From a virus: a DNA stretch of 64,000 nucleotides. Positions 1 through 64,000 of this stretch are shown in pieces. The stretch lies in IMG/VR virus record IMGVR_UViG_3300044641_002513, positions 1 to 64,000 of that record; one strand, 5' to 3'. The notes beneath the pieces were generated by a model that saw nothing but the letters and a program-made list of their open reading frames with translations, was not told where the DNA came from and searched no databases. The translations under genes were made by a program, and so were the position numbers. How positions within the stretch are numbered: the stretch's first letter is position 1; every line of letters starts with the position of its first letter.

Positions 1-120
1 AATTTCAGGTAGAGGAACACCTTTTCTAAAATCTTCATAAATCAACTGTTTGTCTTCTTCTGTAAAAGGTAAACAACTAATAGGTATTAATCTACCGTCG
101 TATTTTATTTTATCTTCCAA
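1..120 (-). CDS. Partial hypothetical protein, cut by window edge
   Basis: An open frame on the minus strand enters from the left edge. It begins at a possible TTG start at 118-120, right after an in-frame TAG. No ATG is available. The visible 40 codons read as an acidic soluble segment (for example GRLIPISCLPFTEEDKQ). I do not recognise the family. The start is uncertain because only an alternative codon is present. Confidence 0.4.
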   Translation of the reverse strand, partial: MEDKIKYDGRLIPISCLPFTEEDKQLIYEDFRKGVPLPEI

Positions 121-175
121 CTACTTCTTTTTAATTAACGTGTAATTTAATAGTATTGATATATTTCTTTTGTTT

Positions 176-871
176 TTACCATTTAATAGTATCTTTCTCT
201 CCATTTAATACTGTTAATATTTCATCTACTTGTTTAAAGTTAGGACAATTCCAATCTCTATTTTCTTTAAAAGCATCAATAGGACTTTCCCAAGTAACTA
301 CATGTTGAGTAGGCTGTAACACTTCTTGATACTTTTTAGCTTCTTCTCCCCACAACATAAAAACTGTACCTGGAGAGTAACTAATTATTTCACTAAGAAC
401 TGCTCCTACAAACTTACTCCACTGCTTAGAATGCCCTTCTAAACTACCTACTTTTGACGTAAGTGATAGAGGAAGCACTAAGACTCCTTGAGTTGCTAAA
501 TAATCAAAGTCGTGGTCAACATGAAAGTATAACTTTTTTTTATTTTGATAGTAGTCTTTGTAAACACATTCAGATATTTTTCTTATACAACCGTTGTGTA
601 TAGAATCTATATAACTGTCATCAAAAGGAAAATTAAAAGCACTAATATCTACACCGTATTCTTTTACCATTATAACCACTTTAAGAGTTTCTCTTGGGCA
701 CAACTTAAAATACTTAAACAATTCTTTTTCGTGAGGATACACTTTACCAAAAACTCTTTGTAAAGACAAAAAAGTATCTAGTTTAGTCATATACTCAGAC
801 TTTAAAGTATCTTTTAATGCCAGTGCCCAAGATAATCCCAATTGGTCTACCCAATATTCTCTACCTTTCAT
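176..871 (-). CDS. Uracil-DNA glycosylase-like protein with altered active site
   Basis: This 231-residue protein has the size and C-terminal layout of family 1 uracil-DNA glycosylases, which remove uracil from DNA. The stretch GVLVLPLSLTSKVGSLEGHS resembles the Ung segment containing GVLLLN and the H/W-rich turn. It is followed by TVFMLWGEEAKK (Ung: VVFLLWG) and a terminal IKW (Ung: IDW). The two catalytic motifs are not intact. The place of GQDPYH reads VKEYGV, and the place of HPSPLS reads WESPID. It is therefore either a very divergent enzyme or a non-catalytic paralogue that binds DNA or protein. It lies last in the leftward run with the radical SAM and nuclease genes, consistent with a repair or DNA-modification block. 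The family call is inference from motif layout. Confidence 0.6.
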   Translation of the reverse strand: MKGREYWVDQLGLSWALALKDTLKSEYMTKLDTFLSLQRVFGKVYPHEKELFKYFKLCPRETLKVVIMVKEYGVDISAFNFPFDDSYIDSIHNGCIRKISECVYKDYYQNKKKLYFHVDHDFDYLATQGVLVLPLSLTSKVGSLEGHSKQWSKFVGAVLSEIISYSPGTVFMLWGEEAKKYQEVLQPTQHVVTWESPIDAFKENRDWNCPNFKQVDEILTVLNGEKDTIKW

Positions 872-1092
872 TAAAACTGTATAGTTACATTTTCATACCT
901 TTCTAGCCATCTATCTAAATCTTGTATAAGATTTTCTTCAATAGTATAGTAGCCAGAATATTCAAAGTGTTTCCACAAGTAGGGTAGCATATAGTATTGC
1001 TCTTCGTAAGGAATTGATTCAAACACAATTCCGTTTACTTTAGTTCCTCTATCTACTAAGTATCGACTTAGTATGTATAAATTTTTATTCAT
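871..1092 (-). CDS. Small hypothetical protein (73 aa)
   Basis: The reading frame can be extended to a TTG at 1101, but an ATG at 1090-1092 is the better start. The stop overlaps the start of the downstream uracil-glycosylase-like gene, so the two are probably translationally coupled. The protein is rich in aromatic residues (EEQYYMLPYLWKHFEYSGYY) and shows no membrane segment. Family not recognised. Confidence 0.6.
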   Translation of the reverse strand: MNKNLYILSRYLVDRGTKVNGIVFESIPYEEQYYMLPYLWKHFEYSGYYTIEENLIQDLDRWLERYENVTIQF

Positions 1093-1104
1093 CGTTATCA
1101 ATTA

Positions 1105-1944
1105 TTAAAATATGTATCTTATCTTACACCAGCCTATCACCTCTTCAAAAATAGTAGTAAATTCTTTAATGTATTTAGCCTTTAAATCATATCTGTATCT
1201 TAAATTTTCTCCTCCATATTGAGAAGTTTTTATCTCTTGAATATCAGGCCTCCATATTAAATTCTCTCCTTCTAAATTACGTTCTACATTGTTAAGATGC
1301 CTGCCTTTGTTATGGGTTAAGAATATTACCTCAGCTTTTACTGAACTGTTATTCCAACCATGTTCCACAGCAAACCTATTTACTTTTTCAAACAGTTTTT
1401 TGTATTCCTTTAACCAACCGTCAGTTACTATCACAGGACTAAAATTTAAGTGCACTTCGTATCCAGCTTTAATAAAATCTTGCACTGCCCACAACCTATC
1501 TTCTATACTACTTGTTTTAGGTTCTAAAAAATCACTATAAGTTTGAGGCATTAAACTAAACCTAATTCTAATTTTACCTTTAGGGTTAAATTCTAATAAG
1601 TTTTTGTTTACATACTTAGTTGCAAATGAGCCCATAGCTATAGGATGGTTCTTAAAAAATTCAAATATGTACTTCCAACTATGGTGTTTTGCGTGTAAAG
1701 CAAAATCTTCGTTGCACGATAAGTCGTAGGTTATATACTCACTGTGAGTTTGATTAGGTTTTTCTACATCAGTAAAATAAGCGTGTGTGTTAATAGCTGT
1801 TAATATGTCTCCAACATTAGTAGCTACATCTAGTCCTGTAGGTTTGTGTCTTTTTAAGTAACAGTAAAGACAAGAATACAAGCAACCGAACCCAAAACTA
1901 GGAGTAATAAAGTCAGTTGATCTAAAAGATTCCCTTATGACCAT
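1105..1944 (-). CDS. Radical SAM protein, spore photoproduct lyase-like
   Basis: The 279-residue product has the radical SAM iron-sulfur motif CLYSCLYC (Cys 21, 25, 28 from the chosen start), with the spacing and flanking GFGC/YCYL seen in the spore photoproduct lyase (SplB) family. That family uses S-adenosylmethionine chemistry to reverse thymine photodimers. The C-terminal half contains an SPL-like region (RIRFSLMPQTYS, VHLNFSPVIV). The frame is open upstream to 2049, but that part overlaps the end of the GIY-YIG gene. ATG 1944 is the first start after the upstream stop, and this Met is also present in the duplicated 5' fragment at about 2713. A role in UV repair of phage DNA is inferred from the family; substrate specificity cannot be read from sequence. 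Confidence 0.8.
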   Translation of the reverse strand: MVIRESFRSTDFITPSFGFGCLYSCLYCYLKRHKPTGLDVATNVGDILTAINTHAYFTDVEKPNQTHSEYITYDLSCNEDFALHAKHHSWKYIFEFFKNHPIAMGSFATKYVNKNLLEFNPKGKIRIRFSLMPQTYSDFLEPKTSSIEDRLWAVQDFIKAGYEVHLNFSPVIVTDGWLKEYKKLFEKVNRFAVEHGWNNSSVKAEVIFLTHNKGRHLNNVERNLEGENLIWRPDIQEIKTSQYGGENLRYRYDLKAKYIKEFTTIFEEVIGWCKIRYIF

Positions 1945-1957
1945 ACTTTTTCTTACA

Positions 1958-2650
1958 TTATAAGTTATTTTTTTTAAATTTCCATTTATATCCATAAGCA
2001 GTTTTTCTTTTATTTCTACAACAACTACCAATATGACCTGATTTAACATCTTTATTTAATAAAATCAGAGCATCTTTTATGCTTTTAAAAGTCTGTATAT
2101 ATTCATTTTCTAATGAATATTGTTCAACAGGAACAATTATAGCATCAATTGTTTTTTGTGTAACTTCTTTTGATTTTTTTCTACCTGTAGAAGTTATTTT
2201 AATTTTAGCTTTAGCTTCATCTGTATGTTTAAATCCTCTTCTTCCATCAGCTTGTTTTTTTATAGTTTCTGGTTTAAACCAATAACCTCTTTTAGCTGCA
2301 TTTTCTCTTCTAACTTTTTTAGATTTTTCTATTATGTGTTTAGGCATTTTACCTATATTTCCTACACCAGTAATAGCTAGATTATAACCAAATCTTCTAT
2401 GATAAGATTTATATTCCTTTACATAATAATCTTCTCTGTCAATACATTGGTCCAAGAGACATTCTTCAAGTATAATAAAAGAAAAGTTATCTTGTCCATG
2501 CTTTTGCCAAGCATTTTGAAGATAACTATTTTCATGCATACTTTTATTTAGTTTATACTTATGAAGAACAAACCTTTTTGTAATATTAGATGAATAGCCA
2601 ATATATACTTTATTGTCTATTTTGCACTGTATTTTGTAAATTCCAACCAT
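1958..2650 (-). CDS. GIY-YIG homing endonuclease
   Basis: The N-terminus carries the GIY...YIG signature (VGIYKIQCKIDNKVYIGYS), then conserved R/H and E positions (RFVLHKYKLN, LEECLLDQCIDREDYYV). The middle resembles NUMOD3-type DNA-binding repeats (GRRGFKHTDEAKAKI). The C-terminal region (VEQYSLENEYIQTFKSIKDAL) resembles NUMOD1, ending in YGYKWKF, as in mobile segD/F-like endonucleases. An upstream TTG at 2656 is in frame, but ATG 2650 is the likely start. A TATATTTG promoter element ends 3 bases before that ATG region. The gene interrupts the radical SAM gene, with homologous 5' ends of that gene on both sides. Confidence 0.88.
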   Translation of the reverse strand: MVGIYKIQCKIDNKVYIGYSSNITKRFVLHKYKLNKSMHENSYLQNAWQKHGQDNFSFIILEECLLDQCIDREDYYVKEYKSYHRRFGYNLAITGVGNIGKMPKHIIEKSKKVRRENAAKRGYWFKPETIKKQADGRRGFKHTDEAKAKIKITSTGRKKSKEVTQKTIDAIIVPVEQYSLENEYIQTFKSIKDALILLNKDVKSGHIGSCCRNKRKTAYGYKWKFKKNNL

Positions 2651-2753
2651 ATACAAATATAATCAAAATTTCTTTAATAAAATCGGTAGACCTACCAGAA
2701 GGCCTAATTAACATAGACTTTCTGGTAGATTTTGTTATTACCTTTTTTGTCAT
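2651..2753 (-). pseudogene. Stranded 5' end of the radical SAM gene
   Basis: From ATG 2753 the minus strand encodes TRKSMLIRPSGRSTDFI near its start. This aligns with VRKSMVIRESFRSTDFI at the beginning of the downstream radical SAM gene. After STDFI the similarity stops and the frame runs into the GIY-YIG gene and terminates. The nucleotide sequences of the two copies differ mostly at synonymous or conservative positions. I read this as the original 5' end left behind when the GIY-YIG element inserted. It also contains a 9-bp inverted repeat (2692-2700 with 2720-2728). Confidence 0.75.
2654..2661 (-). promoter_or_regulatory. TATATTTG -7 element for the GIY-YIG gene
   Basis: On the minus strand TATATTTG matches the Bacteroidota -7 consensus TAnnTTTG and sits 3 bases before the ATG at 2650. 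This would give a leaderless or nearly leaderless transcript. No clear -33 TTG is visible. Confidence 0.5.
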
Positions 2754-2763
2754 TTTTTTTAAA

Positions 2764-3378
2764 TTATCCAAATTCTCCACTAGGATGTAAACTTTTCTTA
2801 AGTACTAATAAATCAGCTACTTCTTTTGTTAGTATTTCTTTATTTATACTAATTATAGGCCACACTTCTTGTTCCCCTAACACCGCTATTGACCAAGGAT
2901 TACTTAATCTCTTTTCCCAATGGTCTTTTAACACTATTGCTTTATTTAAAATTAAAGGAAGTACTAATGCTTTATCTGAAAAATAGTTATTACCTAGTAT
3001 TAATCTTTTAGCTTCTAAACTTGTCTTAGAATATTTACCTTCTAAAATTAGCTTATAATCTTCTTGATGTTCTTCAGGAATACTAAACACAAATACTACA
3101 TAGTCTTTATTATCATAGTCATCTACATAATTGGGAAAAGCTTGAATAGTAGAATAAAATCTTTCAAAATCTAAATCTCTATAACTTCTACAAACAACAA
3201 AAACATACCCTCTATCATTAAATTTAGGAATATTGCTGTCTGCTAAGTAAGCGTTTAAAAATCTTGATTTATACTTTATCCTTCCCCAGTTATCTAATAT
3301 ATTACAGTCGAAGAGATTTTTAGAAATATTTAATAACGGAAACAAAAATGTTGCTGTTTTTGTATATTTCATCTCCAT
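2764..3378 (-). CDS. Hypothetical protein (204 aa)
   Basis: The start is taken as the ATG at 3378, which overlaps the stop of the upstream nuclease gene (TAATG), although the frame is open to 3429. The protein has alternating hydrophobic strands and charged loops (YVFVVCRSYRDLDFERFYST, YVVFVFSIPEEHQEDYKLI). It lacks membrane segments and cysteine motifs. I do not recognise it. Coupling to the PD-(D/E)XK nuclease suggests a role in DNA processing, but this is inference only. Confidence 0.7.
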   Translation of the reverse strand: MEMKYTKTATFLFPLLNISKNLFDCNILDNWGRIKYKSRFLNAYLADSNIPKFNDRGYVFVVCRSYRDLDFERFYSTIQAFPNYVDDYDNKDYVVFVFSIPEEHQEDYKLILEGKYSKTSLEAKRLILGNNYFSDKALVLPLILNKAIVLKDHWEKRLSNPWSIAVLGEQEVWPIISINKEILTKEVADLLVLKKSLHPSGEFG

Positions 3379-4421
3379 TAAATTAATACTTTGCCTCCGT
3401 TTTCTAAATAATCTTTTGTATAAGTCCACTCTCCATTAACTTCTGCATATATATACATGCTAAGAGCTTGTTCAAAACCTAAATACTCTCTGTCTTCGTA
3501 CACTCCACCACTAAAACCTATGTTTAATACTTCTTGGCTAATTTCAAAGCATACAGGAACATTAGTTAAATCTTTTTCTACAACTATGTACAAGAAGTTA
3601 TTTAGTTTATATCCTTGGTCAAAATACTCTTTAAACTGAGGAGACTCTAGTATACCTTTATAATAAACAGCTGCTTGAAAATCGTATCTATACTTCCAAA
3701 ACTCATATTTAAAACCATTAATGCTTTTACTTGTAGTTTTAAAGTCAATAGGAGTAATCTCTTTAGTATTAGGATTAACAATAACTCTGTCTAACTCACC
3801 TTTTATTAGTACTCCACTATGAGTAAAAGAAATTATTACTTTATCTAATATTTGTACTCCAGCTATTTTTTGATTAGTATAGAACTTTTTATCTACGTAA
3901 GGTTTTGTATAAGGGTCTGCTTTTAATGCTGCTACACAGTTAACTGCTTTTGAATACTCACTTTGTACTACTGGAGTTTTATCTGCAATAGATTTTAGTA
4001 ACTCAAAATACTGAGCACCTTCTTTAATAATTTTATCTACTCTAGTATCATCTTTCCAGTTAGCTTGGTAATTAAAATAATTACAAAAATAAAGTATTTT
4101 ATCCCCATACTCAGACAAAAATGCTTTTTGATAATTTTCATCTACTGCTTTTATATATTTATTTACATCGTCTATAATATATTTTATTGCTTCTGAACAT
4201 TTTGTTTCGTCTGGTATTACTACATACTTATCGTCAAATTCTTGTTTTGTACTAGTTAACATTAAATCTACTAATGTACCAAACAGAAAATGCTCTTCTG
4301 TAGATTGTACTGCTGACTCTTGTTTTTCCTTAGCTTTTTTAAATTCTAAAGGACTTGTAAGTATCTTTTTTAAGATACTTTGGTTAATACCAGGAAGATT
4401 TCTATAATTCTCCATTTCCAT
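3378..4421 (-). CDS. PD-(D/E)XK family nuclease
   Basis: This 347-residue protein shows the nuclease core of the PD-(D/E)XK superfamily. A beta strand with the first acidic residues (LIKGELDRVIVN) is followed about ten residues later by the second motif IDFKTT (D-x-K). A helix after it (YDFQAAVYYKGI) carries the QxxxY motif typical of RecB/Cas4/YqaJ-like exonucleases. The opening NLPGINQSILKKILTSPLEF resembles the start of phage RecE/exonuclease VIII-like proteins. It probably digests DNA ends in recombination or host DNA breakdown. It sits between a RusA-like resolvase and an unknown coupled gene, consistent with a recombination operon. Confidence 0.78.
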   Translation of the reverse strand: MEMENYRNLPGINQSILKKILTSPLEFKKAKEKQESAVQSTEEHFLFGTLVDLMLTSTKQEFDDKYVVIPDETKCSEAIKYIIDDVNKYIKAVDENYQKAFLSEYGDKILYFCNYFNYQANWKDDTRVDKIIKEGAQYFELLKSIADKTPVVQSEYSKAVNCVAALKADPYTKPYVDKKFYTNQKIAGVQILDKVIISFTHSGVLIKGELDRVIVNPNTKEITPIDFKTTSKSINGFKYEFWKYRYDFQAAVYYKGILESPQFKEYFDQGYKLNNFLYIVVEKDLTNVPVCFEISQEVLNIGFSGGVYEDREYLGFEQALSMYIYAEVNGEWTYTKDYLENGGKVLI

Positions 4422-4422
4422 A

Positions 4423-4911
4423 CTATATTGTTTTTAATGTGTATACTAATTTTCTGTCTTTAAAATCCTTTACTGGGACAAATTCATAACTTGTTTTGTG
4501 TAAAAACTCAACAGTATCATCAGGTAATATTCCTTTTTTGATTAATACATCGTCTAAGCATTTTAACCATACTAAAGCTAAGTTTCCTATATCCCAATTA
4601 GGTTTATAATCTTTACTTGCTGGAGACCAACTTGTCCGCCTCTTCTTAGTAGTTTTGTCAACTACCATCTTCATACTTCCATAATTTAATGGAGCATATA
4701 TCACTAATTTAGTCTCTATTGGTGTTTGTATAGTTAAATTATCAGGTATATTCTTTTCAATGTAACCGTGCATAGCAGCCACTAGGGCTGCTCTTGTTGT
4801 AAAATGCACGGAAGCATGGATTTTGTTATAACCTATTTTAACCCAAGTAGATTTATTTTGTGGTATATGTGTAATAAATTCGGGAAATTCCAGTTTTATT
4901 TCACTTACCAT
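4423..4911 (-). CDS. RusA-like Holliday junction resolvase
   Basis: The 162-residue product resembles the RusA family of phage junction resolvases. The core segment reads NWDIGNLALVWLKCLDDVL followed by GILPDDTVEF. This matches the family pattern PDIDNLxKxxLDxL...GxxxDDxxI, in which aspartates coordinate metal. The N-terminal part is a beta-rich region with many lysines. RusA cuts four-way junctions and branched replication intermediates before packaging. The gene lies immediately between the rIIB-like and nuclease genes with almost no spacing. Confidence 0.7.
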   Translation of the reverse strand: MVSEIKLEFPEFITHIPQNKSTWVKIGYNKIHASVHFTTRAALVAAMHGYIEKNIPDNLTIQTPIETKLVIYAPLNYGSMKMVVDKTTKKRRTSWSPASKDYKPNWDIGNLALVWLKCLDDVLIKKGILPDDTVEFLHKTSYEFVPVKDFKDRKLVYTLKTI

Positions 4912-4913
4912 CG

Positions 4914-6242
4914 TTATACGTTTTTAACTCTGTTAGATATTACTTCTGTCAATTGACATAAAGTATTTCTTAAATCTTGAATAGTTTTTCTAAAAGCATA
5001 CAAACTAATTTCTTTAGGAATAATTTCGTGTTCTTTTAAAGATTCTAGTGGAGTATTCTCAATTAAGTCTTCCAACTCTTCTTGTGTGTACTCTGCATAC
5101 TCTAACTCGAAAGTATTAGTATCAATTGGAATTACTTTACCTTCATCATTGTATTCAATAGTAGCAATTGGTAAATACTCACAACATCTTAGTTTGCCTC
5201 CGTCTGTATAAGGAACGGCAATTACATGCATTGGATTAATCAATACTGCTAAGCCTACCGAGCCAAAATACCCTGATGTTAACCAACTACTATTGGCTGC
5301 GTGTAAACCTCTAGAACAAGTTCTATCTGGGTTTGCATCACATTGTTTACGGTCAATCTTAACAGGTTGTCCTAAGATAATTTCCATACGACCTGTATAG
5401 CCATCTGTGTAAACAGTTTGTTCACTTGCTTCTAAGTTTACAAATTCTACATACAACTCTTGTAAACTACCTTGGTACTCGTACAAATCCTCCTCTTCCC
5501 ACTCTTCTACCCAAAAACCATCTTCGTCTTCATATCCTTTATCTGCTTCGTAAGTTTCATCGTTAACATTTGACCACTTATCTTCGTGCATTAACTCAAA
5601 TTCTTCGTCTTCGTAATTCCATACTACTACAAAGTTTTTAGGACCTCTTTTCTGAGTTTTAATTTTTAACCATTGTTCTGCAACAAATTCGTTTCTTTCT
5701 CGTAAACCTTCGTTTTTAACATTAACATTTCTATAAGCTACAAAGTAACCGCTAGGAGTTAAAGTTAAATCGTTGTTAATTAAGAATTTATACAAATCCT
5801 CTCTACATCTTGGATCAGGATTTAACGCACATAGTCTCCAAAAATTCATCATAGCTGATAAATCTTCTTGGTTATCTCTACGTTTTGCAAACTCTAGTGC
5901 TAAGAACTCAGGCACAGTAATATTAATCCCCTTCATATACAACTTAATGCCTATTACTTCAAAATGCTCATCTCCTAAATTTCTAATACTATCCATCCAA
6001 TCTATAAGACTTTTTTGATTTAGGGCTTTTTTCTCTTCATCTTCTAATCTTTCTTCATCCTTAGTCTTAGAAACTTCAAAACAAGCTATTAAACTTTCTA
6101 CTTCATTATAATCTGATTCATTAGTGTTTAACGCTTTCTCATACAGATTAAGAATGTCTTCATTGCTGTTACAAACTTTTTGGTACATTTTAGAGCCTAT
6201 AGTACAAACTATAGTGTTACCTACTCTCATTGCTTTAATCAT
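4914..6242 (-). CDS. rIIB-like protein
   Basis: This 442-residue protein resembles phage rIIB proteins. It has the segment DLTLTPSGYFVAYRNV in the middle and a conserved CSRGLHAA block toward the end (near residue 310). The central section is strongly acidic (EDEDGFWVEEWEEEDLYEYQ). In T4, rIIA and rIIB act together in lysis timing and exclusion of other phages. Crassvirales genomes commonly carry both. Here the rIIA-like gene lies just upstream, separated by one small gene. The biochemical role is not known. Confidence 0.75.
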   Translation of the reverse strand: MIKAMRVGNTIVCTIGSKMYQKVCNSNEDILNLYEKALNTNESDYNEVESLIACFEVSKTKDEERLEDEEKKALNQKSLIDWMDSIRNLGDEHFEVIGIKLYMKGINITVPEFLALEFAKRRDNQEDLSAMMNFWRLCALNPDPRCREDLYKFLINNDLTLTPSGYFVAYRNVNVKNEGLRERNEFVAEQWLKIKTQKRGPKNFVVVWNYEDEEFELMHEDKWSNVNDETYEADKGYEDEDGFWVEEWEEEDLYEYQGSLQELYVEFVNLEASEQTVYTDGYTGRMEIILGQPVKIDRKQCDANPDRTCSRGLHAANSSWLTSGYFGSVGLAVLINPMHVIAVPYTDGGKLRCCEYLPIATIEYNDEGKVIPIDTNTFELEYAEYTQEELEDLIENTPLESLKEHEIIPKEISLYAFRKTIQDLRNTLCQLTEVISNRVKNV

Positions 6243-6252
6243 ACTTCTTATT

Positions 6253-6510
6253 TTAATTGTTATTTAGTTTTGTTAAATTAATAAAGTTGTCTTTTGGGAA
6301 ATAACTCTCTACACATATTCTTTTTACGTGAGGCAATGTTTCTATTTTTTTTAATGAGTGATTATACACATATTGCCAAGCATCTACATAAATTCCTTTA
6401 TCAGTTATTTTTACTACTTTTTCTTCTAGTAATCTTGCCCATATAGGTCTAAGAATAGTGTCACCTACTTCTATTAGATTGCCAAATCTATCATAATGTT
6501 CTACATTCAT
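6253..6510 (-). CDS. Small hypothetical protein between rIIA- and rIIB-like genes
   Basis: An 85-residue protein beginning MNVEHYDRFGNLIEVGDTIL, with a short beta-rich SH3-like pattern (VGDTILRPIWARLLEEKVVKITDKGIYV in part). It is in the same run as the rII-like pair, with gaps of a few bases. I do not recognise the family. Confidence 0.65.
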   Translation of the reverse strand: MNVEHYDRFGNLIEVGDTILRPIWARLLEEKVVKITDKGIYVDAWQYVYNHSLKKIETLPHVKRICVESYFPKDNFINLTKLNNN

Positions 6511-6514
6511 ATTT

Positions 6515-8908
6515 TTAGCATTTACAGTGTTTAAATTTACTATTAAAATAGATTTTATAGTGAATGTTTAGAGGAAACCTATGTTTAGTTTTAAACTTGT
6601 TTTGTAGATAAATAGCTTCTGCAATAAATTCTACAATACCTCCAATGTTTTTATTAAACCTGTATCCAGAAGTATCTATAAAATCTATAATATCTAACTG
6701 CTCAGAATATCTTAATATTTTAAAGAAATCTTCTTCTATTTTTTTATCAAAACTATTATTTTGTACAGCTAGTTTATAACAAGTGTCTTGTAAAAACTTT
6801 TCATCCCCATATATTCTATTTTCTGCATCTATTAGTTTATTAAACTTTGAAAAAGTATCTGATAACATTTTTAAATCTGAAGAAACAGTAGGGCTTAACA
6901 CTTTAAGTAACTTTATTCTATTTTCATCTGCCAGCATTCTTTTTAACTTACTAAATGCGTCTGAATGGTTTTTATAAAGCTTAACCATACTAACCATTCT
7001 GCGAAAAACTTTATTTTCTTCTGATAAGAAACTTTCCATTGTAACTTGATTTTTTACATTTTTTAATTTTTTTAAATTAGTAGGAGCTACTTCACAATAT
7101 TCTAAATACTTATCTGGAGTTTTTGTAAGAGCTTTATAAGTAAGATATACAAGCCTCATATTTCTATTAACTTCAGGCGTAGCATCATTAGAGTTAAGGA
7201 AAAATAAGGTTCTATTACTACCTAAAAAATCAGATACTTTTCTTTTTTCTGTATTTTTAGAATCCGAAGTATTAAAATAAAACGTAGAAGTTTTAACTTG
7301 AATTTCTGTAGTATCTCTTTTTGCTTTTGTCTTTTTTTGAGATTCTAACCATTCTTTAGTAGGCATTACTTTATCGTAACTAGTAGTTTTATCAATAACT
7401 TCTTTTTGTATTATTTTTTGATAAGCAGTAATAATACCTCTCCACTTGTCTTTTGATACAGTTTTAAGTTTTAACGTACTTACATAATACTTTAAGTATA
7501 ACCTAGTCTTTTTTCTAATAAAAAACAAAACATCTTTTTTAAAAGTGTGTTTAATAAACTTACTTTTACGAGGTTCGTGTTCTTGAGAAATTCTCATTAC
7601 TAGTTGATACGGACTTCTATTTGCTTTTGTTAACAACGCACCTGCATCACCATTATACTTTTGAAATCTAGCAGAAAACTGGCCACTAGTATAGTAGTCA
7701 AAGAATAAACTAGTATAGTCTTTAGGCAACATAAATGCTGCTAAACCTGCATCTTGAAAAGGTTTATAATAATAGCCATTCTCTTGAATAGAAAATAATC
7801 CATTCTGCTTTAAGTTTAAAGCAATTTGATTTTGAGCAAAATATAAAGTAGGAACTTCATTTCTTTTTACATAAAACTCTTCAATTGTACTACATTCTTT
7901 AGAACTTTCTGCCCATCTTTTTCTTAACTCTGTTTCAAATTCTATTAGCTTTTTGTAAATAGCTTCTTTAGTTCTAGGAGTATACTTAACGTCTTCTCTT
8001 GTTTGAATAACATCTAGTTCACCTATTTGAAATTGAAGTGCTACAGGAAAATCTATTCTAGGTATCTCAAGTATCTTCCAATCTATTGGATAAGCTACTT
8101 TACCTAGGCAAATATGCAAATCGTTTTGAGGAGTTTCTCCAGTAGTAGCTAACCACGAATCGCCTTTAATAATCTGAAAGTTATTAGGAATCTCACAGTA
8201 ATAAGAAAAGTAAACATTGTCAAAATAAGCTAACTGTTCTTTACAGTTGTTTCTAAACTTTGCTACATCTTCTATTTCTATATAAACTTTAATCTCCGTG
8301 CCATTTCTTTCTGTTGTTGCCGTTTCTCCAATAATATCTAGTCTAGGACCATTCTCACCTTTTCTTAGCATATAACTATACTCTATGCTATTATATCTAG
8401 TACGAATAAAAACTATATCAGCATAACTTAAACCGCTCTTAGAGCCCATACCGAACGCACCTATCATCGTATTACTTGTTTCTTTAGTAGATTTCAAGTA
8501 ATTAACAAATACATCTTTAATTCTACTTGGAGATAAGCCTACACCAAAATCTTCAGTTGCCCAAAACCAACCTGTATCATCTTTGTCAATAGTAACAATT
8601 ACAGCATCGTCATTAAAAATTTCTACAGATTTTTTTAGAGCTTCTAACTCTTCGATTGGAGCAGTTTGATAGATAGAATATTCGTTTTTAACTTCTTCTA
8701 TCGAGTGCTCTTTAATAAATTTAGCCTCTGCGTGACTGTCAAAACTATTACTAACATATTCTCTTACAACTGCACCAATAGGATTCTTGTAAGGATTTTG
8801 TAGCATATCCCACAGTTTATGCATGTCATGTTTGCTAATAGTAGCATCGTAACCATCAAAAGAAGCATTAGAAGTAAAATCAATTTGTTTTTTTGTTTCT
8901 AATTTCAT
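6515..8908 (-). CDS. rIIA-like protein with GHKL ATPase domain
   Basis: The first 200 residues contain the Bergerat ATP-binding fold. The N box is VVREYVSNSFDSHAEA, the G1 motif is DFGVGLS and the G2 motif is GAFGMGSKSG. The remaining roughly 550 residues are lysine-rich and less conserved. This architecture fits phage rIIA proteins. The rIIB-like partner follows downstream. At 797 residues it is close to T4 rIIA in length. The start ATG overlaps the stop of the primase gene, so expression is likely coupled. rIIA/rIIB proteins are membrane-associated in T4, but no membrane segment is evident here. Confidence 0.8.
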   Translation of the reverse strand: MKLETKKQIDFTSNASFDGYDATISKHDMHKLWDMLQNPYKNPIGAVVREYVSNSFDSHAEAKFIKEHSIEEVKNEYSIYQTAPIEELEALKKSVEIFNDDAVIVTIDKDDTGWFWATEDFGVGLSPSRIKDVFVNYLKSTKETSNTMIGAFGMGSKSGLSYADIVFIRTRYNSIEYSYMLRKGENGPRLDIIGETATTERNGTEIKVYIEIEDVAKFRNNCKEQLAYFDNVYFSYYCEIPNNFQIIKGDSWLATTGETPQNDLHICLGKVAYPIDWKILEIPRIDFPVALQFQIGELDVIQTREDVKYTPRTKEAIYKKLIEFETELRKRWAESSKECSTIEEFYVKRNEVPTLYFAQNQIALNLKQNGLFSIQENGYYYKPFQDAGLAAFMLPKDYTSLFFDYYTSGQFSARFQKYNGDAGALLTKANRSPYQLVMRISQEHEPRKSKFIKHTFKKDVLFFIRKKTRLYLKYYVSTLKLKTVSKDKWRGIITAYQKIIQKEVIDKTTSYDKVMPTKEWLESQKKTKAKRDTTEIQVKTSTFYFNTSDSKNTEKRKVSDFLGSNRTLFFLNSNDATPEVNRNMRLVYLTYKALTKTPDKYLEYCEVAPTNLKKLKNVKNQVTMESFLSEENKVFRRMVSMVKLYKNHSDAFSKLKRMLADENRIKLLKVLSPTVSSDLKMLSDTFSKFNKLIDAENRIYGDEKFLQDTCYKLAVQNNSFDKKIEEDFFKILRYSEQLDIIDFIDTSGYRFNKNIGGIVEFIAEAIYLQNKFKTKHRFPLNIHYKIYFNSKFKHCKC

Positions 8909-9906
8909 ATTTCTTTAATTAATTTTTTTAAAATTTCAACAGCTTCTTGCTGTCCTACTGCTTTTACTAAGTCACTAAAGTCTGTTACTTTAGGTAACTC
9001 AGGTACAAATATGTGTGGAACATCATACCTTTCTGTAAAACCCACAGATAACTTTTTACCTGCTTCATCATTGTCAAATAGACAAATTACTTTTTTAAAT
9101 CTTGATTTATATTCTTCCATTACAGAATCTTTCATCATTACACTTTCTGATTGTAAGCCTACTGAAGGTATTCCTACTGCATCGTGTAAAGCCATTACAT
9201 CTTTTAGGGATTTAGTAATAATTAATAAATCTCCTACTATAGGTAATTGAGTATAACCTTGATGCACAGTATAGTTAGCGTTATTAATCCACTTTCTATT
9301 CTTTGCTTCATAAGGTTGATAGATTTTATAAGTAGTACTACCGTCTTTGCTTTCTACATACACATAAGCGTAGTTATGAGCTTTTACAGCAGCATTGTTA
9401 TAAAACACATAGCATATAGGATGCACATTAAACTTCTTTAGAGTACTTTTCTTTATGCCAAAACTAGACCAATATATCTTATCTCGCAATTCCCAAGGAC
9501 GTAGTTTTACTCCTAAGTCTACTTTTTCTTTTTGTACTATCTTAGTATAATTTCCTACAGCTCTGTTAGCTTGTACATTCATATTAGTAATGTTCATATC
9601 ATAAGCTATTTTCCACAATGCTTCATAATAGCTTAGGTTAAACATCTTCATTACCATCACTACAAAATCACCACTATCACCTGTTGCAAAGTCTTTAAAC
9701 ATTAGTACACCTCTCTCTACTCTGTGAAAGTATAAAGCAAAAGAAGGAATATTATCTTCTCTTAACGGACTATGAAAAACTCCTAAAGAATCTACTTTCT
9801 CTCCTAAATAATGGCTATAAATCTGTTCTTGAGATGTGTACATTAGTAAATCATCTCTACTAATCAATTCATTAAACATTATAGAGTTTAAATCTAATTT
9901 TTCCAT
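8905..9906 (-). CDS. DnaG-like primase with Toprim domain
   Basis: The 333-residue protein has an N-terminal region matching the primase zinc-finger domain fold (LGVFHSPLREDNIPSFALYFH, then FKDFATGDSGDFVVMVM) but without the usual CHC2 cysteines. It is followed by a Toprim domain with LLIITKSLKDVMAL and the DxD-type motif LFDNDEAGK. The Toprim glutamate position reads TKS rather than EG. Primases make the RNA primers for replication. The gene is downstream of the SSB-like and Sak4-like genes and overlaps the rIIA-like start. The missing zinc ligands and changed Toprim residue are features to test; the catalytic claim rests on fold resemblance. Confidence 0.78.
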   Translation of the reverse strand: MEKLDLNSIMFNELISRDDLLMYTSQEQIYSHYLGEKVDSLGVFHSPLREDNIPSFALYFHRVERGVLMFKDFATGDSGDFVVMVMKMFNLSYYEALWKIAYDMNITNMNVQANRAVGNYTKIVQKEKVDLGVKLRPWELRDKIYWSSFGIKKSTLKKFNVHPICYVFYNNAAVKAHNYAYVYVESKDGSTTYKIYQPYEAKNRKWINNANYTVHQGYTQLPIVGDLLIITKSLKDVMALHDAVGIPSVGLQSESVMMKDSVMEEYKSRFKKVICLFDNDEAGKKLSVGFTERYDVPHIFVPELPKVTDFSDLVKAVGQQEAVEILKKLIKEI

Positions 9907-9968
9907 AATCTAAAGATTAAAATTATTTACCTCTAATAACTATACTATTGAAATACAGCTTAAAAATA

Positions 9969-10001
9969 AAAAACCGCAAAGTTAATACTCTGCGGCTTTT
10001 T
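9969..10001 (-). terminator. Rho-independent terminator after the 203-aa gene
   Basis: Stem CCGCA (9974-9978) with TGCGG (9991-9995), loop of 12. It is flanked by a run of A on one side and T on the other, giving a U-rich tail on the minus strand. It lies directly downstream of the gene ending at 10015. Confidence 0.8.
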
Positions 10002-10014
10002 ATTAGTTATTTTC

Positions 10015-10626
10015 TTACCACTCGTCTCCTTCAAGGATAGAGTTAGCTTTTGCTAGTGCTGTTGGTTCAGCTTTTACGTCGTCTTTTACTGGACGTACAA
10101 TAGCATCTACTTTTGGAGATAATTTCAATACTGTTTCTTCAACTGGTACTTCCATATTCTCGATAAAAGGAACCCAAGAACGTGGTTGAATATACTCTTT
10201 AGTACTAGTTAAAGTACCGTAAGTAGCAAATACTCTGTAAGTAGTAGCTGGATTTGCTGTAATACCATCACGAATTACTTTCATTGATTGATCTAACAAC
10301 TGCTCTGGAGTAGTAGCATTTACAGGAATCTGAAATCCTTTACCATAGATAGCGTGGATAACATGTTTCATTGCTGTACCTTGTTTCTTTACTAACTCTT
10401 CAACAGTAGCATAATTAGTAGCTTGTTTTACATACCAATAAGAGCTAGAAACTTCTGCTCCACCTGCATCTTTAAAAGTTAATTTGTAATCAGGAGCATT
10501 TTCCTTGTCTTCTGGTTTTTTCTTAGAGATACTAATAGTTACATTTTCTACTAAACCTGCTTCTCCGTTGTTAAAGATTGCACTCACTTCTTTTGCGTCA
10601 AACGCATTGTCATTTAAATTATACAT
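10015..10626 (-). CDS. Acidic-tailed protein, possible ssDNA-binding role
   Basis: A 203-residue protein with a mixed alpha/beta body and a C-terminus ending SILEGDEW. An acidic tail with a terminal aromatic recalls ssDNA-binding proteins, where the tail recruits replication partners. The codon use is cleaner (cgt, gta, ttc) than in neighbouring small genes, suggesting high expression. The gene is bracketed by two strong hairpins, so it may form its own transcript. It lies between the primase and a second acidic-tailed protein. The function is inference from the tail and position; I do not recognise the fold. Confidence 0.72.
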   Translation of the reverse strand: MYNLNDNAFDAKEVSAIFNNGEAGLVENVTISISKKKPEDKENAPDYKLTFKDAGGAEVSSSYWYVKQATNYATVEELVKKQGTAMKHVIHAIYGKGFQIPVNATTPEQLLDQSMKVIRDGITANPATTYRVFATYGTLTSTKEYIQPRSWVPFIENMEVPVEETVLKLSPKVDAIVRPVKDDVKAEPTALAKANSILEGDEW

Positions 10627-10669
10627 ACTTATTTATTTATTTGATTTTTTTAATTATTAATTGTTTTAA

Positions 10670-10701
10670 TTCACAGAGTACCATCAATGATACTCTGTGA
10701 A
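10670..10701 (-). terminator. Hairpin terminator after the 197-aa gene
   Basis: Perfect 11-bp inverted repeat: TTCACAGAGTA (10670-10680) with TACTCTGTGAA (10691-10701), loop of 10. It lies just past the stop of the gene at 10710. The following U-tract is weak, so it may act as a pause or a 3' stabiliser. Confidence 0.65.
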
Positions 10702-10709
10702 AGTTAATT

Positions 10710-11303
10710 TTACCACTCTTCTTCTACGTCTGTTTCAGAAATTTCTTCTTCTTCAACTTCTGAATCTTCGTAAAAATCTGTAGGTAATACTTCTTCTTCT
10801 TCTACAACTTCTTCATCACTCACTTCTCCTAAGTCTGTAGTATGAAATTCAATAACAGGTTTGTCTTCATACATAGCTTGATTAGATTCTACGTTATCAG
10901 TAACGATATTATTAGAATCAGTATCTAATACTCGTAAAGAAAGAGTAAAATAGTTATTAGTAGCTATTAAGTCAAAGTTGTTTTCTGTCTCAATGTTTAA
11001 ACCAAAATGTTTAGCAATAAACTCAAACCATTCTTTGTTACTTACAGTACAAGTTTTAGTCAATTGTAAGCTTTTATCTGTTGTTGATTTACGTACAGCA
11101 ATTACATTGTTAACTTTATCAAAACCAAAAGAGATTCTATCTTCTCCTACGATTTCTAAGTCTGCTTGAGCTGCTTTGTTAAATACAAATTTACGACCAC
11201 CACCTACTTTTTCTACTGCTGCCATTGTTAATACAGCGGTTGAAAATTTCTCTTCTTTTCTTACTCTTTGTTTTGGGAGCTCTCCCCACATTAAATCTTC
11301 CAT
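10710..11303 (-). CDS. Very acidic-tailed protein in replication block
   Basis: This 197-residue protein has a lysine-containing globular part up to about residue 135 and then a long Glu/Asp tail ending VEEEW. The body has alternating beta strands (RKFVFNKAAQADLEIV, RISFGFDKVNNVIAVRKS). With its neighbour ending in GDEW, this makes two adjacent proteins sharing an acidic-Trp terminus. That pattern would suit single-strand binding or a protein that docks replication enzymes. The family is not recognised. It is followed by a perfect hairpin. Confidence 0.72.
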   Translation of the reverse strand: MEDLMWGELPKQRVRKEEKFSTAVLTMAAVEKVGGGRKFVFNKAAQADLEIVGEDRISFGFDKVNNVIAVRKSTTDKSLQLTKTCTVSNKEWFEFIAKHFGLNIETENNFDLIATNNYFTLSLRVLDTDSNNIVTDNVESNQAMYEDKPVIEFHTTDLGEVSDEEVVEEEEVLPTDFYEDSEVEEEEISETDVEEEW

Positions 11304-11336
11304 TTTTTGTTTTGTTTTTATTGATAATTAATTGTT

Positions 11337-12011
11337 TTAAATTCCGTAATACTCTCTAATAGCTTCGTTAACTACTACTAAATCATTTTCAACAGTATTA
11401 GTTTCAAACATTTCTAAAGGAGTCTTACAAGTATCTGAACCTGATGATACAGTTCTAAATACGTGTTTGTTTTCTTTACCAGGTATTTTAGTAATCTCTG
11501 CATATAGCACTATAGTACTAAAAGACTCTGGTACAAATTTTTCTAACATCTTACCTTGTACAGCAATACGCTCTGAACCAAATCCTAATTCATCGTGATG
11601 AGTTTCAGGATGAGCAAATAGATATACAATAACATCATCTCTCATACTATCATTAATAAAGTTAATTAGATCGTACTGAGCTGAAGCCATTTTAGACCAT
11701 TTGTCAAAACCTTTCTCTGCTCTAAAACCAGGATTCATAATAGCATCAGTCATTATACGTGACCAAGTATCTATTACAATAGTTTTAACGTTAGGCAGGT
11801 TGTTAGCTTTTTGCAATGTAGCAATAACTATACTTACGTCTGAAGTCTTACGATAGTTACGTTTTTCTTCATTGTATTTTAAGTTAAACTGTTTAAAAGG
11901 TAAAGCCTTTTGGTCTGTGTTAATAATAACTGTTTCTTCAGGATTTAGGTTCCTTAATGAGGTAGATTTACCCATACCTGATTTACCAACCAGGAATACT
12001 AATTGTGCCAT
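11337..12011 (-). CDS. RecA-fold ATPase, Sak4-like recombinase
   Basis: The 224-residue product begins with a Walker A motif, VGKSGMGKST (residues 8-17). It has a Walker B-like strand TIVIDTWS near residue 80 and a later VIVYLFAHPET strand. Size and layout fit phage Sak4-like RecA-core ATPases, which assist single-strand annealing together with an SSB. The two acidic-tailed genes immediately downstream make that pairing attractive. An alternative is a generic phage AAA_24 nucleotide-binding protein. Confidence 0.75.
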   Translation of the reverse strand: MAQLVFLVGKSGMGKSTSLRNLNPEETVIINTDQKALPFKQFNLKYNEEKRNYRKTSDVSIVIATLQKANNLPNVKTIVIDTWSRIMTDAIMNPGFRAEKGFDKWSKMASAQYDLINFINDSMRDDVIVYLFAHPETHHDELGFGSERIAVQGKMLEKFVPESFSTIVLYAEITKIPGKENKHVFRTVSSGSDTCKTPLEMFETNTVENDLVVVNEAIREYYGI

Positions 12012-12149
12012 TTTTCTATAAATTATTGATTGTTATTAGTTATAAATATAGTGATAATTCTTCTAATTCTAAAGCATTTAGCTATTAAATTTGTTTAAAA
12101 CTTACGTCAATTTCCGTAGTGTTTAGCTTACTTTATTAGGATAATAAAA
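12012..12149. other. Short intergenic region, nothing recognised
   Basis: An AT-rich gap of 138 bases before the Sak4-like gene. I see no open frame of note and no strong hairpin. Confidence 0.5.
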
Positions 12150-12440
12150 CTATATACTTTTAATTTCTTCTCTTACTTCTTCTTCTTTCTTCTTTCTTTT
12201 TTTGTAATCTTCTCCTTGTAAATGTGGATGCATCTCTTGTACTTTTCTGCTAGCTCTACCTATTGAATCTAAATAAGGTATTGTTCTACTTTCCATAGCT
12301 TTTAGAGCATCTTTAAAAGACACATTAACATCAAACCCTATAGCTAATAAATAGTGATAATACAAACGTTCATTACTATCTCTTAGCTCAGGATGATGAG
12401 TTAACTTATCTTTTACCCACTCAAGCTTCTCCTTTATCAT
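12150..12440 (-). CDS. Small charged hypothetical protein (96 aa)
   Basis: An alpha-helical, very lysine-rich protein containing SIGRASRKVQEMHPHLQG, a segment I associate with small phage proteins encoded near replication genes. The start overlaps the end of the macro-domain gene by 20 bases, so it is probably coupled. The basic C-terminus (YKKRKKKEEEVREEIKSI) could bind nucleic acid. Function unknown. Confidence 0.65.
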   Translation of the reverse strand: MIKEKLEWVKDKLTHHPELRDSNERLYYHYLLAIGFDVNVSFKDALKAMESRTIPYLDSIGRASRKVQEMHPHLQGEDYKKRKKKEEEVREEIKSI

Positions 12441-12882
12441 AATGCACTACTGTTATTAATAAATGTTCTTGCATCTCAAACAATTGTTTAATGATAGCCC
12501 AATCACCTGCACCTATTCCTGCACCTATTTGAGGCACTGCTAGCTCTATATAACTATCTGATTTAAGAGCTTCTATAGATAACTTTCTCAAACAAGCTTT
12601 CAAAGCACAGTATTCAAAATTACTACCTGGTTTTAACTGTGTGTAGAAATTTAATATAGCTCCATATTCAGTTTGTGCTACAGAGTAATCTCCTAATCTG
12701 TACAAAGGAGGTAAAGCAAATTCTTTATCTGCTTTTGGTACTTCAGGAAAATTATCAGCAAGTTGTAATGCTATACCAGCTCCCATTATATTTAAACAAT
12801 TAGCTCCGTGAGCTATTAAGGTAAACTCTCTATTTTTAAACATTTCTATCAAATCCCCTTTTACTTCTTTTACTATTGGCAT
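12421..12882 (-). CDS. Macro domain protein (ADP-ribose binding)
   Basis: The 153-residue protein is a single macro domain. It opens with VKGDLIEM, followed by LIAHGANCLNIMGAGIALQL (the ADP-ribose binding helix and NxxxxMGxGIA motif) and a late VPQIGAGIGAGDW loop for the diphosphate. Macro domains bind or hydrolyse ADP-ribose derivatives. In a phage this could reverse ADP-ribosylation or sequester a nucleotide signal used by host defence; this role is inferred. It lies directly downstream of the DnaB-like helicase exon 2, 1 base from its stop. Confidence 0.85.
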   Translation of the reverse strand: MPIVKEVKGDLIEMFKNREFTLIAHGANCLNIMGAGIALQLADNFPEVPKADKEFALPPLYRLGDYSVAQTEYGAILNFYTQLKPGSNFEYCALKACLRKLSIEALKSDSYIELAVPQIGAGIGAGDWAIIKQLFEMQEHLLITVVHYDKGEA

Positions 12883-12883
12883 A

Positions 12884-13165
12884 CTACTTATTATTTAATT
12901 GTTTTTTATAATACTCATCAATTTTTGCAAGTTCTTCAGGTTTTCCTCTTAACTCACTTATAGGAGGCAATTGATAATAACCACCGTACTCGCCTACAAA
13001 TAGAAAGCTTACTAACAAGTTTCTCTTACCATCACGATTTTTTAAGATTTTTAAAAGTCTATACCTGTCTTTAAACTTAGTTATATCGTAACCTAAACAA
13101 TTGTCTACACCAACATAAAAAGGACTTTCTATACCCATTACGGTATTAGCATCTTCTGCTAGATT
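12884..13165 (-). CDS. DnaB-like helicase, exon 2 (C-terminal part)
   Basis: After intron removal this exon continues the helicase frame as NLAEDANTVMGIESP. This is the counterpart of the DnaB segment that follows the DIKDTG motif and holds the arginine-finger region. It encodes 93 residues. The frame remains open upstream to a TTG at 13183, but that part belongs to the intron. The complete spliced product (12884-13165 joined to 13477-14274) would be 359 residues. Confidence 0.85.
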   Translation of the reverse strand, partial: NLAEDANTVMGIESPFYVGVDNCLGYDITKFKDRYRLLKILKNRDGKRNLLVSFLFVGEYGGYYQLPPISELRGKPEELAKIDEYYKKQLNNK

Positions 13166-13476
13166 CAGAGTTGTTATCCACAAAGTTTTTTATCTCTGTG
13201 TTCTATATATTTCTATATAGCTCGGCATACGTTTTCATCTTCACTAAAAAGTGTTAAGATGCTGAGGACTCGTGGGAGAATTATATTCTATTTCTAGTTT
13301 CATCTCCTATGCTCTGCCCCTGACTATTTTTTTACAAATAGCCTTCGGTTCAAGTTACCTTCATCTTGCAATGGTCAGGCTTTCTTGCTTTATTCCTCAG
13401 TGCAATTTAAGAATTTCTTCTTAAATGGGCTATTAATATTTGCGTTTTTGTCTTATAATACAAACATTTTTATTAA
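13166..13476 (-). ncRNA. Group I intron in helicase gene (311 nt, no ORF)
   Basis: The helicase reading frame is broken here. Removing this stretch restores DIKDTG-NLAEDANTV. The RNA shows group I topology. P1 is exon ACAGGU with GUUUGU (13465-13460), ending in a U-G pair. A P2-region hairpin with a GAAA loop lies at 13426-13405. P3 is CUGAGGA (13400-13394) with UCCUCAG (13268-13262). P7 is GCAUA (13312-13308) with UAUGC (13229-13225). P8 is the hairpin 13260-13237, and P9 is CUAUAUA-GAAA-UAUAUAG (13220-13203). A hairpin between P7 and P3' resembles the extra P7.1/P7.2 of subgroup IA. The intron ends in G. The splice sites are inferred from frame restoration and pairing. Confidence 0.85.
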
Positions 13477-14274
13477 ACCTGTGTCCTTAATGTCCTGTAA
13501 CTCAGGCATCCAGCCTTCTTCCATTTGTCTATGCTTCTGATTCTTGTCACGATTAATCTGAGATACTACTACTGGACTGAAGTTACACGTATTTCTAAAG
13601 AATACTAAGTGTTTAGAAGCCATATCTATAGCTTCTTTCTTACTAGTAAAGTCTTTATAATTGATGTGGCCTATATGGTCAATAATAATTAAAGTTATTA
13701 AGCCTGGATTGTTAGGAGTATAACTAAGAATATTGCCTTCGTCATCTCTAAAAAAAGTACCTCGTTTTTCAGCATACACCACTAAATCTCTAAACAATGA
13801 TTTAGGACTAAGAGCTGTTTTAAATCTGATATACTTTTCTTGTATCTCATTCATTCTTTCCTCGTAACTCAGCAACAACTGTTTAACTATAGGCCTAATC
13901 TGCTTATTACCCTTTGATTTAATCTCGTTAGTATCACTAAGAATACCGTGTTCTTTCCATAGCAAACTTACAATGTGTTTAGCAATCTGGTCTTCTGGCG
14001 GTATTTCTAGTGAGTAATAGATTATTTCTAAATTGTGAATATAGTTAGGATTGTTTTGTAAGAAACTTATAGCACCGTAAACATAGGTAGAATCTAAGAA
14101 AGCAGATTTACCAATTGATGTAGGAGCAAATATAAGGTCGTACCTTCTTTGTTGAATGTTTTGAATATGGTCGCTTAAAGTAGTAAAGCCTTCAAAAGGA
14201 ATACCTGTATTTAAGCCTTTCTCGCCACGTTCAATTTCTTCTTTTAATCTATCCCAATATTTAACTTTTGCCAT
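13477..14274 (-). CDS. Replicative DnaB-like helicase, exon 1
   Basis: This exon encodes the first 266 residues of a hexameric RecA-fold helicase that unwinds DNA at the phage fork. Walker A is APTSIGKSA (50-58), the Walker B strand is LIIIDHIGH (about 195-203), and motif H3 is VVVSQINRD (about 233-241). The exon ends in DIKDTG. No DnaB N-terminal domain is present, so the protein is short for the family. The unspliced frame would end a few codons into the intron (LIKMFVL), giving a protein that lacks the arginine-finger region. Confidence 0.87.
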
Positions 14275-14300
14275 TGTTTTACTTTTTTTACTTATTAATA

Positions 14301-14507
14301 CTACATAGCAATATCAGAAATAATTGTGAAATATTCATCGTACCAATTGTTAAATCTTTCCTGTATTTCATCTTTGTATATTAAACAATCAGGGTCATCT
14401 TGTATGTACATTTCATCCTCATTGTTACATATATCTCCAGATTCATACAGAGTTCTGTTATGAGCTAACTCACTAGCTAACTCTACAATATTAACTAATA
14501 CGTCCAT
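14301..14507 (-). CDS. Small acidic hypothetical protein (68 aa)
   Basis: An acidic 68-residue protein (ICNNEDEMYIQDDPDCL) in a tight run of four small genes upstream of the helicase. Its start overlaps the preceding stop by one base. No known family. Confidence 0.6.
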   Translation of the reverse strand: MDVLVNIVELASELAHNRTLYESGDICNNEDEMYIQDDPDCLIYKDEIQERFNNWYDEYFTIISDIAM

Positions 14508-14725
14508 TATTCTTTAGGTTTTAAATTTAAACTATTAGTAATTATGTCAATACTTTCAAAAATCTGTTGAATAACGTATTCATTATTAAATACTCTTTCT
14601 AATACTTTCATTGCTTCTTCTTCTGTACAATCATAATTCATTGTAACATCATCAGTATTCCAAAGATTATTTACATAATAACCTTTTGATTTTAATAATT
14701 CTTTTGCTTTGTCTATTTCTGTCAT
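14507..14725 (-). CDS. Small hypothetical protein (72 aa)
   Basis: A 72-residue protein with an N-terminal helix and the pattern KELLKSKGYYVNNLW, which resembles the short helical proteins frequent in Bacteroidota phages. It is one base from its upstream neighbour. Function unknown. Confidence 0.6.
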   Translation of the reverse strand: MTEIDKAKELLKSKGYYVNNLWNTDDVTMNYDCTEEEAMKVLERVFNNEYVIQQIFESIDIITNSLNLKPKE

Positions 14726-14726
14726 T

Positions 14727-14984
14727 TTAGTAGTCTTTAAATTCTGTTTCTAGCCATTGTCTGAATGCTCTCTGAATATTCACTTGTTGAGATTGAGCAT
14801 CTAATTCAGCATCTTTAATAATTACATCATCAACTTTACGTACTTCATCTATAAATGCGTTACCGTGTTTTTTACACATTCTATATAAATCTATATCTTC
14901 CATTAAATCTGCAATCACTGGCAACAATGCTACTATTGCTACCAGCTTTTGTTCGTGTGTCATATTACTTTTTTTAAATTGCAT
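14727..14984 (-). CDS. Small hypothetical protein (85 aa)
   Basis: A helical 85-residue protein that starts MQFKKSNMTHEQKLVAIVAL and ends in an acidic helix. It overlaps the end of the 186-residue gene by 11 bases. Not recognised. Confidence 0.6.
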   Translation of the reverse strand: MQFKKSNMTHEQKLVAIVALLPVIADLMEDIDLYRMCKKHGNAFIDEVRKVDDVIIKDAELDAQSQQVNIQRAFRQWLETEFKDY

Positions 14985-15534
14985 CAGTATTCCAGTCTTG
15001 TTGCTCTGTTCCTGATTCTTGAATAAATACTTCCCATTGTTCCCACATACTATTATTCATTACTGTTTCCATATTAGGCAGAAATTCTAGTTTACCTGCC
15101 TGTTTTTGTTTAGCAACAAATGCTTCTAATGCTTTAACAGCTGTTTCGTGAGCTTCTTTAGTTCTTACCCTAGCCAAATACTTTTTCTCGTGTTTCTGAG
15201 CTACTTGAGCACTATCTCCAGAGGCTCTAAGAATCCTAGAACCTACTTTTATAGGATATTTAGCATAGAACTCCCAAAAGTTAATTTGGTCTGCTCTAAT
15301 ATTAAATAGTTTTTCTACGTGCCTGTTGCTCAGTATAGTATCTCTAAAAGTAGTTTGTTGACTAAGTATATAATTTGAATCTAATAAAGTATTTCTTATC
15401 TCTATAGCATCTTTTTTACTAAAAATAGCTGCTATGTCGTCAAAGTTTTTATAGTACATCAGATATAGTAAAACAAGTTGATTAGGAGTAAGATTGCTTC
15501 TTTTTAGTGTTCCTAAATCTATTTTTATTTCCAT
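14974..15534 (-). CDS. Hypothetical replication-block protein (186 aa)
   Basis: The protein begins with a beta/helix region (LTPNQLVLLYLMYYKNFDDIAAIFS). This looks like the front of a winged-helix replication or loader protein. A long basic helix follows (QKHEKKYLARVRTKEAHETA). It lies between the SF2 helicase and the DnaB-like helicase, so a helicase loader or DNA-binding accessory role is plausible but unproven. Confidence 0.65.
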   Translation of the reverse strand: MEIKIDLGTLKRSNLTPNQLVLLYLMYYKNFDDIAAIFSKKDAIEIRNTLLDSNYILSQQTTFRDTILSNRHVEKLFNIRADQINFWEFYAKYPIKVGSRILRASGDSAQVAQKHEKKYLARVRTKEAHETAVKALEAFVAKQKQAGKLEFLPNMETVMNNSMWEQWEVFIQESGTEQQDWNTDAI

Positions 15535-15536
15535 CT

Positions 15537-16643
15537 CTATACAATTAAATGTGTTTGATACTTTATTTTACTAGGAGTAAAGCCTTGTAGAGCTGATTTT
15601 AACCATACTTCATCTTGAGTATTTTGTAGATACACCACGTATATTGTAGCTTTTTTGCCTCCTTCCATATTCATAGCTCTCATTGCTTGCTGAATAGCCA
15701 TATTTTCATCACTTTTTAACTGATTAAATATTGCTATTTTTAAGTTAGGCAGGGTAACACCCATACTAACCATTGATACAACACTGAGTTTGTTTACAGA
15801 TTCTTGTTTAAAAGCGTCAATAGTAGTCTTGTCGGATTTACTATGGAAAGATGCTTCTCCTAACTTATCAGCAATTTCTTGCCTACCTGAAAAGATTATA
15901 CATCTATCTACACTATCTACGATTTGTTTAGTTACCTGATACTTTGTTTTAGAGTTATAAATAACTCCTAAACGTTTAGACATAGGAAATCTTAATTGAG
16001 ACCATTTCTGTTGACTTTTAGCAACATCGTATCTATGATTCCAATAATTGTAAGCTTCTACTTCTGTCTGGTAAAAAGGTTTTTCTTCATTACCAGCTGG
16101 TACATATTTATCTACACCATCTAACTGACAACCAATACACACAATTTCGTAATCTGAAATAATGTTATCTGTAATAGCTTGTTCTACGCTATAGCTATAC
16201 AACACCTCTAACTTTAGGCTGTTTTGTACCAAAAACTCTGTGTTAGGGTCTAAAGTACCTGTTAGAGCTAATATACGAGAACCTTTCTGCTGTTCTTTAG
16301 ATAATAAAGCAATTACTTTAAGATTATAGCTATGTATCTCATCACAAATTATTAGATGATAAGCTTTTGTATTCTTTTTTAAACTGTTAGACCACAAAAA
16401 CTCTACGTTGATATTATCTCTTAGATTCCATTTATCAAACTCTACTTTCCAACTCTCAAAGATTTCTTTTCTAGGAGCCATTATAAGCACGTTAATATCT
16501 TTAGTTATTGTATTTAAAGCATCTATAGTTATTTTAGATTTACCTACACGAGGTGCTACTTCTACTACGCCTACAAATCTATTTTGAACAATACTATCTG
16601 TAGCTTCCCTCTGTATTCGTTCTCGTATATTTACCTGTTCCAT
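15537..16643 (-). CDS. Superfamily 2 DNA helicase
   Basis: A 368-residue helicase with Walker A VAPRVGKSK (residues 29-37), motif Ia VLIMAPRKEIFESW, DEIH box (101-104), motif III LALTGT and a C-terminal lobe containing VVSMVSMGVTLPNLK and a motif VI-like QQAMRAMNM. This is the arrangement of DEAD/SNF2-type DNA-dependent ATPases common in crAss-like phages. It likely remodels recombination or replication intermediates. It sits directly downstream of the polA exon 2 with 16 bases between. Confidence 0.85.
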   Translation of the reverse strand: MEQVNIRERIQREATDSIVQNRFVGVVEVAPRVGKSKITIDALNTITKDINVLIMAPRKEIFESWKVEFDKWNLRDNINVEFLWSNSLKKNTKAYHLIICDEIHSYNLKVIALLSKEQQKGSRILALTGTLDPNTEFLVQNSLKLEVLYSYSVEQAITDNIISDYEIVCIGCQLDGVDKYVPAGNEEKPFYQTEVEAYNYWNHRYDVAKSQQKWSQLRFPMSKRLGVIYNSKTKYQVTKQIVDSVDRCIIFSGRQEIADKLGEASFHSKSDKTTIDAFKQESVNKLSVVSMVSMGVTLPNLKIAIFNQLKSDENMAIQQAMRAMNMEGGKKATIYVVYLQNTQDEVWLKSALQGFTPSKIKYQTHLIV

Positions 16644-16659
16644 ATTATTTGTTTTTTTA

Positions 16660-16905
16660 CTAATGTTCCCAATATTTAGTTATTTGAGGCTCAGCCCTAA
16701 GTTTTACTACTTTACAAAATACATCACCAGCCCTTTCCATACATTCTTGCAACTCTTTAGAGATTACAGCAGCTATTTCTTCACTACATTCTACAATCCA
16801 CTCGTCGTGTACTACATTAGGCATTAGCACTTTAAATACTAAGTTGTTAGCAACAAGATACCTAAAAAAGTAAATACCTGCTAGCTTAGTCACGTCGGCA
16901 CTTGT
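16660..16905 (-). CDS. DNA polymerase I family, exon 2
   Basis: This exon carries the end of the polymerase palm, TSADVTKLAGIYFF followed by motif C in PNVVHDEWIV, the metal-binding HDE. The open frame includes an ATG at 16908, but its last G is the intron's final base. Joining to exon 1 recreates NYPVQG-TSADVTKLA, a standard family A sequence. It encodes 81 residues. Without splicing the polymerase would have no motif C and be inactive. Confidence 0.9.
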   Translation of the reverse strand, partial: TSADVTKLAGIYFFRYLVANNLVFKVLMPNVVHDEWIVECSEEIAAVISKELQECMERAGDVFCKVVKLRAEPQITKYWEH

Positions 16906-16982
16906 CATTTTGTTATCATAAGAGTTCTTTATCTCTTATTTCTATAGATTATTATTCTCTATAGTTCAGACTATATCTTAAT

Positions 16983-17663
16983 CTATTTATAATTTTTTAA
17001 TATCCAATCTGCAAATAATAATAATTCTTCAGATGTTGCTGAATTTTTCATACTATTAGCCTTTTTTGTTATAATTTGTACATTATTTTTTATGTATCCT
17101 AAATTGTTATTAATTCTATCTAAAGAGGGAGTGTGCTCATAATTACCTTTAGTTCCTACTATAAAAGGAATCTTAAGTATTGGACATAAGTCTGGAACAA
17201 CAATATCTTCTAAAGTTAAATTAAAATTTAAATTTTTTTTAAAAGCTCTACGCTTAGCATTAGATAACATAACATTTTTAAAATGTAATCTACTATTTAA
17301 TTTTTTTTGTTCATTAATTTTTTTTCTATATTCAGGGTCTAAAAGCATTTTTTCTTTTTTATTCTTATTAGACTGAATATGATAATTTTTTTGAACTCTA
17401 GTAGAATTTGAACATTCTTTACACCATGTATGAAGCCCTCCTATATGTCTAGGATTTTTAGCAAAATCTTTAAAATTTTTTACTTTTTGACAATGATTGC
17501 ATTTTTTTTCTAATAAAGTAATTTCATATCTTACACTTAGTCTTTTTTCTTTTTCGCACATTTTACAATGTCCTGTGCGACCATCTAAAGTTTGTGTGTG
17601 TTTAGGAAATTCTGCTAATTCTTTGGATAATTTACATTTTGTACAAATTTTCATAATGTGCAT
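16983..17663 (-). CDS. HNH homing endonuclease in the polA intron
   Basis: The 226-residue protein opens with two zinc-ribbon-like CxxC pairs (CTKCKLSKELAEF...CKMC and CNHCQKVKNFKDF...CKEC), then a lysine-rich linker. It ends with an HNH-type nuclease core: CPILKIPF, then EHTPSLDRINNNLGYIKNN and VQIITKKANSMKN. Proteins of this kind cut intronless polA alleles and spread the intron. The start may be Met1 at 17663 or Met4 at 17654. A TATATTTG promoter element lies about 20 bases upstream, so it can be expressed independently of polA. Confidence 0.88.
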   Translation of the reverse strand: MHIMKICTKCKLSKELAEFPKHTQTLDGRTGHCKMCEKEKRLSVRYEITLLEKKCNHCQKVKNFKDFAKNPRHIGGLHTWCKECSNSTRVQKNYHIQSNKNKKEKMLLDPEYRKKINEQKKLNSRLHFKNVMLSNAKRRAFKKNLNFNLTLEDIVVPDLCPILKIPFIVGTKGNYEHTPSLDRINNNLGYIKNNVQIITKKANSMKNSATSEELLLFADWILKNYK

Positions 17664-17680
17664 TTTTAGTTATTTCTGCA

Positions 17681-17688
17681 CAAATATA
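17681..17688 (-). promoter_or_regulatory. TATATTTG element upstream of the HNH gene
   Basis: On the minus strand TATATTTG fits the Bacteroidota -7 box. It lies inside the intron, about 18 bases before the HNH start. A matching -33 TTG is not evident. Confidence 0.45.
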
Positions 17689-17862
17689 ATAAAAGTTATT
17701 GATATTAATAAATAGATTTCCCGCTTTCGTGGAAGAATTATTGTCCGTTCTGGACTCACTTCTAGTCGTTGCACCTTTCCTCAAAATTCCTAATGAGGCT
17801 TGGCTCAGTATTCCCATTTCAGGGTTCACTGAGTTAACGGAATTTAATCAGGGCAAAAGTTC

Positions 17863-19626
17863 ACCCTGTACTGGATAATTCAAAGACATTCTTTCAATTT
17901 CTCCTCGTTTCATAAAGTATTGCCTTACTTTAGGCTTGTAATAGCTTGTAAACTCAGGTGAGTTTTCGTTTTTATGTAGCTTATACTCGTCCCAAAATCC
18001 TTTTGTATCATAAATTTCTTTATGTAGCTTCTCATACTCATCAAAATAAGGAATAAAGCATTTACGACCACTAATAGTATTAAATTGTATATAACCTAAC
18101 TTTAATGCTCTAGCTTTCTCAGTCTTAAAATAATTAGCCAATCCAGGAAATGCTTTAAAGTATTCTTCGTACACTGTATTGCCTTCTTCCATAGAAATAT
18201 TAAGGTTTTGAGCAATAGTAATGCCTGTACCACCGTAATTGATAGCAAAGCCTGCACCTTTAGCAATTTGGCGTTTAGCTTTGTGCTTATCTTTAATCTC
18301 ATCTAAACTAAGTCCTTCTAATTCAGGAAATATCTTAGAAGCAATAAAAGAATGCATGTCACTTAGTCCACTACTATAAAAATAAAGCAAATCTTTATCT
18401 AAACTCTTGTTAGCTAGTACTATCTGTTCTTGCCCTGAGTAATCGCTTACTATTAACATATTACCTGCTTGAGCTTGAAAACAACTTCTTGTTCTACTAT
18501 CACTAGGTATGTTTTGCATATTAGGTAACTGAGGTAAGCCTTTTTTCTTATCTCCTTTTTGACCGCTAGACAATCTGCCTGTATTCATGATTTGCTGATA
18601 GTTACTATGTATTCTACCTGTAGCAGAATTAATGTAACTAAACCAGTTTTCACCATAGGTACTTACAACTTTTTGATGCTCAGTAAATTCTATATAAGTA
18701 CTAATAATAGGATGTTTTTTCTTTTGTGGTCCTAATACTTTCTTATCAATAGAATCTTTCATCATACCTGTTACTTTGTCTTTGGTAAGAGTATCTACTC
18801 CTAAAGACTGCATAAAAGGAATTACTTGTTGAGAAGAAGCCCAATTGATTTTACATTTTATTCCTTCATCAAATAAAGAAAGTTGATTATCAATTAAATG
18901 TCTGTACTCATCACTATTGTTTAAGATAAAATTATCTAACCGTTCTTTTACTACTAGCAAATCTTTTTTATCCTCCTCACATTTCTTTTGCCATTGCTCT
19001 GCATTAAGGTAAAAACCGCAAAACTCTATGTAAGCAAGAGTTATAACAAATTCATTGTCTAAGCTTGCCGTTCTGTTTAATTCGTGTACAGTAAGAGCTA
19101 TTTCTTGCTTACTCTTTACTTTATGTAAGTATTTAACATCATCAGCAGCATATTTAATAACTCTAGCACTTAATCCTTCTTTTTGTATGTGACTACGTAC
19201 ACTTTTATCTAGTTCTACATTACAATATCTTTGTACTACTGCATCTAAAGAACGTCTTACTGTGTCTATACCTGTAGTTAATATACGTTCTACTAGAAAA
19301 GTATCGTAAATCTTTGTAGGTACAATTTTTTGATAAAATAAGAATTTTAAGTCAAACTTTGCATTATGAAATATTAAAGTTTTGCTTTCTAATAAAGGTT
19401 TGTATTCTAAAATATTTATAGTAGATACATCTATTACAAATTGTTTAGTTTCATCGCCTAATTGTAAAGAAAGCAGACTACAAGTATGTGAATCCATTCC
19501 CATAGTCTCAGTATCTGCGCCTATAACGTCCAGTGTTTCTAAATATTCTAAAGACTCTTTAACAGAGCATAAAGAATAACCAACTGGAGCATATAACTCC
19601 AATTGGTTAGTTACTAAGTAAATCAT
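17863..19626 (-). CDS. DNA polymerase I family, exon 1
   Basis: This exon encodes 588 residues of a family A replicative polymerase. The N-terminal 3'-5' exonuclease has Exo I DTET (about 38-41), Exo II HNAKFDLKF and Exo III ADDVKYL. The polymerase motif A is SDYSGQEQI and motif B is RQIAKGAGFAINYGG. The exon ends at NYPVQG, just ahead of motif C, which lies in exon 2. The spliced protein is 669 residues. No 5'-3' exonuclease domain is present, as usual for phage enzymes. The unspliced frame reads four residues into the intron (ELLP) and stops. Confidence 0.93.
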
Positions 19627-19658
19627 ATAATATTAAGTCTCCTTAATTCAGATAAAAA

Positions 19659-19835
19659 TTATCTTTTTCTATTTAAAACGTTTATAAATGCTTGAGCACC
19701 TCGTTTTGTTTTAGCTGACCATATTACTCTAGGAGCATCAGGTCTAGGAACATATTCCCAAAAGAAAAATAATACTTTCTTTTTAACACTAAAAGTTCCG
19801 TCTTGATTTTCTACAATTTTAAATTTTGCTGTCAT
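19659..19835 (-). CDS. Small basic hypothetical protein (58 aa)
   Basis: A short gene from ATG 19835 with product starting MTAKFKIVENQDGTFSVKKK and ending in a basic tail. It contains WEYVPRPDAPRVIWSAKTKRG. A TTTAAAAACAAACA leader precedes the ATG. Length and leader suggest it is real. Family not recognised. Confidence 0.65.
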   Translation of the reverse strand: MTAKFKIVENQDGTFSVKKKVLFFFWEYVPRPDAPRVIWSAKTKRGAQAFINVLNRKR

Positions 19836-19846
19836 ATTGTTTGTTT

Positions 19847-20137
19847 TTAAATTGTTTTTAATTTTTCGTTAATTGCATTTTGAATAAATACTCCTAATTC
19901 GTTTTGAAAAGCCTCTGCTTCTTCGTAACTTTTAAATAAGTGCTGAATTGCTCCCCAACCACGAATAGAAACTAAAGGTGTTTCTTCAGTATTATCTCCG
20001 TTAAGAGGTAATTCTTCAACTTGAGCAATCATTTGGTCTCCATTATTTTTATCTGTTCCCCAAATATAACCACCACCGTATTCATCGTATCTTACTGATT
20101 CTCCAATAAATTTTTTAATTTCTTTTAAATACTTCAT
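19847..20137 (-). CDS. Small hypothetical protein (96 aa)
   Basis: A 96-residue soluble protein with VSIRGWGAIQHLFKSYEEAE, a glycine-tryptophan turn followed by an acidic helix. It is one base from the upstream membrane-protein gene. Function unknown. Confidence 0.6.
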   Translation of the reverse strand: MKYLKEIKKFIGESVRYDEYGGGYIWGTDKNNGDQMIAQVEELPLNGDNTEETPLVSIRGWGAIQHLFKSYEEAEAFQNELGVFIQNAINEKLKTI

Positions 20138-20341
20138 TTATTGGTTTTTATTGTTAAAAATTACTAATCCTGCTATATACGTAATAGGTCCTAATAATCC
20201 CATTAGTGGAATTAAATCTATTTGAGTTTTTCTCCATTTTTTATAATGAAGTCTATTATATTTATTAACCCAGTGTATATAACTTTGAGTTCCTAAAAGA
20301 AACCATATAGCTCCTAATGCCACTAATTGAATTGTTTCCAT
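20138..20341 (-). CDS. Small membrane protein (67 aa)
   Basis: Two hydrophobic segments, LVALGAIWFLLGTQ and LMGLLGPITYIAGLVIF, are separated by a strongly basic loop (HYKKWRKTQ). This suggests a two-pass inner-membrane protein. It is preceded by the ACTTAAACAA leader. Host-takeover or superinfection roles are possible but not shown. Confidence 0.6.
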   Translation of the reverse strand: METIQLVALGAIWFLLGTQSYIHWVNKYNRLHYKKWRKTQIDLIPLMGLLGPITYIAGLVIFNNKNQ

Positions 20342-20345
20342 TTGT

Positions 20346-20480
20346 TTAAGTTTTTTCTATTAATACTGCTACGGATAGCCAAGTAAATATAATAGATTTA
20401 TAGTCTAAATCTATTATAATTGTTGGAATAAGTGTAAAATTTCTATATACTTTAATAGTATTTTGTATGTGTACTTTCAT
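20346..20480 (-). CDS. Small hypothetical protein (44 aa)
   Basis: The ATG at 20480 overlaps the stop of the upstream gene (ATGA). The product is 44 residues with a hydrophobic C-terminal third (IIFTWLSVAVLI), which may be membrane-seeking. The coupling supports it as a real gene. Confidence 0.55.
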   Translation of the reverse strand: MKVHIQNTIKVYRNFTLIPTIIIDLDYKSIIFTWLSVAVLIEKT

Positions 20481-20740
20481 TGTTTAAGTTTTAAAAAATA
20501 TTCATGTTTTCTATTTTCTAATTCAAAATCTTCTCCAAAAAACTTTTCTTCCCAGTATTCAGACATTTCAAAATCTTCAAACTCTTTTTCTGTAATTACT
20601 ATTTCAAAATATTGTTTTAGTAAAGAAATTCTTTGCTCATTATTACTTGGCTTAAAATCCAGTTCAATAGTAGTAAGGTAAAGCCTAAGTTCGTCTACAC
20701 TTACCTTTTCTTTTTTCTGTTCTACTATTTTATACATCAC
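20477..20740 (-). CDS. Small acidic hypothetical protein (87 aa)
   Basis: An acidic helical protein (EKEFEDFEMSEYWEEKFFGEDFE) of 87 residues. Its start overlaps the stop of the secreted-protein gene. Family not recognised. Confidence 0.6.
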   Translation of the reverse strand: MMYKIVEQKKEKVSVDELRLYLTTIELDFKPSNNEQRISLLKQYFEIVITEKEFEDFEMSEYWEEKFFGEDFELENRKHEYFLKLKQ

Positions 20741-21186
20741 TTGCCTTGAATAAATTCTAATGCTTTAGAGCTATTAGTCATATTAAATTCATAAATTTCA
20801 GAAGAACAATGACTTTCATTTACTCTTATTCTAACAATTCCCGCATTTTTAAAATCTGTTACAAAATCTGCATTTACTAAATCCCATATTAAAAATAAAC
20901 TTTTCTTATTATTAGAAGTATTAGCAGTAATTGTGTATTTTTTATAAGAACCTGCTACTAAAAAAGAAATATCTACTTTAATATCTTCATCACAAAAATA
21001 CCCATTAGCTAAATAAAAAACAATATTGCCTTCTACTTCTTCTAACTTCATTATTACTCCGTCTGAAGGTCTACTATAGCAAATTCTATAAGGTTCATCA
21101 AAACCGTTGTTAACATTGTCCATTGTCCATTGTCCAAAACTTGTTGTGCTCAATAGTAGTAGAGCTCCTAATAATAACTTTTTCAT
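20737..21186 (-). CDS. Secreted/periplasmic small protein
   Basis: The N-terminus MKKLLLGALLLLSTTSFGQW is a typical Sec signal peptide with likely cleavage after SFG, leaving a mature N-terminal Gln as is common in Bacteroidota. The mature part of about 130 residues is beta-rich, with several cysteines (RICYSRPSDG, GYFCDEDIKV, SHCSSEIYEF) that could form disulfides in the periplasm. Phage proteins of this type may act on the cell envelope, for instance in superinfection exclusion. No family recognised. Confidence 0.7.
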   Translation of the reverse strand: MKKLLLGALLLLSTTSFGQWTMDNVNNGFDEPYRICYSRPSDGVIMKLEEVEGNIVFYLANGYFCDEDIKVDISFLVAGSYKKYTITANTSNNKKSLFLIWDLVNADFVTDFKNAGIVRIRVNESHCSSEIYEFNMTNSSKALEFIQGK

Positions 21187-21201
21187 CTGTTGTTGTGTAA
21201 A

Positions 21202-21357
21202 TTAATTGTTTATAACTGCACTTAAATTTTCACTATTTATCATCATTGCTTTTGCTGCACATACCTTTAAATAGTGACTAGTGTTAAACCTAGCATCTTT
21301 TTTACTATTCCACCAAGCTAAGATTTCTGGTGTAGTTAAATGTTTTTTTTCTCTCAT
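21202..21357 (-). CDS. Small hypothetical protein (51 aa)
   Basis: The frame from ATG 21357 encodes MREKKHLTTPEILAWWNSKK and continues to 51 residues. It is helical and mildly basic. No homology recognised. It fills a gap between two better defined genes. Confidence 0.5.
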   Translation of the reverse strand: MREKKHLTTPEILAWWNSKKDARFNTSHYLKVCAAKAMMINSENLSAVINN

Positions 21358-21369
21358 TTTCTTTCATTT

Positions 21370-21480
21370 TTACAATGCATCAAATAAACTAATTCCTAAA
21401 TATACTCCGATAAACACTGCTATATAAATAAACATTGCTAGTACTATACTTAATAATAAATACTCAATTATCTTCTTCAT
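21370..21480 (-). CDS. Single-span membrane peptide (36 aa)
   Basis: A 36-residue peptide that is almost entirely one membrane segment (YLLLSIVLAMFIYIAVFIGV). The start overlaps the last codons of the upstream gene by 17 bases. Short phage membrane peptides of this size are common, but the call rests on hydrophobicity only. Confidence 0.5.
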   Translation of the reverse strand: MKKIIEYLLLSIVLAMFIYIAVFIGVYLGISLFDAL

Positions 21481-21754
21481 AATCTTCTCCTTCTAATTCT
21501 TGATAATACCATTGCTCTCCTATAGATTCCATATCTTCTATAAAATAATCTATTAAAGATTCTAATAATATTTCATCTTCATCAAGTTCATATAACTTAG
21601 TTTTAAAAGTATGAGTATAATTATCATCTTCTCCTACAGCTTCCATTTTAAGGTAATAGTAGCTATCATCTTTCCAGCATTCTAAGTAAACTATTATGCT
21701 GTAGCCTGTAGTTGTGTTTAATTCATATTGGTAATCCTCTGGTTTGCTTTTCAC
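21464..21754 (-). CDS. Acidic hypothetical protein (96 aa)
   Basis: A 96-residue protein with a beta-hairpin start (YSIIVYLECWKDDSYYYLKM) and a strongly acidic C-terminus (ELEGEDYEEDN). It overlaps its upstream neighbour by 4 bases. Function unknown; acidic DNA-mimic inhibitors are one possibility, unproven. Confidence 0.6.
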   Translation of the reverse strand: MKSKPEDYQYELNTTTGYSIIVYLECWKDDSYYYLKMEAVGEDDNYTHTFKTKLYELDEDEILLESLIDYFIEDMESIGEQWYYQELEGEDYEEDN

Positions 21755-21942
21755 TTTTTCGCCTTTAAATATTCAATTACTCTCTCCCAATAGTCTCGTG
21801 CCATCATTCGTCCATCTCTTGATGGAGCTAAGGCGTAGATAGATTCTGCGGACTTAATCGCCTCTTCTTTGCCTCTTGCTAATCCGTGTAGTGATACTGC
21901 TCTTATGTATATCTCTTCAGCTTTTGTAGATTCTTTAATCAT
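21751..21942 (-). CDS. Small helical hypothetical protein (63 aa)
   Basis: A helical, arginine-containing 63-residue protein (APSRDGRMMARDYWERVIEY). Overlaps both neighbours by a few bases. Not recognised. Confidence 0.6.
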   Translation of the reverse strand: MIKESTKAEEIYIRAVSLHGLARGKEEAIKSAESIYALAPSRDGRMMARDYWERVIEYLKAKK

Positions 21943-22240
21943 ATTCAGGGTTTATTGTAGTTGTTATTACTTTTTCATTTATAATTGGCATTTTAACTAA
22001 TCTATTAAAAAGACGATTTTTAAGAATACTCTTTCTTTTATCACTACTATTGACTATTTTCCATTTAAAGTCTGTAGTATATCCAATAGTGTCTCCTACA
22101 TCGTTACTATGTAACACTAACATTGTATTAGCTCTATCTTCCATCATTTCTTTAAACCAATCTAATTCGCTTTTGTCTTTAAAATTGCAACAAAAGTCTT
22201 CTACTTTAATTTCTGCTACTATTTTTATAAGCATCTCCAA
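21935..22240 (-). CDS. Small hypothetical protein (101 aa)
   Basis: A 101-residue soluble protein with EDFCCNFKDKSELDWFKEMM and a C-terminal basic region. It overlaps the neighbouring genes at both ends, consistent with one operon. Function unknown. Confidence 0.6.
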   Translation of the reverse strand: MEMLIKIVAEIKVEDFCCNFKDKSELDWFKEMMEDRANTMLVLHSNDVGDTIGYTTDFKWKIVNSSDKRKSILKNRLFNRLVKMPIINEKVITTTINPEYD

Positions 22241-22386
22241 ACATTTTTAATAATTTGTAATATTCTTTCTTCTCCTAGTTCTTTATCTAACATAATACTT
22301 ATGTAATTAGTACTAAATATATAGTCTTCTGCTTGCTCTATAACACTAATTTTTTCTTTTTTACAAAATTCTTCTATCTTTTCCAT
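22225..22386 (-). CDS. Small hypothetical protein (53 aa)
   Basis: The frame is open to 22422, but ATG 22386 is preferred because the upstream zinc-ribbon gene ends at 22361. The product MEKIEEFCKKEKISVIEQAE is helical and charged. Not recognised. Confidence 0.55.
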   Translation of the reverse strand: MEKIEEFCKKEKISVIEQAEDYIFSTNYISIMLDKELGEERILQIIKNVWRCL

Positions 22387-22546
22387 ATTTTTTCTCAAAT
22401 TTATCCCAGCCTTTTTTATCAAACTGAGTAATTAATAAATCCATTTTTATTTCTTCTGCATGCTCATCACACATTCCTATACCTTTAATATCAAGGTCTG
22501 GACTGTATCTTTTGGTAGCTTTAGCTCCACATTTTACACATTCCAT
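22361..22546 (-). CDS. Small zinc-ribbon protein (61 aa)
   Basis: The N-terminal half has CVKCGAKATKRYSPDLD and a later CDEH, giving a CxxC...CxxH zinc-binding site. The C-terminus is lysine-rich. Such small zinc ribbons often bind nucleic acid or RNA polymerase. The specific target is unknown. Confidence 0.65.
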   Translation of the reverse strand: MECVKCGAKATKRYSPDLDIKGIGMCDEHAEEIKMDLLITQFDKKGWDKFEKKYGKDRRIL

Positions 22547-22574
22547 TTTATTCTGATTTAAAGTTTATATCTTT

Positions 22575-22703
22575 CTACTCTTTCCAGGTGTCAAAGTCTT
22601 GTAATTTTTCTAACATCCACTTAGCACCTGCAATCCAATTGTCTGTCTTGTCTACATTTGGGTCAGCTAAATTAGCAGCAGCTTCTTCTAATTCTGTTTT
22701 CAT
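22575..22703 (-). CDS. Small hypothetical protein (42 aa)
   Basis: The ATG at 22703 overlaps the stop of the 174-residue gene (ATGA). The 42-residue acidic product reads MKTELEEAAANLADPNVDKT and then a Trp-rich end. The coupled start supports it as genuine. Confidence 0.6.
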   Translation of the reverse strand: MKTELEEAAANLADPNVDKTDNWIAGAKWMLEKLQDFDTWKE

Positions 22704-23224
22704 AATTTTCTAAGTATTAAATTTCCGTTTGAATCTAATTTTGGTACTTTCTTTTGAAAAAGTCTTTCAGCTTCGTAATAAGTTAAGTAGTTACTATTAA
22801 GAATGAAATCATTTTCTTCTACCGAAAACATATACTCAATCTCAACTTCAATTTCTGTTGGTTGTTGGACTATTTTTTCAAACTCTTGCTCATTCTTTTC
22901 CAGCATATAAGTGTCAGCTGCCCCATTGTGTCCTAATTCAAAAGCTTTTCGCATTTGGTCTTCAGTAAACAACTTGTCTTTATTTAACTCCATTGCTTTG
23001 TTGAAGCCTGTTTTGAATCCACTCTTTTCTAATTGCCAATCAACAGCCATAGCATGACCATTATATAGTTCATCAGCCAACTTCTCAACATCAACTACTC
23101 CAAATATTTCATCACAATTTGATTGTGATAATTTTTTACCAGTTACATTAGCCCAAGATGCTGCAATAGTTTCTCCTGATTCATTGTAAAGACAATAATC
23201 ATTATCTCTTTTAACTAGTTTCAT
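22700..23224 (-). CDS. Hypothetical phage protein (174 aa)
   Basis: A soluble protein with a short N-terminal lobe (CLYNESGETIAASW), a helical centre (FKTGFNKAMELNKDKLFTED, RKAFELGHNG) and a beta-rich end. The TEDQMRKAFELG type segment occurs in many small Bacteroidota phage proteins. The function is not known. It has the TTAAAACAAAATAAT leader before its ATG. Confidence 0.65.
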   Translation of the reverse strand: MKLVKRDNDYCLYNESGETIAASWANVTGKKLSQSNCDEIFGVVDVEKLADELYNGHAMAVDWQLEKSGFKTGFNKAMELNKDKLFTEDQMRKAFELGHNGAADTYMLEKNEQEFEKIVQQPTEIEVEIEYMFSVEENDFILNSNYLTYYEAERLFQKKVPKLDSNGNLILRKL

Positions 23225-23225
23225 A

Positions 23226-23387
23226 TTATTTTGTTTTAAGGGTTGATAATTTACTTTGTGCTACTTCAATTTGTTTATTAAAATAGTAAGGTTTTTTATT
23301 TTTATAAGCTATTCTAGGTGAGTTAAGATATACTAATTGACACTCACAATAGTCAATATGATTTATTAATTTTTGTTTCTTTTTCAT
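23226..23387 (-). CDS. Small basic hypothetical protein (53 aa)
   Basis: The ATG at 23387 is chosen because the frame upstream of it overlaps the preceding gene. The product MKKKQKLINHIDYCECQLVY is basic, with a single CxC. Not recognised. Confidence 0.5.
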   Translation of the reverse strand: MKKKQKLINHIDYCECQLVYLNSPRIAYKNKKPYYFNKQIEVAQSKLSTLKTK

Positions 23388-23392
23388 ATTAA

Positions 23393-23629
23393 TTAAATTG
23401 GTTCGTGTTGTTCGTACCATTGTACAACTTCACATTGGTTATTAAATTTGTTAACTACATATTGATTATTAATCCAACGAATATTACTAAGTGTTCTTAA
23501 TGCTTGCATAAAATCACAAGTCTTACATATTTTAACTGTTCCTTTATCAGTTGGTAAATTGAATTTAGAGTTTATTTTGAACTCTGTTAGTGGTAGTATT
23601 TGATTACATTTAAAACATTTCTTTGTCAT
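23393..23629 (-). CDS. Small zinc-finger protein (78 aa)
   Basis: CFKCNQILPLTEFKINSKFN and a later CKTCDF form a four-cysteine zinc ribbon of the type found at the front of phage HNH endonucleases, here without a nuclease domain. It may be a remnant of such a gene or a small DNA-binding protein. The leader TTAAAACAAATAAA precedes the ATG. Confidence 0.65.
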   Translation of the reverse strand: MTKKCFKCNQILPLTEFKINSKFNLPTDKGTVKICKTCDFMQALRTLSNIRWINNQYVVNKFNNQCEVVQWYEQHEPI

Positions 23630-23648
23630 TTTATTTGTTTTAAGTTAG

Positions 23649-23755
23649 TGAAGTGGACAGGATTCGAACCTGCAAGATGACATTCCGACTGCGCAGGAGC
23701 TACCTCGCGAGTATTCATCACTTCTTGTCGCGTCTACCAATTCCGCCACCACTTC
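23649..23755 (-). tRNA. tRNA-Leu-like gene with abnormal anticodon region
   Basis: The 5' part GAAGUGGUGGCGGAAUUGG plus GUAGACGCG matches the acceptor strand and D arm of a long-arm tRNA-Leu. The 3' part has a T arm (GCAGG-UUCGAAU-CCUGU) directly followed by CCACUUC, a perfect 7-bp acceptor partner, and discriminator A. CCA is not encoded. The 55 bases between D and T arms do not form a canonical 5-bp stem with a 7-base loop. They are about 20 longer than expected. The best pairing is a long helix CAAGA..UGAU with GUCAUCUUG enclosing two small hairpins. I cannot assign an anticodon, so it may be a pseudo-tRNA or a tRNA-like RNA. Confidence 0.6.
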
Positions 23756-23808
23756 TACGGTTTTAAATCAATACTATTAATTCAACTTGCACCGTAAGTT
23801 TTAAAAAT

Positions 23809-23840
23809 AAGTAAAACCCTATGTTTCAAGGGCTTTACTT
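23809..23840 (-). terminator. Terminator after the 173-aa gene
   Basis: A 12-bp stem (23809-23820 with 23829-23840), loop of 8. One pair is G-U only when read on the minus strand, and it is followed there by AUUUUU. This supports leftward termination downstream of the gene ending at 23861. Confidence 0.8.
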
Positions 23841-23860
23841 ATAGTACTTAAATGATAAAA

Positions 23861-24382
23861 TTAATCATTTAATGCAGATGCAATAGCACTTTCTGCTGAA
23901 AATCCAGCTGATTTACGTACTGTATCTTGTAATACAACGTGTTTAGCAGCACCAACTACAACAGATGTACGTACATAAATGTACAAATCATCTTTCATAA
24001 TAAAGTCACCGTCTTTACCTGCACGTTTAGCACGTGTTTCAAAGTTTGCAACATCGTAAGGAGTACCTTCTGTAGTTTCTACAATCTGAATGTTTAATTC
24101 AACTTCAGGATAAGCAGCCATACGAGGATCTACTAATCCAATTTCTAACTCTGAACCTTCAGCTAAATCTGTAACATCAATGTCAAATTGTTTTTTGACG
24201 TCACTTGGTTCTGCTGTTAACCAAGCATAACGAGGTTTTGATTGAGAGAAACGCTCATCTGAAGCATTTAATAAACCTAATACGTTAGTTGCTTTTTGAC
24301 CTAAATCAACCATTTGAGAAAAGCATAATTGAACTTTTCCACCTTTAACACCTTTTGCTGATTCTAATACGATAGTTTTCAT
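23861..24382 (-). CDS. Hypothetical, probably highly expressed protein (173 aa)
   Basis: A 173-residue soluble protein with a regular beta-rich body (SELEIGLVDPRMAAYPEVEL, LYIYVRTSVVVGAAKHVVLQ). Its codon choice (cgt, ggt, aac, gta) is unlike the nearby small genes and similar to the capsid genes, suggesting abundant expression. It has its own leader and a strong terminator. I do not recognise the family. ssDNA binding or a structural early protein are possibilities. Confidence 0.7.
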   Translation of the reverse strand: MKTIVLESAKGVKGGKVQLCFSQMVDLGQKATNVLGLLNASDERFSQSKPRYAWLTAEPSDVKKQFDIDVTDLAEGSELEIGLVDPRMAAYPEVELNIQIVETTEGTPYDVANFETRAKRAGKDGDFIMKDDLYIYVRTSVVVGAAKHVVLQDTVRKSAGFSAESAIASALND

Positions 24383-24578
24383 AATTTTTGTTTTTAATAG
24401 TAAATAAATAAATAGATAAATAGATAAATAATTAATTAAGGTGCTTAAAAACAGACTTATAAAGTCTTAAGAATACATAACTAAGCTTGTTATATATAAT
24501 TGCATTACTACTTTTTTTTGACGATGCAAGTAGTATTAGCGATAATAAATCAAAGAACGATAATATAAAAAGGTTAAA

Positions 24579-24627
24579 AACCCTAGACATACACTACATC
24601 AAATCAAATAGTGTATTATCTAGGGTT
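24579..24627 (-). terminator. Two-part hairpin with U-rich tail
   Basis: Outer stem AACCCTAGA (24579-24587) with TCTAGGGTT (24619-24627). Inner stem TACACTA (24590-24596) with TAGTGTA (24609-24615), loop of 12. On the minus strand it runs into UUUAACCUUUUU, consistent with a terminator. A stable small RNA 3' end is also possible. Confidence 0.6.
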
Positions 24628-24640
24628 CCTTTAAAACACG

Positions 24641-24672
24641 AAACTTTAGTAAGGGTCAGCCTACTAAAGTTT
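24641..24672 (-). terminator. Perfect 11-bp hairpin after membrane-protein gene
   Basis: AAACTTTAGTA (24641-24651) pairs with TACTAAAGTTT (24662-24672), loop of 10. It lies 17 bases beyond the stop of the leftward gene at 24689. The U-tail is weak. Confidence 0.55.
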
Positions 24673-24688
24673 AATTAGTTAATAAGAC

Positions 24689-24919
24689 TTATAATTTATA
24701 AGTTTTTATAATTTTACTTTCTTCTTTTCTAACTCTGTTAAATAGCTCTGTATAAACAGTTTTAAGAGCTAAGAGTAAGATTAAGAATAAGTTTGTCAAT
24801 AGTATTAGTGCAGGACCTATACTGTTGTTTTTGATAATGTTTAGTATTAATGGAGCAGATAAGAATAACATACCTACAATGCTAAATACTAATAGTAATC
24901 TTTTTAAATAACTTGACAT
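24689..24919 (-). CDS. Two-pass small membrane protein (76 aa)
   Basis: Hydrophobic spans LLLVFSIVGMLFLSAPLIL and GPALILLTNLFLILLLAL are joined by a short loop. A basic C-terminal tail follows (RVRKEESKIIKTYKL). A small inner-membrane protein of unknown role. Confidence 0.6.
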   Translation of the reverse strand: MSSYLKRLLLVFSIVGMLFLSAPLILNIIKNNSIGPALILLTNLFLILLLALKTVYTELFNRVRKEESKIIKTYKL

Positions 24920-24967
24920 AACTAAGTTTTTGTGTTAATAAATGAGTAAATTATAGCTTAATGAAGT

Positions 24968-24990
24968 AAACCCTAAATTAATTAGGGTTT
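24968..24990 (-). terminator. Terminator hairpin overlapping a stop codon
   Basis: AAACCCTAA (24968-24976) with TTAGGGTTT (24982-24990), loop of 5. The stop codon of the leftward gene ending at 24978 lies inside it. Confidence 0.65.
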
Positions 24991-25256
24991 TCTTCTACTA
25001 AGCCGTAATATGTTTCTTCTGTCCATTCTCCTGGGTTCAGGCATATACAAAAGAACACTGTATTGAATAGTTCAAATGACCAAACGCTATCATTAATAAC
25101 ATTAGTCTTTTGATTAATAACCTTTTTATCCATAAGATGAAAAGCCTCAAGATAATCTTGATAATATCTTTCACTAATTGCAGTGTGATTAGGAAAGAAT
25201 TTAGTAGCTAAACTAATAGCTGAAGTGGTTTGTTTTAAAGGTTTGATAGTTAACAT
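24978..25256 (-). CDS. Small hypothetical protein (92 aa)
   Basis: A 92-residue soluble protein (ATKFFPNHTAISERYYQDYL, then SVWSFELFNTVFFCICLNPG). It has the TTTTAAAACACAACA leader before its ATG and a terminator at its end, so it can be transcribed alone. Function unknown. Confidence 0.6.
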   Translation of the reverse strand: MLTIKPLKQTTSAISLATKFFPNHTAISERYYQDYLEAFHLMDKKVINQKTNVINDSVWSFELFNTVFFCICLNPGEWTEETYYGLVEENPN

Positions 25257-25276
25257 ATTGTTGTGTTTTAAAAGAT

Positions 25277-25363
25277 TTAACTTAATTTAATTATTGCAAT
25301 TACTATACTAATGATAAATACTGTGTAGAAATAGAATAATCCTACTGATGCTTGTCTTTTCAT
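25277..25363 (-). CDS. Possible 28-aa membrane peptide
   Basis: An ATG at 25363, with a TTAAAACAAATAAT leader, opens a 28-residue frame dominated by one membrane segment (VGLFYFYTVFIISIVIAII). The leader is the main support. It could be chance. Confidence 0.45.
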   Translation of the reverse strand: MKRQASVGLFYFYTVFIISIVIAIIKLS

Positions 25364-25404
25364 ATTATTTGTTTTAAAAATTACTGATTTGGTTAAGAGT
25401 GGTA

Positions 25405-25638
25405 CTATAAACCGTACCACTCGTCTAAACTATTGTCTTTTTCATATTCTTTGGCTACCATTTCAAAGAAATTATCTATGAAACCACAACCTTTATTAAC
25501 TATTGGTGCTTTGTTAGTAGCAATCAATGTTTCATAATAGTTGATAATGTCTCTTACACTATATCTTGGAAGAATGTCACCGTCTAATAGATTAGTAAAT
25601 TTGTCTCTTGTTTTCTTTAATGCTTCTTCTTTTGTCAT
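25405..25638 (-). CDS. Small hypothetical protein (77 aa)
   Basis: A helical, charged 77-residue protein (MTKEEALKKTRDKFTNLLDG to SLDEWYGL). It has a TTTAAAACATAAACA leader. Not recognised. Confidence 0.6.
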   Translation of the reverse strand: MTKEEALKKTRDKFTNLLDGDILPRYSVRDIINYYETLIATNKAPIVNKGCGFIDNFFEMVAKEYEKDNSLDEWYGL

Positions 25639-25672
25639 TGTTTATGTTTTAAAGGTTAATAACTAAAATAAA

Positions 25673-25788
25673 TAATACACCACAGTTGTAATAGAAGCAT
25701 TCCCTGCTTGATTACTTCTACAAGACCTTACGTATACACAGCAGTCCGAAGGTATTACAACTGTCTAACCTAAGTTAGTGGTGTATTA
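25673..25788. ncRNA. Candidate structured RNA with nested perfect stems
   Basis: An 11-bp outer stem (25673-25683 with 25778-25788, TAATACACCAC/GTGGTGTATTA) encloses an 11-bp stem (25683-25693 with 25753-25763, CAGTTGTAATA/TATTACAACTG) and a 5-bp hairpin (25765-25769 with 25774-25778). Within the inner arm is another hairpin, AAGCA/TGCTT (25695-25699 with 25705-25709). The result is a compact three-way junction of about 116 bases in a gap between two genes. The one base shared by the first two stems (25683) can belong to only one of them. Strand is uncertain; leftward transcription is expected here. No known RNA family recognised. Confidence 0.6.
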
Positions 25789-25795
25789 ATTCTGA

Positions 25796-26098
25796 TTATT
25801 TTAATACTGGCAATTCTTCATAGTGATAACTACTGCTAGTAGTATCTCTCATAGCATGTAAATAGTTACAATAGTCTAATTCAGGATCAGAACTTACATA
25901 ACCATTATCAATACAATGTGATGTATAGTCTTCATAATTAAGAATTTCTTCTTCTATAGTAGACTCTACTATATCAGCAATTTTTTGTTTAGCAAGTTCT
26001 TCAGTGCTATAAACACCAACTATACTAGTTTCAGATTGACAATAATCATCATCTGTATCACGTATAAATGTCCAAAAAACAATGTATACTTTCTTCAT
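25796..26098 (-). CDS. Acidic hypothetical protein (100 aa)
   Basis: Starts MKKVYIVFWTFIRDTDDDYC and continues acidic to the end. The pattern (YIVFW..., VYSTEELAKQKI) is typical of small phage proteins with one beta-alpha unit. Function unknown. It is followed by the structured region at 25673-25788. Confidence 0.6.
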   Translation of the reverse strand: MKKVYIVFWTFIRDTDDDYCQSETSIVGVYSTEELAKQKIADIVESTIEEEILNYEDYTSHCIDNGYVSSDPELDYCNYLHAMRDTTSSSYHYEELPVLK

Positions 26099-26155
26099 AA
26101 GTTTAGGTTTAAGTTTATAAAATAAGCAGTTTATAGTCCTGCTTAGGACTTTATC

Positions 26156-26356
26156 TTATTCTGGATTCATAAACACTTCATAAGTAGTTTCTGATAATCT
26201 ATCTACTCTATATGGTTTTTTACCATTAAGAATATTATCAGCCCACCACTTATTTTGTTCTCTTATTGACTGTCTTAGTCCAGATTCTCTAAATGAATCC
26301 ATTGATACTTTTAATAAAGCATCTTGTTGTTCTTGAGTTATTGTTATTACTTGCAT
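26156..26356 (-). CDS. Small hypothetical protein (66 aa)
   Basis: The frame is open to 26443, but the ATG at 26356 gives the better protein start (MQVITITQEQQDALLKVSMD), and the upstream part falls in repeats of the structured region. The product is helical with a short beta tail. Not recognised. Confidence 0.6.
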   Translation of the reverse strand: MQVITITQEQQDALLKVSMDSFRESGLRQSIREQNKWWADNILNGKKPYRVDRLSETTYEVFMNPE

Positions 26357-26416
26357 AATAAATATATTTTTAAGTGAATAAATAAAGTTTCTATAAGTTA
26401 ATAATCCCTCTGCACT

Positions 26417-26789
26417 CAACTTGTAGTCAGTAGCTTTTGACATTCAGGATTTTAAATCCATCAGTACTACCTTTGCTGTTTTAAACCAAAGAATAAAACC
26501 ATCCTGGCCAGATATACTACAAGTTGTCTACCCTTGGGAAGTGAGAATGGTGCATTACAAAAGACTAAAAGTTGTAGAGAGAATGCATCAATATCTCTAC
26601 CTTTCCAAATTTTTAAATGCATTTCTTCTAACAACCTCACATGTATCCCTACATGTTACAAAGAAAGCTTTTAGTCTTGGTGGATGGTTTTTTGTACTCT
26701 CACAAGGTTGCAATCCTTGAAGTATGTGACACATTTGGAATGTACCTAATCGAAAAGGTATTCACATTACCTGCTTGGATGAGAGTAAT
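26417..26789. ncRNA. Candidate large structured RNA with interlocking helices
   Basis: About 370 non-coding bases hold a dense set of long inverted repeats: 26417-26427 with 26516-26526 (11 bp), 26541-26546 with 26698-26703, 26556-26560 with 26692-26696, and 26561-26573 with 26666-26678 (13 bp, one G-U). Hairpins occur at 26574-26600 (7 bp), 26639-26656 (7 bp), 26703-26719 (5 bp), 26743-26760 and 26766-26789. Several further matches cross these helices like pseudoknots: 26495-26504 with 26682-26691 (10 bp), 26582-26588 with 26617-26623, and 26603-26610 with 26733-26740. The hairpin at 26639-26656 has a GGGA tetraloop on the minus strand; the single G-U favours the plus strand. Strand therefore remains open. 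Confidence 0.65.
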
Positions 26790-26850
26790 TAATTAAGCCA
26801 TAATATTATTAATATATATGGCTTGAGTATATAAGCAAAGAACCCTAAAC

Positions 26851-26880
26851 GCAAAGCGGTGGTCTTAGACCACTGCTTTG
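26851..26880 (-). terminator. Strong hairpin at the end of the 88-aa gene
   Basis: On the minus strand CAAAGCaGTGGTC pairs with GACCACcGCTTTG, with the gene's stop codon TAA in the loop and one mismatch. It probably ends the first leftward transcript. Confidence 0.6.
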
Positions 26881-27131
26881 AAGAACCCTAACTCGTTGGG
26901 TTTCACGAACTTAACTACACTTAAGTCAACTTTTGCAAGAGCTAACTGTGCTTGTTCGACTGTGATTCCTTGGTTAAGTATCATTGAGCCAAACTCGGTG
27001 ATAGTCTTAATGCCTGCGAAGTCAGCAGTACGCTTGAAACATACCATAGTTCTGGTTTCTTTGTCTCCAGTTGGTGCATTGTCAACCCAAACTGGAACTG
27101 TAATTTCGATAATTTTGTGAATTGTCATCAT
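26865..27131 (-). CDS. First gene of the left arm, hypothetical (88 aa)
   Basis: An 88-residue protein beginning MTIHKIIEITVPVWVDNAPT after an optional extra Met. It has mixed beta strands and helices (TEFGSMILNQGITVEQAQLA). Its base composition is richer in G+C than its neighbours. It is the first leftward gene out of the divergent hub, so it is likely expressed very early. Its 5' leader holds alternative GC hairpins. Family not recognised. Confidence 0.65.
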   Translation of the reverse strand: MMTIHKIIEITVPVWVDNAPTGDKETRTMVCFKRTADFAGIKTITEFGSMILNQGITVEQAQLALAKVDLSVVKFVKPNELGFFKAVV

Positions 27132-27149
27132 AGCTTTGTGTTTTAAAGT

Positions 27150-27184
27150 ACGGGGTTCATTCCCCGTCCAAAAATAAGCGGGGG
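27150..27184 (-). promoter_or_regulatory. Mutually exclusive GC hairpins in leader region
   Basis: ACGGGG (27150-27155) pairs perfectly with CCCCGT (27162-27167). The same CCCCG block (27162-27166) can instead pair with CGGGG at 27179-27183. Three such GC blocks in an AT-rich leader resemble an attenuator or RNA switch for the gene starting at 27131. Which conformation terminates or hides the start is unknown. Confidence 0.45.
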
Positions 27185-27200
27185 TCGTTGACAGTGCTAG

Positions 27201-27337
27201 TAACCACTTCTGTACGTTCTACAATAAAAAAATAATATAGTAACCACCTCTATACACTCTTAAATATTTTATATAAAAACAGTAACCACTTCTGTATTGT
27301 CTGGGGGTATAAAAAATATACTAACCACCTCTGCATA
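27201..27337. repeat. Four iteron-like repeats TAACCACYTCTRYA
   Basis: Copies start at 27201, 27241, 27283 and 27322, with steps of 40, 42 and 39 bases. Each starts TAACCAC, then C or T, then TCT. Each is followed by an A/T-rich spacer, and the last is next to a long A-tract block. The near-regular spacing of about four helical turns puts the copies on one face of the DNA. This suits protein-binding iterons of an origin or a multi-site operator. Confidence 0.7.
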
Positions 27338-27498
27338 CTCAAGGGGTATAAAAAAATAAAAAATAAAAAAAAAATAAATATACTGTATTACTAAATTTAT
27401 TTTATCTAATTTTGGCCTTGTATCCATACTCTATAACACTTAAATTATACAGTATGACCACCCTCAAGTTTTTACGTAGGGGTTAGAAGTTGGATTAT

Positions 27499-27727
27499 AC
27501 TTAGTAACGATTAACATTACATATACTAAGTGGTTTTCTCCGATAGATACAAAAAAGGTTTTTATATAAGTAGATACACAGGATAACACATAGCGATTAG
27601 TGAGCTGGTGAATTAACACAAAAGGGTTATCCTCTGGTTTTATGGGTTTGCACTTGTATCTATGAAGTTAAAAATTAAAGACTCTAAGTCGGCCCAAGGT
27701 AGGGAAACCCTTATGCCTAATTTTTAA
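27499..27727 (+). ncRNA. Candidate structured leader RNA
   Basis: A series of nested stems lies upstream of the right arm: ACTTAGT/ACTAAGT (27499-27505 with 27525-27531), TAGATACA/TGTATCTA (27571-27578 with 27655-27662) enclosing AGGATAAC/GTTATCCT (27580-27587 with 27626-27633), and TTAAAAATTA/TAATTTTTAA (27668-27677 with 27718-27727). The last pair encloses two small hairpins, GACT-CTA-AGTC and AGGG-AAA-CCCT. A second copy of TAGATACA at 27544-27551 could compete for the same partner. The strand is assumed from the downstream genes. Confidence 0.5.
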
Positions 27728-27879
27728 TACACTCCTACACACTACAAAACAAGTCTTTAAATGTTGTTTGTTTATACGTATTATATAATACATACAAATA
27801 ACGTACTCCCAAAACTATGCCTCACCAACACTACTATTGATACGCTTATTATAAATATTTTATAATAACTATTATTTTA

Positions 27880-27909
27880 TTGCTAGTTATTATAATATTA
27901 TTATATTTG
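27880..27909 (+). promoter_or_regulatory. Bacteroidota-type promoter of the right arm
   Basis: TATATTTG (27902-27909) matches TAnnTTTG. A TTG at 27880-27882 lies at the expected distance for the -33 element. The ATG of the first rightward gene is only 4 bases further on, so the transcript would be leaderless or nearly so. Confidence 0.65.
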
Positions 27910-27913
27910 CCTT

Positions 27914-28183
27914 ATGATTTTAGTTCATCTAGATACAAATGATAGTATATTACTACTATGTAATGACAAAAGCTTTCATGCTTTATACTACATTATTAAA
28001 CAGATGGACTTAGATACTAATATTTGGTATGCTGATAAGATTAATAAGACTACTATTGCTAATAAGTTAGAAATATCTCTAGCATCACTAGAGAAAATGA
28101 TAGCTTCGTTAAAGAGAAATAATCTTATTAGACCTACATCAAGAGGTGTTTATCAGCTTACAGAATTATTAAGAGACTACTGA
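27914..28183 (+). CDS. Small winged-helix DNA-binding protein
   Basis: An 89-residue protein with a helix-turn-helix segment, KTTIANKLEISLASLEKMIA, followed by a wing-like hairpin (LIRPTSRGVYQLTE). This layout matches small MarR/replication-type winged-helix regulators. As the first rightward gene with its own promoter, it is likely an early regulator of the right arm or of the divergent hub next to it. The stop overlaps the next start. Confidence 0.75.
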   Translation: MILVHLDTNDSILLLCNDKSFHALYYIIKQMDLDTNIWYADKINKTTIANKLEISLASLEKMIASLKRNNLIRPTSRGVYQLTELLRDY

Positions 28184-28374
28184 TGGTTATTGGAGAAATT
28201 AAATCAGTTCCACTAGAACAACTTCTAATTAAGGAACAAACGCTAAAACAAAAGTTTGGGTTTTATTGTAGACAGCGCAATAAGACCCTTACTTTTAGCT
28301 ACTCAGTAGCAACACACGGAGAATTATTATTTACTATTAAAGTTAAATTAAATGACAACAACAGAAAGAGTTAA
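28183..28374 (+). CDS. Small hypothetical protein (63 aa)
   Basis: A 63-residue basic protein (QKFGFYCRQRNKTLTFSYSV). It overlaps the previous stop by 1 base and the next gene by 23 bases, which indicates an operon. Not recognised. Confidence 0.55.
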   Translation: MVIGEIKSVPLEQLLIKEQTLKQKFGFYCRQRNKTLTFSYSVATHGELLFTIKVKLNDNNRKS

Positions 28375-28759
28375 CTTATTAAAAGAAGTATTAGCAACTT
28401 CATTTATGTTAGCAACAGAAAAATCAACAGCAAGTGGTATTAGCTTTGCATATAAGTCTGAGTCTATAGAAGTACCTGCTACTAAAGACACACCTGAGTT
28501 TAAAGCATGGCACTTTGATATTATAGTTAAAGAGTTAGGTTATGGAGAACATACTATACAACAGTTTAGATTCCCTCGTCCTAATAATATAGATGCTAAA
28601 AATATGGAGTACCACGTATTAGTAGAAGTTATTGCTTCTCTAACACAGACTTCTTTACTTACTTATTACGAAGTAGGTAAGTTACTTAATACAGACAAAG
28701 AACTTCAAAAAGAAATTATCCATGAAGCAACAGAAAGTAATTTCACTTCCAACAAATGA
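28352..28759 (+). CDS. Hypothetical protein (135 aa)
   Basis: A soluble protein with a helical start (RVNLLKEVLATSFMLATEKS) and central beta strands (KAWHFDIIVKELGYGEHTIQ). It overlaps its neighbours on both sides. I associate this small gene with crAss-like early right-arm operons but do not know its role. Confidence 0.6.
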   Translation: MTTTERVNLLKEVLATSFMLATEKSTASGISFAYKSESIEVPATKDTPEFKAWHFDIIVKELGYGEHTIQQFRFPRPNNIDAKNMEYHVLVEVIASLTQTSLLTYYEVGKLLNTDKELQKEIIHEATESNFTSNK

Positions 28760-29294
28760 ATCTAAAATCTATAAACAAATTTTAGCATTTATGAATTTTC
28801 TACTAGACCTTACTCCTCAAGAGAGAGGTGTACTAGCAGAAATCATAAGATTAGATAATGAGTATAGTATGTTGCCTAAAGACAAACGTGCTAAATTTAT
28901 CCTATCGACTGAGATTCGTAAAGAGATTAGAGACAATGTTGATTTAAAAGAAAAGCAGTTTAATGTAGTACTGTCAAGACTAAAGACTAAGACTTTTTTT
29001 GGTAAGCTTATACTTGATGATAACAACTATATACATCCAGATTTATCTTTTAAACCTGATAGTGATGGATTCAAGTTTGAAGTTAACTTTGTAATGACTG
29101 CTGCTAAACCTAAAACTTTTACAGAGACACTAGGCCAAGAAATAGTTAACACACAAGCCCAAGCAGTAGAAGAATTTGTAATGTCTGGAACACCTGCTGA
29201 ACCACCTGCTGAATATAAACACGATGCTTCTAAAGCACTTGTTATAGAAGAAGAAGATTTTGGTATAGAAATATTACCTACTACTAATGATTAA
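28722..29294 (+). CDS. Hypothetical helical protein, possible DNA-binding
   Basis: The first 120 residues resemble a winged-helix or replication-initiator-like fold (FLLDLTPQERGVLAEIIRLD, KQFNVVLSRLKTKTFFGKLI). The C-terminal 60 residues are low-complexity Ala/Glu/Pro. It is 190 residues in total. A DNA-binding or regulatory role is inferred from the helical pattern only. Confidence 0.6.
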   Translation: MKQQKVISLPTNESKIYKQILAFMNFLLDLTPQERGVLAEIIRLDNEYSMLPKDKRAKFILSTEIRKEIRDNVDLKEKQFNVVLSRLKTKTFFGKLILDDNNYIHPDLSFKPDSDGFKFEVNFVMTAAKPKTFTETLGQEIVNTQAQAVEEFVMSGTPAEPPAEYKHDASKALVIEEEDFGIEILPTTND

Positions 29295-29544
29295 CCAACA
29301 GCAAGATAATATACTTAAAGAAACAGCTAAAGACTTTGGTATAACCCAAGGTCAAGCTGAAGAAATATTTAGATTATTTTGCAACAGAGTATCAGAAGAA
29401 ATAAGTTCTGATCATAAGACTGATGGATTATTTGACACTGCTAAGTTTAAAGTTATCCATATAGACAACTTTGGAAAGTTTATTCCCAATCAACGTAAAA
29501 TAAGACATGCTAACTTTTGCTTAACTAAAAAATTAAAACCTTAA
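29287..29544 (+). CDS. Small HU/IHF-like protein
   Basis: An 85-residue protein with two helices (AKDFGITQGQAEEIFRLFCN) followed by IHIDNFGKFIPNQRKIR. The second part resembles the HU/IHF beta hairpin start (I.GFGTF..R.R). It would bind or bend DNA. The DNA-grasping arm of HU is shorter here. The larger IHF-like gene in the tail block is separate. Overlaps the previous stop by 8 bases. Confidence 0.55.
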   Translation: MINQQQDNILKETAKDFGITQGQAEEIFRLFCNRVSEEISSDHKTDGLFDTAKFKVIHIDNFGKFIPNQRKIRHANFCLTKKLKP

Positions 29545-29546
29545 CA

Positions 29547-29759
29547 ATGAATATTACACTTCCTATTTTCTCTACCAATACTACTATTGACACTAAGACA
29601 AAAGTAAATTGGGACCAAGAAGCTACTCACACAGTTACCTTCTATTCTATAGATGCTATATCTCCTTTTAAGGATACTAGCCACTCTATTATCTACTCAG
29701 GCGGTAAAGAGTTTATATGTAAATACTCTTACGAAACACTATGGGACAAATTAAAATAA
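29547..29759 (+). CDS. Small hypothetical protein (70 aa)
   Basis: A 70-residue beta-rich protein (ATHTVTFYSIDAISPFKDTS). It is three bases from the previous gene and one base from the next. Not recognised. Confidence 0.55.
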   Translation: MNITLPIFSTNTTIDTKTKVNWDQEATHTVTFYSIDAISPFKDTSHSIIYSGGKEFICKYSYETLWDKLK

Positions 29760-29760
29760 G

Positions 29761-30282
29761 ATGAAACCTCAACACGAGTTTAGTTTCTGGGATTTAAACA
29801 GAGAGTTGTTGCTTATAGAGCAATTTAACTCTTTGTACACAAAAGATACTACTAAGAATAAAGAAAAAAGTTCTAAGCTGATGTGGGCAATTTACTTTGC
29901 TTACAATCCTGAATCTAAGTTCTTTAACATTCCTGATAAACTTAGTATACTAGCTAAAGACTTGTTAAAAGAACCTAAGTTTAATTGGGAATCTTGTAAA
30001 GATGTAGTAGCTTTATACAAAAGTTCTGTATTAACTGATGCTGAACGAGCGTTAGTTACTTGGGGAGAAATTATAACAATGAGAGACGAGTCACTTAAAA
30101 CTTTATACAAAGCTGCTATTCAACAAAATGATACAGATGAGTTAGTTAAGTTAGACAAAATGCTAGCTAATACTCCTAAACTATTTGAAGACTACAAAAA
30201 GATTAAGAAAGATTACGAAGAAGAAAAAGTTACTAAAAAAGGTAAACACAATAAGTCTCTAACTGAGGCTGGAGAAATTTAA
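29761..30282 (+). CDS. Hypothetical protein before packaging genes (173 aa)
   Basis: A helical 173-residue protein (FNIPDKLSILAKDLLKEPKF, RDESLKTLYKAAIQQNDTDE) with a very lysine-rich C-terminus. Its position just ahead of the zinc-ribbon protein and large terminase, and its helical character, suit a small-terminase-like or packaging accessory protein. This is inferred from position only. Confidence 0.6.
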   Translation: MKPQHEFSFWDLNRELLLIEQFNSLYTKDTTKNKEKSSKLMWAIYFAYNPESKFFNIPDKLSILAKDLLKEPKFNWESCKDVVALYKSSVLTDAERALVTWGEIITMRDESLKTLYKAAIQQNDTDELVKLDKMLANTPKLFEDYKKIKKDYEEEKVTKKGKHNKSLTEAGEI

Positions 30283-30293
30283 TACTTAAGACA

Positions 30294-30554
30294 ATGGATA
30301 GCATTTGGGAAAATAAATCAAAAATTCTAGAAGGTATTAAAAATACCGTAGCTAAAAATAAATTTGTAAAAGAAGTAGCTAAGGAAAGACATCTAATATG
30401 TCAAGGTTGTATACACTTGTCTACAGATTGTCCTCCTTTAGTTAAAGAATGTTGTGCTGAATGTGGTTGTTCTGTAAAATTTAAGACCCACAGCCTAGCT
30501 TCAAGTTGTCCTATTAATAAATGGCCTGCAATAGAAACAAATGATAATAAATAA
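30294..30554 (+). CDS. Zinc-ribbon protein preceding terminase
   Basis: Cysteines are arranged CQGCIHLSTDCPPLVKECC and CAECGCSVKFKTHSL with a final SCP, forming one or two zinc ribbons over 86 residues. The last bases overlap the TerL start by 14. Small zinc-ribbon proteins often accompany phage packaging genes. The leader ACTTAAGACA precedes the ATG. Confidence 0.65.
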   Translation: MDSIWENKSKILEGIKNTVAKNKFVKEVAKERHLICQGCIHLSTDCPPLVKECCAECGCSVKFKTHSLASSCPINKWPAIETNDNK

Positions 30555-32715
30555 CTCCAATTTCAGATTACCCGAGATACCTAACTTCCATCCAATACTA
30601 GAGTATTACGATAGAATTGGTTTTTGGAAAGACCAAAAAAGAAGATGTATAGAAGGATATTGGGTATCAGGTAAATGGATGCCTGGTCCTTTATATTACT
30701 ATATCAACTTTCACAACATACAATTTGAAGACGACTCTTCTGTATCTCAAGCTTTTGGTTTACCGTTTTTAAGAGATATAGATTGGGAATTGTTTCTACT
30801 ATACGAAGAATGTAGAGGTTTTTCAGGTTTTGCTGACGACACACAGTTTACTTGTGATAGAAAATATGGACCTGAAAAAGAACTTTCTATAAAACTAAAA
30901 AGGATTACTGAAGAAGAAACTAAAAAGTTTACTTATATAACTGCTAGAGAATATCTACGTAAAAATCACGGCAAATCTTTAGGAAAACCACTATACAAAA
31001 ACTCTGCTAAGCATTTTATGTCTATACAAGCCCGTGGTTCAGGTAAATCCTACTCCTCTTCAGGCATTGTTAATCATAACTTACTATTTGACGGAGCTAC
31101 AGACTACGATGACTACCTTACTAGAAGAAAAGCTAAACAATTCTTTGCATCAGACACAGTTGTAGGAGCAATTGACACTAAGTACACAGTGCCTTTACTT
31201 AAAAAATCCTCTACTGCACTAGAACTTTTAGCAGGAAGTTATAAATTAGGAGATGAGTTTTTTCCTGCACCACTAATGATTGATTATTCAGGGTCAATGG
31301 CTCCCAATAGAGACATTACAAGTATGTCTGGTTCAGTACTTAGACATAGAACCTTTAAAGATAACCCACTAGCAGCCAATGGTACTAGACCTAACTTAGT
31401 AGTGCTGGATGAGGTAGGTTTTATGTATAACATTAAAGAGTCTTGGGGAGCAGTAGAAGCAACACAAGCATCTAAACAAAAGAAAAACCTAGTAATCTGG
31501 GCATTAGGTACAGGAGGACTAGTATCAGGTAAAGCAGCATTGTATGCTGAATCTATATTTCGTAATCCGCAAGATTATAACTGTATAGACTTTGAAGATG
31601 TATGGGAACATAGAGGACAAATAGGTTATTTTGTACCTTATTCTAAAACTCTTAATGAGTTTAAGACTGGTGAAAACAAAATAACTGATGACTTGCTAGC
31701 TAATATGTATATTGAAAACAGACGTAAAGAAGCAAAGAAGTCACCTGATCCAACTGTATACCAAACAGAAATTATCAACGGTCCTATGTTGCCTTCAGAA
31801 GCTTTCCTTGTATTAGAAGGAGCTTTCTTTCCAACACTACTAATTAAAGAACAACTAGCTGAAGTTGAAGGAGGTAAATACAAAAAATACACAGATGCTT
31901 CTTTTAAAGGTAGACTAGTCTTTACACAAGACGGAGCAGTAGACTTTGAAACAATACAAGATGAGAAACCTATTAGAAAGTTCCCTTTAAACAAGAATGA
32001 TGACAAACGAGGGTGTGTAGAACTATGGGCTAAACCACAAAGAAATCCCGACGGTACTATCAACCGAGGAGTGTACATTGCAGGAATAGACGTTGTTGAT
32101 AAAGACAAGGCTACTACTGACTCACTACCTTGTATAGTAGTAATGAATAGATTCACTAGACAAATAGTAGCAGAATACACAGGACGTACAGGTGAAGCTA
32201 AAGATTTTTATGAAATCTGCCGTAAGTTGCTAATGTACTACAATGCTATGGGAATGTATGAAAAAAACCTTATTGGTTTATACAACTACTTTGACCAAAA
32301 CAAATGTACTTATCTCCTAGCAGAAACTCCTTACCAATTACGCTCAACTGATACTTATAAAGCAGGTACTAATACTTCTAAAGGTATTAATGCATCAGGT
32401 TCTATTAACTCTGAAGGACGTAATATGGTTAAGTCTTGGTTACAAGAAAGAATATCAACAGTATCAGAGACAAGAGTGTATGAAACTATTTATTCTCCAG
32501 CAATGCTAACAGAGTTAGTGATGTGGAATCCTGATGGTAACTTTGATAGAGTATCAGCACTAATAATGTTAATGTGGTTAGACAGTACTATGTATAAAGA
32601 AGTAACACAAAAAGTCGAACAGATAAAAACATTCTTAGATAATCCTTATTTTGAAAAAATGGGAGTACTAAAAAAGAAGCCAATAGAGACTTTTAATTCA
32701 AATTATTATTCATAG
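30541..32715 (+). CDS. Large terminase subunit (TerL)
   Basis: A 724-residue packaging motor and nuclease. The ATPase has Walker A ARGSGKSYSS (about 164-173) and a Walker B-type strand LVVLDEVGF near residue 290. The C-terminal RNase H-like nuclease starts at YIAGIDVVDKDKATTDS (about 520) with metal-binding acidic residues, and continues to a later LLAETPY segment. Length and gene order (TerL, portal, putative scaffold, MCP) match Crassvirales. The first residues overlap the zinc-ribbon gene. Confidence 0.92.
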   Translation: MIINNSNFRLPEIPNFHPILEYYDRIGFWKDQKRRCIEGYWVSGKWMPGPLYYYINFHNIQFEDDSSVSQAFGLPFLRDIDWELFLLYEECRGFSGFADDTQFTCDRKYGPEKELSIKLKRITEEETKKFTYITAREYLRKNHGKSLGKPLYKNSAKHFMSIQARGSGKSYSSSGIVNHNLLFDGATDYDDYLTRRKAKQFFASDTVVGAIDTKYTVPLLKKSSTALELLAGSYKLGDEFFPAPLMIDYSGSMAPNRDITSMSGSVLRHRTFKDNPLAANGTRPNLVVLDEVGFMYNIKESWGAVEATQASKQKKNLVIWALGTGGLVSGKAALYAESIFRNPQDYNCIDFEDVWEHRGQIGYFVPYSKTLNEFKTGENKITDDLLANMYIENRRKEAKKSPDPTVYQTEIINGPMLPSEAFLVLEGAFFPTLLIKEQLAEVEGGKYKKYTDASFKGRLVFTQDGAVDFETIQDEKPIRKFPLNKNDDKRGCVELWAKPQRNPDGTINRGVYIAGIDVVDKDKATTDSLPCIVVMNRFTRQIVAEYTGRTGEAKDFYEICRKLLMYYNAMGMYEKNLIGLYNYFDQNKCTYLLAETPYQLRSTDTYKAGTNTSKGINASGSINSEGRNMVKSWLQERISTVSETRVYETIYSPAMLTELVMWNPDGNFDRVSALIMLMWLDSTMYKEVTQKVEQIKTFLDNPYFEKMGVLKKKPIETFNSNYYS

Positions 32716-32720
32716 ATTTG
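32713..32720 (+). promoter_or_regulatory. TAGATTTG element before the portal gene
   Basis: Matches the TAnnTTTG -7 consensus and lies 21 bases before the portal ATG. The leader that follows (ATAAAATTTTACTATGA across the start) is nearly repeated in front of the cargo gene at 60465. Confidence 0.45.
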
Positions 32721-32741
32721 TATTTTAAATAAAATTTTACT

Positions 32742-35186
32742 ATGAGCTCTCCTGTAAAAATCCAAGGTTATATCAGTTTTCCAAGACAAAAGTTATCTGA
32801 TGCAGAAAAAACAGACCACTGGTATAAAAAGAATATAGACTTTGCAGAGCATCTATTAACATCGGACGTTAATCTACGTTCTAACTTTAAAAATAAAAAA
32901 AGCAACTACAACTTAAGAGTTAACATCATCAGCTCTAAAGACTTTGAGAAGTTTATCAACCCTGATAACTTAGATTTAGAATCTTTACCTGCTTCTTTCC
33001 AACACATAGGAATAGAAAACAGTAAAATTAACTTGTTGTTAGGAGAATATGCTAAAAGAAAGAAAGACTTTAAAGCATACATATCATCTAACGATTCAGA
33101 AAGTATATCTCGTAAAGAACAAACTTTAACTGACACTATAAAAGCAGAACTAGATAACATCATACAGACTACTTCTATTAGTGATGAAGAAATACAAAAA
33201 AGATTACAACAACTAGAAAAATATAAAACTTACCAATTCCAAGATATTGCAGAGATTACTGCTAACAAAATTCTAAAGAAAGAATACAAAGAAGGAGATT
33301 TTGATTTTACTTTCTTAAGAACTTTTGAAGACTTGCTTACAGCAGGAGAAGAAATAATGTATTGTGGAGTATTAGGAGGCAACCCTGTAATGAGACGAGT
33401 TAATCCTATGAACTTATACACAATGGGCGGTAACTCAATGTATATCGAAGATGCCGACATTATTGTAGAATATGGTTATAGGTCAATAGGACAAATAATA
33501 GATGATTACTGGGACGTACTACGACCTGAAGACATTGACTTCTTAGAAAGAGGAAAAGTAGATGCATCATTAGGTTCAGGTGGTGGTATAGGATTAAACA
33601 GAGATATTTCTGTATACGATTACTACGGAGAACAAGGTGCTCTTAATATCTTTCATCCTAACGAAATGGGAGTACGTACATTTGCAGGTGCTTTTGATAC
33701 TTACGGTAACGTACGTGTGCTAAAAGTATGTTGGAGGTCTAGAAGAAAAATAGGTGAGCTTACTTACTTTGATGAAGACGGTAACGAACAAAAAGACTAT
33801 GTTCCTGAAGACTATAAAGTTAACAAAACATTAGGAGAATCTTTAAAATGGATATGGGTTAATGAGTGGATGGAAGGTACTAAGATAGCTGACCATGTAT
33901 ATACAGTAATGAGGCCTGTACCTTATGCTTCTAAATCCCTAGTTAACAAATCAAAAGGTACTCCACCTTATGTAGGTAGCGTAAACTCAACAAATGATTA
34001 CAAGGTTCAATCCTTAATGGATGTGATGAAACCGTTAGCTTATTCTTATGACATTGCTTATTACAAACGTGAATTAGCTATTGCTACCTACAAAGGTTCT
34101 TTTACAGCACTTAACAGTTCTTTAGTGCCATCAGGTTGGGACCCTAAAGAATGGATGAGATATGTAACTATCAATAAATTTGGTTGGTTAGACCCTACTA
34201 ATGAAATACTTAAAGGACCTTCTCAAGGTAAGTCAGCAGGAGCTTTCAATACACTTACAGCTCAACAAATACAAGTAGGTGACCCTAATGAAATAGGAAT
34301 GTATACTAACTTAATGTTAGATATAGAAAATACTCTAGGTAAAATAGCAGGTGTTACAGGTGCTAGAGAAGGGCAAATACAAAACAGAGAAGCCGTTAAT
34401 AATGTAGAACGTGAGGTAGCACAAACTTCTCACATTACAGAAAAATGGTTTGCAATAGATAACAACTTCCGCAAAAGAGTATTAACTAAGTTCTTAGAGT
34501 GTTGTAAATATGCTTATAAAACTAATCCTAAAAAAGGACAATACTTATTAGATGATATGGGGCAACAACTTATAACTCACTTCGACGAGTTTTGTGCTAC
34601 GGAGTATGATTTACACTTGTCTAATTCTTCTAATGACCAACAGTTGTTTAATGACCTTAAAGCATTATCTCAAGCAGCTATTCAAAACGGACAAGCTACT
34701 ATATCAGATTTAATTGCTATTAGCCAATCTGAATCTGTACAAGATGTTGCAAGAAAATTAGAAGACTCTGCTAGAAAAATTAGAGAAGAAAATCAGAAAA
34801 TACAACAACAACAATTAGCTCAACAAGACGAAGCTAATAAATTAATGATGCAAGACAAGCAAGCTCAACGAGAGTGGGAGATTAAAAAACACGACGATGA
34901 TATTGCAGTAGAAAGAGAAAGAATAGAATCTAATATACTTATTGCAAGTATAAAAGAAGAGAATAACAACTACAGAAACAGCACTAATATGGTAGACACT
35001 GATAACAATGGTGTGGGAGATTTATTAGACTTACGTCGCACTGAAGTTGATGAGAATTTTAAACAAGAACAGATTAACTTAAAGCAACAACAGTTAGAAG
35101 AAACAGTTAGAGCTAATAAAGCTAAAGAGGAACTACAGAAAAAATCTATTGCTGCTCAAGCTAACAGAGCTAATGGAGCAAAATAG
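32742..35186 (+). CDS. Portal protein
   Basis: An 814-residue protein following TerL, with portal-like features: an N-terminal helical region, a central stem/wing (PYASKSLVNKSKG, VMKPLAYSYDIAYYKRELAI) and the segment GVTGAREGQIQNREAVNNVE. This type of segment is common in large phage portals. The C-terminal 130 residues are a Gln/Lys/Glu-rich coiled coil (QKIQQQQLAQQDEANKLMMQ). Crassvirales portals are of this large size. It forms the dodecameric DNA channel at the capsid vertex. Confidence 0.88.
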   Translation: MSSPVKIQGYISFPRQKLSDAEKTDHWYKKNIDFAEHLLTSDVNLRSNFKNKKSNYNLRVNIISSKDFEKFINPDNLDLESLPASFQHIGIENSKINLLLGEYAKRKKDFKAYISSNDSESISRKEQTLTDTIKAELDNIIQTTSISDEEIQKRLQQLEKYKTYQFQDIAEITANKILKKEYKEGDFDFTFLRTFEDLLTAGEEIMYCGVLGGNPVMRRVNPMNLYTMGGNSMYIEDADIIVEYGYRSIGQIIDDYWDVLRPEDIDFLERGKVDASLGSGGGIGLNRDISVYDYYGEQGALNIFHPNEMGVRTFAGAFDTYGNVRVLKVCWRSRRKIGELTYFDEDGNEQKDYVPEDYKVNKTLGESLKWIWVNEWMEGTKIADHVYTVMRPVPYASKSLVNKSKGTPPYVGSVNSTNDYKVQSLMDVMKPLAYSYDIAYYKRELAIATYKGSFTALNSSLVPSGWDPKEWMRYVTINKFGWLDPTNEILKGPSQGKSAGAFNTLTAQQIQVGDPNEIGMYTNLMLDIENTLGKIAGVTGAREGQIQNREAVNNVEREVAQTSHITEKWFAIDNNFRKRVLTKFLECCKYAYKTNPKKGQYLLDDMGQQLITHFDEFCATEYDLHLSNSSNDQQLFNDLKALSQAAIQNGQATISDLIAISQSESVQDVARKLEDSARKIREENQKIQQQQLAQQDEANKLMMQDKQAQREWEIKKHDDDIAVERERIESNILIASIKEENNNYRNSTNMVDTDNNGVGDLLDLRRTEVDENFKQEQINLKQQQLEETVRANKAKEELQKKSIAAQANRANGAK

Positions 35187-35274
35187 AGCTATAGAACTAT
35201 AAGAGTTTTATAACAATTAATATACCCTATGTATAAAAATAATTTTAATATTGTAACCAATTAAGACAGCAAAT

Positions 35275-36414
35275 ATGAGTACAGAGAATGAAGAGTTATT
35301 TGAAGGACTTCAAATAATGACTCCCTCAGAATTAAATTCAGCAGTAGCTGAATCTAATAAAGAAGAAACTGGAGAAGAAGAAATTGAAGTAGATAACCTA
35401 CAGGAAGTAATAACTCCTGTAGAGAAAACTACTAAACAGAGTAACACTGAATCCTCAGTAGATACTGCTAGTAAAACAGAAGCAGTCTACAAAGGATTAA
35501 TGAAAGAACTTGTTAACGCAGGTATTTTAACAGCAGAAGATGTTGAAAAACTAGATGAGTTGCCAGGTACTTTAGATTCGATTAAATCGTTAGTCGATAA
35601 AACAGTAAAAACTAATTTTAAAAAGGCAGAAGAGAATTGGAAAAAAAGTATGCCAAGTGTTAAGAAACGATTTTTAGAAATCGAAGACGCATTTGACGAA
35701 ACTGACCAAGCTATCTTAATGGCCCAAAGATTAGAGTTCTTTGATAGTATTGATAATGATGCTTTAGAAAAAGATGTAACCTTGCAAAAACAAGTTTACT
35801 TTGACTTATTAAAGTCTAAAAACTTTTCTGACCAAGATGCAATGGAGGCAATAGAAGATGCAGAGTCTGTAGGTAAGCTAGCAGATAAAGCTCTAAAAGC
35901 TATTCCTGAATTAAAAAACCAAGCTCAAGGTTATGTAAAAGAAGCTAAGGCTTTTAAAGAAGAAAGAACTAAAGCAGAGATTGAAGCTCAAAACAAAGCG
36001 TTTGAAAATTTAATCTCAAACATAGAATCTAGAGATGCTTTTATTGATGGGTTAAGCCTAAATAAAGTAGCAAAGGATAGATTAAAAGGTAATATCTTAA
36101 ACCCTGTTTTTAAAGATGATGCAGGCCAAGAGTATAACAGTTTAATGTATAAACAAAAAAGAAACCCAGTAGAGTTTGAAATGCTAATCAACTACTACGA
36201 TACAATTGGGTTATTTAACTTAGATAAGCAAGGTAAGTTTAAACCTGATATTTCTAAATTAAAAAATGTAGCAAAAACAGCTGCGGTAAATGAGTTAGAC
36301 AAAATCATTTCCTCAGAAGAACAAAGAGGCGTAGGACGTAATACATCAGTAGAAACATCACAGAAAACTGAAGGATTACTAAGTATGCTAGAAAGTGCTT
36401 TTACTAAAAAATAA
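35275..36414 (+). CDS. Putative capsid scaffold protein
   Basis: A 379-residue acidic, helical protein with predicted coiled coils (SKTEAVYKGLMKELVNAGIL, PELKNQAQGYVKEAKAFKEE), lying between portal and major capsid genes. The position and composition fit a scaffolding protein that guides capsid assembly and is later removed. The leader TTAAGACAGCAAA before its ATG recurs before the gene at 38049. The sequence itself is not recognisable beyond this. Confidence 0.7.
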   Translation: MSTENEELFEGLQIMTPSELNSAVAESNKEETGEEEIEVDNLQEVITPVEKTTKQSNTESSVDTASKTEAVYKGLMKELVNAGILTAEDVEKLDELPGTLDSIKSLVDKTVKTNFKKAEENWKKSMPSVKKRFLEIEDAFDETDQAILMAQRLEFFDSIDNDALEKDVTLQKQVYFDLLKSKNFSDQDAMEAIEDAESVGKLADKALKAIPELKNQAQGYVKEAKAFKEERTKAEIEAQNKAFENLISNIESRDAFIDGLSLNKVAKDRLKGNILNPVFKDDAGQEYNSLMYKQKRNPVEFEMLINYYDTIGLFNLDKQGKFKPDISKLKNVAKTAAVNELDKIISSEEQRGVGRNTSVETSQKTEGLLSMLESAFTKK

Positions 36415-36449
36415 TAAATATATACCGTTAACAATTTAAAAAAAACAAA

Positions 36450-37961
36450 ATGGCTCAATTACTTCCATTACAAAGGTATGAAGCGAAAGATTACAATGGT
36501 CTGGTAACAGATAACCACTTCTATTCTTTATACCAACAAAAACCACAATTGATTAGTAACGTAATCAAAGAAATCTACAAAACTAATTTACAAGGTAAAC
36601 TTCGTGAATTTGTTGATAGATTTCCTGTTAAAGAAGTAGAACAAGAAAATGGTTTTTACAACTGGATGCTACAAGGACAACAAGATAAAAACTTGCCTTT
36701 AGTAGACGCTGAAACAATCAATGGTCTTACTATTTCTGCTGGAACTTTCCCTGCTAACGTAGGTGCAAACGGAGAGCGTTTCTATTTAATCTTTGACGAA
36801 CCTTTGTTTGAAGAAACAAACGTACTAAGAGGAGAAGTTGATGATTACCACTTATTAGTTAAAAAAGCTATGGATGCTGGTTCTCGTTACAAAGTAGAAG
36901 TTGAATTAGTTACAGACAATCCTAACAAAACTGTTCCTTCTGAGGAATTAGCTGTTGGAACTCGTTGGTCTAAATACTATTCATTAAGTCCTTCTACATT
37001 ATCTTATCAAGGTGCTAAACCTTACTTTACATCTCCTTGGAGAATGGAAAACCGTCCTACAACAATGAGAATGGAATATGAAGTAGCAGGTAACACTATT
37101 AATAAAGGTAAAAACGAACCATTAGAATTTGGTTTCAATTACAAAGGACAATCTGAGTCTGTATGGATTAACTACCAAGATTTAGTTGCTCATCACCAGT
37201 GTGAAGAAATGTTCGCAAGAATGTTAATGTACGGTAAGAAAAACTGGACTGCTGACCACAAATACTTGAACAAAGATGATAAAACGAAATATGCTATCGA
37301 ATCAGGTGCAGGTTTCTTTGAGCAAATTGCTCCATCTAACGTTCATTACTATAATACTTATGACCTTGACTGGCATTTAGAAATGTTGTTAGACATGGGT
37401 GTTGGTAAATTAGAGCGTGGAAAACGTACTATCCACTTGTTAACAGGTGAGTTTGGTGCTATCGAAATCTCTAAACAAATCAACGCTAAATCAGGTGCAG
37501 GTAAGTTTACAGTAATCTCTGACAAATTCTTAACTTCTAATACTAACCCAGGAAACTTAGGTGGAAAAAACACTAAAGGTTTAATGGAGCCACAATGGAA
37601 TGTTTACGAATGGTACAATGGAGTTACTATTATGGTTGAAATCGTTGATTTCTTCGATGATGATGTATACTTCCCACAACGTCACCCTGATGGTAAAGGT
37701 ATCGTAGAATCACACAGAATCCTTGCTTTAGATTATGGAGATAATGCAGGTATCTACCGTATTAAACCAAAAGGAGTTCCTGATTACAATTGGGCTTATA
37801 TCCCAGGTATGAGAGACCCATTCTCTCCAGCAGGAAAAGGTTCACCTAAAATGGTAGCTTCACCAGTTGACGGTTACTCTGTACATTTCCAGAAATGGGG
37901 TGGTATGATGATCGAAGACCCAACTAAAGTTGTAGACTTACGCTTAGTAGTTGAAAGATGA
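36450..37961 (+). CDS. Major capsid protein (HK97 fold, crAss type)
   Basis: The 503-residue length, start MAQLLPLQRYEAKDYNGLVT and gene position match the major capsid protein of crAss-like phages, which has an HK97 fold. A beta-rich body with many aromatic and Asn/Gly turns is visible (LISNVIKEIYKTNLQGKLRE, then GEFGAIEISKQINAKSGAGK). Codon choice is strongly biased to translationally preferred codons, as expected for the most abundant virion protein. A strong terminator follows. Confidence 0.9.
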   Translation: MAQLLPLQRYEAKDYNGLVTDNHFYSLYQQKPQLISNVIKEIYKTNLQGKLREFVDRFPVKEVEQENGFYNWMLQGQQDKNLPLVDAETINGLTISAGTFPANVGANGERFYLIFDEPLFEETNVLRGEVDDYHLLVKKAMDAGSRYKVEVELVTDNPNKTVPSEELAVGTRWSKYYSLSPSTLSYQGAKPYFTSPWRMENRPTTMRMEYEVAGNTINKGKNEPLEFGFNYKGQSESVWINYQDLVAHHQCEEMFARMLMYGKKNWTADHKYLNKDDKTKYAIESGAGFFEQIAPSNVHYYNTYDLDWHLEMLLDMGVGKLERGKRTIHLLTGEFGAIEISKQINAKSGAGKFTVISDKFLTSNTNPGNLGGKNTKGLMEPQWNVYEWYNGVTIMVEIVDFFDDDVYFPQRHPDGKGIVESHRILALDYGDNAGIYRIKPKGVPDYNWAYIPGMRDPFSPAGKGSPKMVASPVDGYSVHFQKWGGMMIEDPTKVVDLRLVVER

Positions 37962-37975
37962 TAAAATTTTAAACG

Positions 37976-38008
37976 AGTTCTCCTCCCTAAAAAGAGGAGG
38001 ACTTTTTT
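37976..38008 (+). terminator. Terminator after the major capsid gene
   Basis: Stem 37976-37985 with 37994-38003 (AGTTCTCCTC/GAGGAGGACT, one G-U), loop of 8, followed by six T. It lies 14 bases past the capsid stop. Confidence 0.85.
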
Positions 38009-38048
38009 AAAACGGAGAATTTAATATAATAATTTAAGACAGCAAAAA

Positions 38049-38987
38049 ATGGAAACAGCAGAAAAACAAAAAACTGTTTACGGTACTTTTCTACAAAATA
38101 GATTAGTTTCTGTAAAAGCAGTAGAGTCTTCAGGCAAATGGAGCACGTTATTAGTAAAAGGTCAAGAAAAACAAAAAGACCCTTTTATGTATAACAAAGT
38201 AAAACGAAGCTATCAAGTACCACTTAATAGCGAATTAAAAGGAGGAGGAGTAAAAGTTATTTTGGACGACCAAAAGAGAGTCAAAATCCAAAAGTATATG
38301 GAATCATTTCCTAACGGAATGACCCAAAAAGAGTTCTTTGAAAAAGAGTTAGGAGTAGACTTAAACCCTACATCAGAAGCAGATAAAAACTTCTGGAGAA
38401 GTGATCGTAGAGGTAGAGTAGTTATTACTAAAGAAGGGATGACATTAAACTTGAATCAATCTTTAGATATGTTAAAGTATCTAATACTGATTTCTAATAG
38501 AATGCTTATCGCTCCATCTTACGATGAGAGAACCTTAAAAGCTACTTACGAGTTTATGATTGTAGATGAAAGTAAAGTTACATCTCAAAAACTTGAAGAA
38601 GCTAACGTAAAATCTCAAGCTTATATTAAGTTTGCTGAAGTTACAAACAGTCGTTCTTCTATCATAGGATTTATTAAATCACTAGGTAGAACTATTCCTG
38701 CTACTGCTACTGATGAATGGCTAAAAGGAGAAGTATTAAATGTTGTTGATAACAGCCCTAAATATTTCTTAGAAGTAGTTGACCATCCGCAGTATAACGA
38801 GCGTATCTTTGTACAAGAAGCTATTGAAGCTGGTGCAATAATTCGTAAAGGAGAAAAAAGATATGTTTTAGATAACGGTGCTGAATTAGGAGACTTAAAT
38901 GATACTATCAATTATCTTTTAAATCCTGATAACCAAGAATCTAAAATGAGAATAAAAGGAAAAATTGAACTATTAAAACGTAAATAA
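38049..38987 (+). CDS. Virion structural protein (312 aa)
   Basis: A protein with a mixed N-terminal region (YGTFLQNRLVSVKAVESSGK) and a helical middle, placed directly behind the capsid gene. In crAss-like phages this position holds a conserved virion protein. The start has the TTAAGACAGCAAA leader. The precise location in the virion is not known to me. Confidence 0.7.
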   Translation: METAEKQKTVYGTFLQNRLVSVKAVESSGKWSTLLVKGQEKQKDPFMYNKVKRSYQVPLNSELKGGGVKVILDDQKRVKIQKYMESFPNGMTQKEFFEKELGVDLNPTSEADKNFWRSDRRGRVVITKEGMTLNLNQSLDMLKYLILISNRMLIAPSYDERTLKATYEFMIVDESKVTSQKLEEANVKSQAYIKFAEVTNSRSSIIGFIKSLGRTIPATATDEWLKGEVLNVVDNSPKYFLEVVDHPQYNERIFVQEAIEAGAIIRKGEKRYVLDNGAELGDLNDTINYLLNPDNQESKMRIKGKIELLKRK

Positions 38988-39751
38988 TGACGGCTAACGA
39001 AATGGCTAATTTGCTAGATGAGAAAGTAGATAGAGTATCTAGTTTTGGTTCCCCTGGGTACGAAGACTTTGACTACACTTCTGTATTATCTGAAGCACAA
39101 CAGCTATACGTTAAAAAGTTTTTTGATGAAGTAAACAATAGAAAAGGCAAAGGCTTTGAAGAAATTGAAATAAGAAACCAAGGATTAGCTGCTCTAGTAA
39201 AGGACGGTAACAACCTAACGGCTTCTGCTTCTCAAACAGGAATTATTACGAATAATTATGTTATAGGAAAGTTCTTTGATTTACCGCTTGACCACATGTA
39301 TACTATATACGAAGAGTGTACTATAGATAAAAAGATATGTGGAACAGAGGAATTTATTATTGGGTACATAGTAACAATTGCTCACAATGAAATGCAAAGG
39401 TTTAACTGGAGCAAATATAAAAAACCGTTTTACAACATTACGGGAGATTGTAGAGTTTGGCGTTCTGAGTTTTCAAGAAGCACTTCTGGTATTTTACCTA
39501 GTGCTGCTGCAACTGCTAAACGTCACGAATTGTTTACTGATAAAACTTTTAATATAACTAACTATCATATTAGATATGTTAAAAACCCATTAGACATAGT
39601 AGTTAATAGAACTACTGTTGCTAATCAAAGAAACTGTGAATTAGATACTTCAACTCACGTAGTTATAGTAGATATTGCAGCAGACTTGTTACTACAAAGA
39701 GTTAAAGAACAAAAAGTTCCTTTAATAGAAGGATTTAAAGATTTAGAATAA
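38987..39751 (+). CDS. Head-tail connector/ring-type protein (254 aa)
   Basis: The start overlaps the previous stop. Features include a helical N-terminal segment (TSVLSEAQQLYVKKFFDEVN) and a beta-rich C-terminus with NITNYHIRYVKNPLDIVVNR. The last part resembles tail-completion or ring proteins of crAss-like virions, which stack below the portal. The assignment is by position and general pattern. Confidence 0.65.
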   Translation: MTANEMANLLDEKVDRVSSFGSPGYEDFDYTSVLSEAQQLYVKKFFDEVNNRKGKGFEEIEIRNQGLAALVKDGNNLTASASQTGIITNNYVIGKFFDLPLDHMYTIYEECTIDKKICGTEEFIIGYIVTIAHNEMQRFNWSKYKKPFYNITGDCRVWRSEFSRSTSGILPSAAATAKRHELFTDKTFNITNYHIRYVKNPLDIVVNRTTVANQRNCELDTSTHVVIVDIAADLLLQRVKEQKVPLIEGFKDLE

Positions 39752-39782
39752 TAAAAGATTAATAATTTAAAAACAAAATAAA

Positions 39783-41078
39783 ATGTTAAGAAAAGCAAAC
39801 AATGTGTTTAGCGTAGTGCTAAACGACGTAGATGTAGCTACTACAGCATTACCGTCTGTAGGTACAGTTATTACAAACGCTAACTTACCTGCTGGTGCAG
39901 TCGTACTATGTGACTTAGGTTTACGTAGAATGTCTAACACTGAATATGCAGCGTTAGCAAATGGTGACCAATACTTTGTAGTACAAGGTAAAGGAGCTAC
40001 TGAGCCATTAATGAAATCTCCAGTTATTACTAAAGGAACTGCTAAGTTTACTATTGCTAAACACAAACCTGCTGTTCAGCAAGTTACAACTGTTGGTTAT
40101 AATGGTACAACTGGTGCTCTTCCTGTAGCTAGCAACTCTGATTTCTTTATTAAAGTTCGTAAGCACGATAACGATGCAGCTAACCGTTCTCAACCTATGA
40201 GTTTATTTGCTGGTCCAGTTCGTACTGATGCTTCAGGTACTCAAGAAGAATTGGCTTTTGCATTAGTTGCAAATGGTTTAAAAAACTTTGCACAAGAGCC
40301 TGCTAATGGTTACTTGAAATTTGAAGCATTAGTTGCTGGAACTCAAGCTGACTGGGTAGGAACTGCAACACACTTATCTTTTACTAAAGGTTCAAGAGTA
40401 GCTTTGTTTACTGATAGTGCAGGTGCAGCTTCTACAGCTACAGCTCCAACTGTAGGTGGTATCTTACGTTCATTAGGAGTAGCTTATAAAATTACAGCTT
40501 CTTCTACTACGTCTGTTACATTAAACTATGCTTACCAAGGTGATACAGGTTTAGTAGCAGGTGGTACTACAGCAGCTTCTCAAGTAGGTATTGTAGGAAC
40601 TCCAGGTGACTACGGTGTACGTTTGACAGGTGTTGCTGCTCCATTTAATGTTAACACATTTAGAGATTACTACGCTAACCGTTTCAATGTAACTTTCTCA
40701 GATACGTCTACTTTAGTTACTTTGCTTACAGGTGCTCGTAATGGTAATGGTGTATGGCAACAAGTTGCTATGGACGAATATATGAACTACGGTTTTGAAG
40801 GAGAAAATAACCAATTGGCTACTCCTTCTGTACCTCGTGACCAAGTTGTTAAAATCCCAGGAGTAAACAGCAACACTGCTGCTACTTCTAAATACTCTGC
40901 TCTTAACATTGCTTGGGAAGAGAATATTGGCGGATTAGTTTCAGCTTCAACTGCAAGAGGTAACGTAGTAGTATATCTTAATTTAGATTCTTCAGGAGAC
41001 TTAGACACAGCTACATCTAACAATGGTGAAGCATTTGTAGTAGCTTTAGGTCTTACTGCGGCAGATTTTGACGAGTAA
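39783..41078 (+). CDS. Abundant virion protein, probably auxiliary capsid or head fibre
   Basis: A 431-residue protein rich in Ala, Thr, Gly and Val with repeated beta strands (GTATHLSFTKGSRVALFTDS, GILRSLGVAYKITASSTTSV). It has the same strongly biased codon use as the capsid gene, which implies high copy number. It has its own long terminator downstream. I read it as an auxiliary capsid or surface protein. A tail-tube-like role cannot be excluded. Confidence 0.65.
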   Translation: MLRKANNVFSVVLNDVDVATTALPSVGTVITNANLPAGAVVLCDLGLRRMSNTEYAALANGDQYFVVQGKGATEPLMKSPVITKGTAKFTIAKHKPAVQQVTTVGYNGTTGALPVASNSDFFIKVRKHDNDAANRSQPMSLFAGPVRTDASGTQEELAFALVANGLKNFAQEPANGYLKFEALVAGTQADWVGTATHLSFTKGSRVALFTDSAGAASTATAPTVGGILRSLGVAYKITASSTTSVTLNYAYQGDTGLVAGGTTAASQVGIVGTPGDYGVRLTGVAAPFNVNTFRDYYANRFNVTFSDTSTLVTLLTGARNGNGVWQQVAMDEYMNYGFEGENNQLATPSVPRDQVVKIPGVNSNTAATSKYSALNIAWEENIGGLVSASTARGNVVVYLNLDSSGDLDTATSNNGEAFVVALGLTAADFDE

Positions 41079-41092
41079 ATTCTCCAACCCCC

Positions 41093-41147
41093 AGTAGTCC
41101 CACCACAGAAATTTTGCTGTCTATGTGGTGGGTACTACTATTTTTTT
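41093..41147 (+). terminator. Long terminator after the 431-aa gene
   Basis: A 15-bp stem with one bulged T: AGTAGTCCCACCACA (41093-41107) with TGTGGTGGGtACTACT (41124-41139). A run of seven T follows. One of the strongest terminators in the window. Confidence 0.9.
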
Positions 41148-41174
41148 GTTTACTTTTGAATATATAAAATTGTT

Positions 41175-42017
41175 ATGGCTCTACTCCCTAAAATTTCTAG
41201 TAGTTTATCAGGTAAATGCAACTTAATTTCTTTTACAGAGCAAACTAATCCCTATGTAATAACTACTAACACAGGAGGCTGGGGTTCGCCTAACATAGAT
41301 ACAGACGAAGTACAATACGCAAGCGTAGCGTTCTATAACTTAGAACAGACTCCTGCAATACTAGCATCAGGAAACGGAACCATTGTTGGTAACGTTTTTA
41401 CAGATGTTATACATTTAACAGGAACTTTTGCTATTGGTCAAGCACTAATAGCTCCAGGAATAGCTCCTGGTACAGTAATCACAGCATTTCTTACAGGTAA
41501 TGGTACTAATAACGGAGGTACTTATCAAGTTAATATAGCTCAACCTATTTCTTTAACTGTTATTAACGGAGTTTCTTTAGTTTCTCAATACATACTTAAA
41601 GACACTACTACAGGTCTAGACTTATATGCAAATGCAGTCTCTGCTCCTACACCTGGGAGTTTTCCTATTTTAACTGAAGCTACTTGGTCTAACCCTGATG
41701 GAATTTACCAATTAGTTTACATTGTTATAGGACCAGAAGACGAAGTATATACTAATGAAACTCAACACGTACTGTTCTTATGCAATTTATGTAATTGTAA
41801 AGATGCTTTAGTACTAAAACTAATTAATGCTTGTAACACGCCAACAGTAGCCAAGTTAAAAGAGCAAGTTGACCAAATGGAAATATTTATCTATGGAATC
41901 AAAACTGCTTTTGCTTGTGCCGACTTTGATACTGCTGATAACATACTAAACGCTGCTTCAACTTATTGTGAAACCATTGTAGGTTGTGCAAGTTGTGGGT
42001 GTTCAGGTAATTGCTAA
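41175..42017 (+). CDS. Virion surface protein with cysteine-rich tail
   Basis: A 280-residue protein with a beta-rich body (GNVFTDVIHLTGTFAIGQAL) and a C-terminal helical part loaded with cysteines (LFLCNLCNCKDALV, CETIVGCASCGCSGNC). The cluster may bind metal or form disulfides in the exported particle. A TACTTTTG promoter-like element lies about 16 bases before the ATG. It heads the fibre/surface gene block. Confidence 0.65.
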   Translation: MALLPKISSSLSGKCNLISFTEQTNPYVITTNTGGWGSPNIDTDEVQYASVAFYNLEQTPAILASGNGTIVGNVFTDVIHLTGTFAIGQALIAPGIAPGTVITAFLTGNGTNNGGTYQVNIAQPISLTVINGVSLVSQYILKDTTTGLDLYANAVSAPTPGSFPILTEATWSNPDGIYQLVYIVIGPEDEVYTNETQHVLFLCNLCNCKDALVLKLINACNTPTVAKLKEQVDQMEIFIYGIKTAFACADFDTADNILNAASTYCETIVGCASCGCSGNC

Positions 42018-42039
42018 TAAATAAATAATACAACTAACT

Positions 42040-42558
42040 ATGTGTACTTGTAATAAATGCAATGAAATAACTTTGTTTAAAGGAACAAACGGAGTAGGAG
42101 TAAGCTCAACAGTAGACAATGAGGACGGTACTTTTACTATCTATTATACTGATGGCTCTAGTTTTACTAGTGAAGATTTAACGGGCCCAACAGGTGCAAC
42201 TGGATCTACTGGAGCTACAGGTGCAGCAGGTACTAATGGTACAAACGCTTTTAAGTTTGTTAAAGATTTTACTTCTAATTTAGATGGGGGTACTTGTACT
42301 ATTTCTCGTGCAGATTTAACTACTTGTTCTGCTGTTCCTAATGGTTGTTTATTTGGAAGTGTTGCCGCAGGTTTTACTAATTTACAAGTACAAGTATGGT
42401 TAAGAAATAACAGTCCTTCTCCTTCAGGAAATTGGTCTTTAGCTTTACACGGAGATACTTTAACATCTATTGTTATAGATAATTCTACAGGTTTAATTAC
42501 TGTAACATTAGGAGGAGGTTCTACTAATGTATTAGTAAGAGTTGTTGTCATAGCTTAA
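42040..42558 (+). CDS. Collagen-like fibre protein
   Basis: After a CTCNKCNE start there is a short triple-helix segment GPTGATGSTGATGAAGTNGT (about residues 50-69), made of Gly-X-Y repeats. A C-terminal beta-rich knob follows (FTSNLDGGTCTISRADLTTC...VTLGGGSTNVLVRVVVIA). Such proteins form thin head or tail fibres in trimeric form. It likely extends from the particle and binds cell surfaces. Confidence 0.8.
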   Translation: MCTCNKCNEITLFKGTNGVGVSSTVDNEDGTFTIYYTDGSSFTSEDLTGPTGATGSTGATGAAGTNGTNAFKFVKDFTSNLDGGTCTISRADLTTCSAVPNGCLFGSVAAGFTNLQVQVWLRNNSPSPSGNWSLALHGDTLTSIVIDNSTGLITVTLGGGSTNVLVRVVVIA

Positions 42559-42568
42559 CAATAAAAAA

Positions 42569-43117
42569 ATGTCTACTGAAAGTTGTCAATGTATTAGAAT
42601 CGTTTACACTCCAACATCAACAGGTGTTGAAATTACAACTGAACTAAGTGTTACAGGAATACTTAATAGTAGAAATTATTATGATTTTTTGTTAGCAGAA
42701 GAAATAAGTAATTTATATTATTCTATTTATTGGGACGAAGAAACGTGGATATTTAGGGATGAAAATGCTGTTATAGATTCTTTTACTACATTAACAAATT
42801 GTCCATTTGCAGAATTAGGAGAAGTAGGAATTTTTGATAAATTTTCAATTTTACCTTGCGTTGTAGTTACTACAGAAGAAGTACAATGTTATAAATTAGA
42901 AGTTTGGAATAAACAGTGTGAATATTCTAAATGTGTACTAGAGTACGTTAATAATCTAATTTTTGGAATAGACGTATGTAAACTTGAAGAGTCTTTAAAA
43001 GAACAAAGAAGAGTATTAGAAATATTAAATTGTTACGACCCTAGAGATATACCTAACAATACTGTTATTTATAACACTATTCCATACGGAACAATAAAAA
43101 AACTATTATACAAATAA
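42569..43117 (+). CDS. Hypothetical surface-block protein (182 aa)
   Basis: A 182-residue protein with paired cysteines (CQCIRIVYTPTSTG, CYKLEVWNKQCEYSKCVLEY). It is beta-rich in the first half and helical later. The cysteine pattern resembles the neighbours at 41175 and 42040, which suggests that these proteins assemble together. Not recognised. Confidence 0.6.
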   Translation: MSTESCQCIRIVYTPTSTGVEITTELSVTGILNSRNYYDFLLAEEISNLYYSIYWDEETWIFRDENAVIDSFTTLTNCPFAELGEVGIFDKFSILPCVVVTTEEVQCYKLEVWNKQCEYSKCVLEYVNNLIFGIDVCKLEESLKEQRRVLEILNCYDPRDIPNNTVIYNTIPYGTIKKLLYK

Positions 43118-43132
43118 TTAAAAAAATACAAC

Positions 43133-43552
43133 ATGTCACAAAGAGAAGTCTCTATCACAGGAAACAATAATACTAAAGTAAAAGTAACAGGGCAGGAAGA
43201 ACTGTTAGTAAGAGTTAATTCTGTCGATTTAACAGCTACAGGTTTAGCTAAAGAAAGTACTTTACAAACTGTAAACACTTCTTTAAATAATATAGAATCT
43301 GCTTTAACAGGTACATTTATTGCTGGAGCTATATTAGGTAGAACTTTAACATTTCCTTACAACCTTCCTGCTAATAAATACACAGGAGTTACATTAATAG
43401 TGCCTACAGGTCAAACTATTGATTTTGCAGGAGCTACTTTACCAAGTGGTACTTATAACTTTTCAGGAGAAGGAAACAAAACTTGTAATACATTTACTTT
43501 ATCTAATCCTTCTGCTACTCCTTCAGATATTATATTGTTAACTGTAGAATAA
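43133..43552 (+). CDS. Hypothetical fibre-like protein (139 aa)
   Basis: A 139-residue beta-rich protein with a central helical bit (ESTLQTVNTSLNNIESALTG) typical of trimeric fibre stalks. The C-terminal strands end GNKTCNTFTLSNPSATPSDI. It overlaps the start of the next gene by one base. It is probably a virion surface component. Confidence 0.6.
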   Translation: MSQREVSITGNNNTKVKVTGQEELLVRVNSVDLTATGLAKESTLQTVNTSLNNIESALTGTFIAGAILGRTLTFPYNLPANKYTGVTLIVPTGQTIDFAGATLPSGTYNFSGEGNKTCNTFTLSNPSATPSDIILLTVE

Positions 43553-44499
43553 TGAAAATATTTGCTTTTCTAACGACTGCTGGCGGTGGCGGTGGCACAG
43601 AAATAACTGTAGTAGACAATTATGCTGCTTTATTAGCTTACCCTCCAACGGCAGATACTTTTTATTGGTGTCAAAATTCTCAAGGTACAGCTTGGTTACC
43701 TGGCTCTTTAGGGGGTACTTTTTACCCTAAAGGAATATACTATTGTTTTACCACAAGTCCTTTAGTAATACAATTTATAGAAACACCTTATCAAGCTACT
43801 CAAGCAGATGTTGATGCAGGAACAATTACTGACCAATTTGTATCTCCTAAAACACTTACTGATAGTGCTCAATTATCTGGTAAAGTTCCATACACTGGTG
43901 CTACAGCTGATGTTAACTTAGGCACGTTTCATTTAGATGCTGGTAAAGGTACATTCACTCACAATGGTAGCACAGACACTCTTACAGCTAATCACACAAG
44001 CGGTAGTGGAATAGGTTTGTTAATTACTAAAGGTGGAAACAATGAAGGGCTGAAAGTTAATAAGACATCAGGTAGTGGTAATGCTGCAACAATTATTGGT
44101 ACATTAGAGGCTACTACATTGGTAAAGACTGGTGGAACGTCTAGTCAATTCTTAATGGCTGATGGCTCAGTAAGTACATCTATGATTCCTAGAGTTCAAA
44201 CAGTTGCGTCTAATGCTACAGTTACAGCTACAAGTACAAATGACTTAGTAACTATTACAGCGCAAGCGGTTGGTTTAACGTTAGCAAATCCAACTGGCAC
44301 ATTTACAGAAGGTCAATCTTTAATATTTAGAATCAAAGACAACGGAACTGCAAGAACAATTGGTTACGGTGCTAATTTTAGAGCAATTGGAGTAGTTGCA
44401 CCAACAACAACAGTTGCAAGTAAAACAACTTATATTGGTTGTATTTATAATTCAACAGATACAAAATTTGATATAATTGGAGTATGTACAGAAGCCTAA
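43552..44499 (+). CDS. Tail-fibre-like protein (315 aa)
   Basis: Contains the phage fibre signature QATQADVDAGTITDQFVSPK plus TLTDSAQLSGKVPYTGATAD, seen in many tail fibre and tail-tip proteins. Thr/Gly/Asn-rich strands and a C-terminal beta region follow (SLIFRIKDNGTARTIGYGAN). It probably contributes to receptor recognition. Start and stop overlap the flanking genes. Confidence 0.75.
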   Translation: MKIFAFLTTAGGGGGTEITVVDNYAALLAYPPTADTFYWCQNSQGTAWLPGSLGGTFYPKGIYYCFTTSPLVIQFIETPYQATQADVDAGTITDQFVSPKTLTDSAQLSGKVPYTGATADVNLGTFHLDAGKGTFTHNGSTDTLTANHTSGSGIGLLITKGGNNEGLKVNKTSGSGNAATIIGTLEATTLVKTGGTSSQFLMADGSVSTSMIPRVQTVASNATVTATSTNDLVTITAQAVGLTLANPTGTFTEGQSLIFRIKDNGTARTIGYGANFRAIGVVAPTTTVASKTTYIGCIYNSTDTKFDIIGVCTEA

Positions 44500-44507
44500 T
44501 TTCTTTA

Positions 44508-45890
44508 ATGCCAAAAATACAGTTTCAGTTTTTGATTGATTCATTTCCAAGTATTACGATGGGTTTCGATTTCAGAAAGTTAAGGAGTGCTTATAGTGGC
44601 AATGCTATAAGAGTACTTAGAACATCCGACAATACAGAACAAGATTTTGGCTTTGTATCAAATGAAGTTGTTGGGAGTGATATTGTTGATTTTGTTGGAT
44701 GGAATCTTTTAGCTTATTCTGAAGATATAAGTCAGACTACTTATCAGAAAGTTAATTTAGTAGCTACTGGTACACCTCCTTATATAGATGTTGAAACAGC
44801 CCCAAATGGGACATTAACTGCTGATAAATTAATTGAAAACACTTCATTCACAAACCATTTTTTAACACAAACGTTAGGTATTACAGTTGTTGGTTTAGAT
44901 TATAATTTTTCTGTTTATCTAAAAGCTGGTGAAAGAACTAAAACTGATATACAAGCTGGTGGTGTGGGACAAGCAAGAATAAATCTATTGACTGGTGCAA
45001 TTGAAACATCTACATTTCCTATTACTCCAATTGTTACTGATGCTGGTAACGGATGGTGGAGATTTTCTGTTACTTTTAATGCTAATTCAACACTTATAAA
45101 TCCATTATATAGAATTTTCACTGTAAACAACTTAAACCAATCTTCTTATGTAGGTGATGGGGTTAGCGGTGTATATGTTTGGGGCTTTCAATTAACACAG
45201 AGTTCGACTTTATTAGCCTATGATAAAACAGGGGCAACAGCGAGGGGATATGGTTCGATTTCTAAAAGATATGACCAAGCAACTGGAGGAGATGATGTTA
45301 TAAATGCAACAATAATTCGACAACCTATAATTGTAAATGGTGGAAATATAATCACAGATGGTGGTAAATTAGCTTTGCAAGGTGGTGCAACATTAGGTTT
45401 ACGCAGTACTAACACACTTTCTTTAAGCGCATACAGCGATTTATTAATGACTTTCGGATTGAATGTCACCAATGTCACGACTCAACAATACTTATTTGAA
45501 AGTTCTACAGCTTATACATCTAATAATGGTGCTTTAGGAATTTTTATACAAGGAAACATATTGTATGTAACTCAAAGAATAAGTAGTACAATATCTTCAA
45601 GAAAAACATACCCAATAAGTACAGGTAGGCAACTGATAACTATAAGATTTAGAACTGGACAAGTAGCTTCGGATGCTTCTCAAGTTTGGATAAATGGAAT
45701 AGAAATAAGTGGAACTGTAACTCTCAATAATAATTCAACAACTTTAAGTAATCAGGTTATATATCTTTTTGCTAGAGGAGGAAATTCAATTGGATTCTTA
45801 GGAAAATATCAAAATTTTACAATGTTTACAGATTCAACACAAAGAGCAGGAATTGAAAACAACATAAACAACTATTATGGCTATTATTAG
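44508..45890 (+). CDS. Carbohydrate-recognising tail protein (ConA-like lectin folds)
   Basis: The product starts with MPKIQFQFLIDSFPS at ATG 44508, because the extra codons back to 44484 overlap the previous gene. The early segment DFRKLRSAYSGNAIRVLRTS resembles the arabinofuranosidase-type lectin fold found in phage tail proteins. A second ConA-like sandwich follows (GWWRFSVTFNANS, later RQLITIRFRTGQVASDASQVW). It likely binds surface glycans such as capsule. It is 461 residues with this start. Confidence 0.7.
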   Translation: MPKIQFQFLIDSFPSITMGFDFRKLRSAYSGNAIRVLRTSDNTEQDFGFVSNEVVGSDIVDFVGWNLLAYSEDISQTTYQKVNLVATGTPPYIDVETAPNGTLTADKLIENTSFTNHFLTQTLGITVVGLDYNFSVYLKAGERTKTDIQAGGVGQARINLLTGAIETSTFPITPIVTDAGNGWWRFSVTFNANSTLINPLYRIFTVNNLNQSSYVGDGVSGVYVWGFQLTQSSTLLAYDKTGATARGYGSISKRYDQATGGDDVINATIIRQPIIVNGGNIITDGGKLALQGGATLGLRSTNTLSLSAYSDLLMTFGLNVTNVTTQQYLFESSTAYTSNNGALGIFIQGNILYVTQRISSTISSRKTYPISTGRQLITIRFRTGQVASDASQVWINGIEISGTVTLNNNSTTLSNQVIYLFARGGNSIGFLGKYQNFTMFTDSTQRAGIENNINNYYGYY

Positions 45891-46113
45891 AAAAGAGTTT
45901 GACACTACTGAACAAGCTCAAACATTCATTGATGCTATTAACTTACAATTAGGTATTCCAAGTAGTGAAAACTCAGTTACTCAATCTTATACTGATTGCG
46001 TTGAAGAAGATGGAAAGTTTTATGTCGAATATGATAATGAAATTATTATTTTTGATGAAAGTATAAGAGATATATTAGGAGGATTAACTAACTTTGAAAT
46101 AAATGAAAACTAG
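45877..46113 (+). CDS. Small acidic protein before lysis genes (78 aa)
   Basis: A 78-residue acidic protein (MAIIRKEFDTTEQAQTFIDA). It overlaps the end of the lectin-like protein and the start of the spanin gene. A small fibre chaperone or assembly factor is possible from its position. Not recognised. Confidence 0.55.
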   Translation: MAIIRKEFDTTEQAQTFIDAINLQLGIPSSENSVTQSYTDCVEEDGKFYVEYDNEIIIFDESIRDILGGLTNFEINEN

Positions 46114-46591
46114 ACTGTTAATAATATTACTATTGCTATCATCTTGTTCTTTAGAACGTAGATTAGAGAAGTATTGTCCTTTGTGTGTTCAGGAAACTAA
46201 AATAGAAACAATTATTGAGTATAGAGATACTACTATTGAGATACCTGGTGAAACAGTTACTATAGTAGACTCATTGTATTGCGATAGCTTAGGCAACGTT
46301 GTGTCTAGGTTTGGGGATATATTAAAAGATAAGAACGGAAAGATATTAAGTCTAGAAACAAGATTAAGAAACAACGTTTACTATTCGAGAGCTAAGGTAG
46401 ATACTGTTTACAGAACGATAAAAGGTAATACTATTATAAAAGATAAAGTAGTATATAAAAAAGGAAGAGAGATTAAAGTAAAATATATACCTTCTTGGGT
46501 TGTATTTTTTGCTTATTTAGGAGGAATATCATTAATAATTATACTTATATATTTAACTTTTAAAATAATCAAAAAATACCTTAAACCATGA
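46103..46591 (+). CDS. Probable unimolecular spanin
   Basis: The N-terminus MKTRLLIILLLLSSCSLERR is a lipoprotein signal with lipobox LSSC. The mature periplasmic part is helical/charged (about residues 20-125). The C-terminus has a membrane span (WVVFFAYLGGISLIIILIYL), then a short basic tail. A single protein with an outer-membrane lipid anchor and an inner-membrane span is the layout of u-spanins, which fuse the two membranes at the last step of Gram-negative lysis. The next gene is a holin. Family membership is inferred from topology only. Confidence 0.75.
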   Translation: MKTRLLIILLLLSSCSLERRLEKYCPLCVQETKIETIIEYRDTTIEIPGETVTIVDSLYCDSLGNVVSRFGDILKDKNGKILSLETRLRNNVYYSRAKVDTVYRTIKGNTIIKDKVVYKKGREIKVKYIPSWVVFFAYLGGISLIIILIYLTFKIIKKYLKP

Positions 46592-47049
46592 AACAGGAAG
46601 TCGTCAACATTTTAATAGGATTAAAAACATCAATAATTAAATACTTAATATTAGGAATAACTTTACTTGCTCCTATTAAAGTGTTTATAGTATTAGTAGG
46701 GTTATTTATATTCTTAGATACTTGTTTTGGGGTGTGGGCGGCTAAACAACAAAAACAACCTTTAAAAAGTAATAAATTAGCTAGGTTTATTTCTAAATTA
46801 TTTGTTTATAATACAGTAGTAATTACTGCTTATGTACTAGACATTAATTTATTAGGAGAGTTCTTTTTATTATTTTTATCTATACCTTTAGCTATTACTA
46901 AAATTACTGTTATTGCTTTAGTAGTTAACGAAGTATATTCAATAGATGAGAAAGTAGTTAACGTAAAAGGTTACGGTTTATGGGCTATGTTTAAACGTTT
47001 ACTAGGTGTAGCAAAGTTTATTAAAAAACAAAAAGACGAAATATTATAA
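46588..47049 (+). CDS. Holin
   Basis: A 153-residue protein with several hydrophobic segments: YLILGITLLAPIKVFIVLVG, then LFVYNTVVITAYVLDINLLG, then FFLLFLSIPLAITKITVIAL. It has a basic C-terminal tail (FIKKQKDEIL). This is the pattern of phage holins that release the endolysin to the wall. It overlaps the spanin gene by 4 bases and precedes the putative endolysin by 2. Confidence 0.85.
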   Translation: MKQEVVNILIGLKTSIIKYLILGITLLAPIKVFIVLVGLFIFLDTCFGVWAAKQQKQPLKSNKLARFISKLFVYNTVVITAYVLDINLLGEFFLLFLSIPLAITKITVIALVVNEVYSIDEKVVNVKGYGLWAMFKRLLGVAKFIKKQKDEIL

Positions 47050-47051
47050 TT

Positions 47052-47633
47052 ATGAAAACTTATACAGACAGTCAACTATTAGATAGAGTAAAAAGTTTAC
47101 CTGATTATAAAGGTATTCCTCAAGGACATTGGATATTAGGAGTACGTTCAACAGAGGATAAACCTGATGCTTTTGATGATAAGTTTTATCATTTTATTGG
47201 AGAGACTTTTAGACAAGTAATTAAAGGTACTACTAATCCAGGAGTAACTGTTTTAAAAAACTTTGGTAAATTTAATCCTAATGGAGCAGCGGTAGTTAAA
47301 TCTGATGAGTGGTACTACGATCTTTGGAAGTTTGGCAAACATCACGGTAAAGTAGATGCTTTACTACAATTAGGTTCTAAAATCAAAGTGCATAGAGACG
47401 GAGATAAAGATAATAAATCAGAAGAACAAGGTTTGTTGCAAGAAGGTTTCTTTGGTATTAACTATCATTCTAATGGCTACGACATTGATGCAAAGGCTAC
47501 AGGTACGGTTGTAGGAGGCTGGTCAGCAGGTTGCCAAGTACCTTGTGAAATACAAAAATATAAAAAGCAAATGCAAGAGTTTAAGTTATCTAAACAACCT
47601 ACATTTACTTATTGTTTACTAAAAGAATTTTAA
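47052..47633 (+). CDS. Putative endolysin with YkuD-like His/SxGC motif
   Basis: A 193-residue protein directly after the holin. The C-terminal half contains FGINYHSNGYD and GGWSAGCQV. The histidine is 18 residues ahead of SAGC. This resembles the catalytic H...SHGC motif of the YkuD L,D-transpeptidase/carboxypeptidase fold, with the second His replaced by Ala. It is most likely the peptidoglycan-cleaving enzyme of the lysis cassette. The bond cut cannot be read from the sequence. Confidence 0.7.
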   Translation: MKTYTDSQLLDRVKSLPDYKGIPQGHWILGVRSTEDKPDAFDDKFYHFIGETFRQVIKGTTNPGVTVLKNFGKFNPNGAAVVKSDEWYYDLWKFGKHHGKVDALLQLGSKIKVHRDGDKDNKSEEQGLLQEGFFGINYHSNGYDIDAKATGTVVGGWSAGCQVPCEIQKYKKQMQEFKLSKQPTFTYCLLKEF

Positions 47634-47635
47634 TT

Positions 47636-47794
47636 ATGAAAATTAGAAACGGTTGGAAATCCCACGCAAGACAATGGGATAAATTAAGAATATCAATAAG
47701 AATATCTTATGTGGACATATTAACAATAGAAGCAGATATATCAAGAGAGTTTTATTTGTTTACTATCTTAAACTTTACTTTTAAAAACAGATAG
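47636..47794 (+). CDS. Small basic hypothetical protein (52 aa)
   Basis: The ATG at 47636 follows the endolysin stop by 2 bases. The 52-residue product is basic (MKIRNGWKSHARQWDKLRIS) and beta-rich. Not recognised. Confidence 0.55.
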   Translation: MKIRNGWKSHARQWDKLRISIRISYVDILTIEADISREFYLFTILNFTFKNR

Positions 47795-47796
47795 CT

Positions 47797-47934
47797 ATGG
47801 CTAAAGTACAAACAACAGGTGGAGCTAAAACAAGAATAAAAGTATCTAGACCTGGGATACATTCAAAAACTAAAACTTCTAAATTAAAGACTTCTAGAAA
47901 ATATAAGAAGTTATATAGAGGTCAAGGTAAGTAA
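47797..47934 (+). CDS. Very basic small protein (45 aa)
   Basis: The product starts MAKVQTTGGAKTRIKVSRPG and ends in Lys/Arg clusters (SKLKTSRKYKKLYRGQGK). It has almost no acidic residues, so it is a likely nucleic-acid or RNA binding peptide. A similar small basic protein sits before a ring-protein gene in crAss-like genomes, in my recollection. It is too short for common gene-length cut-offs. Confidence 0.65.
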   Translation: MAKVQTTGGAKTRIKVSRPGIHSKTKTSKLKTSRKYKKLYRGQGK

Positions 47935-47950
47935 TTTAAAAATAAACTTA

Positions 47951-47958
47951 TATATTTG
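47951..47958 (+). promoter_or_regulatory. TATATTTG element at the ring-protein gene
   Basis: A -7-type TATATTTG ends 4 bases before the ATG at 47963, the same geometry as at 27914 and 2650. Implies a leaderless transcript for the neck/tail block. Confidence 0.5.
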
Positions 47959-47962
47959 CTAT

Positions 47963-48676
47963 ATGTTATCATTAGACGACCTTCACGCACAGTTAGACGA
48001 ATCTTTAGCAATTAACTCTATAGAATCTTCATTCTCTTATGAATTTTTTACAGATTTAATTAATGGACAACGTGCTCTATGGTTGCGTAATGAGTATAAC
48101 AAAAATAGAAGTATTGACCCTTACGTATTACAAGATTTATCTTGTTTAGAATTAGAGTTAGTTAATCCTATTGATTGTTGTATAGATGTTCCAGCAAAAT
48201 GTAAAGTGCTACGAACTAAAGTACAGATACCTAATACTATAGAATTTTATTTTACTAAAGGTATTGCAACAATTGGTCCTGCTGATATAATGATGCCTAG
48301 ATTCGTTCTAATAGACTATTCTAGAGTTCCTTACGTAGGACACGGAAGAACAACTCAAAGAGCTATATACGCATTTCTTTATAACAATTACTTGTATATA
48401 ACTAGTAAAAATCCTAGTGTAAATTTGACTAAGTACATTACTGTTAGGGGAATATTTGAAGACCCTACTACATTAAAACAATTTGTAAGTTGTGTTAGTG
48501 GCAAACCTTGTTATTCTAGTTCTGAGCCTTATCCATTAAACTTATGGATGTGGGAATATATGAAACCACAAATACTTAATCAGTTAATGCAAAAAGGAGC
48601 TAATCAGCAAGATGATTCTAATAATGCAGAAGACGGTAAAACAGAACCAACAATGGCAAGCAATGCAGGACAATAG
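47963..48676 (+). CDS. Neck/ring protein (237 aa)
   Basis: Begins MLSLDDLHAQLDESLAINSI and carries a helical front and a beta-rich centre (VLRTKVQIPNTIEFYFTKGI). The end is helical and Asn/Gln-rich. Its place just before the IHF-like and tail proteins matches the ring proteins that stack between portal and tail in crAss-like virions. The role is by analogy. Confidence 0.7.
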   Translation: MLSLDDLHAQLDESLAINSIESSFSYEFFTDLINGQRALWLRNEYNKNRSIDPYVLQDLSCLELELVNPIDCCIDVPAKCKVLRTKVQIPNTIEFYFTKGIATIGPADIMMPRFVLIDYSRVPYVGHGRTTQRAIYAFLYNNYLYITSKNPSVNLTKYITVRGIFEDPTTLKQFVSCVSGKPCYSSSEPYPLNLWMWEYMKPQILNQLMQKGANQQDDSNNAEDGKTEPTMASNAGQ

Positions 48677-49190
48677 TAGTAAAGAAAGAAAAGTAGGAGA
48701 AGTAAAAAAGAAAGACTTTTACAACCACTACTTAAAACATAAACAAGAACGAGAAGTAGACAAAAGTGTTTATAACAAGTTTTTAAAAGTATTACTCGAT
48801 AAGTTTAGTACGGCAATAGTAGAAACAGGATTAGAGTTAAAGCTAACGGGAATAGGTAAACTAAGAGTTAGAAGTAAGAAACTAAACTATTTTACTAAAG
48901 AAGGCAAGAGAGCTAAGAGTGTAAGACCTAATTGGAAAGCTACACTAGAGTACTGGAAAGTAAAGTATCCAGACCAAACATTAAAAGAATTAAAAGGAGT
49001 GCCAAATAAACCAATACTGTATCACGAGAACGATCATACATCAGGAGAGTTTTACGAACATCATTGGGATAACAACACTACTAGTTTAAAATATAAAAGC
49101 TTTTATGGCTTTAAAGCGTCAAGACAATATTCAAGATTGATTGCTAAAGTTGTAAAAGACCCTAACCGTAAAACATTTTATTATGGATGA
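48663..49190 (+). CDS. IHF-like subunit, crAss type
   Basis: The start is taken at ATG 48663, since the open frame back to 48612 overlaps the ring gene. The 175-residue protein has a helical front (VDKSVYNKFLKVLLDKFSTA) followed by LKLTGIGKLRVRSKKLNYF, which resembles the HU/IHF hairpin. It then has an extra C-terminal part (GFKASRQYSRLIAK). Crassvirales carry IHF-like genes in exactly this position. It would bend DNA and may travel in the virion. Confidence 0.75.
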   Translation: MQDNSSKERKVGEVKKKDFYNHYLKHKQEREVDKSVYNKFLKVLLDKFSTAIVETGLELKLTGIGKLRVRSKKLNYFTKEGKRAKSVRPNWKATLEYWKVKYPDQTLKELKGVPNKPILYHENDHTSGEFYEHHWDNNTTSLKYKSFYGFKASRQYSRLIAKVVKDPNRKTFYYG

Positions 49191-49458
49191 TGAATCAGTA
49201 AACAACGAAAACTCTTCAACTGACGTAGAATCAGTTGTAAAAATTACTCGCAAAGAATTTGAAGATGGTAGTTATGAAGAAACAAGAGTAGAACAAGTAG
49301 AAGGAGGTTTTATTACTACCCTATGTACTCGTAAAAAAGTAAACGGAGAATGGGTTTACAAAGATGAAAAATCTGTAAGCACAGAAGACCCTAGTAAAGA
49401 TAAATCAACTGAAGGTATTGCTAATAGATTAGAGTCTATATTTAAAAACTTAATGTAA
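49183..49458 (+). CDS. Small acidic protein (91 aa)
   Basis: A 91-residue acidic protein with alternating strands (VVKITRKEFEDGSYEETRVE). It overlaps both neighbours (8 bases and 1 base). Probably a small assembly partner. Not recognised. Confidence 0.55.
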   Translation: MDDESVNNENSSTDVESVVKITRKEFEDGSYEETRVEQVEGGFITTLCTRKKVNGEWVYKDEKSVSTEDPSKDKSTEGIANRLESIFKNLM

Positions 49459-50279
49459 TGTTTGCAGGAAGAACCGTATCATACAAAGCTATTATAGACA
49501 AAGTACTAAGAGACTTTGCTTTTAACTACGACATTAAACAAGAAGAAGGTCTAGAGTGGTTAGCTGAGTTTATGGCTCATACTAACGTAGGTATGGTTAT
49601 GAGTAACGACATTGCTTATATTGAGATTTGCGATGGTTTAGGAGAACTTCCTTTTGACTTACATAAAATTAATCAAACAGCTTACTTAGAAGGAGTTGAC
49701 TCAATAGAAGAAGCTGAATGTGGACACGGAAGACCTTTTCCAATGCGTTGGGCTACAGACAACTTCCACAAAAGATACCACAAAGACGATAGAGATTATA
49801 CTACTGAGTCGAGAGAAACTTACACTGTAGAAAACAATTATATCTTTCCTAGTTTTAGTAAAGGATTTATAATGATGAGCTACGTAGCTATTCCAACAGA
49901 TGATTGTGGTTATCCAGTAGTACCAGCTGAACAACAATGGTTAGAAGCTGCTGCTTTTTACATTGGCCACAAAATTGCTAGAAAACTTTGGTATATGGGA
50001 CAACTAAGAGATGCTATATTCCAAAAAATAGAAACAGACAGAGATTGGTATTTTGCTCAAGCAGTTAATCACGCTAAACAATGGAACGGTGTTGACGAAG
50101 CTGAATCAGTTAAAAATGCTACTATTAGAACAATACCTGATATACAAGCACATGCTTCTTTCTTTGCTAATATGCAGTTACCAGAACAACGTAAATTTAG
50201 ACCTAAAGCAGGAAGTGCTTTAGTGTCTACTATTAATACTATTAGTGCTAGTGTACAAGGACCTAATCCAGCAATATAA
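49458..50279 (+). CDS. Ring/tail tubular protein (273 aa)
   Basis: A protein starting MFAGRTVSYKAIIDKVLRDF with helical N-terminal and beta-rich central parts (YIFPSFSKGFIMMSYVAIPT) and a helical turn ARKLWYMGQLRDAIFQKIET. The layout and its position directly ahead of the muzzle gene match the crAss-like tail tubular or ring protein of the neck. It shares a one-base overlap with the muzzle start. Confidence 0.75.
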   Translation: MFAGRTVSYKAIIDKVLRDFAFNYDIKQEEGLEWLAEFMAHTNVGMVMSNDIAYIEICDGLGELPFDLHKINQTAYLEGVDSIEEAECGHGRPFPMRWATDNFHKRYHKDDRDYTTESRETYTVENNYIFPSFSKGFIMMSYVAIPTDDCGYPVVPAEQQWLEAAAFYIGHKIARKLWYMGQLRDAIFQKIETDRDWYFAQAVNHAKQWNGVDEAESVKNATIRTIPDIQAHASFFANMQLPEQRKFRPKAGSALVSTINTISASVQGPNPAI

Positions 50280-53200
50280 TGAACCCACACGTTAATACTT
50301 ATACAGGACTTAATCAAGATACTGCTTACGATAGTATCCCACCTAATTTATATATTGACGCACTAGATATTAGAATTACTACTACTTCAGGTGAATCTAC
50401 AGGAGCCTTTACTAATATGAAAGGTACGGTAGAATCTTTTACTATTCCTTTTGATTCAGAAGAAGCAAATCCTTCAGGAGAACCTTTTGGTGTTTGGACT
50501 GCATCTAACCCTAAAATCATTGGCTACACTACTATTAGAAATCGAATTATAGTATTTGTAGCAGATGACTCAGGAACTAAAAGTTGGATTTACGATATAC
50601 AATATAATACATCTACTAGAGAAATACTTAGTGGCTTTCCTGCATTAAAGTATTACAGCCCTTTACTTAACTTTAGTAAAGATTGGCCTATAGAAGCATT
50701 GGGACGATATGAGTCTGATTGTACTCAAAGAGTTTATTGGACAGATTATAATAACTTCTTTAGAACTATTAACTTAGAAGACCCTAATCTAACTACACTA
50801 GACCCAGGATTAGTAGACATCTATCCTAATGTAGAATTTACTCAACCTTTACTAACATCTATTACAGGAGGAGGAGCATTAATGTCAGGTGAGTATCAAG
50901 TTGCTTATAGACTTATTACTTTTGACGGAAAACAAACATTAGTATCTCCACCCTCTAACTTAATACATATTGTATCAGATTCTGAATTAACTAATTCAGC
51001 TGATTATAACGGAGACCCTATTGCAATAAACACAGGCAAATCTCTTTCTGTTACTGTTGACACTTCTAACTACAGCATTTTTGATAAGATAGAATTTTTA
51101 GTTCTTTATTACGAAAATGGTATAGCTACTCCATCTGCAAAAAGTGTAGAGACAGTGGGAATTGGTCTTAACACTTCAATAGTATTTACTTATACTGGTT
51201 CTGAAGGAAGCCAAACTACCGAAGAGTTATTTACATTTGCTACTAAAAACTTTGCTTTTAAAACACCTAAAAGTATTACTCAAAAAGATAATAGTTTAGT
51301 AGTTGCTAATATTAAAGGTTCTCAAGTTAACCTTGCTAGTTTACTAGGGCCTAACGAAACTTTTTATGCTAAAACTAGACGATACAGAAACTTAGGAGGA
51401 ACTATCACACCACCATTTACTCCAGGCTCAGGTAACGATGATAACGATTTACAAAACGCTTTTAATCTTGCTCTAAATAAAGATGCTCATTGGGATTCTA
51501 ATTGGCAAACTAATCAGCAATATAGATACCAGTCTGACGGAGCAAGACTAGGAGGAGAAGGTCCCAACATCAGTTATACTTTTCACTTAGAACCTTACAC
51601 TGTTGACGGAGACGTACAAGCAGGTATAGCTTCATTAGCACCTGTTCCTTTTGGATTTCCAAGAGATTCTCACGATTTAAACGACGGTTACGGTGTAAGA
51701 CCTAATACTACTTTTGCTAATGCTGCATCTCCGTTTATATCAGGCTTACTACGTGGTTACAAACGAGGAGAAACTTATAGATTTGGTATTATCTTTTACA
51801 CTACAAAAGGAGAAGCTACATTTGTAGAATACATTGGAGATATTAAGTTTCCTGATATTTCAGAAGAAGATAGCGTTAATAACCTATCGGGTACTCCTTA
51901 CTTTCCTTTATCTCAAGCTGACCCTGATACACCTCAGTTTACTATTGCTTACAACTTAGGTATTCAATTTAGTATTGACTTTAGTACTTGTCCAGATTTA
52001 TTATCTAATATTACTGGCTATCAAATAGTTAGAGTACAAAGAACTGATACAGACAAACGTAGAATAACTCAAGGTACTGTTAAAGTTTTTAAAAGGTTTA
52101 CAATGGGTCCTGGTTCTAGTCGTTTTAATTTAGAAATAGATGGAAGTGATGAAGTAGTACATATAAATCACTTACAGTTATTTGACGAATTTGGATTCGT
52201 AGACCCAAATTCTACCCCTACTCATTTAGCTTTCTTTTCTCCTGAAATATCTTTTAAACATAACACAACTATAGAAAATGCTACATCAGGTAATACTGCT
52301 TTATTGGTAACAGGAGGTTATACTATACAAGATGTTGTTTTAAGTAGTTCAACATCTGATAAATCTCCTATTGATTTAGGTAAAAAAACTGTTGATTATA
52401 GAATAAAATTAAAAAATACAATACCTTCTACTTTTAATAATATTGAAAATCTTAAACGTTGGGAAAATAATATGTATATGAATATGTTAGACGATTCTAC
52501 TTATACAGATAAAGTAACTCCTTTGTTTAACGGTTTTTATATGCGTAATTATTGGGCATACAATGAAAGTTCTCTAAACGATTTAAATAATCCTGCTAAT
52601 CAAAATAGTATACCTCCAGGAGATAGTTATTTTAGTAGGTCAGGTAGTAATATCATAGGAAATACAGCAAAATATACCGTAGACCCTTTAACACAGTCTG
52701 CTGTACCTACTGTTTCTTCTTATAATTATCTTAGACCTGGTTCTATTACTTTCTTAGGAGGTTTTGGAACAGATGAAGTTTTTCCTATTGTAGATTTAAT
52801 ACAACCTAAAGTAGAAGTTTATGGAGGTTATACAACATCTGCTTTAGAATCAAATGTTTTTATTACTGCTTCTCCTATCATTGATACTTCTGAAACTAAT
52901 CCTATTGTATTTGGTGGAGATATATTTATGAATATGTTTACTCTTCAAACAGCTATGACAGATTTTGATACAAATTTGTATAAAACAAGTCTCACAGCAC
53001 CTTTTTTTCAAGGTACTTTTGTAAGAACGGAGTTGTTTGTAACAGAGTCACAAATTAATCAAGACCTTGCTTACGGTGCTACGTTACGTACTCTAGTAGA
53101 ATATACTTTTGACGGAGATGAATCTCCTGTACTAAGACAAGAAAATAATAATACAAAAGCTCCTACTGCTAAAGATGTAAGTAATATGTATGCTTACAAC

Positions 53201-54529
53201 CCAGTTAACTCTAGAGAAAACATAGATGTAGCATTTTTTGTAGAACCTACTACAAGTAGTAGTGGATGTGTTATTAACGATGTTAGAGGTTACTTGTCTA
53301 ATGTTAAAATTAACAATGAACAATTAGATTCTTGGACTCAATTTGGAGTTAATAATTATTATGATATAGATGACTACGGTCCTATTAATAAAGTACTTAA
53401 CTTTAAAGATAACATCTTCTTTATTCAAGATAGAGCTGTAGGTATTTATGCTATTAATAGAGCTGCTATTACCACAGCAACTGATGGAGTGCCTACACAA
53501 TTAGGAACAGGTTTAGGATTTGGTAAACACCAATACTACACTAAAGAACATGGTTCTATTCATCAATGGGCTGTAAAACAAACTGACTCAGGTATTTACT
53601 TTTTTGATGCTATTCACAGAAAGATATTCTTATTAGGAGAAGGCAACTCGCCTTTATCTGAAGTAAAAGGAATGCACTCTTTTTTACAAAACTTAGGTGC
53701 AGGAAATTATTTAAGAAAAGAATACGGAGGAGATAATCCTATTTTAGGTAAAGGAGTGCATATAGGAAAAGACTTAATCAACAATGAGATTATTTTTACT
53801 TTCCTTACAAGTGGAATGATTAGGGCTGTAACAAGAGAAACTACTTATAATGTTTCTGATATTATACTAATTAGTAGTACTGTTAATTATTATGTAGTAA
53901 TCACCTCTACCTTTACTACTAGTGACGGGAGTCCTGCTGAGCTTATACTAGAAGTACTAGAACATGCAAACGTATTAGAAGACTTAAAACAAGTTACAGA
54001 CTTCTCTTTAGTCTACGATGAACTAAGTGCTTCTTTTTCTTCAAGACTTTCTCAAACTCCTCCAATATGGATTGAAAACGGAGACACATTAATAACAACT
54101 AAAAAAGTTGGTAATGCTGAAAAAGGATTTGTTCACAACATAGGAAACTATGGAGAGTTTTATAACAATATAGAAGAATGTTTTATTTCTCTAGTTGTAA
54201 ATCCTCAAGCAGATTTAAACAAGATATTAAGAACTTTAGAATACAATTCAATAGTAAGAGATAATAATAAAATAGTTGATAGAACTCAAACAATAACAGC
54301 GTTTAGAATCTATAACGAATATCAAGATACAGGAAAAGTTTCTTACTCAACTGATAGAATTAAAAGAAGATTTGATAAGTGGAGAGTTAAAATTCCTAGA
54401 GATATTAATAATCAACGTGCTCGTTTGCGTAGTTCTTATTTTATTGTAAATTTATACTTTGATAACTCTGAAAATAAAGAGTTGATAATGAATAGATTAA
54501 TTTCATACTTTGATGTTCAAATGTTTTAA
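50279..54529 (+). CDS. Muzzle (tail stabilization) protein
   Basis: This 1416-residue protein has the size, position and opening (NTYTGLNQDTAYDSIPPNLY plus IDALDIRITT) of the crAss-like stabilization or muzzle protein. In this family the N-terminus describes a beta-propeller-type tube. The sequence is beta-rich throughout, with Ser/Thr/Asn/Gly loops and no signal or membrane segment. It is expected to form the tube below the rings through which cargo proteins and DNA leave. A propeller-like repeat pattern is suggested but not counted here. Confidence 0.85.
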   Translation: MNPHVNTYTGLNQDTAYDSIPPNLYIDALDIRITTTSGESTGAFTNMKGTVESFTIPFDSEEANPSGEPFGVWTASNPKIIGYTTIRNRIIVFVADDSGTKSWIYDIQYNTSTREILSGFPALKYYSPLLNFSKDWPIEALGRYESDCTQRVYWTDYNNFFRTINLEDPNLTTLDPGLVDIYPNVEFTQPLLTSITGGGALMSGEYQVAYRLITFDGKQTLVSPPSNLIHIVSDSELTNSADYNGDPIAINTGKSLSVTVDTSNYSIFDKIEFLVLYYENGIATPSAKSVETVGIGLNTSIVFTYTGSEGSQTTEELFTFATKNFAFKTPKSITQKDNSLVVANIKGSQVNLASLLGPNETFYAKTRRYRNLGGTITPPFTPGSGNDDNDLQNAFNLALNKDAHWDSNWQTNQQYRYQSDGARLGGEGPNISYTFHLEPYTVDGDVQAGIASLAPVPFGFPRDSHDLNDGYGVRPNTTFANAASPFISGLLRGYKRGETYRFGIIFYTTKGEATFVEYIGDIKFPDISEEDSVNNLSGTPYFPLSQADPDTPQFTIAYNLGIQFSIDFSTCPDLLSNITGYQIVRVQRTDTDKRRITQGTVKVFKRFTMGPGSSRFNLEIDGSDEVVHINHLQLFDEFGFVDPNSTPTHLAFFSPEISFKHNTTIENATSGNTALLVTGGYTIQDVVLSSSTSDKSPIDLGKKTVDYRIKLKNTIPSTFNNIENLKRWENNMYMNMLDDSTYTDKVTPLFNGFYMRNYWAYNESSLNDLNNPANQNSIPPGDSYFSRSGSNIIGNTAKYTVDPLTQSAVPTVSSYNYLRPGSITFLGGFGTDEVFPIVDLIQPKVEVYGGYTTSALESNVFITASPIIDTSETNPIVFGGDIFMNMFTLQTAMTDFDTNLYKTSLTAPFFQGTFVRTELFVTESQINQDLAYGATLRTLVEYTFDGDESPVLRQENNNTKAPTAKDVSNMYAYNPVNSRENIDVAFFVEPTTSSSGCVINDVRGYLSNVKINNEQLDSWTQFGVNNYYDIDDYGPINKVLNFKDNIFFIQDRAVGIYAINRAAITTATDGVPTQLGTGLGFGKHQYYTKEHGSIHQWAVKQTDSGIYFFDAIHRKIFLLGEGNSPLSEVKGMHSFLQNLGAGNYLRKEYGGDNPILGKGVHIGKDLINNEIIFTFLTSGMIRAVTRETTYNVSDIILISSTVNYYVVITSTFTTSDGSPAELILEVLEHANVLEDLKQVTDFSLVYDELSASFSSRLSQTPPIWIENGDTLITTKKVGNAEKGFVHNIGNYGEFYNNIEECFISLVVNPQADLNKILRTLEYNSIVRDNNKIVDRTQTITAFRIYNEYQDTGKVSYSTDRIKRRFDKWRVKIPRDINNQRARLRSSYFIVNLYFDNSENKELIMNRLISYFDVQMF

Positions 54530-54531
54530 CA

Positions 54532-57500
54532 ATGGATATACCTAAAAAACTTAAACCCAAAAATCCTTTCTTAACCTTACAACCTCTTTACACTAATCCT
54601 ACTACAGGGTTAGGATTTAAAGCTGCAAGTATGGAATTAGGTTTAGAAGGAAACTATGGTAAAAAGAAAGAATGGACTTTAAAACCTCACATCGGTTATA
54701 GTTATAATGCACCGCAAGGAACAAGTCCTTTAAGTGGTGGTATAGATGCAAGTTATAAAGGTATGGCTAATCCTAGTCACACAGCAAATGCTGTTGTTAA
54801 TATGGGATTAGGGTACAATAATGCTGGAGGATGGAAAGGTTTAACAGGTGGTTTTGATGCAGGCTATCAATTTAATTTTGGAGCTAAGAACAGACGTAAA
54901 GGAGAAATAAAACCTGGAAAATTTGCAGGTAGTTTAATACCTTATGCAGGAGCTAATGCTACAGATGGTCTTATTTACGGTGGAAGAGGGAATTTTGAAT
55001 GGAGACCTAAGTTTGGAAACAAAGCACCATTTACTGTATTTGGTGGAGCTAATTTAAATTTTGCACCAACAACAGGTAAAGCAAAAGAAGTACAAGATAC
55101 TGGAACTGTCTATACCGAGGGCGAAGTGGGAACTGGAGGTATAACTACAACCCCAGGAGCGTTTAAAGACAACTCTTCAGAAGGTGTAAGATTTAAACCT
55201 ACTTTTGGAGCACATTTAGGAGTAAAAATTCCTTTACATAGAATAGCAGAGCATCTACCTTCTTTTAACCGTAACCCTATACCTTATCCTGAAGACCCAC
55301 TACCTTTACAAGGAGATTTTACTTATGCACAAAGAGAGCCTGAGTTATCTGATAGAGGAAAAGATTTATTAGGTACTTACGATGAAACTCCTCAACAATT
55401 TAAACAACGTTTAGATGAAAGAAGTATAGGTAATTTAAAAGTTGACCCTAGATACATTAATCAAGATATACGTGCTGATGAACTACAAGAATTTTCTTGG
55501 CAAAATAAATCTTATATTCCTTCAGAAGATAGTGATGATGGTTATGCTTTAGGAGGTACTATAAGAACAATGGATAAAGGCGGTAGTGGTTGTCCTGAAG
55601 GATATGTTTGGGATGGTGCTAATTGTATAAAAGATGTTAATTTACCAGAACAATCAGTTTATGGTAATGAAGCTAAAAGAAAACTACAAGGTTCTTTAAT
55701 TGATAAATACAATCAAGCTAAAGGAGCATATCAAGATTATAGAGAAAATGCTGGTTTAACTAAACAAAGATTAAAAAATGAAGGAGCTTCTTCTATTGGT
55801 GTTTTACAAGGACAAATTAAAGAATATAAAAATCAACTAGAAGAAGAAAAGAAAACTTATGATAGAGCACAAAAAGCTTTAAATGTTTTACAGAAAAAAG
55901 ATTCTGCTAACTGGAAAGATAAAAAACTTAAAGATGTAATGTCTGCACAAGGTGTAGATGCACTAAGAGATTTATATAGTAAAGGAGAAATGTCTGAAGC
56001 TACTTACAGAGATTTTTATAACAATTTTGGACAAGCTTATGATACTAACGTAAAAAAAGGCACAGGTTCAGGAGCAGAGTATTCTGCAAAAGAAGCAAAA
56101 GATAAATGGGGGGAAAGTAAAGATTGGCAAGATTTTACAGGTATGGTAAATAAAGCTGCTATAGCTGCTCCTTTATTTGGTGGAGCTGGAGCTTTAACTG
56201 CAAGCATACCTGCTATGGGAGGTGCTAGTAGTGGCTTTATACCTGCGGCCCAAACAGCTTTTAATACAAGTATGTTAGGTGTACCTGGTCTTACTGCTAA
56301 TAATTTATTATGGGGAGCGGGAGCTTACCTAAGTGCCGACCAAATTATTGACCCTAAATCAGCCACAAGAACTTCAATTAATACAGCAATTAAAGACCCT
56401 TCTTTATATAATGTAGTAGATGCTGCTGGAAATGTAGGTATGACTGGTTTAGGTTTTGCTGGACTACCTGTTAAAGCTGGATTAGCTTCTTTAGCTGACG
56501 ATGTTTCTGGAGCAGGTAATTATTTACAAAAAAGCTATAATCAAGTAGCTACAGGTAATTCCGCTTTACCTATAGCTTGGAAAGTAGAAAAACCTTTAGT
56601 TAATGCAGAAGCTATTAAAAATTCAAGAGCATTAACAAATGAAGAAGCCGAAGTATTAAAAAAATATTTAAATACTCCGTACTCTGTTAATAGTAATCGT
56701 GAATATCGTAAAATACTAGATAATATTGTTAAAACAAGTTCTGCTGATTTAAGTCAGGTCAATCAACCTTTAACAAGAATTAATAATTATTATGTAGCAA
56801 AAGGGGCAAATCCTAAATTACCCACAAGATATGGGCAAAAAATTACATATCCTAGTCAAAGGTCTTGGAGTTTAGGCGATGGTGCTACAATAGGATTTGA
56901 AAATAGAGGAAGACAAAGAGTGATTATTCCTAGTAAATATGTTAAAGAAGCCGAAGGCTTTCACGCTATTGATTACACAGACCCAAGATTAGTTACAGAC
57001 GGTATAAATAGAAGTGTAGAAAAAGAAATATTTGGTAATGTACCCGAAGGATATAAAGTAATAGGTAAAAGTAATGAAGGAGGTTTTGAAAACATTATTG
57101 TAAAACCTATTAAAACGAAGCCAATTGTAAACTCTTCTGTAGATGATGTTGGTAAAGGTGTAACAAATACAAATGAATTACCTCTTCCACCAAATCAAAT
57201 TTTTATAGATAATAATGCAAGTCTCAATTTACAACGTGCTGGTAATAAATCTAAAAAAAACATATATAAAAAAACAGAAACTATTAATGAAAATGGTTTT
57301 GATATAAAAACAAGATACAGAGGAGATGAAAATATACCTGCTGATATAACTATAGAAGGTAAATCAGGTTACTGGCAATTAAAGCCTAATAAAGCAGCAG
57401 GAGACAATACATGGGCTTTTTCTGCAAATATGGACAATCAGTTAGAGTCAGGGAAAGCAATGTTAAAAATGAATGAAAAATTTCCTTTTCCTAAGCCGAG

Positions 57501-59553
57501 TATTTTAGAACCTAATAATCTTAGTTTAGACTCTTATAATACTTTACTTAATATGGGTAAAAGAAAAGATTGGTCTATGCAATTTGAAAATTATATACCT
57601 TTAAATCATAGTGCTAAACACAGTACCGTACTAAAAGAGTTGGACTTGCCCAACACTCCTAACACATCTATTTTTAAATCAGAAGCAGAAGCACAACGAG
57701 CTTTAGAAAAAGTAGATGAATTTTTGATTAAAAAAGGTATTAATGAAAAAGCAAAAATTTATTCTACAGGAGATTCTTTTGGGATAGAAATTCCTAATTT
57801 TAGATTAACAAGAAATTATGCTAACGGAGGAAGTCTAGCACCTAATATACCTACTTACTATCAATCTAAAGGTACTCCTATTTACAGAGATACTACAGCT
57901 TTACCATTTGCTACAGGAGGAGATTTAGATGGAGGAGGCGACCCAATGCCAGACAGACCTAAACTACCTAAGTTAAGTACTAATGATATGACTGCTTATA
58001 TCTATGACACAGTTGTTAAACTAATAGAAGAAGCTAAAGCATCAGGTAAGATTAAAGAAGGAGAAGATTTAAATGCAATGGGTGTAACTGCTCAGATACT
58101 ATTAGAATCAGGTAACGGTAAATCAGGTTTAACTCAAAAGTATAATAACTTTGGTGGAATAAAAGCAAACGACTCATACATTAAACGAGGAGGTAAGTAT
58201 GTAGGAATGAATGCTTCTGGTGAAAATGTAAAATCTAAATGGAGAATATACGATACTCCCGAAGAAGGTTTAAGAGACCAAATTAGTTTTTATTTAGACA
58301 ATCCTAGATACAGAAAAGCAGGAGTACTTAATGCAAAGACTGCACAAGAACATGCACAACGAGTACAAAATGCTGGATATGCTGGTAACGAAAAGAAATA
58401 TGCAAGACAAGTAATGCAAATGGCTAACTCTATTCCTAATAGGTTAAAGAAAGCTGACCCTGCTAAACTACAAACATTTGTTAGTTCTTACGCACCTGTA
58501 CAACCAGCTGTTAATCCTATAATGCCTGTACAACCAGTACAGCCTATAGTTCCTGTTGCTCCACCTATGACTATTGCAAATGCTCCTATTAACACACAAG
58601 TAGTTTCTACTCCTGTAGTTGCTACAGCTCCAGGTGGTGTACTAACTAATTCAGCTTTACAAGCACAAACAGCTGCTAACAATGCAATAATGACGAGTGC
58701 ATTAAACAATGTTGCAAACTCTAATATCAATAGTAATGTAGCTAGCCAGCAAAATCCTTCTTACCCTATTACTATTGATGAAAGTAGTATGGAACAAGAA
58801 GAAGTTCAATATCCTAGTTACAGTCCTGAATATCCACAATGGCCAGGTATAAATGTAGATTTTGATATGGCTCGTTCTAAAAGTTTTAATCTACCTAAGA
58901 TGAATAAGCCTTCTAGATGGGGTTATCAGCCTATGTTTAAAAAAGGTAGAAGTACTCAACTAGCTTTTCCTGTAATAAGTGATATAGAGGCTACTCAATA
59001 TCCTAGTCCTATATCTAAAATAGTACAAGGTGTTACTGGCTACAATCCTAACTACTATGAGAATACTTTTGACGAAGAAGGTAACTTAGTACAAGGAGAA
59101 TTAGAAAGAGCAAAAGAAGAAGGAAGACCTGTAGAGTTCCAAAAAGGTTATAGTTCTATACAAGATATATTTAACAGAAGAGCCTATAACAAACAGTTAG
59201 AACAAATGCAACCTGCTATGTCTCTTGAAGCTACAATAGAAAAAGCAGGTGGAGGATTCTTAGCAAGTGGATACGGTTCTAGCTTAGATGAGTACTACGC
59301 TAACGGAGGACAAATGAAATACACTATGTATGATGTATTTGAAAACGGTACTTACTACGGTAAAGGAGGGCAAATGATTAAACGTGCAGACGGTTCTTAT
59401 TCTCAACGTGGTCTATGGGACAACATCAGAGCTAATGCAGGTTCAGGTAAAGCTCCTACTAAAGAAATGCTAGCACAAGAACGTAAGATTAACCAAAAGA
59501 AATACGGAGGTCCTTTAACTAGATTCTATCCTTCTAACATTCAAGAATATTAA
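54532..59553 (+). CDS. Giant cargo protein with beta-barrel-like region and glucosaminidase
   Basis: A 1673-residue protein. Residues about 20-240 alternate hydrophobic strands with Gly/Asn turns (FKAASMELGLEGNYG, HIGYSYNAPQG, GGFDAGYQFNFG, FTVFGGANLNFAP), like an outer-membrane beta-barrel. A coiled-coil zone with charged helices follows near residues 400-480. A glucosaminidase (lysozyme-like) domain lies at about 1143-1306, with TAQILLESGNGKSGLTQKYN and the Trp/Tyr pocket RIYDTPEEGLRDQISFYLDN. Motifs such as YANGG occur at several places. It is probably ejected on infection to open the outer membrane and cut peptidoglycan. Confidence 0.75.
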   Translation: MDIPKKLKPKNPFLTLQPLYTNPTTGLGFKAASMELGLEGNYGKKKEWTLKPHIGYSYNAPQGTSPLSGGIDASYKGMANPSHTANAVVNMGLGYNNAGGWKGLTGGFDAGYQFNFGAKNRRKGEIKPGKFAGSLIPYAGANATDGLIYGGRGNFEWRPKFGNKAPFTVFGGANLNFAPTTGKAKEVQDTGTVYTEGEVGTGGITTTPGAFKDNSSEGVRFKPTFGAHLGVKIPLHRIAEHLPSFNRNPIPYPEDPLPLQGDFTYAQREPELSDRGKDLLGTYDETPQQFKQRLDERSIGNLKVDPRYINQDIRADELQEFSWQNKSYIPSEDSDDGYALGGTIRTMDKGGSGCPEGYVWDGANCIKDVNLPEQSVYGNEAKRKLQGSLIDKYNQAKGAYQDYRENAGLTKQRLKNEGASSIGVLQGQIKEYKNQLEEEKKTYDRAQKALNVLQKKDSANWKDKKLKDVMSAQGVDALRDLYSKGEMSEATYRDFYNNFGQAYDTNVKKGTGSGAEYSAKEAKDKWGESKDWQDFTGMVNKAAIAAPLFGGAGALTASIPAMGGASSGFIPAAQTAFNTSMLGVPGLTANNLLWGAGAYLSADQIIDPKSATRTSINTAIKDPSLYNVVDAAGNVGMTGLGFAGLPVKAGLASLADDVSGAGNYLQKSYNQVATGNSALPIAWKVEKPLVNAEAIKNSRALTNEEAEVLKKYLNTPYSVNSNREYRKILDNIVKTSSADLSQVNQPLTRINNYYVAKGANPKLPTRYGQKITYPSQRSWSLGDGATIGFENRGRQRVIIPSKYVKEAEGFHAIDYTDPRLVTDGINRSVEKEIFGNVPEGYKVIGKSNEGGFENIIVKPIKTKPIVNSSVDDVGKGVTNTNELPLPPNQIFIDNNASLNLQRAGNKSKKNIYKKTETINENGFDIKTRYRGDENIPADITIEGKSGYWQLKPNKAAGDNTWAFSANMDNQLESGKAMLKMNEKFPFPKPSILEPNNLSLDSYNTLLNMGKRKDWSMQFENYIPLNHSAKHSTVLKELDLPNTPNTSIFKSEAEAQRALEKVDEFLIKKGINEKAKIYSTGDSFGIEIPNFRLTRNYANGGSLAPNIPTYYQSKGTPIYRDTTALPFATGGDLDGGGDPMPDRPKLPKLSTNDMTAYIYDTVVKLIEEAKASGKIKEGEDLNAMGVTAQILLESGNGKSGLTQKYNNFGGIKANDSYIKRGGKYVGMNASGENVKSKWRIYDTPEEGLRDQISFYLDNPRYRKAGVLNAKTAQEHAQRVQNAGYAGNEKKYARQVMQMANSIPNRLKKADPAKLQTFVSSYAPVQPAVNPIMPVQPVQPIVPVAPPMTIANAPINTQVVSTPVVATAPGGVLTNSALQAQTAANNAIMTSALNNVANSNINSNVASQQNPSYPITIDESSMEQEEVQYPSYSPEYPQWPGINVDFDMARSKSFNLPKMNKPSRWGYQPMFKKGRSTQLAFPVISDIEATQYPSPISKIVQGVTGYNPNYYENTFDEEGNLVQGELERAKEEGRPVEFQKGYSSIQDIFNRRAYNKQLEQMQPAMSLEATIEKAGGGFLASGYGSSLDEYYANGGQMKYTMYDVFENGTYYGKGGQMIKRADGSYSQRGLWDNIRANAGSGKAPTKEMLAQERKINQKKYGGPLTRFYPSNIQEY

Positions 59554-59564
59554 ATTGACTACTA

Positions 59565-60422
59565 ATGAGATTAGCTGAACTATACGCAAACAAATTACAA
59601 GAATTACAGGCACAAGACCCACCTGACGGAGGACTAAAATCGTTAAGTGTTGAAGACCGTACTAAACTAGTTTACGATTATGTAGCTAAGAGTATAGCAA
59701 AAGCAAAAGAGTCGGGTGCTATAGCTCCAGGAGAAAACTTAGATGCTTTAGGAATCACTGCTCAAATAATGTTTGAGAGTGGTAACTTAGATTCAGAATT
59801 ATCATCTAAGTACAACAATTTTGGAGGATTAAAAGCAAGTTCAAATTGGGGAGGAAAAACTGTAGCAATGAAAGCAGGCGACGGTAAAGTAGCTAATTGG
59901 AGAGCTTACGATACACCTGAAGAAGGACTAGCAGCACAAGTAAACTTTTACATAGAAAATCCTAGGTATAAAAAGAACGGAGTGTTTAATGCTAAAAATC
60001 CTAAAGAACATTTAGAAGCTGTTGCTAGAGCAGGTTACGCAGGTAACGAATCTAATTATGTTAGTAGTGTAATGACAATGGTTAATAGTATTCCACAAAG
60101 ATTAAAAAAGAGTAATCCTGAATTATTAGCACAGTGGACTGCTCAAAAATCTACTATGGGAATGCAAGGAGTAGAACCTCAAGTAATACAACAGTCTACA
60201 CCTGTACCTGTTGATGCTTATAACAAATTAAATATTTATCCAGAAATAAATAAATCTCCATATCAAAGTACTAGTATAGTAGGTATGGATAATATAAAAC
60301 TATCTAAGCAACAACAAGGAATTGAAGACCAATTAACAGAAACAATGATTACTCCTGAAAAGATGACTGCACCTAAAGGTTGGTTTGGTTCAGGTAAATC
60401 AATGTTCTTTGGAAATAAATAA
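59565..60422 (+). CDS. Glucosaminidase-domain virion protein
   Basis: A 285-residue protein with a single glucosaminidase/lysozyme domain at about residues 25-190: LGITAQIMFESGNLDSELSS, then SKYNNFGGLK and YDTPEEGLAAQVNFYIENPR, with the catalytic-type Glu in FESGN. It is a close relative of the domain in the preceding cargo protein. The C-terminal 95 residues are Gln/Pro/Ser-rich, likely flexible. It could be a virion-borne wall hydrolase. Confidence 0.8.
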   Translation: MRLAELYANKLQELQAQDPPDGGLKSLSVEDRTKLVYDYVAKSIAKAKESGAIAPGENLDALGITAQIMFESGNLDSELSSKYNNFGGLKASSNWGGKTVAMKAGDGKVANWRAYDTPEEGLAAQVNFYIENPRYKKNGVFNAKNPKEHLEAVARAGYAGNESNYVSSVMTMVNSIPQRLKKSNPELLAQWTAQKSTMGMQGVEPQVIQQSTPVPVDAYNKLNIYPEINKSPYQSTSIVGMDNIKLSKQQQGIEDQLTETMITPEKMTAPKGWFGSGKSMFFGNK

Positions 60423-60464
60423 GATTAATTGAATAAAAAATTATAATTTTATAAAAATTTTACT

Positions 60465-63017
60465 ATGAACAGAGGAATTAACAATCCAGGATTTAGAGCA
60501 TTACCACAAAGTGTACAATCTAAAATTATTTCTAATATGAAATACGGAGGAAAAATCTATGCTGAAGGAGGTAACTTAGACCAACTAACAGAGTTTACTG
60601 AAGGTGGTACTCACGAAGAAAATCCAATAGGAGGCATTCCTCAAGGCACAGCTCCTAACGGACAAATAAACTTAGTAGAACAAAATGAAACTAAATTAAA
60701 TAACCAAAATTATATATTTTCTAACCAATTAAAGGTTAACAGTAAAATTGTATCGCAGTTTAACTTACTTAAAAGTTTTATAGGTAAAACATTTGCTGAA
60801 GTTTCTAAGAAAATGGATAAACCAAATTCTAGAAGAGAAAACGATACAATTGAAATGGCTGACACAGAACGTAACTTAAATAAGTTAAAAGAAGCTCAAG
60901 AGTTTCATAAACAACAAGAAGTACAAAAAAAGATTGACGAAATTATGGCTTTAGACCCAAATGCTTTAGCTAGCATGATGGGACAAGGTCAACAAGGTCA
61001 GCCTTCTATGGAACCACCTATGGACCCTAGTATGATGGCTCCAACTTCTCCTGAACAAATGAGTCCAGAAGAAATGGCGATGATGGAGCAACAAGCTATG
61101 CAACAACAAGGTGCTGCTACTGGAGACGCTGCTATGATGCAACAAATGGGTATGATGCGTAACGGTGGAATGATGTATGCCAACGGTGGTAACATGATGG
61201 CGAATGGAGGTTTTGATGATGAGCCTCAGTTTTCTTTCCAAGTTACTAATCCTTATGGTGTACCTACTGAACCTACACCTGAACAAAAGAAATACATGAG
61301 TCCTGCTTCTGCAATAGACCCACGTTACGGTGCTCTTTCTCATTTTGAAACTAAAAAAGAAGCAAAAGAATCTTTATTAAGTGGCAGAAATAGTACTTCA
61401 AGAGCTTATTATAATAATCCTTTAACTGGTGAAGTAGGAGAGTTAATAGGAGATAATGATTACTTTGCTACTACTGGTGATACAGACCTTTCTGATGAGA
61501 GACCTACTAGAATAACTAAAGAAAATATTACAAATATTTATCCTCAACCTGGAGACAATGGAGAAATAGGTCCTTATTATACACAAAACCAAGCTACTAA
61601 TTTTCAATCTGCTGGTGCAGGAAGACCTTATGCTAATCAATTTGGCAAACCTTACGATTGGCAAAATTATCCTTATAGTGGTTATGCCTATGAAAAACAG
61701 TATAGTAAAGACGCACCTAACAAGTTTTTTACTAATCCAAATAATGAAGCTTCTCTTATTAATTTAGAAATTGAAGATTATAAATCAGATACACCTTATT
61801 ACGCAAGACCGAAAACAAATGAAAAAGATTTAGGAGGATTTATAAAAGACAACAAGCAAGGTATCTTAGGTGGCTTACAAGCTGCTGCTGGTATCGGTGC
61901 TATGTTTATTCCTGGTGCTCAAGGTTTAGGTACTAACTTAATTGGTGGAGGTATTGGAAATATCACTGGAGAAATTCAAGGAGATAAACAAGCTGAAATG
62001 CAAAAGAAAGCTATGAATCAACAACAGTTGTTAGCTAAACAGCAAGCAAATATGTTACCACAACAAGGATTAGACCCTTACGGAAACCCTATGGCTCCAC
62101 AAGGAATGTATAGTCGTTACGGGGGTAAGATGTATAATGTAGGTGGTTATATGAATGGTGGTTATGTAAACAACCTTCCTGATGAAAACAATATGATAGA
62201 CCCTAGCGATATAGCTAGTACAGGTGGTTTTTTAGAAACTCGTCCTAATACTACTTTTGGCAAAGGAGGTAATATGTATGACGACGGAGGACTTTTAAAA
62301 TTAAGACAACAAGCAGAACAAGCTGGCCAATGGAATTTTGATCCAGGAGCTCCTACATTAGCAGAAGAGGAGAAAAAAGGAAACTACGCTGACGTAGGAG
62401 ATTTAAGTGATACTACTATGGATTTAAGCATTAATCAAAGTCCTTTAGATTTTGGATTACAGTTAGCTCCAATTGCTTGGAACTTAGCTAAAGGTTTACA
62501 AAAACCAATGGAGTTTAAAGGAGAAGATTTTTATACTAAGATAGACCCTGCTTATGTTGATTATACTAATGCAGAAAACATTGCAAAAGAAACAGGAGCA
62601 GGAGTAATGAAAGGCATTAAAAACACAGTGCCAGGTGGAGGTTCTTATGCTTCTTCTATGTTAGCTTCTCAACAAAACTTAAACAAAGCGTTATCTGAAA
62701 TAGGCTCATTAGAAGAAAACACTAATAAGAAAATCAAGGGAGATGCTGATAAGTTAAATATTACTAGAAAAGATGCTGCTAATATGCAAGCTCTACAAAT
62801 GAACTTAGCTGCTCAACAAGCTAAAGAGTTGTTACTACAAGAAGCATTAACACAAGGTAAAGGTATGAGTGAGCAAGGAACTGCTAATGATTTAGCACAG
62901 AAATATGCTGTAATGTCTGCACCTGATATTAGTAGATTTAAAAAAGTAGGATACAATCCTTACTACCAACAAATATTAGAAAGTATTAAAAATAGAAAAA
63001 CAACACCAAAAATATAA
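60465..63017 (+). CDS. Cargo protein with low-complexity and double-Gly motifs
   Basis: An 850-residue protein. Near residue 45 it has a segment GGTHEENPIGGIPQG that I associate with this class of virion proteins, then a helical stretch, then a Met/Gln/Pro-rich region (MGQGQQGQPSMEPPMDPSMM). Double-Gly motifs (YANGGN, RYGGKMYNVGG, FGKGGNMYDDGG) recur. The end has helices with QQNLNKALSEIGSLE. It probably travels inside the head or tail and is injected. The ATAAAAATTTTACTATGA leader resembles that of the portal gene. Confidence 0.65.
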   Translation: MNRGINNPGFRALPQSVQSKIISNMKYGGKIYAEGGNLDQLTEFTEGGTHEENPIGGIPQGTAPNGQINLVEQNETKLNNQNYIFSNQLKVNSKIVSQFNLLKSFIGKTFAEVSKKMDKPNSRRENDTIEMADTERNLNKLKEAQEFHKQQEVQKKIDEIMALDPNALASMMGQGQQGQPSMEPPMDPSMMAPTSPEQMSPEEMAMMEQQAMQQQGAATGDAAMMQQMGMMRNGGMMYANGGNMMANGGFDDEPQFSFQVTNPYGVPTEPTPEQKKYMSPASAIDPRYGALSHFETKKEAKESLLSGRNSTSRAYYNNPLTGEVGELIGDNDYFATTGDTDLSDERPTRITKENITNIYPQPGDNGEIGPYYTQNQATNFQSAGAGRPYANQFGKPYDWQNYPYSGYAYEKQYSKDAPNKFFTNPNNEASLINLEIEDYKSDTPYYARPKTNEKDLGGFIKDNKQGILGGLQAAAGIGAMFIPGAQGLGTNLIGGGIGNITGEIQGDKQAEMQKKAMNQQQLLAKQQANMLPQQGLDPYGNPMAPQGMYSRYGGKMYNVGGYMNGGYVNNLPDENNMIDPSDIASTGGFLETRPNTTFGKGGNMYDDGGLLKLRQQAEQAGQWNFDPGAPTLAEEEKKGNYADVGDLSDTTMDLSINQSPLDFGLQLAPIAWNLAKGLQKPMEFKGEDFYTKIDPAYVDYTNAENIAKETGAGVMKGIKNTVPGGGSYASSMLASQQNLNKALSEIGSLEENTNKKIKGDADKLNITRKDAANMQALQMNLAAQQAKELLLQEALTQGKGMSEQGTANDLAQKYAVMSAPDISRFKKVGYNPYYQQILESIKNRKTTPKI

Positions 63018-63020
63018 CCG

Positions 63021-64000
63021 ATGCCAGTTAGTCCACTTTCTACGCCTTTAAAAACTGAATATAAACCTCTAGGTTTAGAAATGTTTGCACAGCCTCTTTC
63101 GGATATGCAAGCTAAGTACGATACTGCTAAAGCTGCTATCAACGACACTACTTATGAAATCAGTAGATTGTCCCAAGATGATGCAAGGGGAGCAGAATTA
63201 ATTAAAGAGTTAGATGAAAAAACTTCTAAGTTAGCTCAAGAACTAATTGCTACAGGAAACTATAGACAAGCTGCTGAACAGTTAAAAAAACTAAACAAAT
63301 CTTTTAGTCAAGACCCTGAAACTAAAGCTGTTATAAGTAACTATGAAGCTTATAAAAAAGCAGTAGAAGAACAAAAGAAACAATTAGAAAAAGGAAAGAT
63401 ATATCAAACAGATTTTGATACTTGGGATTTTATGGTTAGAAATCAGTTTAAAGGAACTGGTTTTGACCCTGCTACAGGTAATTACACTTCTATTAACACT
63501 AGACCTCCTGAAGAAAATAGAGAGAAAGAAATAGAAGATTTGAGTTTAAAAGTAGCAGGAATGATGCCTGCTCAAGGTTATGAAACTTTACAAAACTTAG
63601 GTGTTGAAGGAGTAGATAGAGCAATGTTAGAGCGAGTACATCAATATAGAGATTTAGGACAATCACAAAAAGAGATTTTTAATTTCTTATCTACTTCAGA
63701 TAGATTTAGAGAATTTATTGATGATAGAGGAAAAAGAGATTTTTACTATAGCAATGAAAATGCTAAGATGCGTGGTAAAGGACAAGAGTTCCAAGACGGT
63801 TTAGTAAATAGTGTAGTAGGAAACTTAGATAATAATATTAGAAACATTGCAGAAGCTAAAAAGAAGGACAAATCAAGAGCAAAAGAATACGATGTAATTT
63901 TAGACAACTTAAATACACAAAAAAATAATATTATAACTGGGTACAACCAAGCTAAGCAATTAGGCACAACTGATGGGTTTGCTGAAAAGTTATTTATAGA
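63021..64000 (+). CDS. Cargo protein, cut by right window edge
   Basis: An open frame starts MPVSPLSTPLKTEYKPLGLE at ATG 63021 and runs off the window without a stop (over 325 codons). The sequence is helical and coiled-coil-like (SFSQDPETKAVISNYEAYKK, EEQKKQLEKGK). Gene order suggests one of the large cargo/virion proteins that precede or include the virion RNA polymerase in crAss-like phages. That is not provable from this part. Confidence 0.75.
   Translation, partial: MPVSPLSTPLKTEYKPLGLEMFAQPLSDMQAKYDTAKAAINDTTYEISRLSQDDARGAELIKELDEKTSKLAQELIATGNYRQAAEQLKKLNKSFSQDPETKAVISNYEAYKKAVEEQKKQLEKGKIYQTDFDTWDFMVRNQFKGTGFDPATGNYTSINTRPPEENREKEIEDLSLKVAGMMPAQGYETLQNLGVEGVDRAMLERVHQYRDLGQSQKEIFNFLSTSDRFREFIDDRGKRDFYYSNENAKMRGKGQEFQDGLVNSVVGNLDNNIRNIAEAKKKDKSRAKEYDVILDNLNTQKNNIITGYNQAKQLGTTDGFAEKLFI

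Follow-up and report, generated by a model that had tools for sequence, protein, structure and literature searches.

A radical SAM gene near the start of the window (the whole 64,000-nucleotide stretch analysed here, taken from an IMG/VR virus record of 88,896 bases) is interrupted by an insert that, judged from its sequence, is very probably a free-standing GIY-YIG homing element carrying its own 'rescue' for the gene broken by the insertion. On the minus strand, a 221-aa ORF is followed by a 26-codon gene start (2753-2676), the GIY-YIG endonuclease gene (2650-1958) and the radical SAM gene (stop at 1105); the features that we delimited are collected in Table 1. The first-pass annotation had placed the endonuclease between two copies of one gene start, and both copies were found: the peptide RKSMLIRPSGRSTDFI is encoded upstream, in the fragment at 2753-2676, and RKSMVIRESFRSTDFI where the downstream radical SAM gene begins. 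The phage is crAss-like by its tail ring protein (CrAss_Ring_2, 2e-32), which is present alongside terminase, portal and major head protein families. RIIB- and RIIA-like genes (phrog_609 and phrog_612) lie upstream of the radical SAM locus, at window 4914-8908.

Table 1. Features of the interrupted radical SAM locus, by window position
Feature	Position	Strand	Remarks
Complete hybrid radical SAM gene, spore photoproduct lyase-like	1105..1995	-	PF20903 SPL, 7.9e-25
First 48 nt of body past insertion point, diverged from L001/L002	1858..1905	-	
Diverged replacement gene start, VRKSMVIRESFRSTDFI	1906..1956	-	65% nucleotide identity to L001, against 95% for the body
Inserted mobile unit, 770 nt: endonuclease gene and diverged replacement 5' end	1906..2675	-	Absent from L001/L002
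GIY-YIG homing endonuclease, 230 aa	1958..2650	-	I-TevI-like catalytic domain and putative NUMOD C-terminus
Conserved left end of element, AAAGAAATTTTRAYTATATTTGTA	2652..2675	-	Precedes endonuclease start codon
Orphaned native 5' end of radical SAM gene, 26 codons, MTKKVITKSTRKSMLIRPSGRSTDFI	2676..2753	-	Near-identical to L001/L002 start

Almost all IMG/VR relatives of the radical SAM protein are uninterrupted. A comparison with such homologues had been proposed as a check, and the two closest to the window, L001 and L002 (96% and 90% amino acid identity), have a single start and no endonuclease. The window aligns contiguously with both along the upstream gene and as far as codon 26, departing from them at 2676/2675; against L001, successive 12-nt bins from -84 to 0 match at 10, 12, 10, 12, 11, 12 and 12 of 12 positions. 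Since this DNA alignment with uninterrupted genes is contiguous and ends at the junction, the upstream fragment is certainly the native gene start, and neither of the two findings named beforehand as refuting the first-pass interpretation was made. The insert (2675-1906) falls between the Ile codon and the next codon of STDFI^[S/A/T]PSF.

In the 51 nt preceding the insertion point the window is only 65% identical to L001, and identity of about 95% is regained from 48 nt past it. The window's two start copies differ as strongly as had been claimed, with 65% nucleotide and 76% amino acid identity over 51 nt and a dS of about 2.3. Past the insertion point, the 12-nt bins against L001 match at 11, 10, 7 and 7 positions and then at 12; the right boundary in the window is blurred by these roughly 48 nt of divergence, which are likely a co-conversion tract. 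Empty and filled alleles occur in two lineages, namely the window against L001/L002 and the contigs L042/L043 against L068/L070/L100. Among 134 pairs of endonuclease-free genes with a body identity of at least 0.85, none had a 5' end as diverged as that of the window and L001 (0.65) or of L042 and L070 (0.63).

The endonuclease reads from an ATG at 2650 to a stop at 1958-1960. Its GIY-YIG domain (PF01541, 1.2e-8) scores 35.6 bits against a Pfam cut-off of 22.6, the I-TevI catalytic domain 1mk0 matches at 3e-10, NUMOD1 falls just below its cut-off (1.4e-4; 22.4 against 22.8 bits) and NUMOD3 is weak. At full length, the protein also scores above the cut-off of TIGR01453 (1.2e-26) as a 'group I intron endonuclease', and insertion between codons of a conserved motif is typical of intron sites. 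Both observations would suit a group I or group II self-splicing intron, or an intein, with an internal homing gene, the duplicated start being part of the intron. We regard this as highly improbable: between the left junction and the start of the endonuclease there are only about 25 nt, and the second gene start is itself coding sequence, diverged at synonymous sites and in frame with the gene body. Moreover, no Rfam group I or II intron family matched at gathering level in the whole window, and no group I or II intron matched at E<=5 in window 1850-2800 or in L042 950-1950. The endonuclease C-terminus overlaps the downstream gene start in two frames (window 1958-1995), and this overlap is conserved in contig L038 (MxINGNxKKxT..VRKSM). 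At L071:1707-2195, and also in L072, a different GIY-YIG endonuclease, 31% identical, is encoded upstream of a radical SAM gene that belongs to this family and is uninterrupted.

Because the foreign 5' end is joined in frame to the recipient's gene body, the hybrid downstream still encodes a full-length protein, in agreement with the earlier proposal that a coding sequence could be invaded without being destroyed. Candidate starts of the hybrid gene are ATG 1995, which gives a 38-nt overlap with the endonuclease, and ATG 1944; in both the window and L038 an ATG within the last endonuclease codons could start the hybrid frame, and in L042 the frame starts just past the endonuclease stop. The invaded gene is of DNA-repair type. 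Its product scores 87.9 bits with the SPL profile PF20903 (cut-off 27), matches structure 4fhc at 7.7e-18 and has an intact CxxxCxxC motif (GCLYSCLYC); it does not reach the SplB/TIGR03886 equivalog level (303 bits against 437.6 for TIGR03886; 83.5 against 400 for TIGR04070). Comparison of the hybrid and L001 bodies (dN 0.016, dS 0.23) indicates purifying selection on the body of the hybrid gene. The hybrid is the sole copy of the radical SAM gene in the 88.9-kb record, which may be incomplete.

Four further metagenomic contigs carry the element (L038, L042, L043 and L044, with endonucleases of 70-76% amino acid identity), and it is present in several crAss-like and other uncultured phages. 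A scan of the IMG/VR collection found the left end AAAGAAATTTTRAYTATATTTGTA beyond the window only in L042, L043 and L044, and the left junction, ...STDFI followed by this left end, is identical in these three and the window. L044 ends before the downstream gene and L038 begins after the upstream fragment, each displaying one side; as both break off inside the endonuclease, the two start copies are visible together only in the window, L042 and L043. Named phages gave distant protein matches and no near DNA match to the locus, and the bacterial and archaeal genomes searched gave a single endonuclease match, 38% identical. Every locus is a metagenomic contig, which might suggest an assembly chimera, but the same junction recurs in different metagenomes (the window, L042, L043 and L044) with lineage-specific flanks, which contradicts a chimera and leaves it a negligible probability.

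The unit is most sharply defined in L042, where an insert of 792 nt is exactly delimited against the empty L070 and L100. The left flank is identical to theirs up to the insertion point except for one mismatch at the last base (99.7% identity to L070), and after the insert two differing bases precede sequence that tracks L070, so host DNA is back within 2 nt. From these flanks, the unit consists of the endonuclease and a full diverged start (MSLVDRVTRKSMVIRPSGRSTDFI) placed on the recipient's own body. That L042 and L070 share near-identical host DNA on either side of the unit bears out the first-pass annotation's suggestion that the downstream start was brought in with the element. Two homologous starts in tandem on one strand might also be read as a local duplication of the gene start whose copies an endonuclease gene later separated, no mobile unit being involved. 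This is scarcely credible, given that empty relatives have a single start, that L042 and L070 contradict it, that lineages with unrelated flanks carry the endonuclease and start at one and the same nucleotide, and that downstream starts resemble those of other phages more than they do the orphaned one (in L042, 56/66 nt to L098).

The element has moved between lineages, since the L042 and L044 endonucleases share 98.9% nucleotide identity over 369 nt and their 300-nt left flanks only 82%; each flank matches its own empty relative (L070 and L071, respectively) at 99.3-99.7%. Over the 51 nt leading up to the insertion point the window and L038 are 84% identical, against 52% in the next 48 nt, with 66% body identity between their radical SAM genes; only 1.2% of 951 comparable endonuclease-free pairs are as similar. 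The 5' end is thus common to the window and L038 where the gene body is not, so the start segment belongs to the element rather than to the host gene. At the level of sequence, these comparisons establish a precise insertion, a common unit, its horizontal spread and a restored reading frame.

The replacement start had been suggested to be 'recoded'. It is better described as a diverged foreign allele. Purpose-made recoding found no support: the L042 copy closely resembles starts that occur naturally in other phages, as its match to L098 illustrates. The window and L038 replacement starts reach at best 45-46/66 against any natural start found. We also discarded 'RESFRS' as an element-only signature, as L040 carries it without an endonuclease and the L042 and L043 elements carry RPSGRS.

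Two of the contigs have further features in the radical SAM gene. In L038 (610-720), the Cys motif of the body adjoining the element stands in an unusual context, SPSFIMGCAFNCSYCYCKRH; the corresponding sequence in nearly all relatives is SPSFGxGCLYxCxYCY. At L043:1098-2130, and at L031:2180-3200 in the absence of the GIY-YIG element, the gene has a split-intein ('fractured gene') arrangement at the third cysteine of the radical SAM motif. The N-intein (CVTPDTL...) ends in a stop and is followed by an antisense HNH-like ORF (L043 1987-1168); the C-intein starts with a Met of its own and terminates at GILTHN^CYMKRH. Pfam matches are PT-HINT (7e-11) and Intein_splicing (6e-7). As this split intein lies 33 nt downstream of the GIY-YIG insertion site, L043 carries two homing elements; past its intein, it matches L070 at about 99%.

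The copied unit is, in order, the endonuclease and a foreign 5'-end allele in frame with the recipient's body at the insertion point. We propose that the endonuclease would cut the uninterrupted gene of a co-infecting phage near STDFI^[S/A/T]PSF, and that repair of the break would copy the element, with the orphaned native start as the putative left homology arm and the gene body as the right arm. The element's own genome would escape re-cutting because a changed sequence now forms the left half-site next to the native right one. As the two starts differ, the diverged duplicate would recombine poorly with the orphaned start, so that the endonuclease would rarely be deleted. A stable element would necessarily have a replacement 5' end that resists cleavage. 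No CNNNG cut motif was altered in all replacement copies, there was no consistent single motif change, and the cut site was not located; the diverged start may have been carried along as a neutral passenger, with no selection for resistance.

Such neutrality is central to another account, in which the endonuclease was once free-standing immediately upstream of another phage's radical SAM gene and entered by a one-off asymmetric repair, end-joined on the left and homologous on the right. The start would then be a by-product that later spread with the element, and resistance to cutting would be irrelevant. This is consistent with the anatomy of the locus; the downstream starts look natural and complete, having a start codon of their own (MSLVDRVTRKSM... 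in L042), and L098, L078 and L040 provide natural near-matches of replacement starts. A non-resistant start beside the retained native right half-site would, however, leave the element genome cuttable, and we consider this account unlikely. A more far-reaching interpretation, which we hold to be reasonably probable, is a natural phage home-and-rescue element: actively mobile and intron-free, with a cleavage-resistant replacement 5' exon, it would colonise an internal, conserved coding site (the region of the radical SAM motif) with no need of splicing, while the function of the gene is kept.

The closest described precedent is the mobile-ORF (mORF) gene hybrids of fungal mitochondria, known from atp6 of Allomyces macrogynus and from atp6, atp9, cox2 and nad3 of Glomus sp., in which the native gene end is orphaned and the hybrid is expressed (PMC3630166). 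The mORF endonucleases are of the LAGLIDADG type or, in Glomus atp9, GIY-YIG (PMC3630166). As in those hybrids, the invaded coding gene contains a free-standing endonuclease accompanied by a diverged copy of one gene end that is of foreign origin. The window, L042 and L043 share the layout of an endonuclease ORF between an orphaned end and an in-frame diverged duplicate, and the duplicate is nearer to other lineages than to the native copy. Unlike mORFs, which replace the 3' end (C-terminus) in mitochondria, the element replaces the 5' end in tailed phages, and the hybrid gene lies downstream with its own translation start. A case reported for Tremella, as cited in PMC8393795, combines N-terminal duplication with intron mobility and involves introns.

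Among phages, free-standing homing endonucleases are known to split genes, namely mobE in nrdA of Aeh1 and mobA in gene 60 (PMC2988022). These also lie within conserved, functionally critical coding regions, but they leave the gene as two reassembling polypeptides, whereas here the lost end is supplied and one full-length protein is encoded. The element resembles I-TevI of the td intron in its GIY-YIG catalytic domain, and its insertion between codons of a conserved motif, and candidate NUMOD motifs for DNA binding lie at the C-terminus; it differs in that there is no intron, the gene being restored by a carried coding segment instead of by splicing. Engineered home-and-rescue (HomeR) gene drives likewise use a nuclease that homes into its target and carries the replacement part (PMC7968924), although these are a man-made CRISPR system in insects and the likeness is one of logic only. 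We found no phage precedent for a carried replacement gene end in the literature covered, which lay mostly outside subscription journals. Of 60 loci around GIY-YIG relatives that we examined for a two-sided coding duplication, only L042 and L043 were convincing. Other matches were of low complexity or short and due to chance, apart from a direct repeat, probably non-coding, that flanks a distant GIY-YIG endonuclease gene at L049:3700-4700.

The usual view is that a homing gene can reside inside conserved coding sequence only by means of a self-splicing intron or intein, and that it is otherwise intergenic or splits the gene. A homing gene that carries a substitute gene end would add a third option for phages. 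Empty and filled alleles are available from two lineages and the unit is exactly delimited, so that homing, rescue and immunity are each directly testable; diverged duplicate gene ends flanking a nuclease are a pattern that can be searched for elsewhere. The element would also offer a natural parallel to engineered rescue gene drives.
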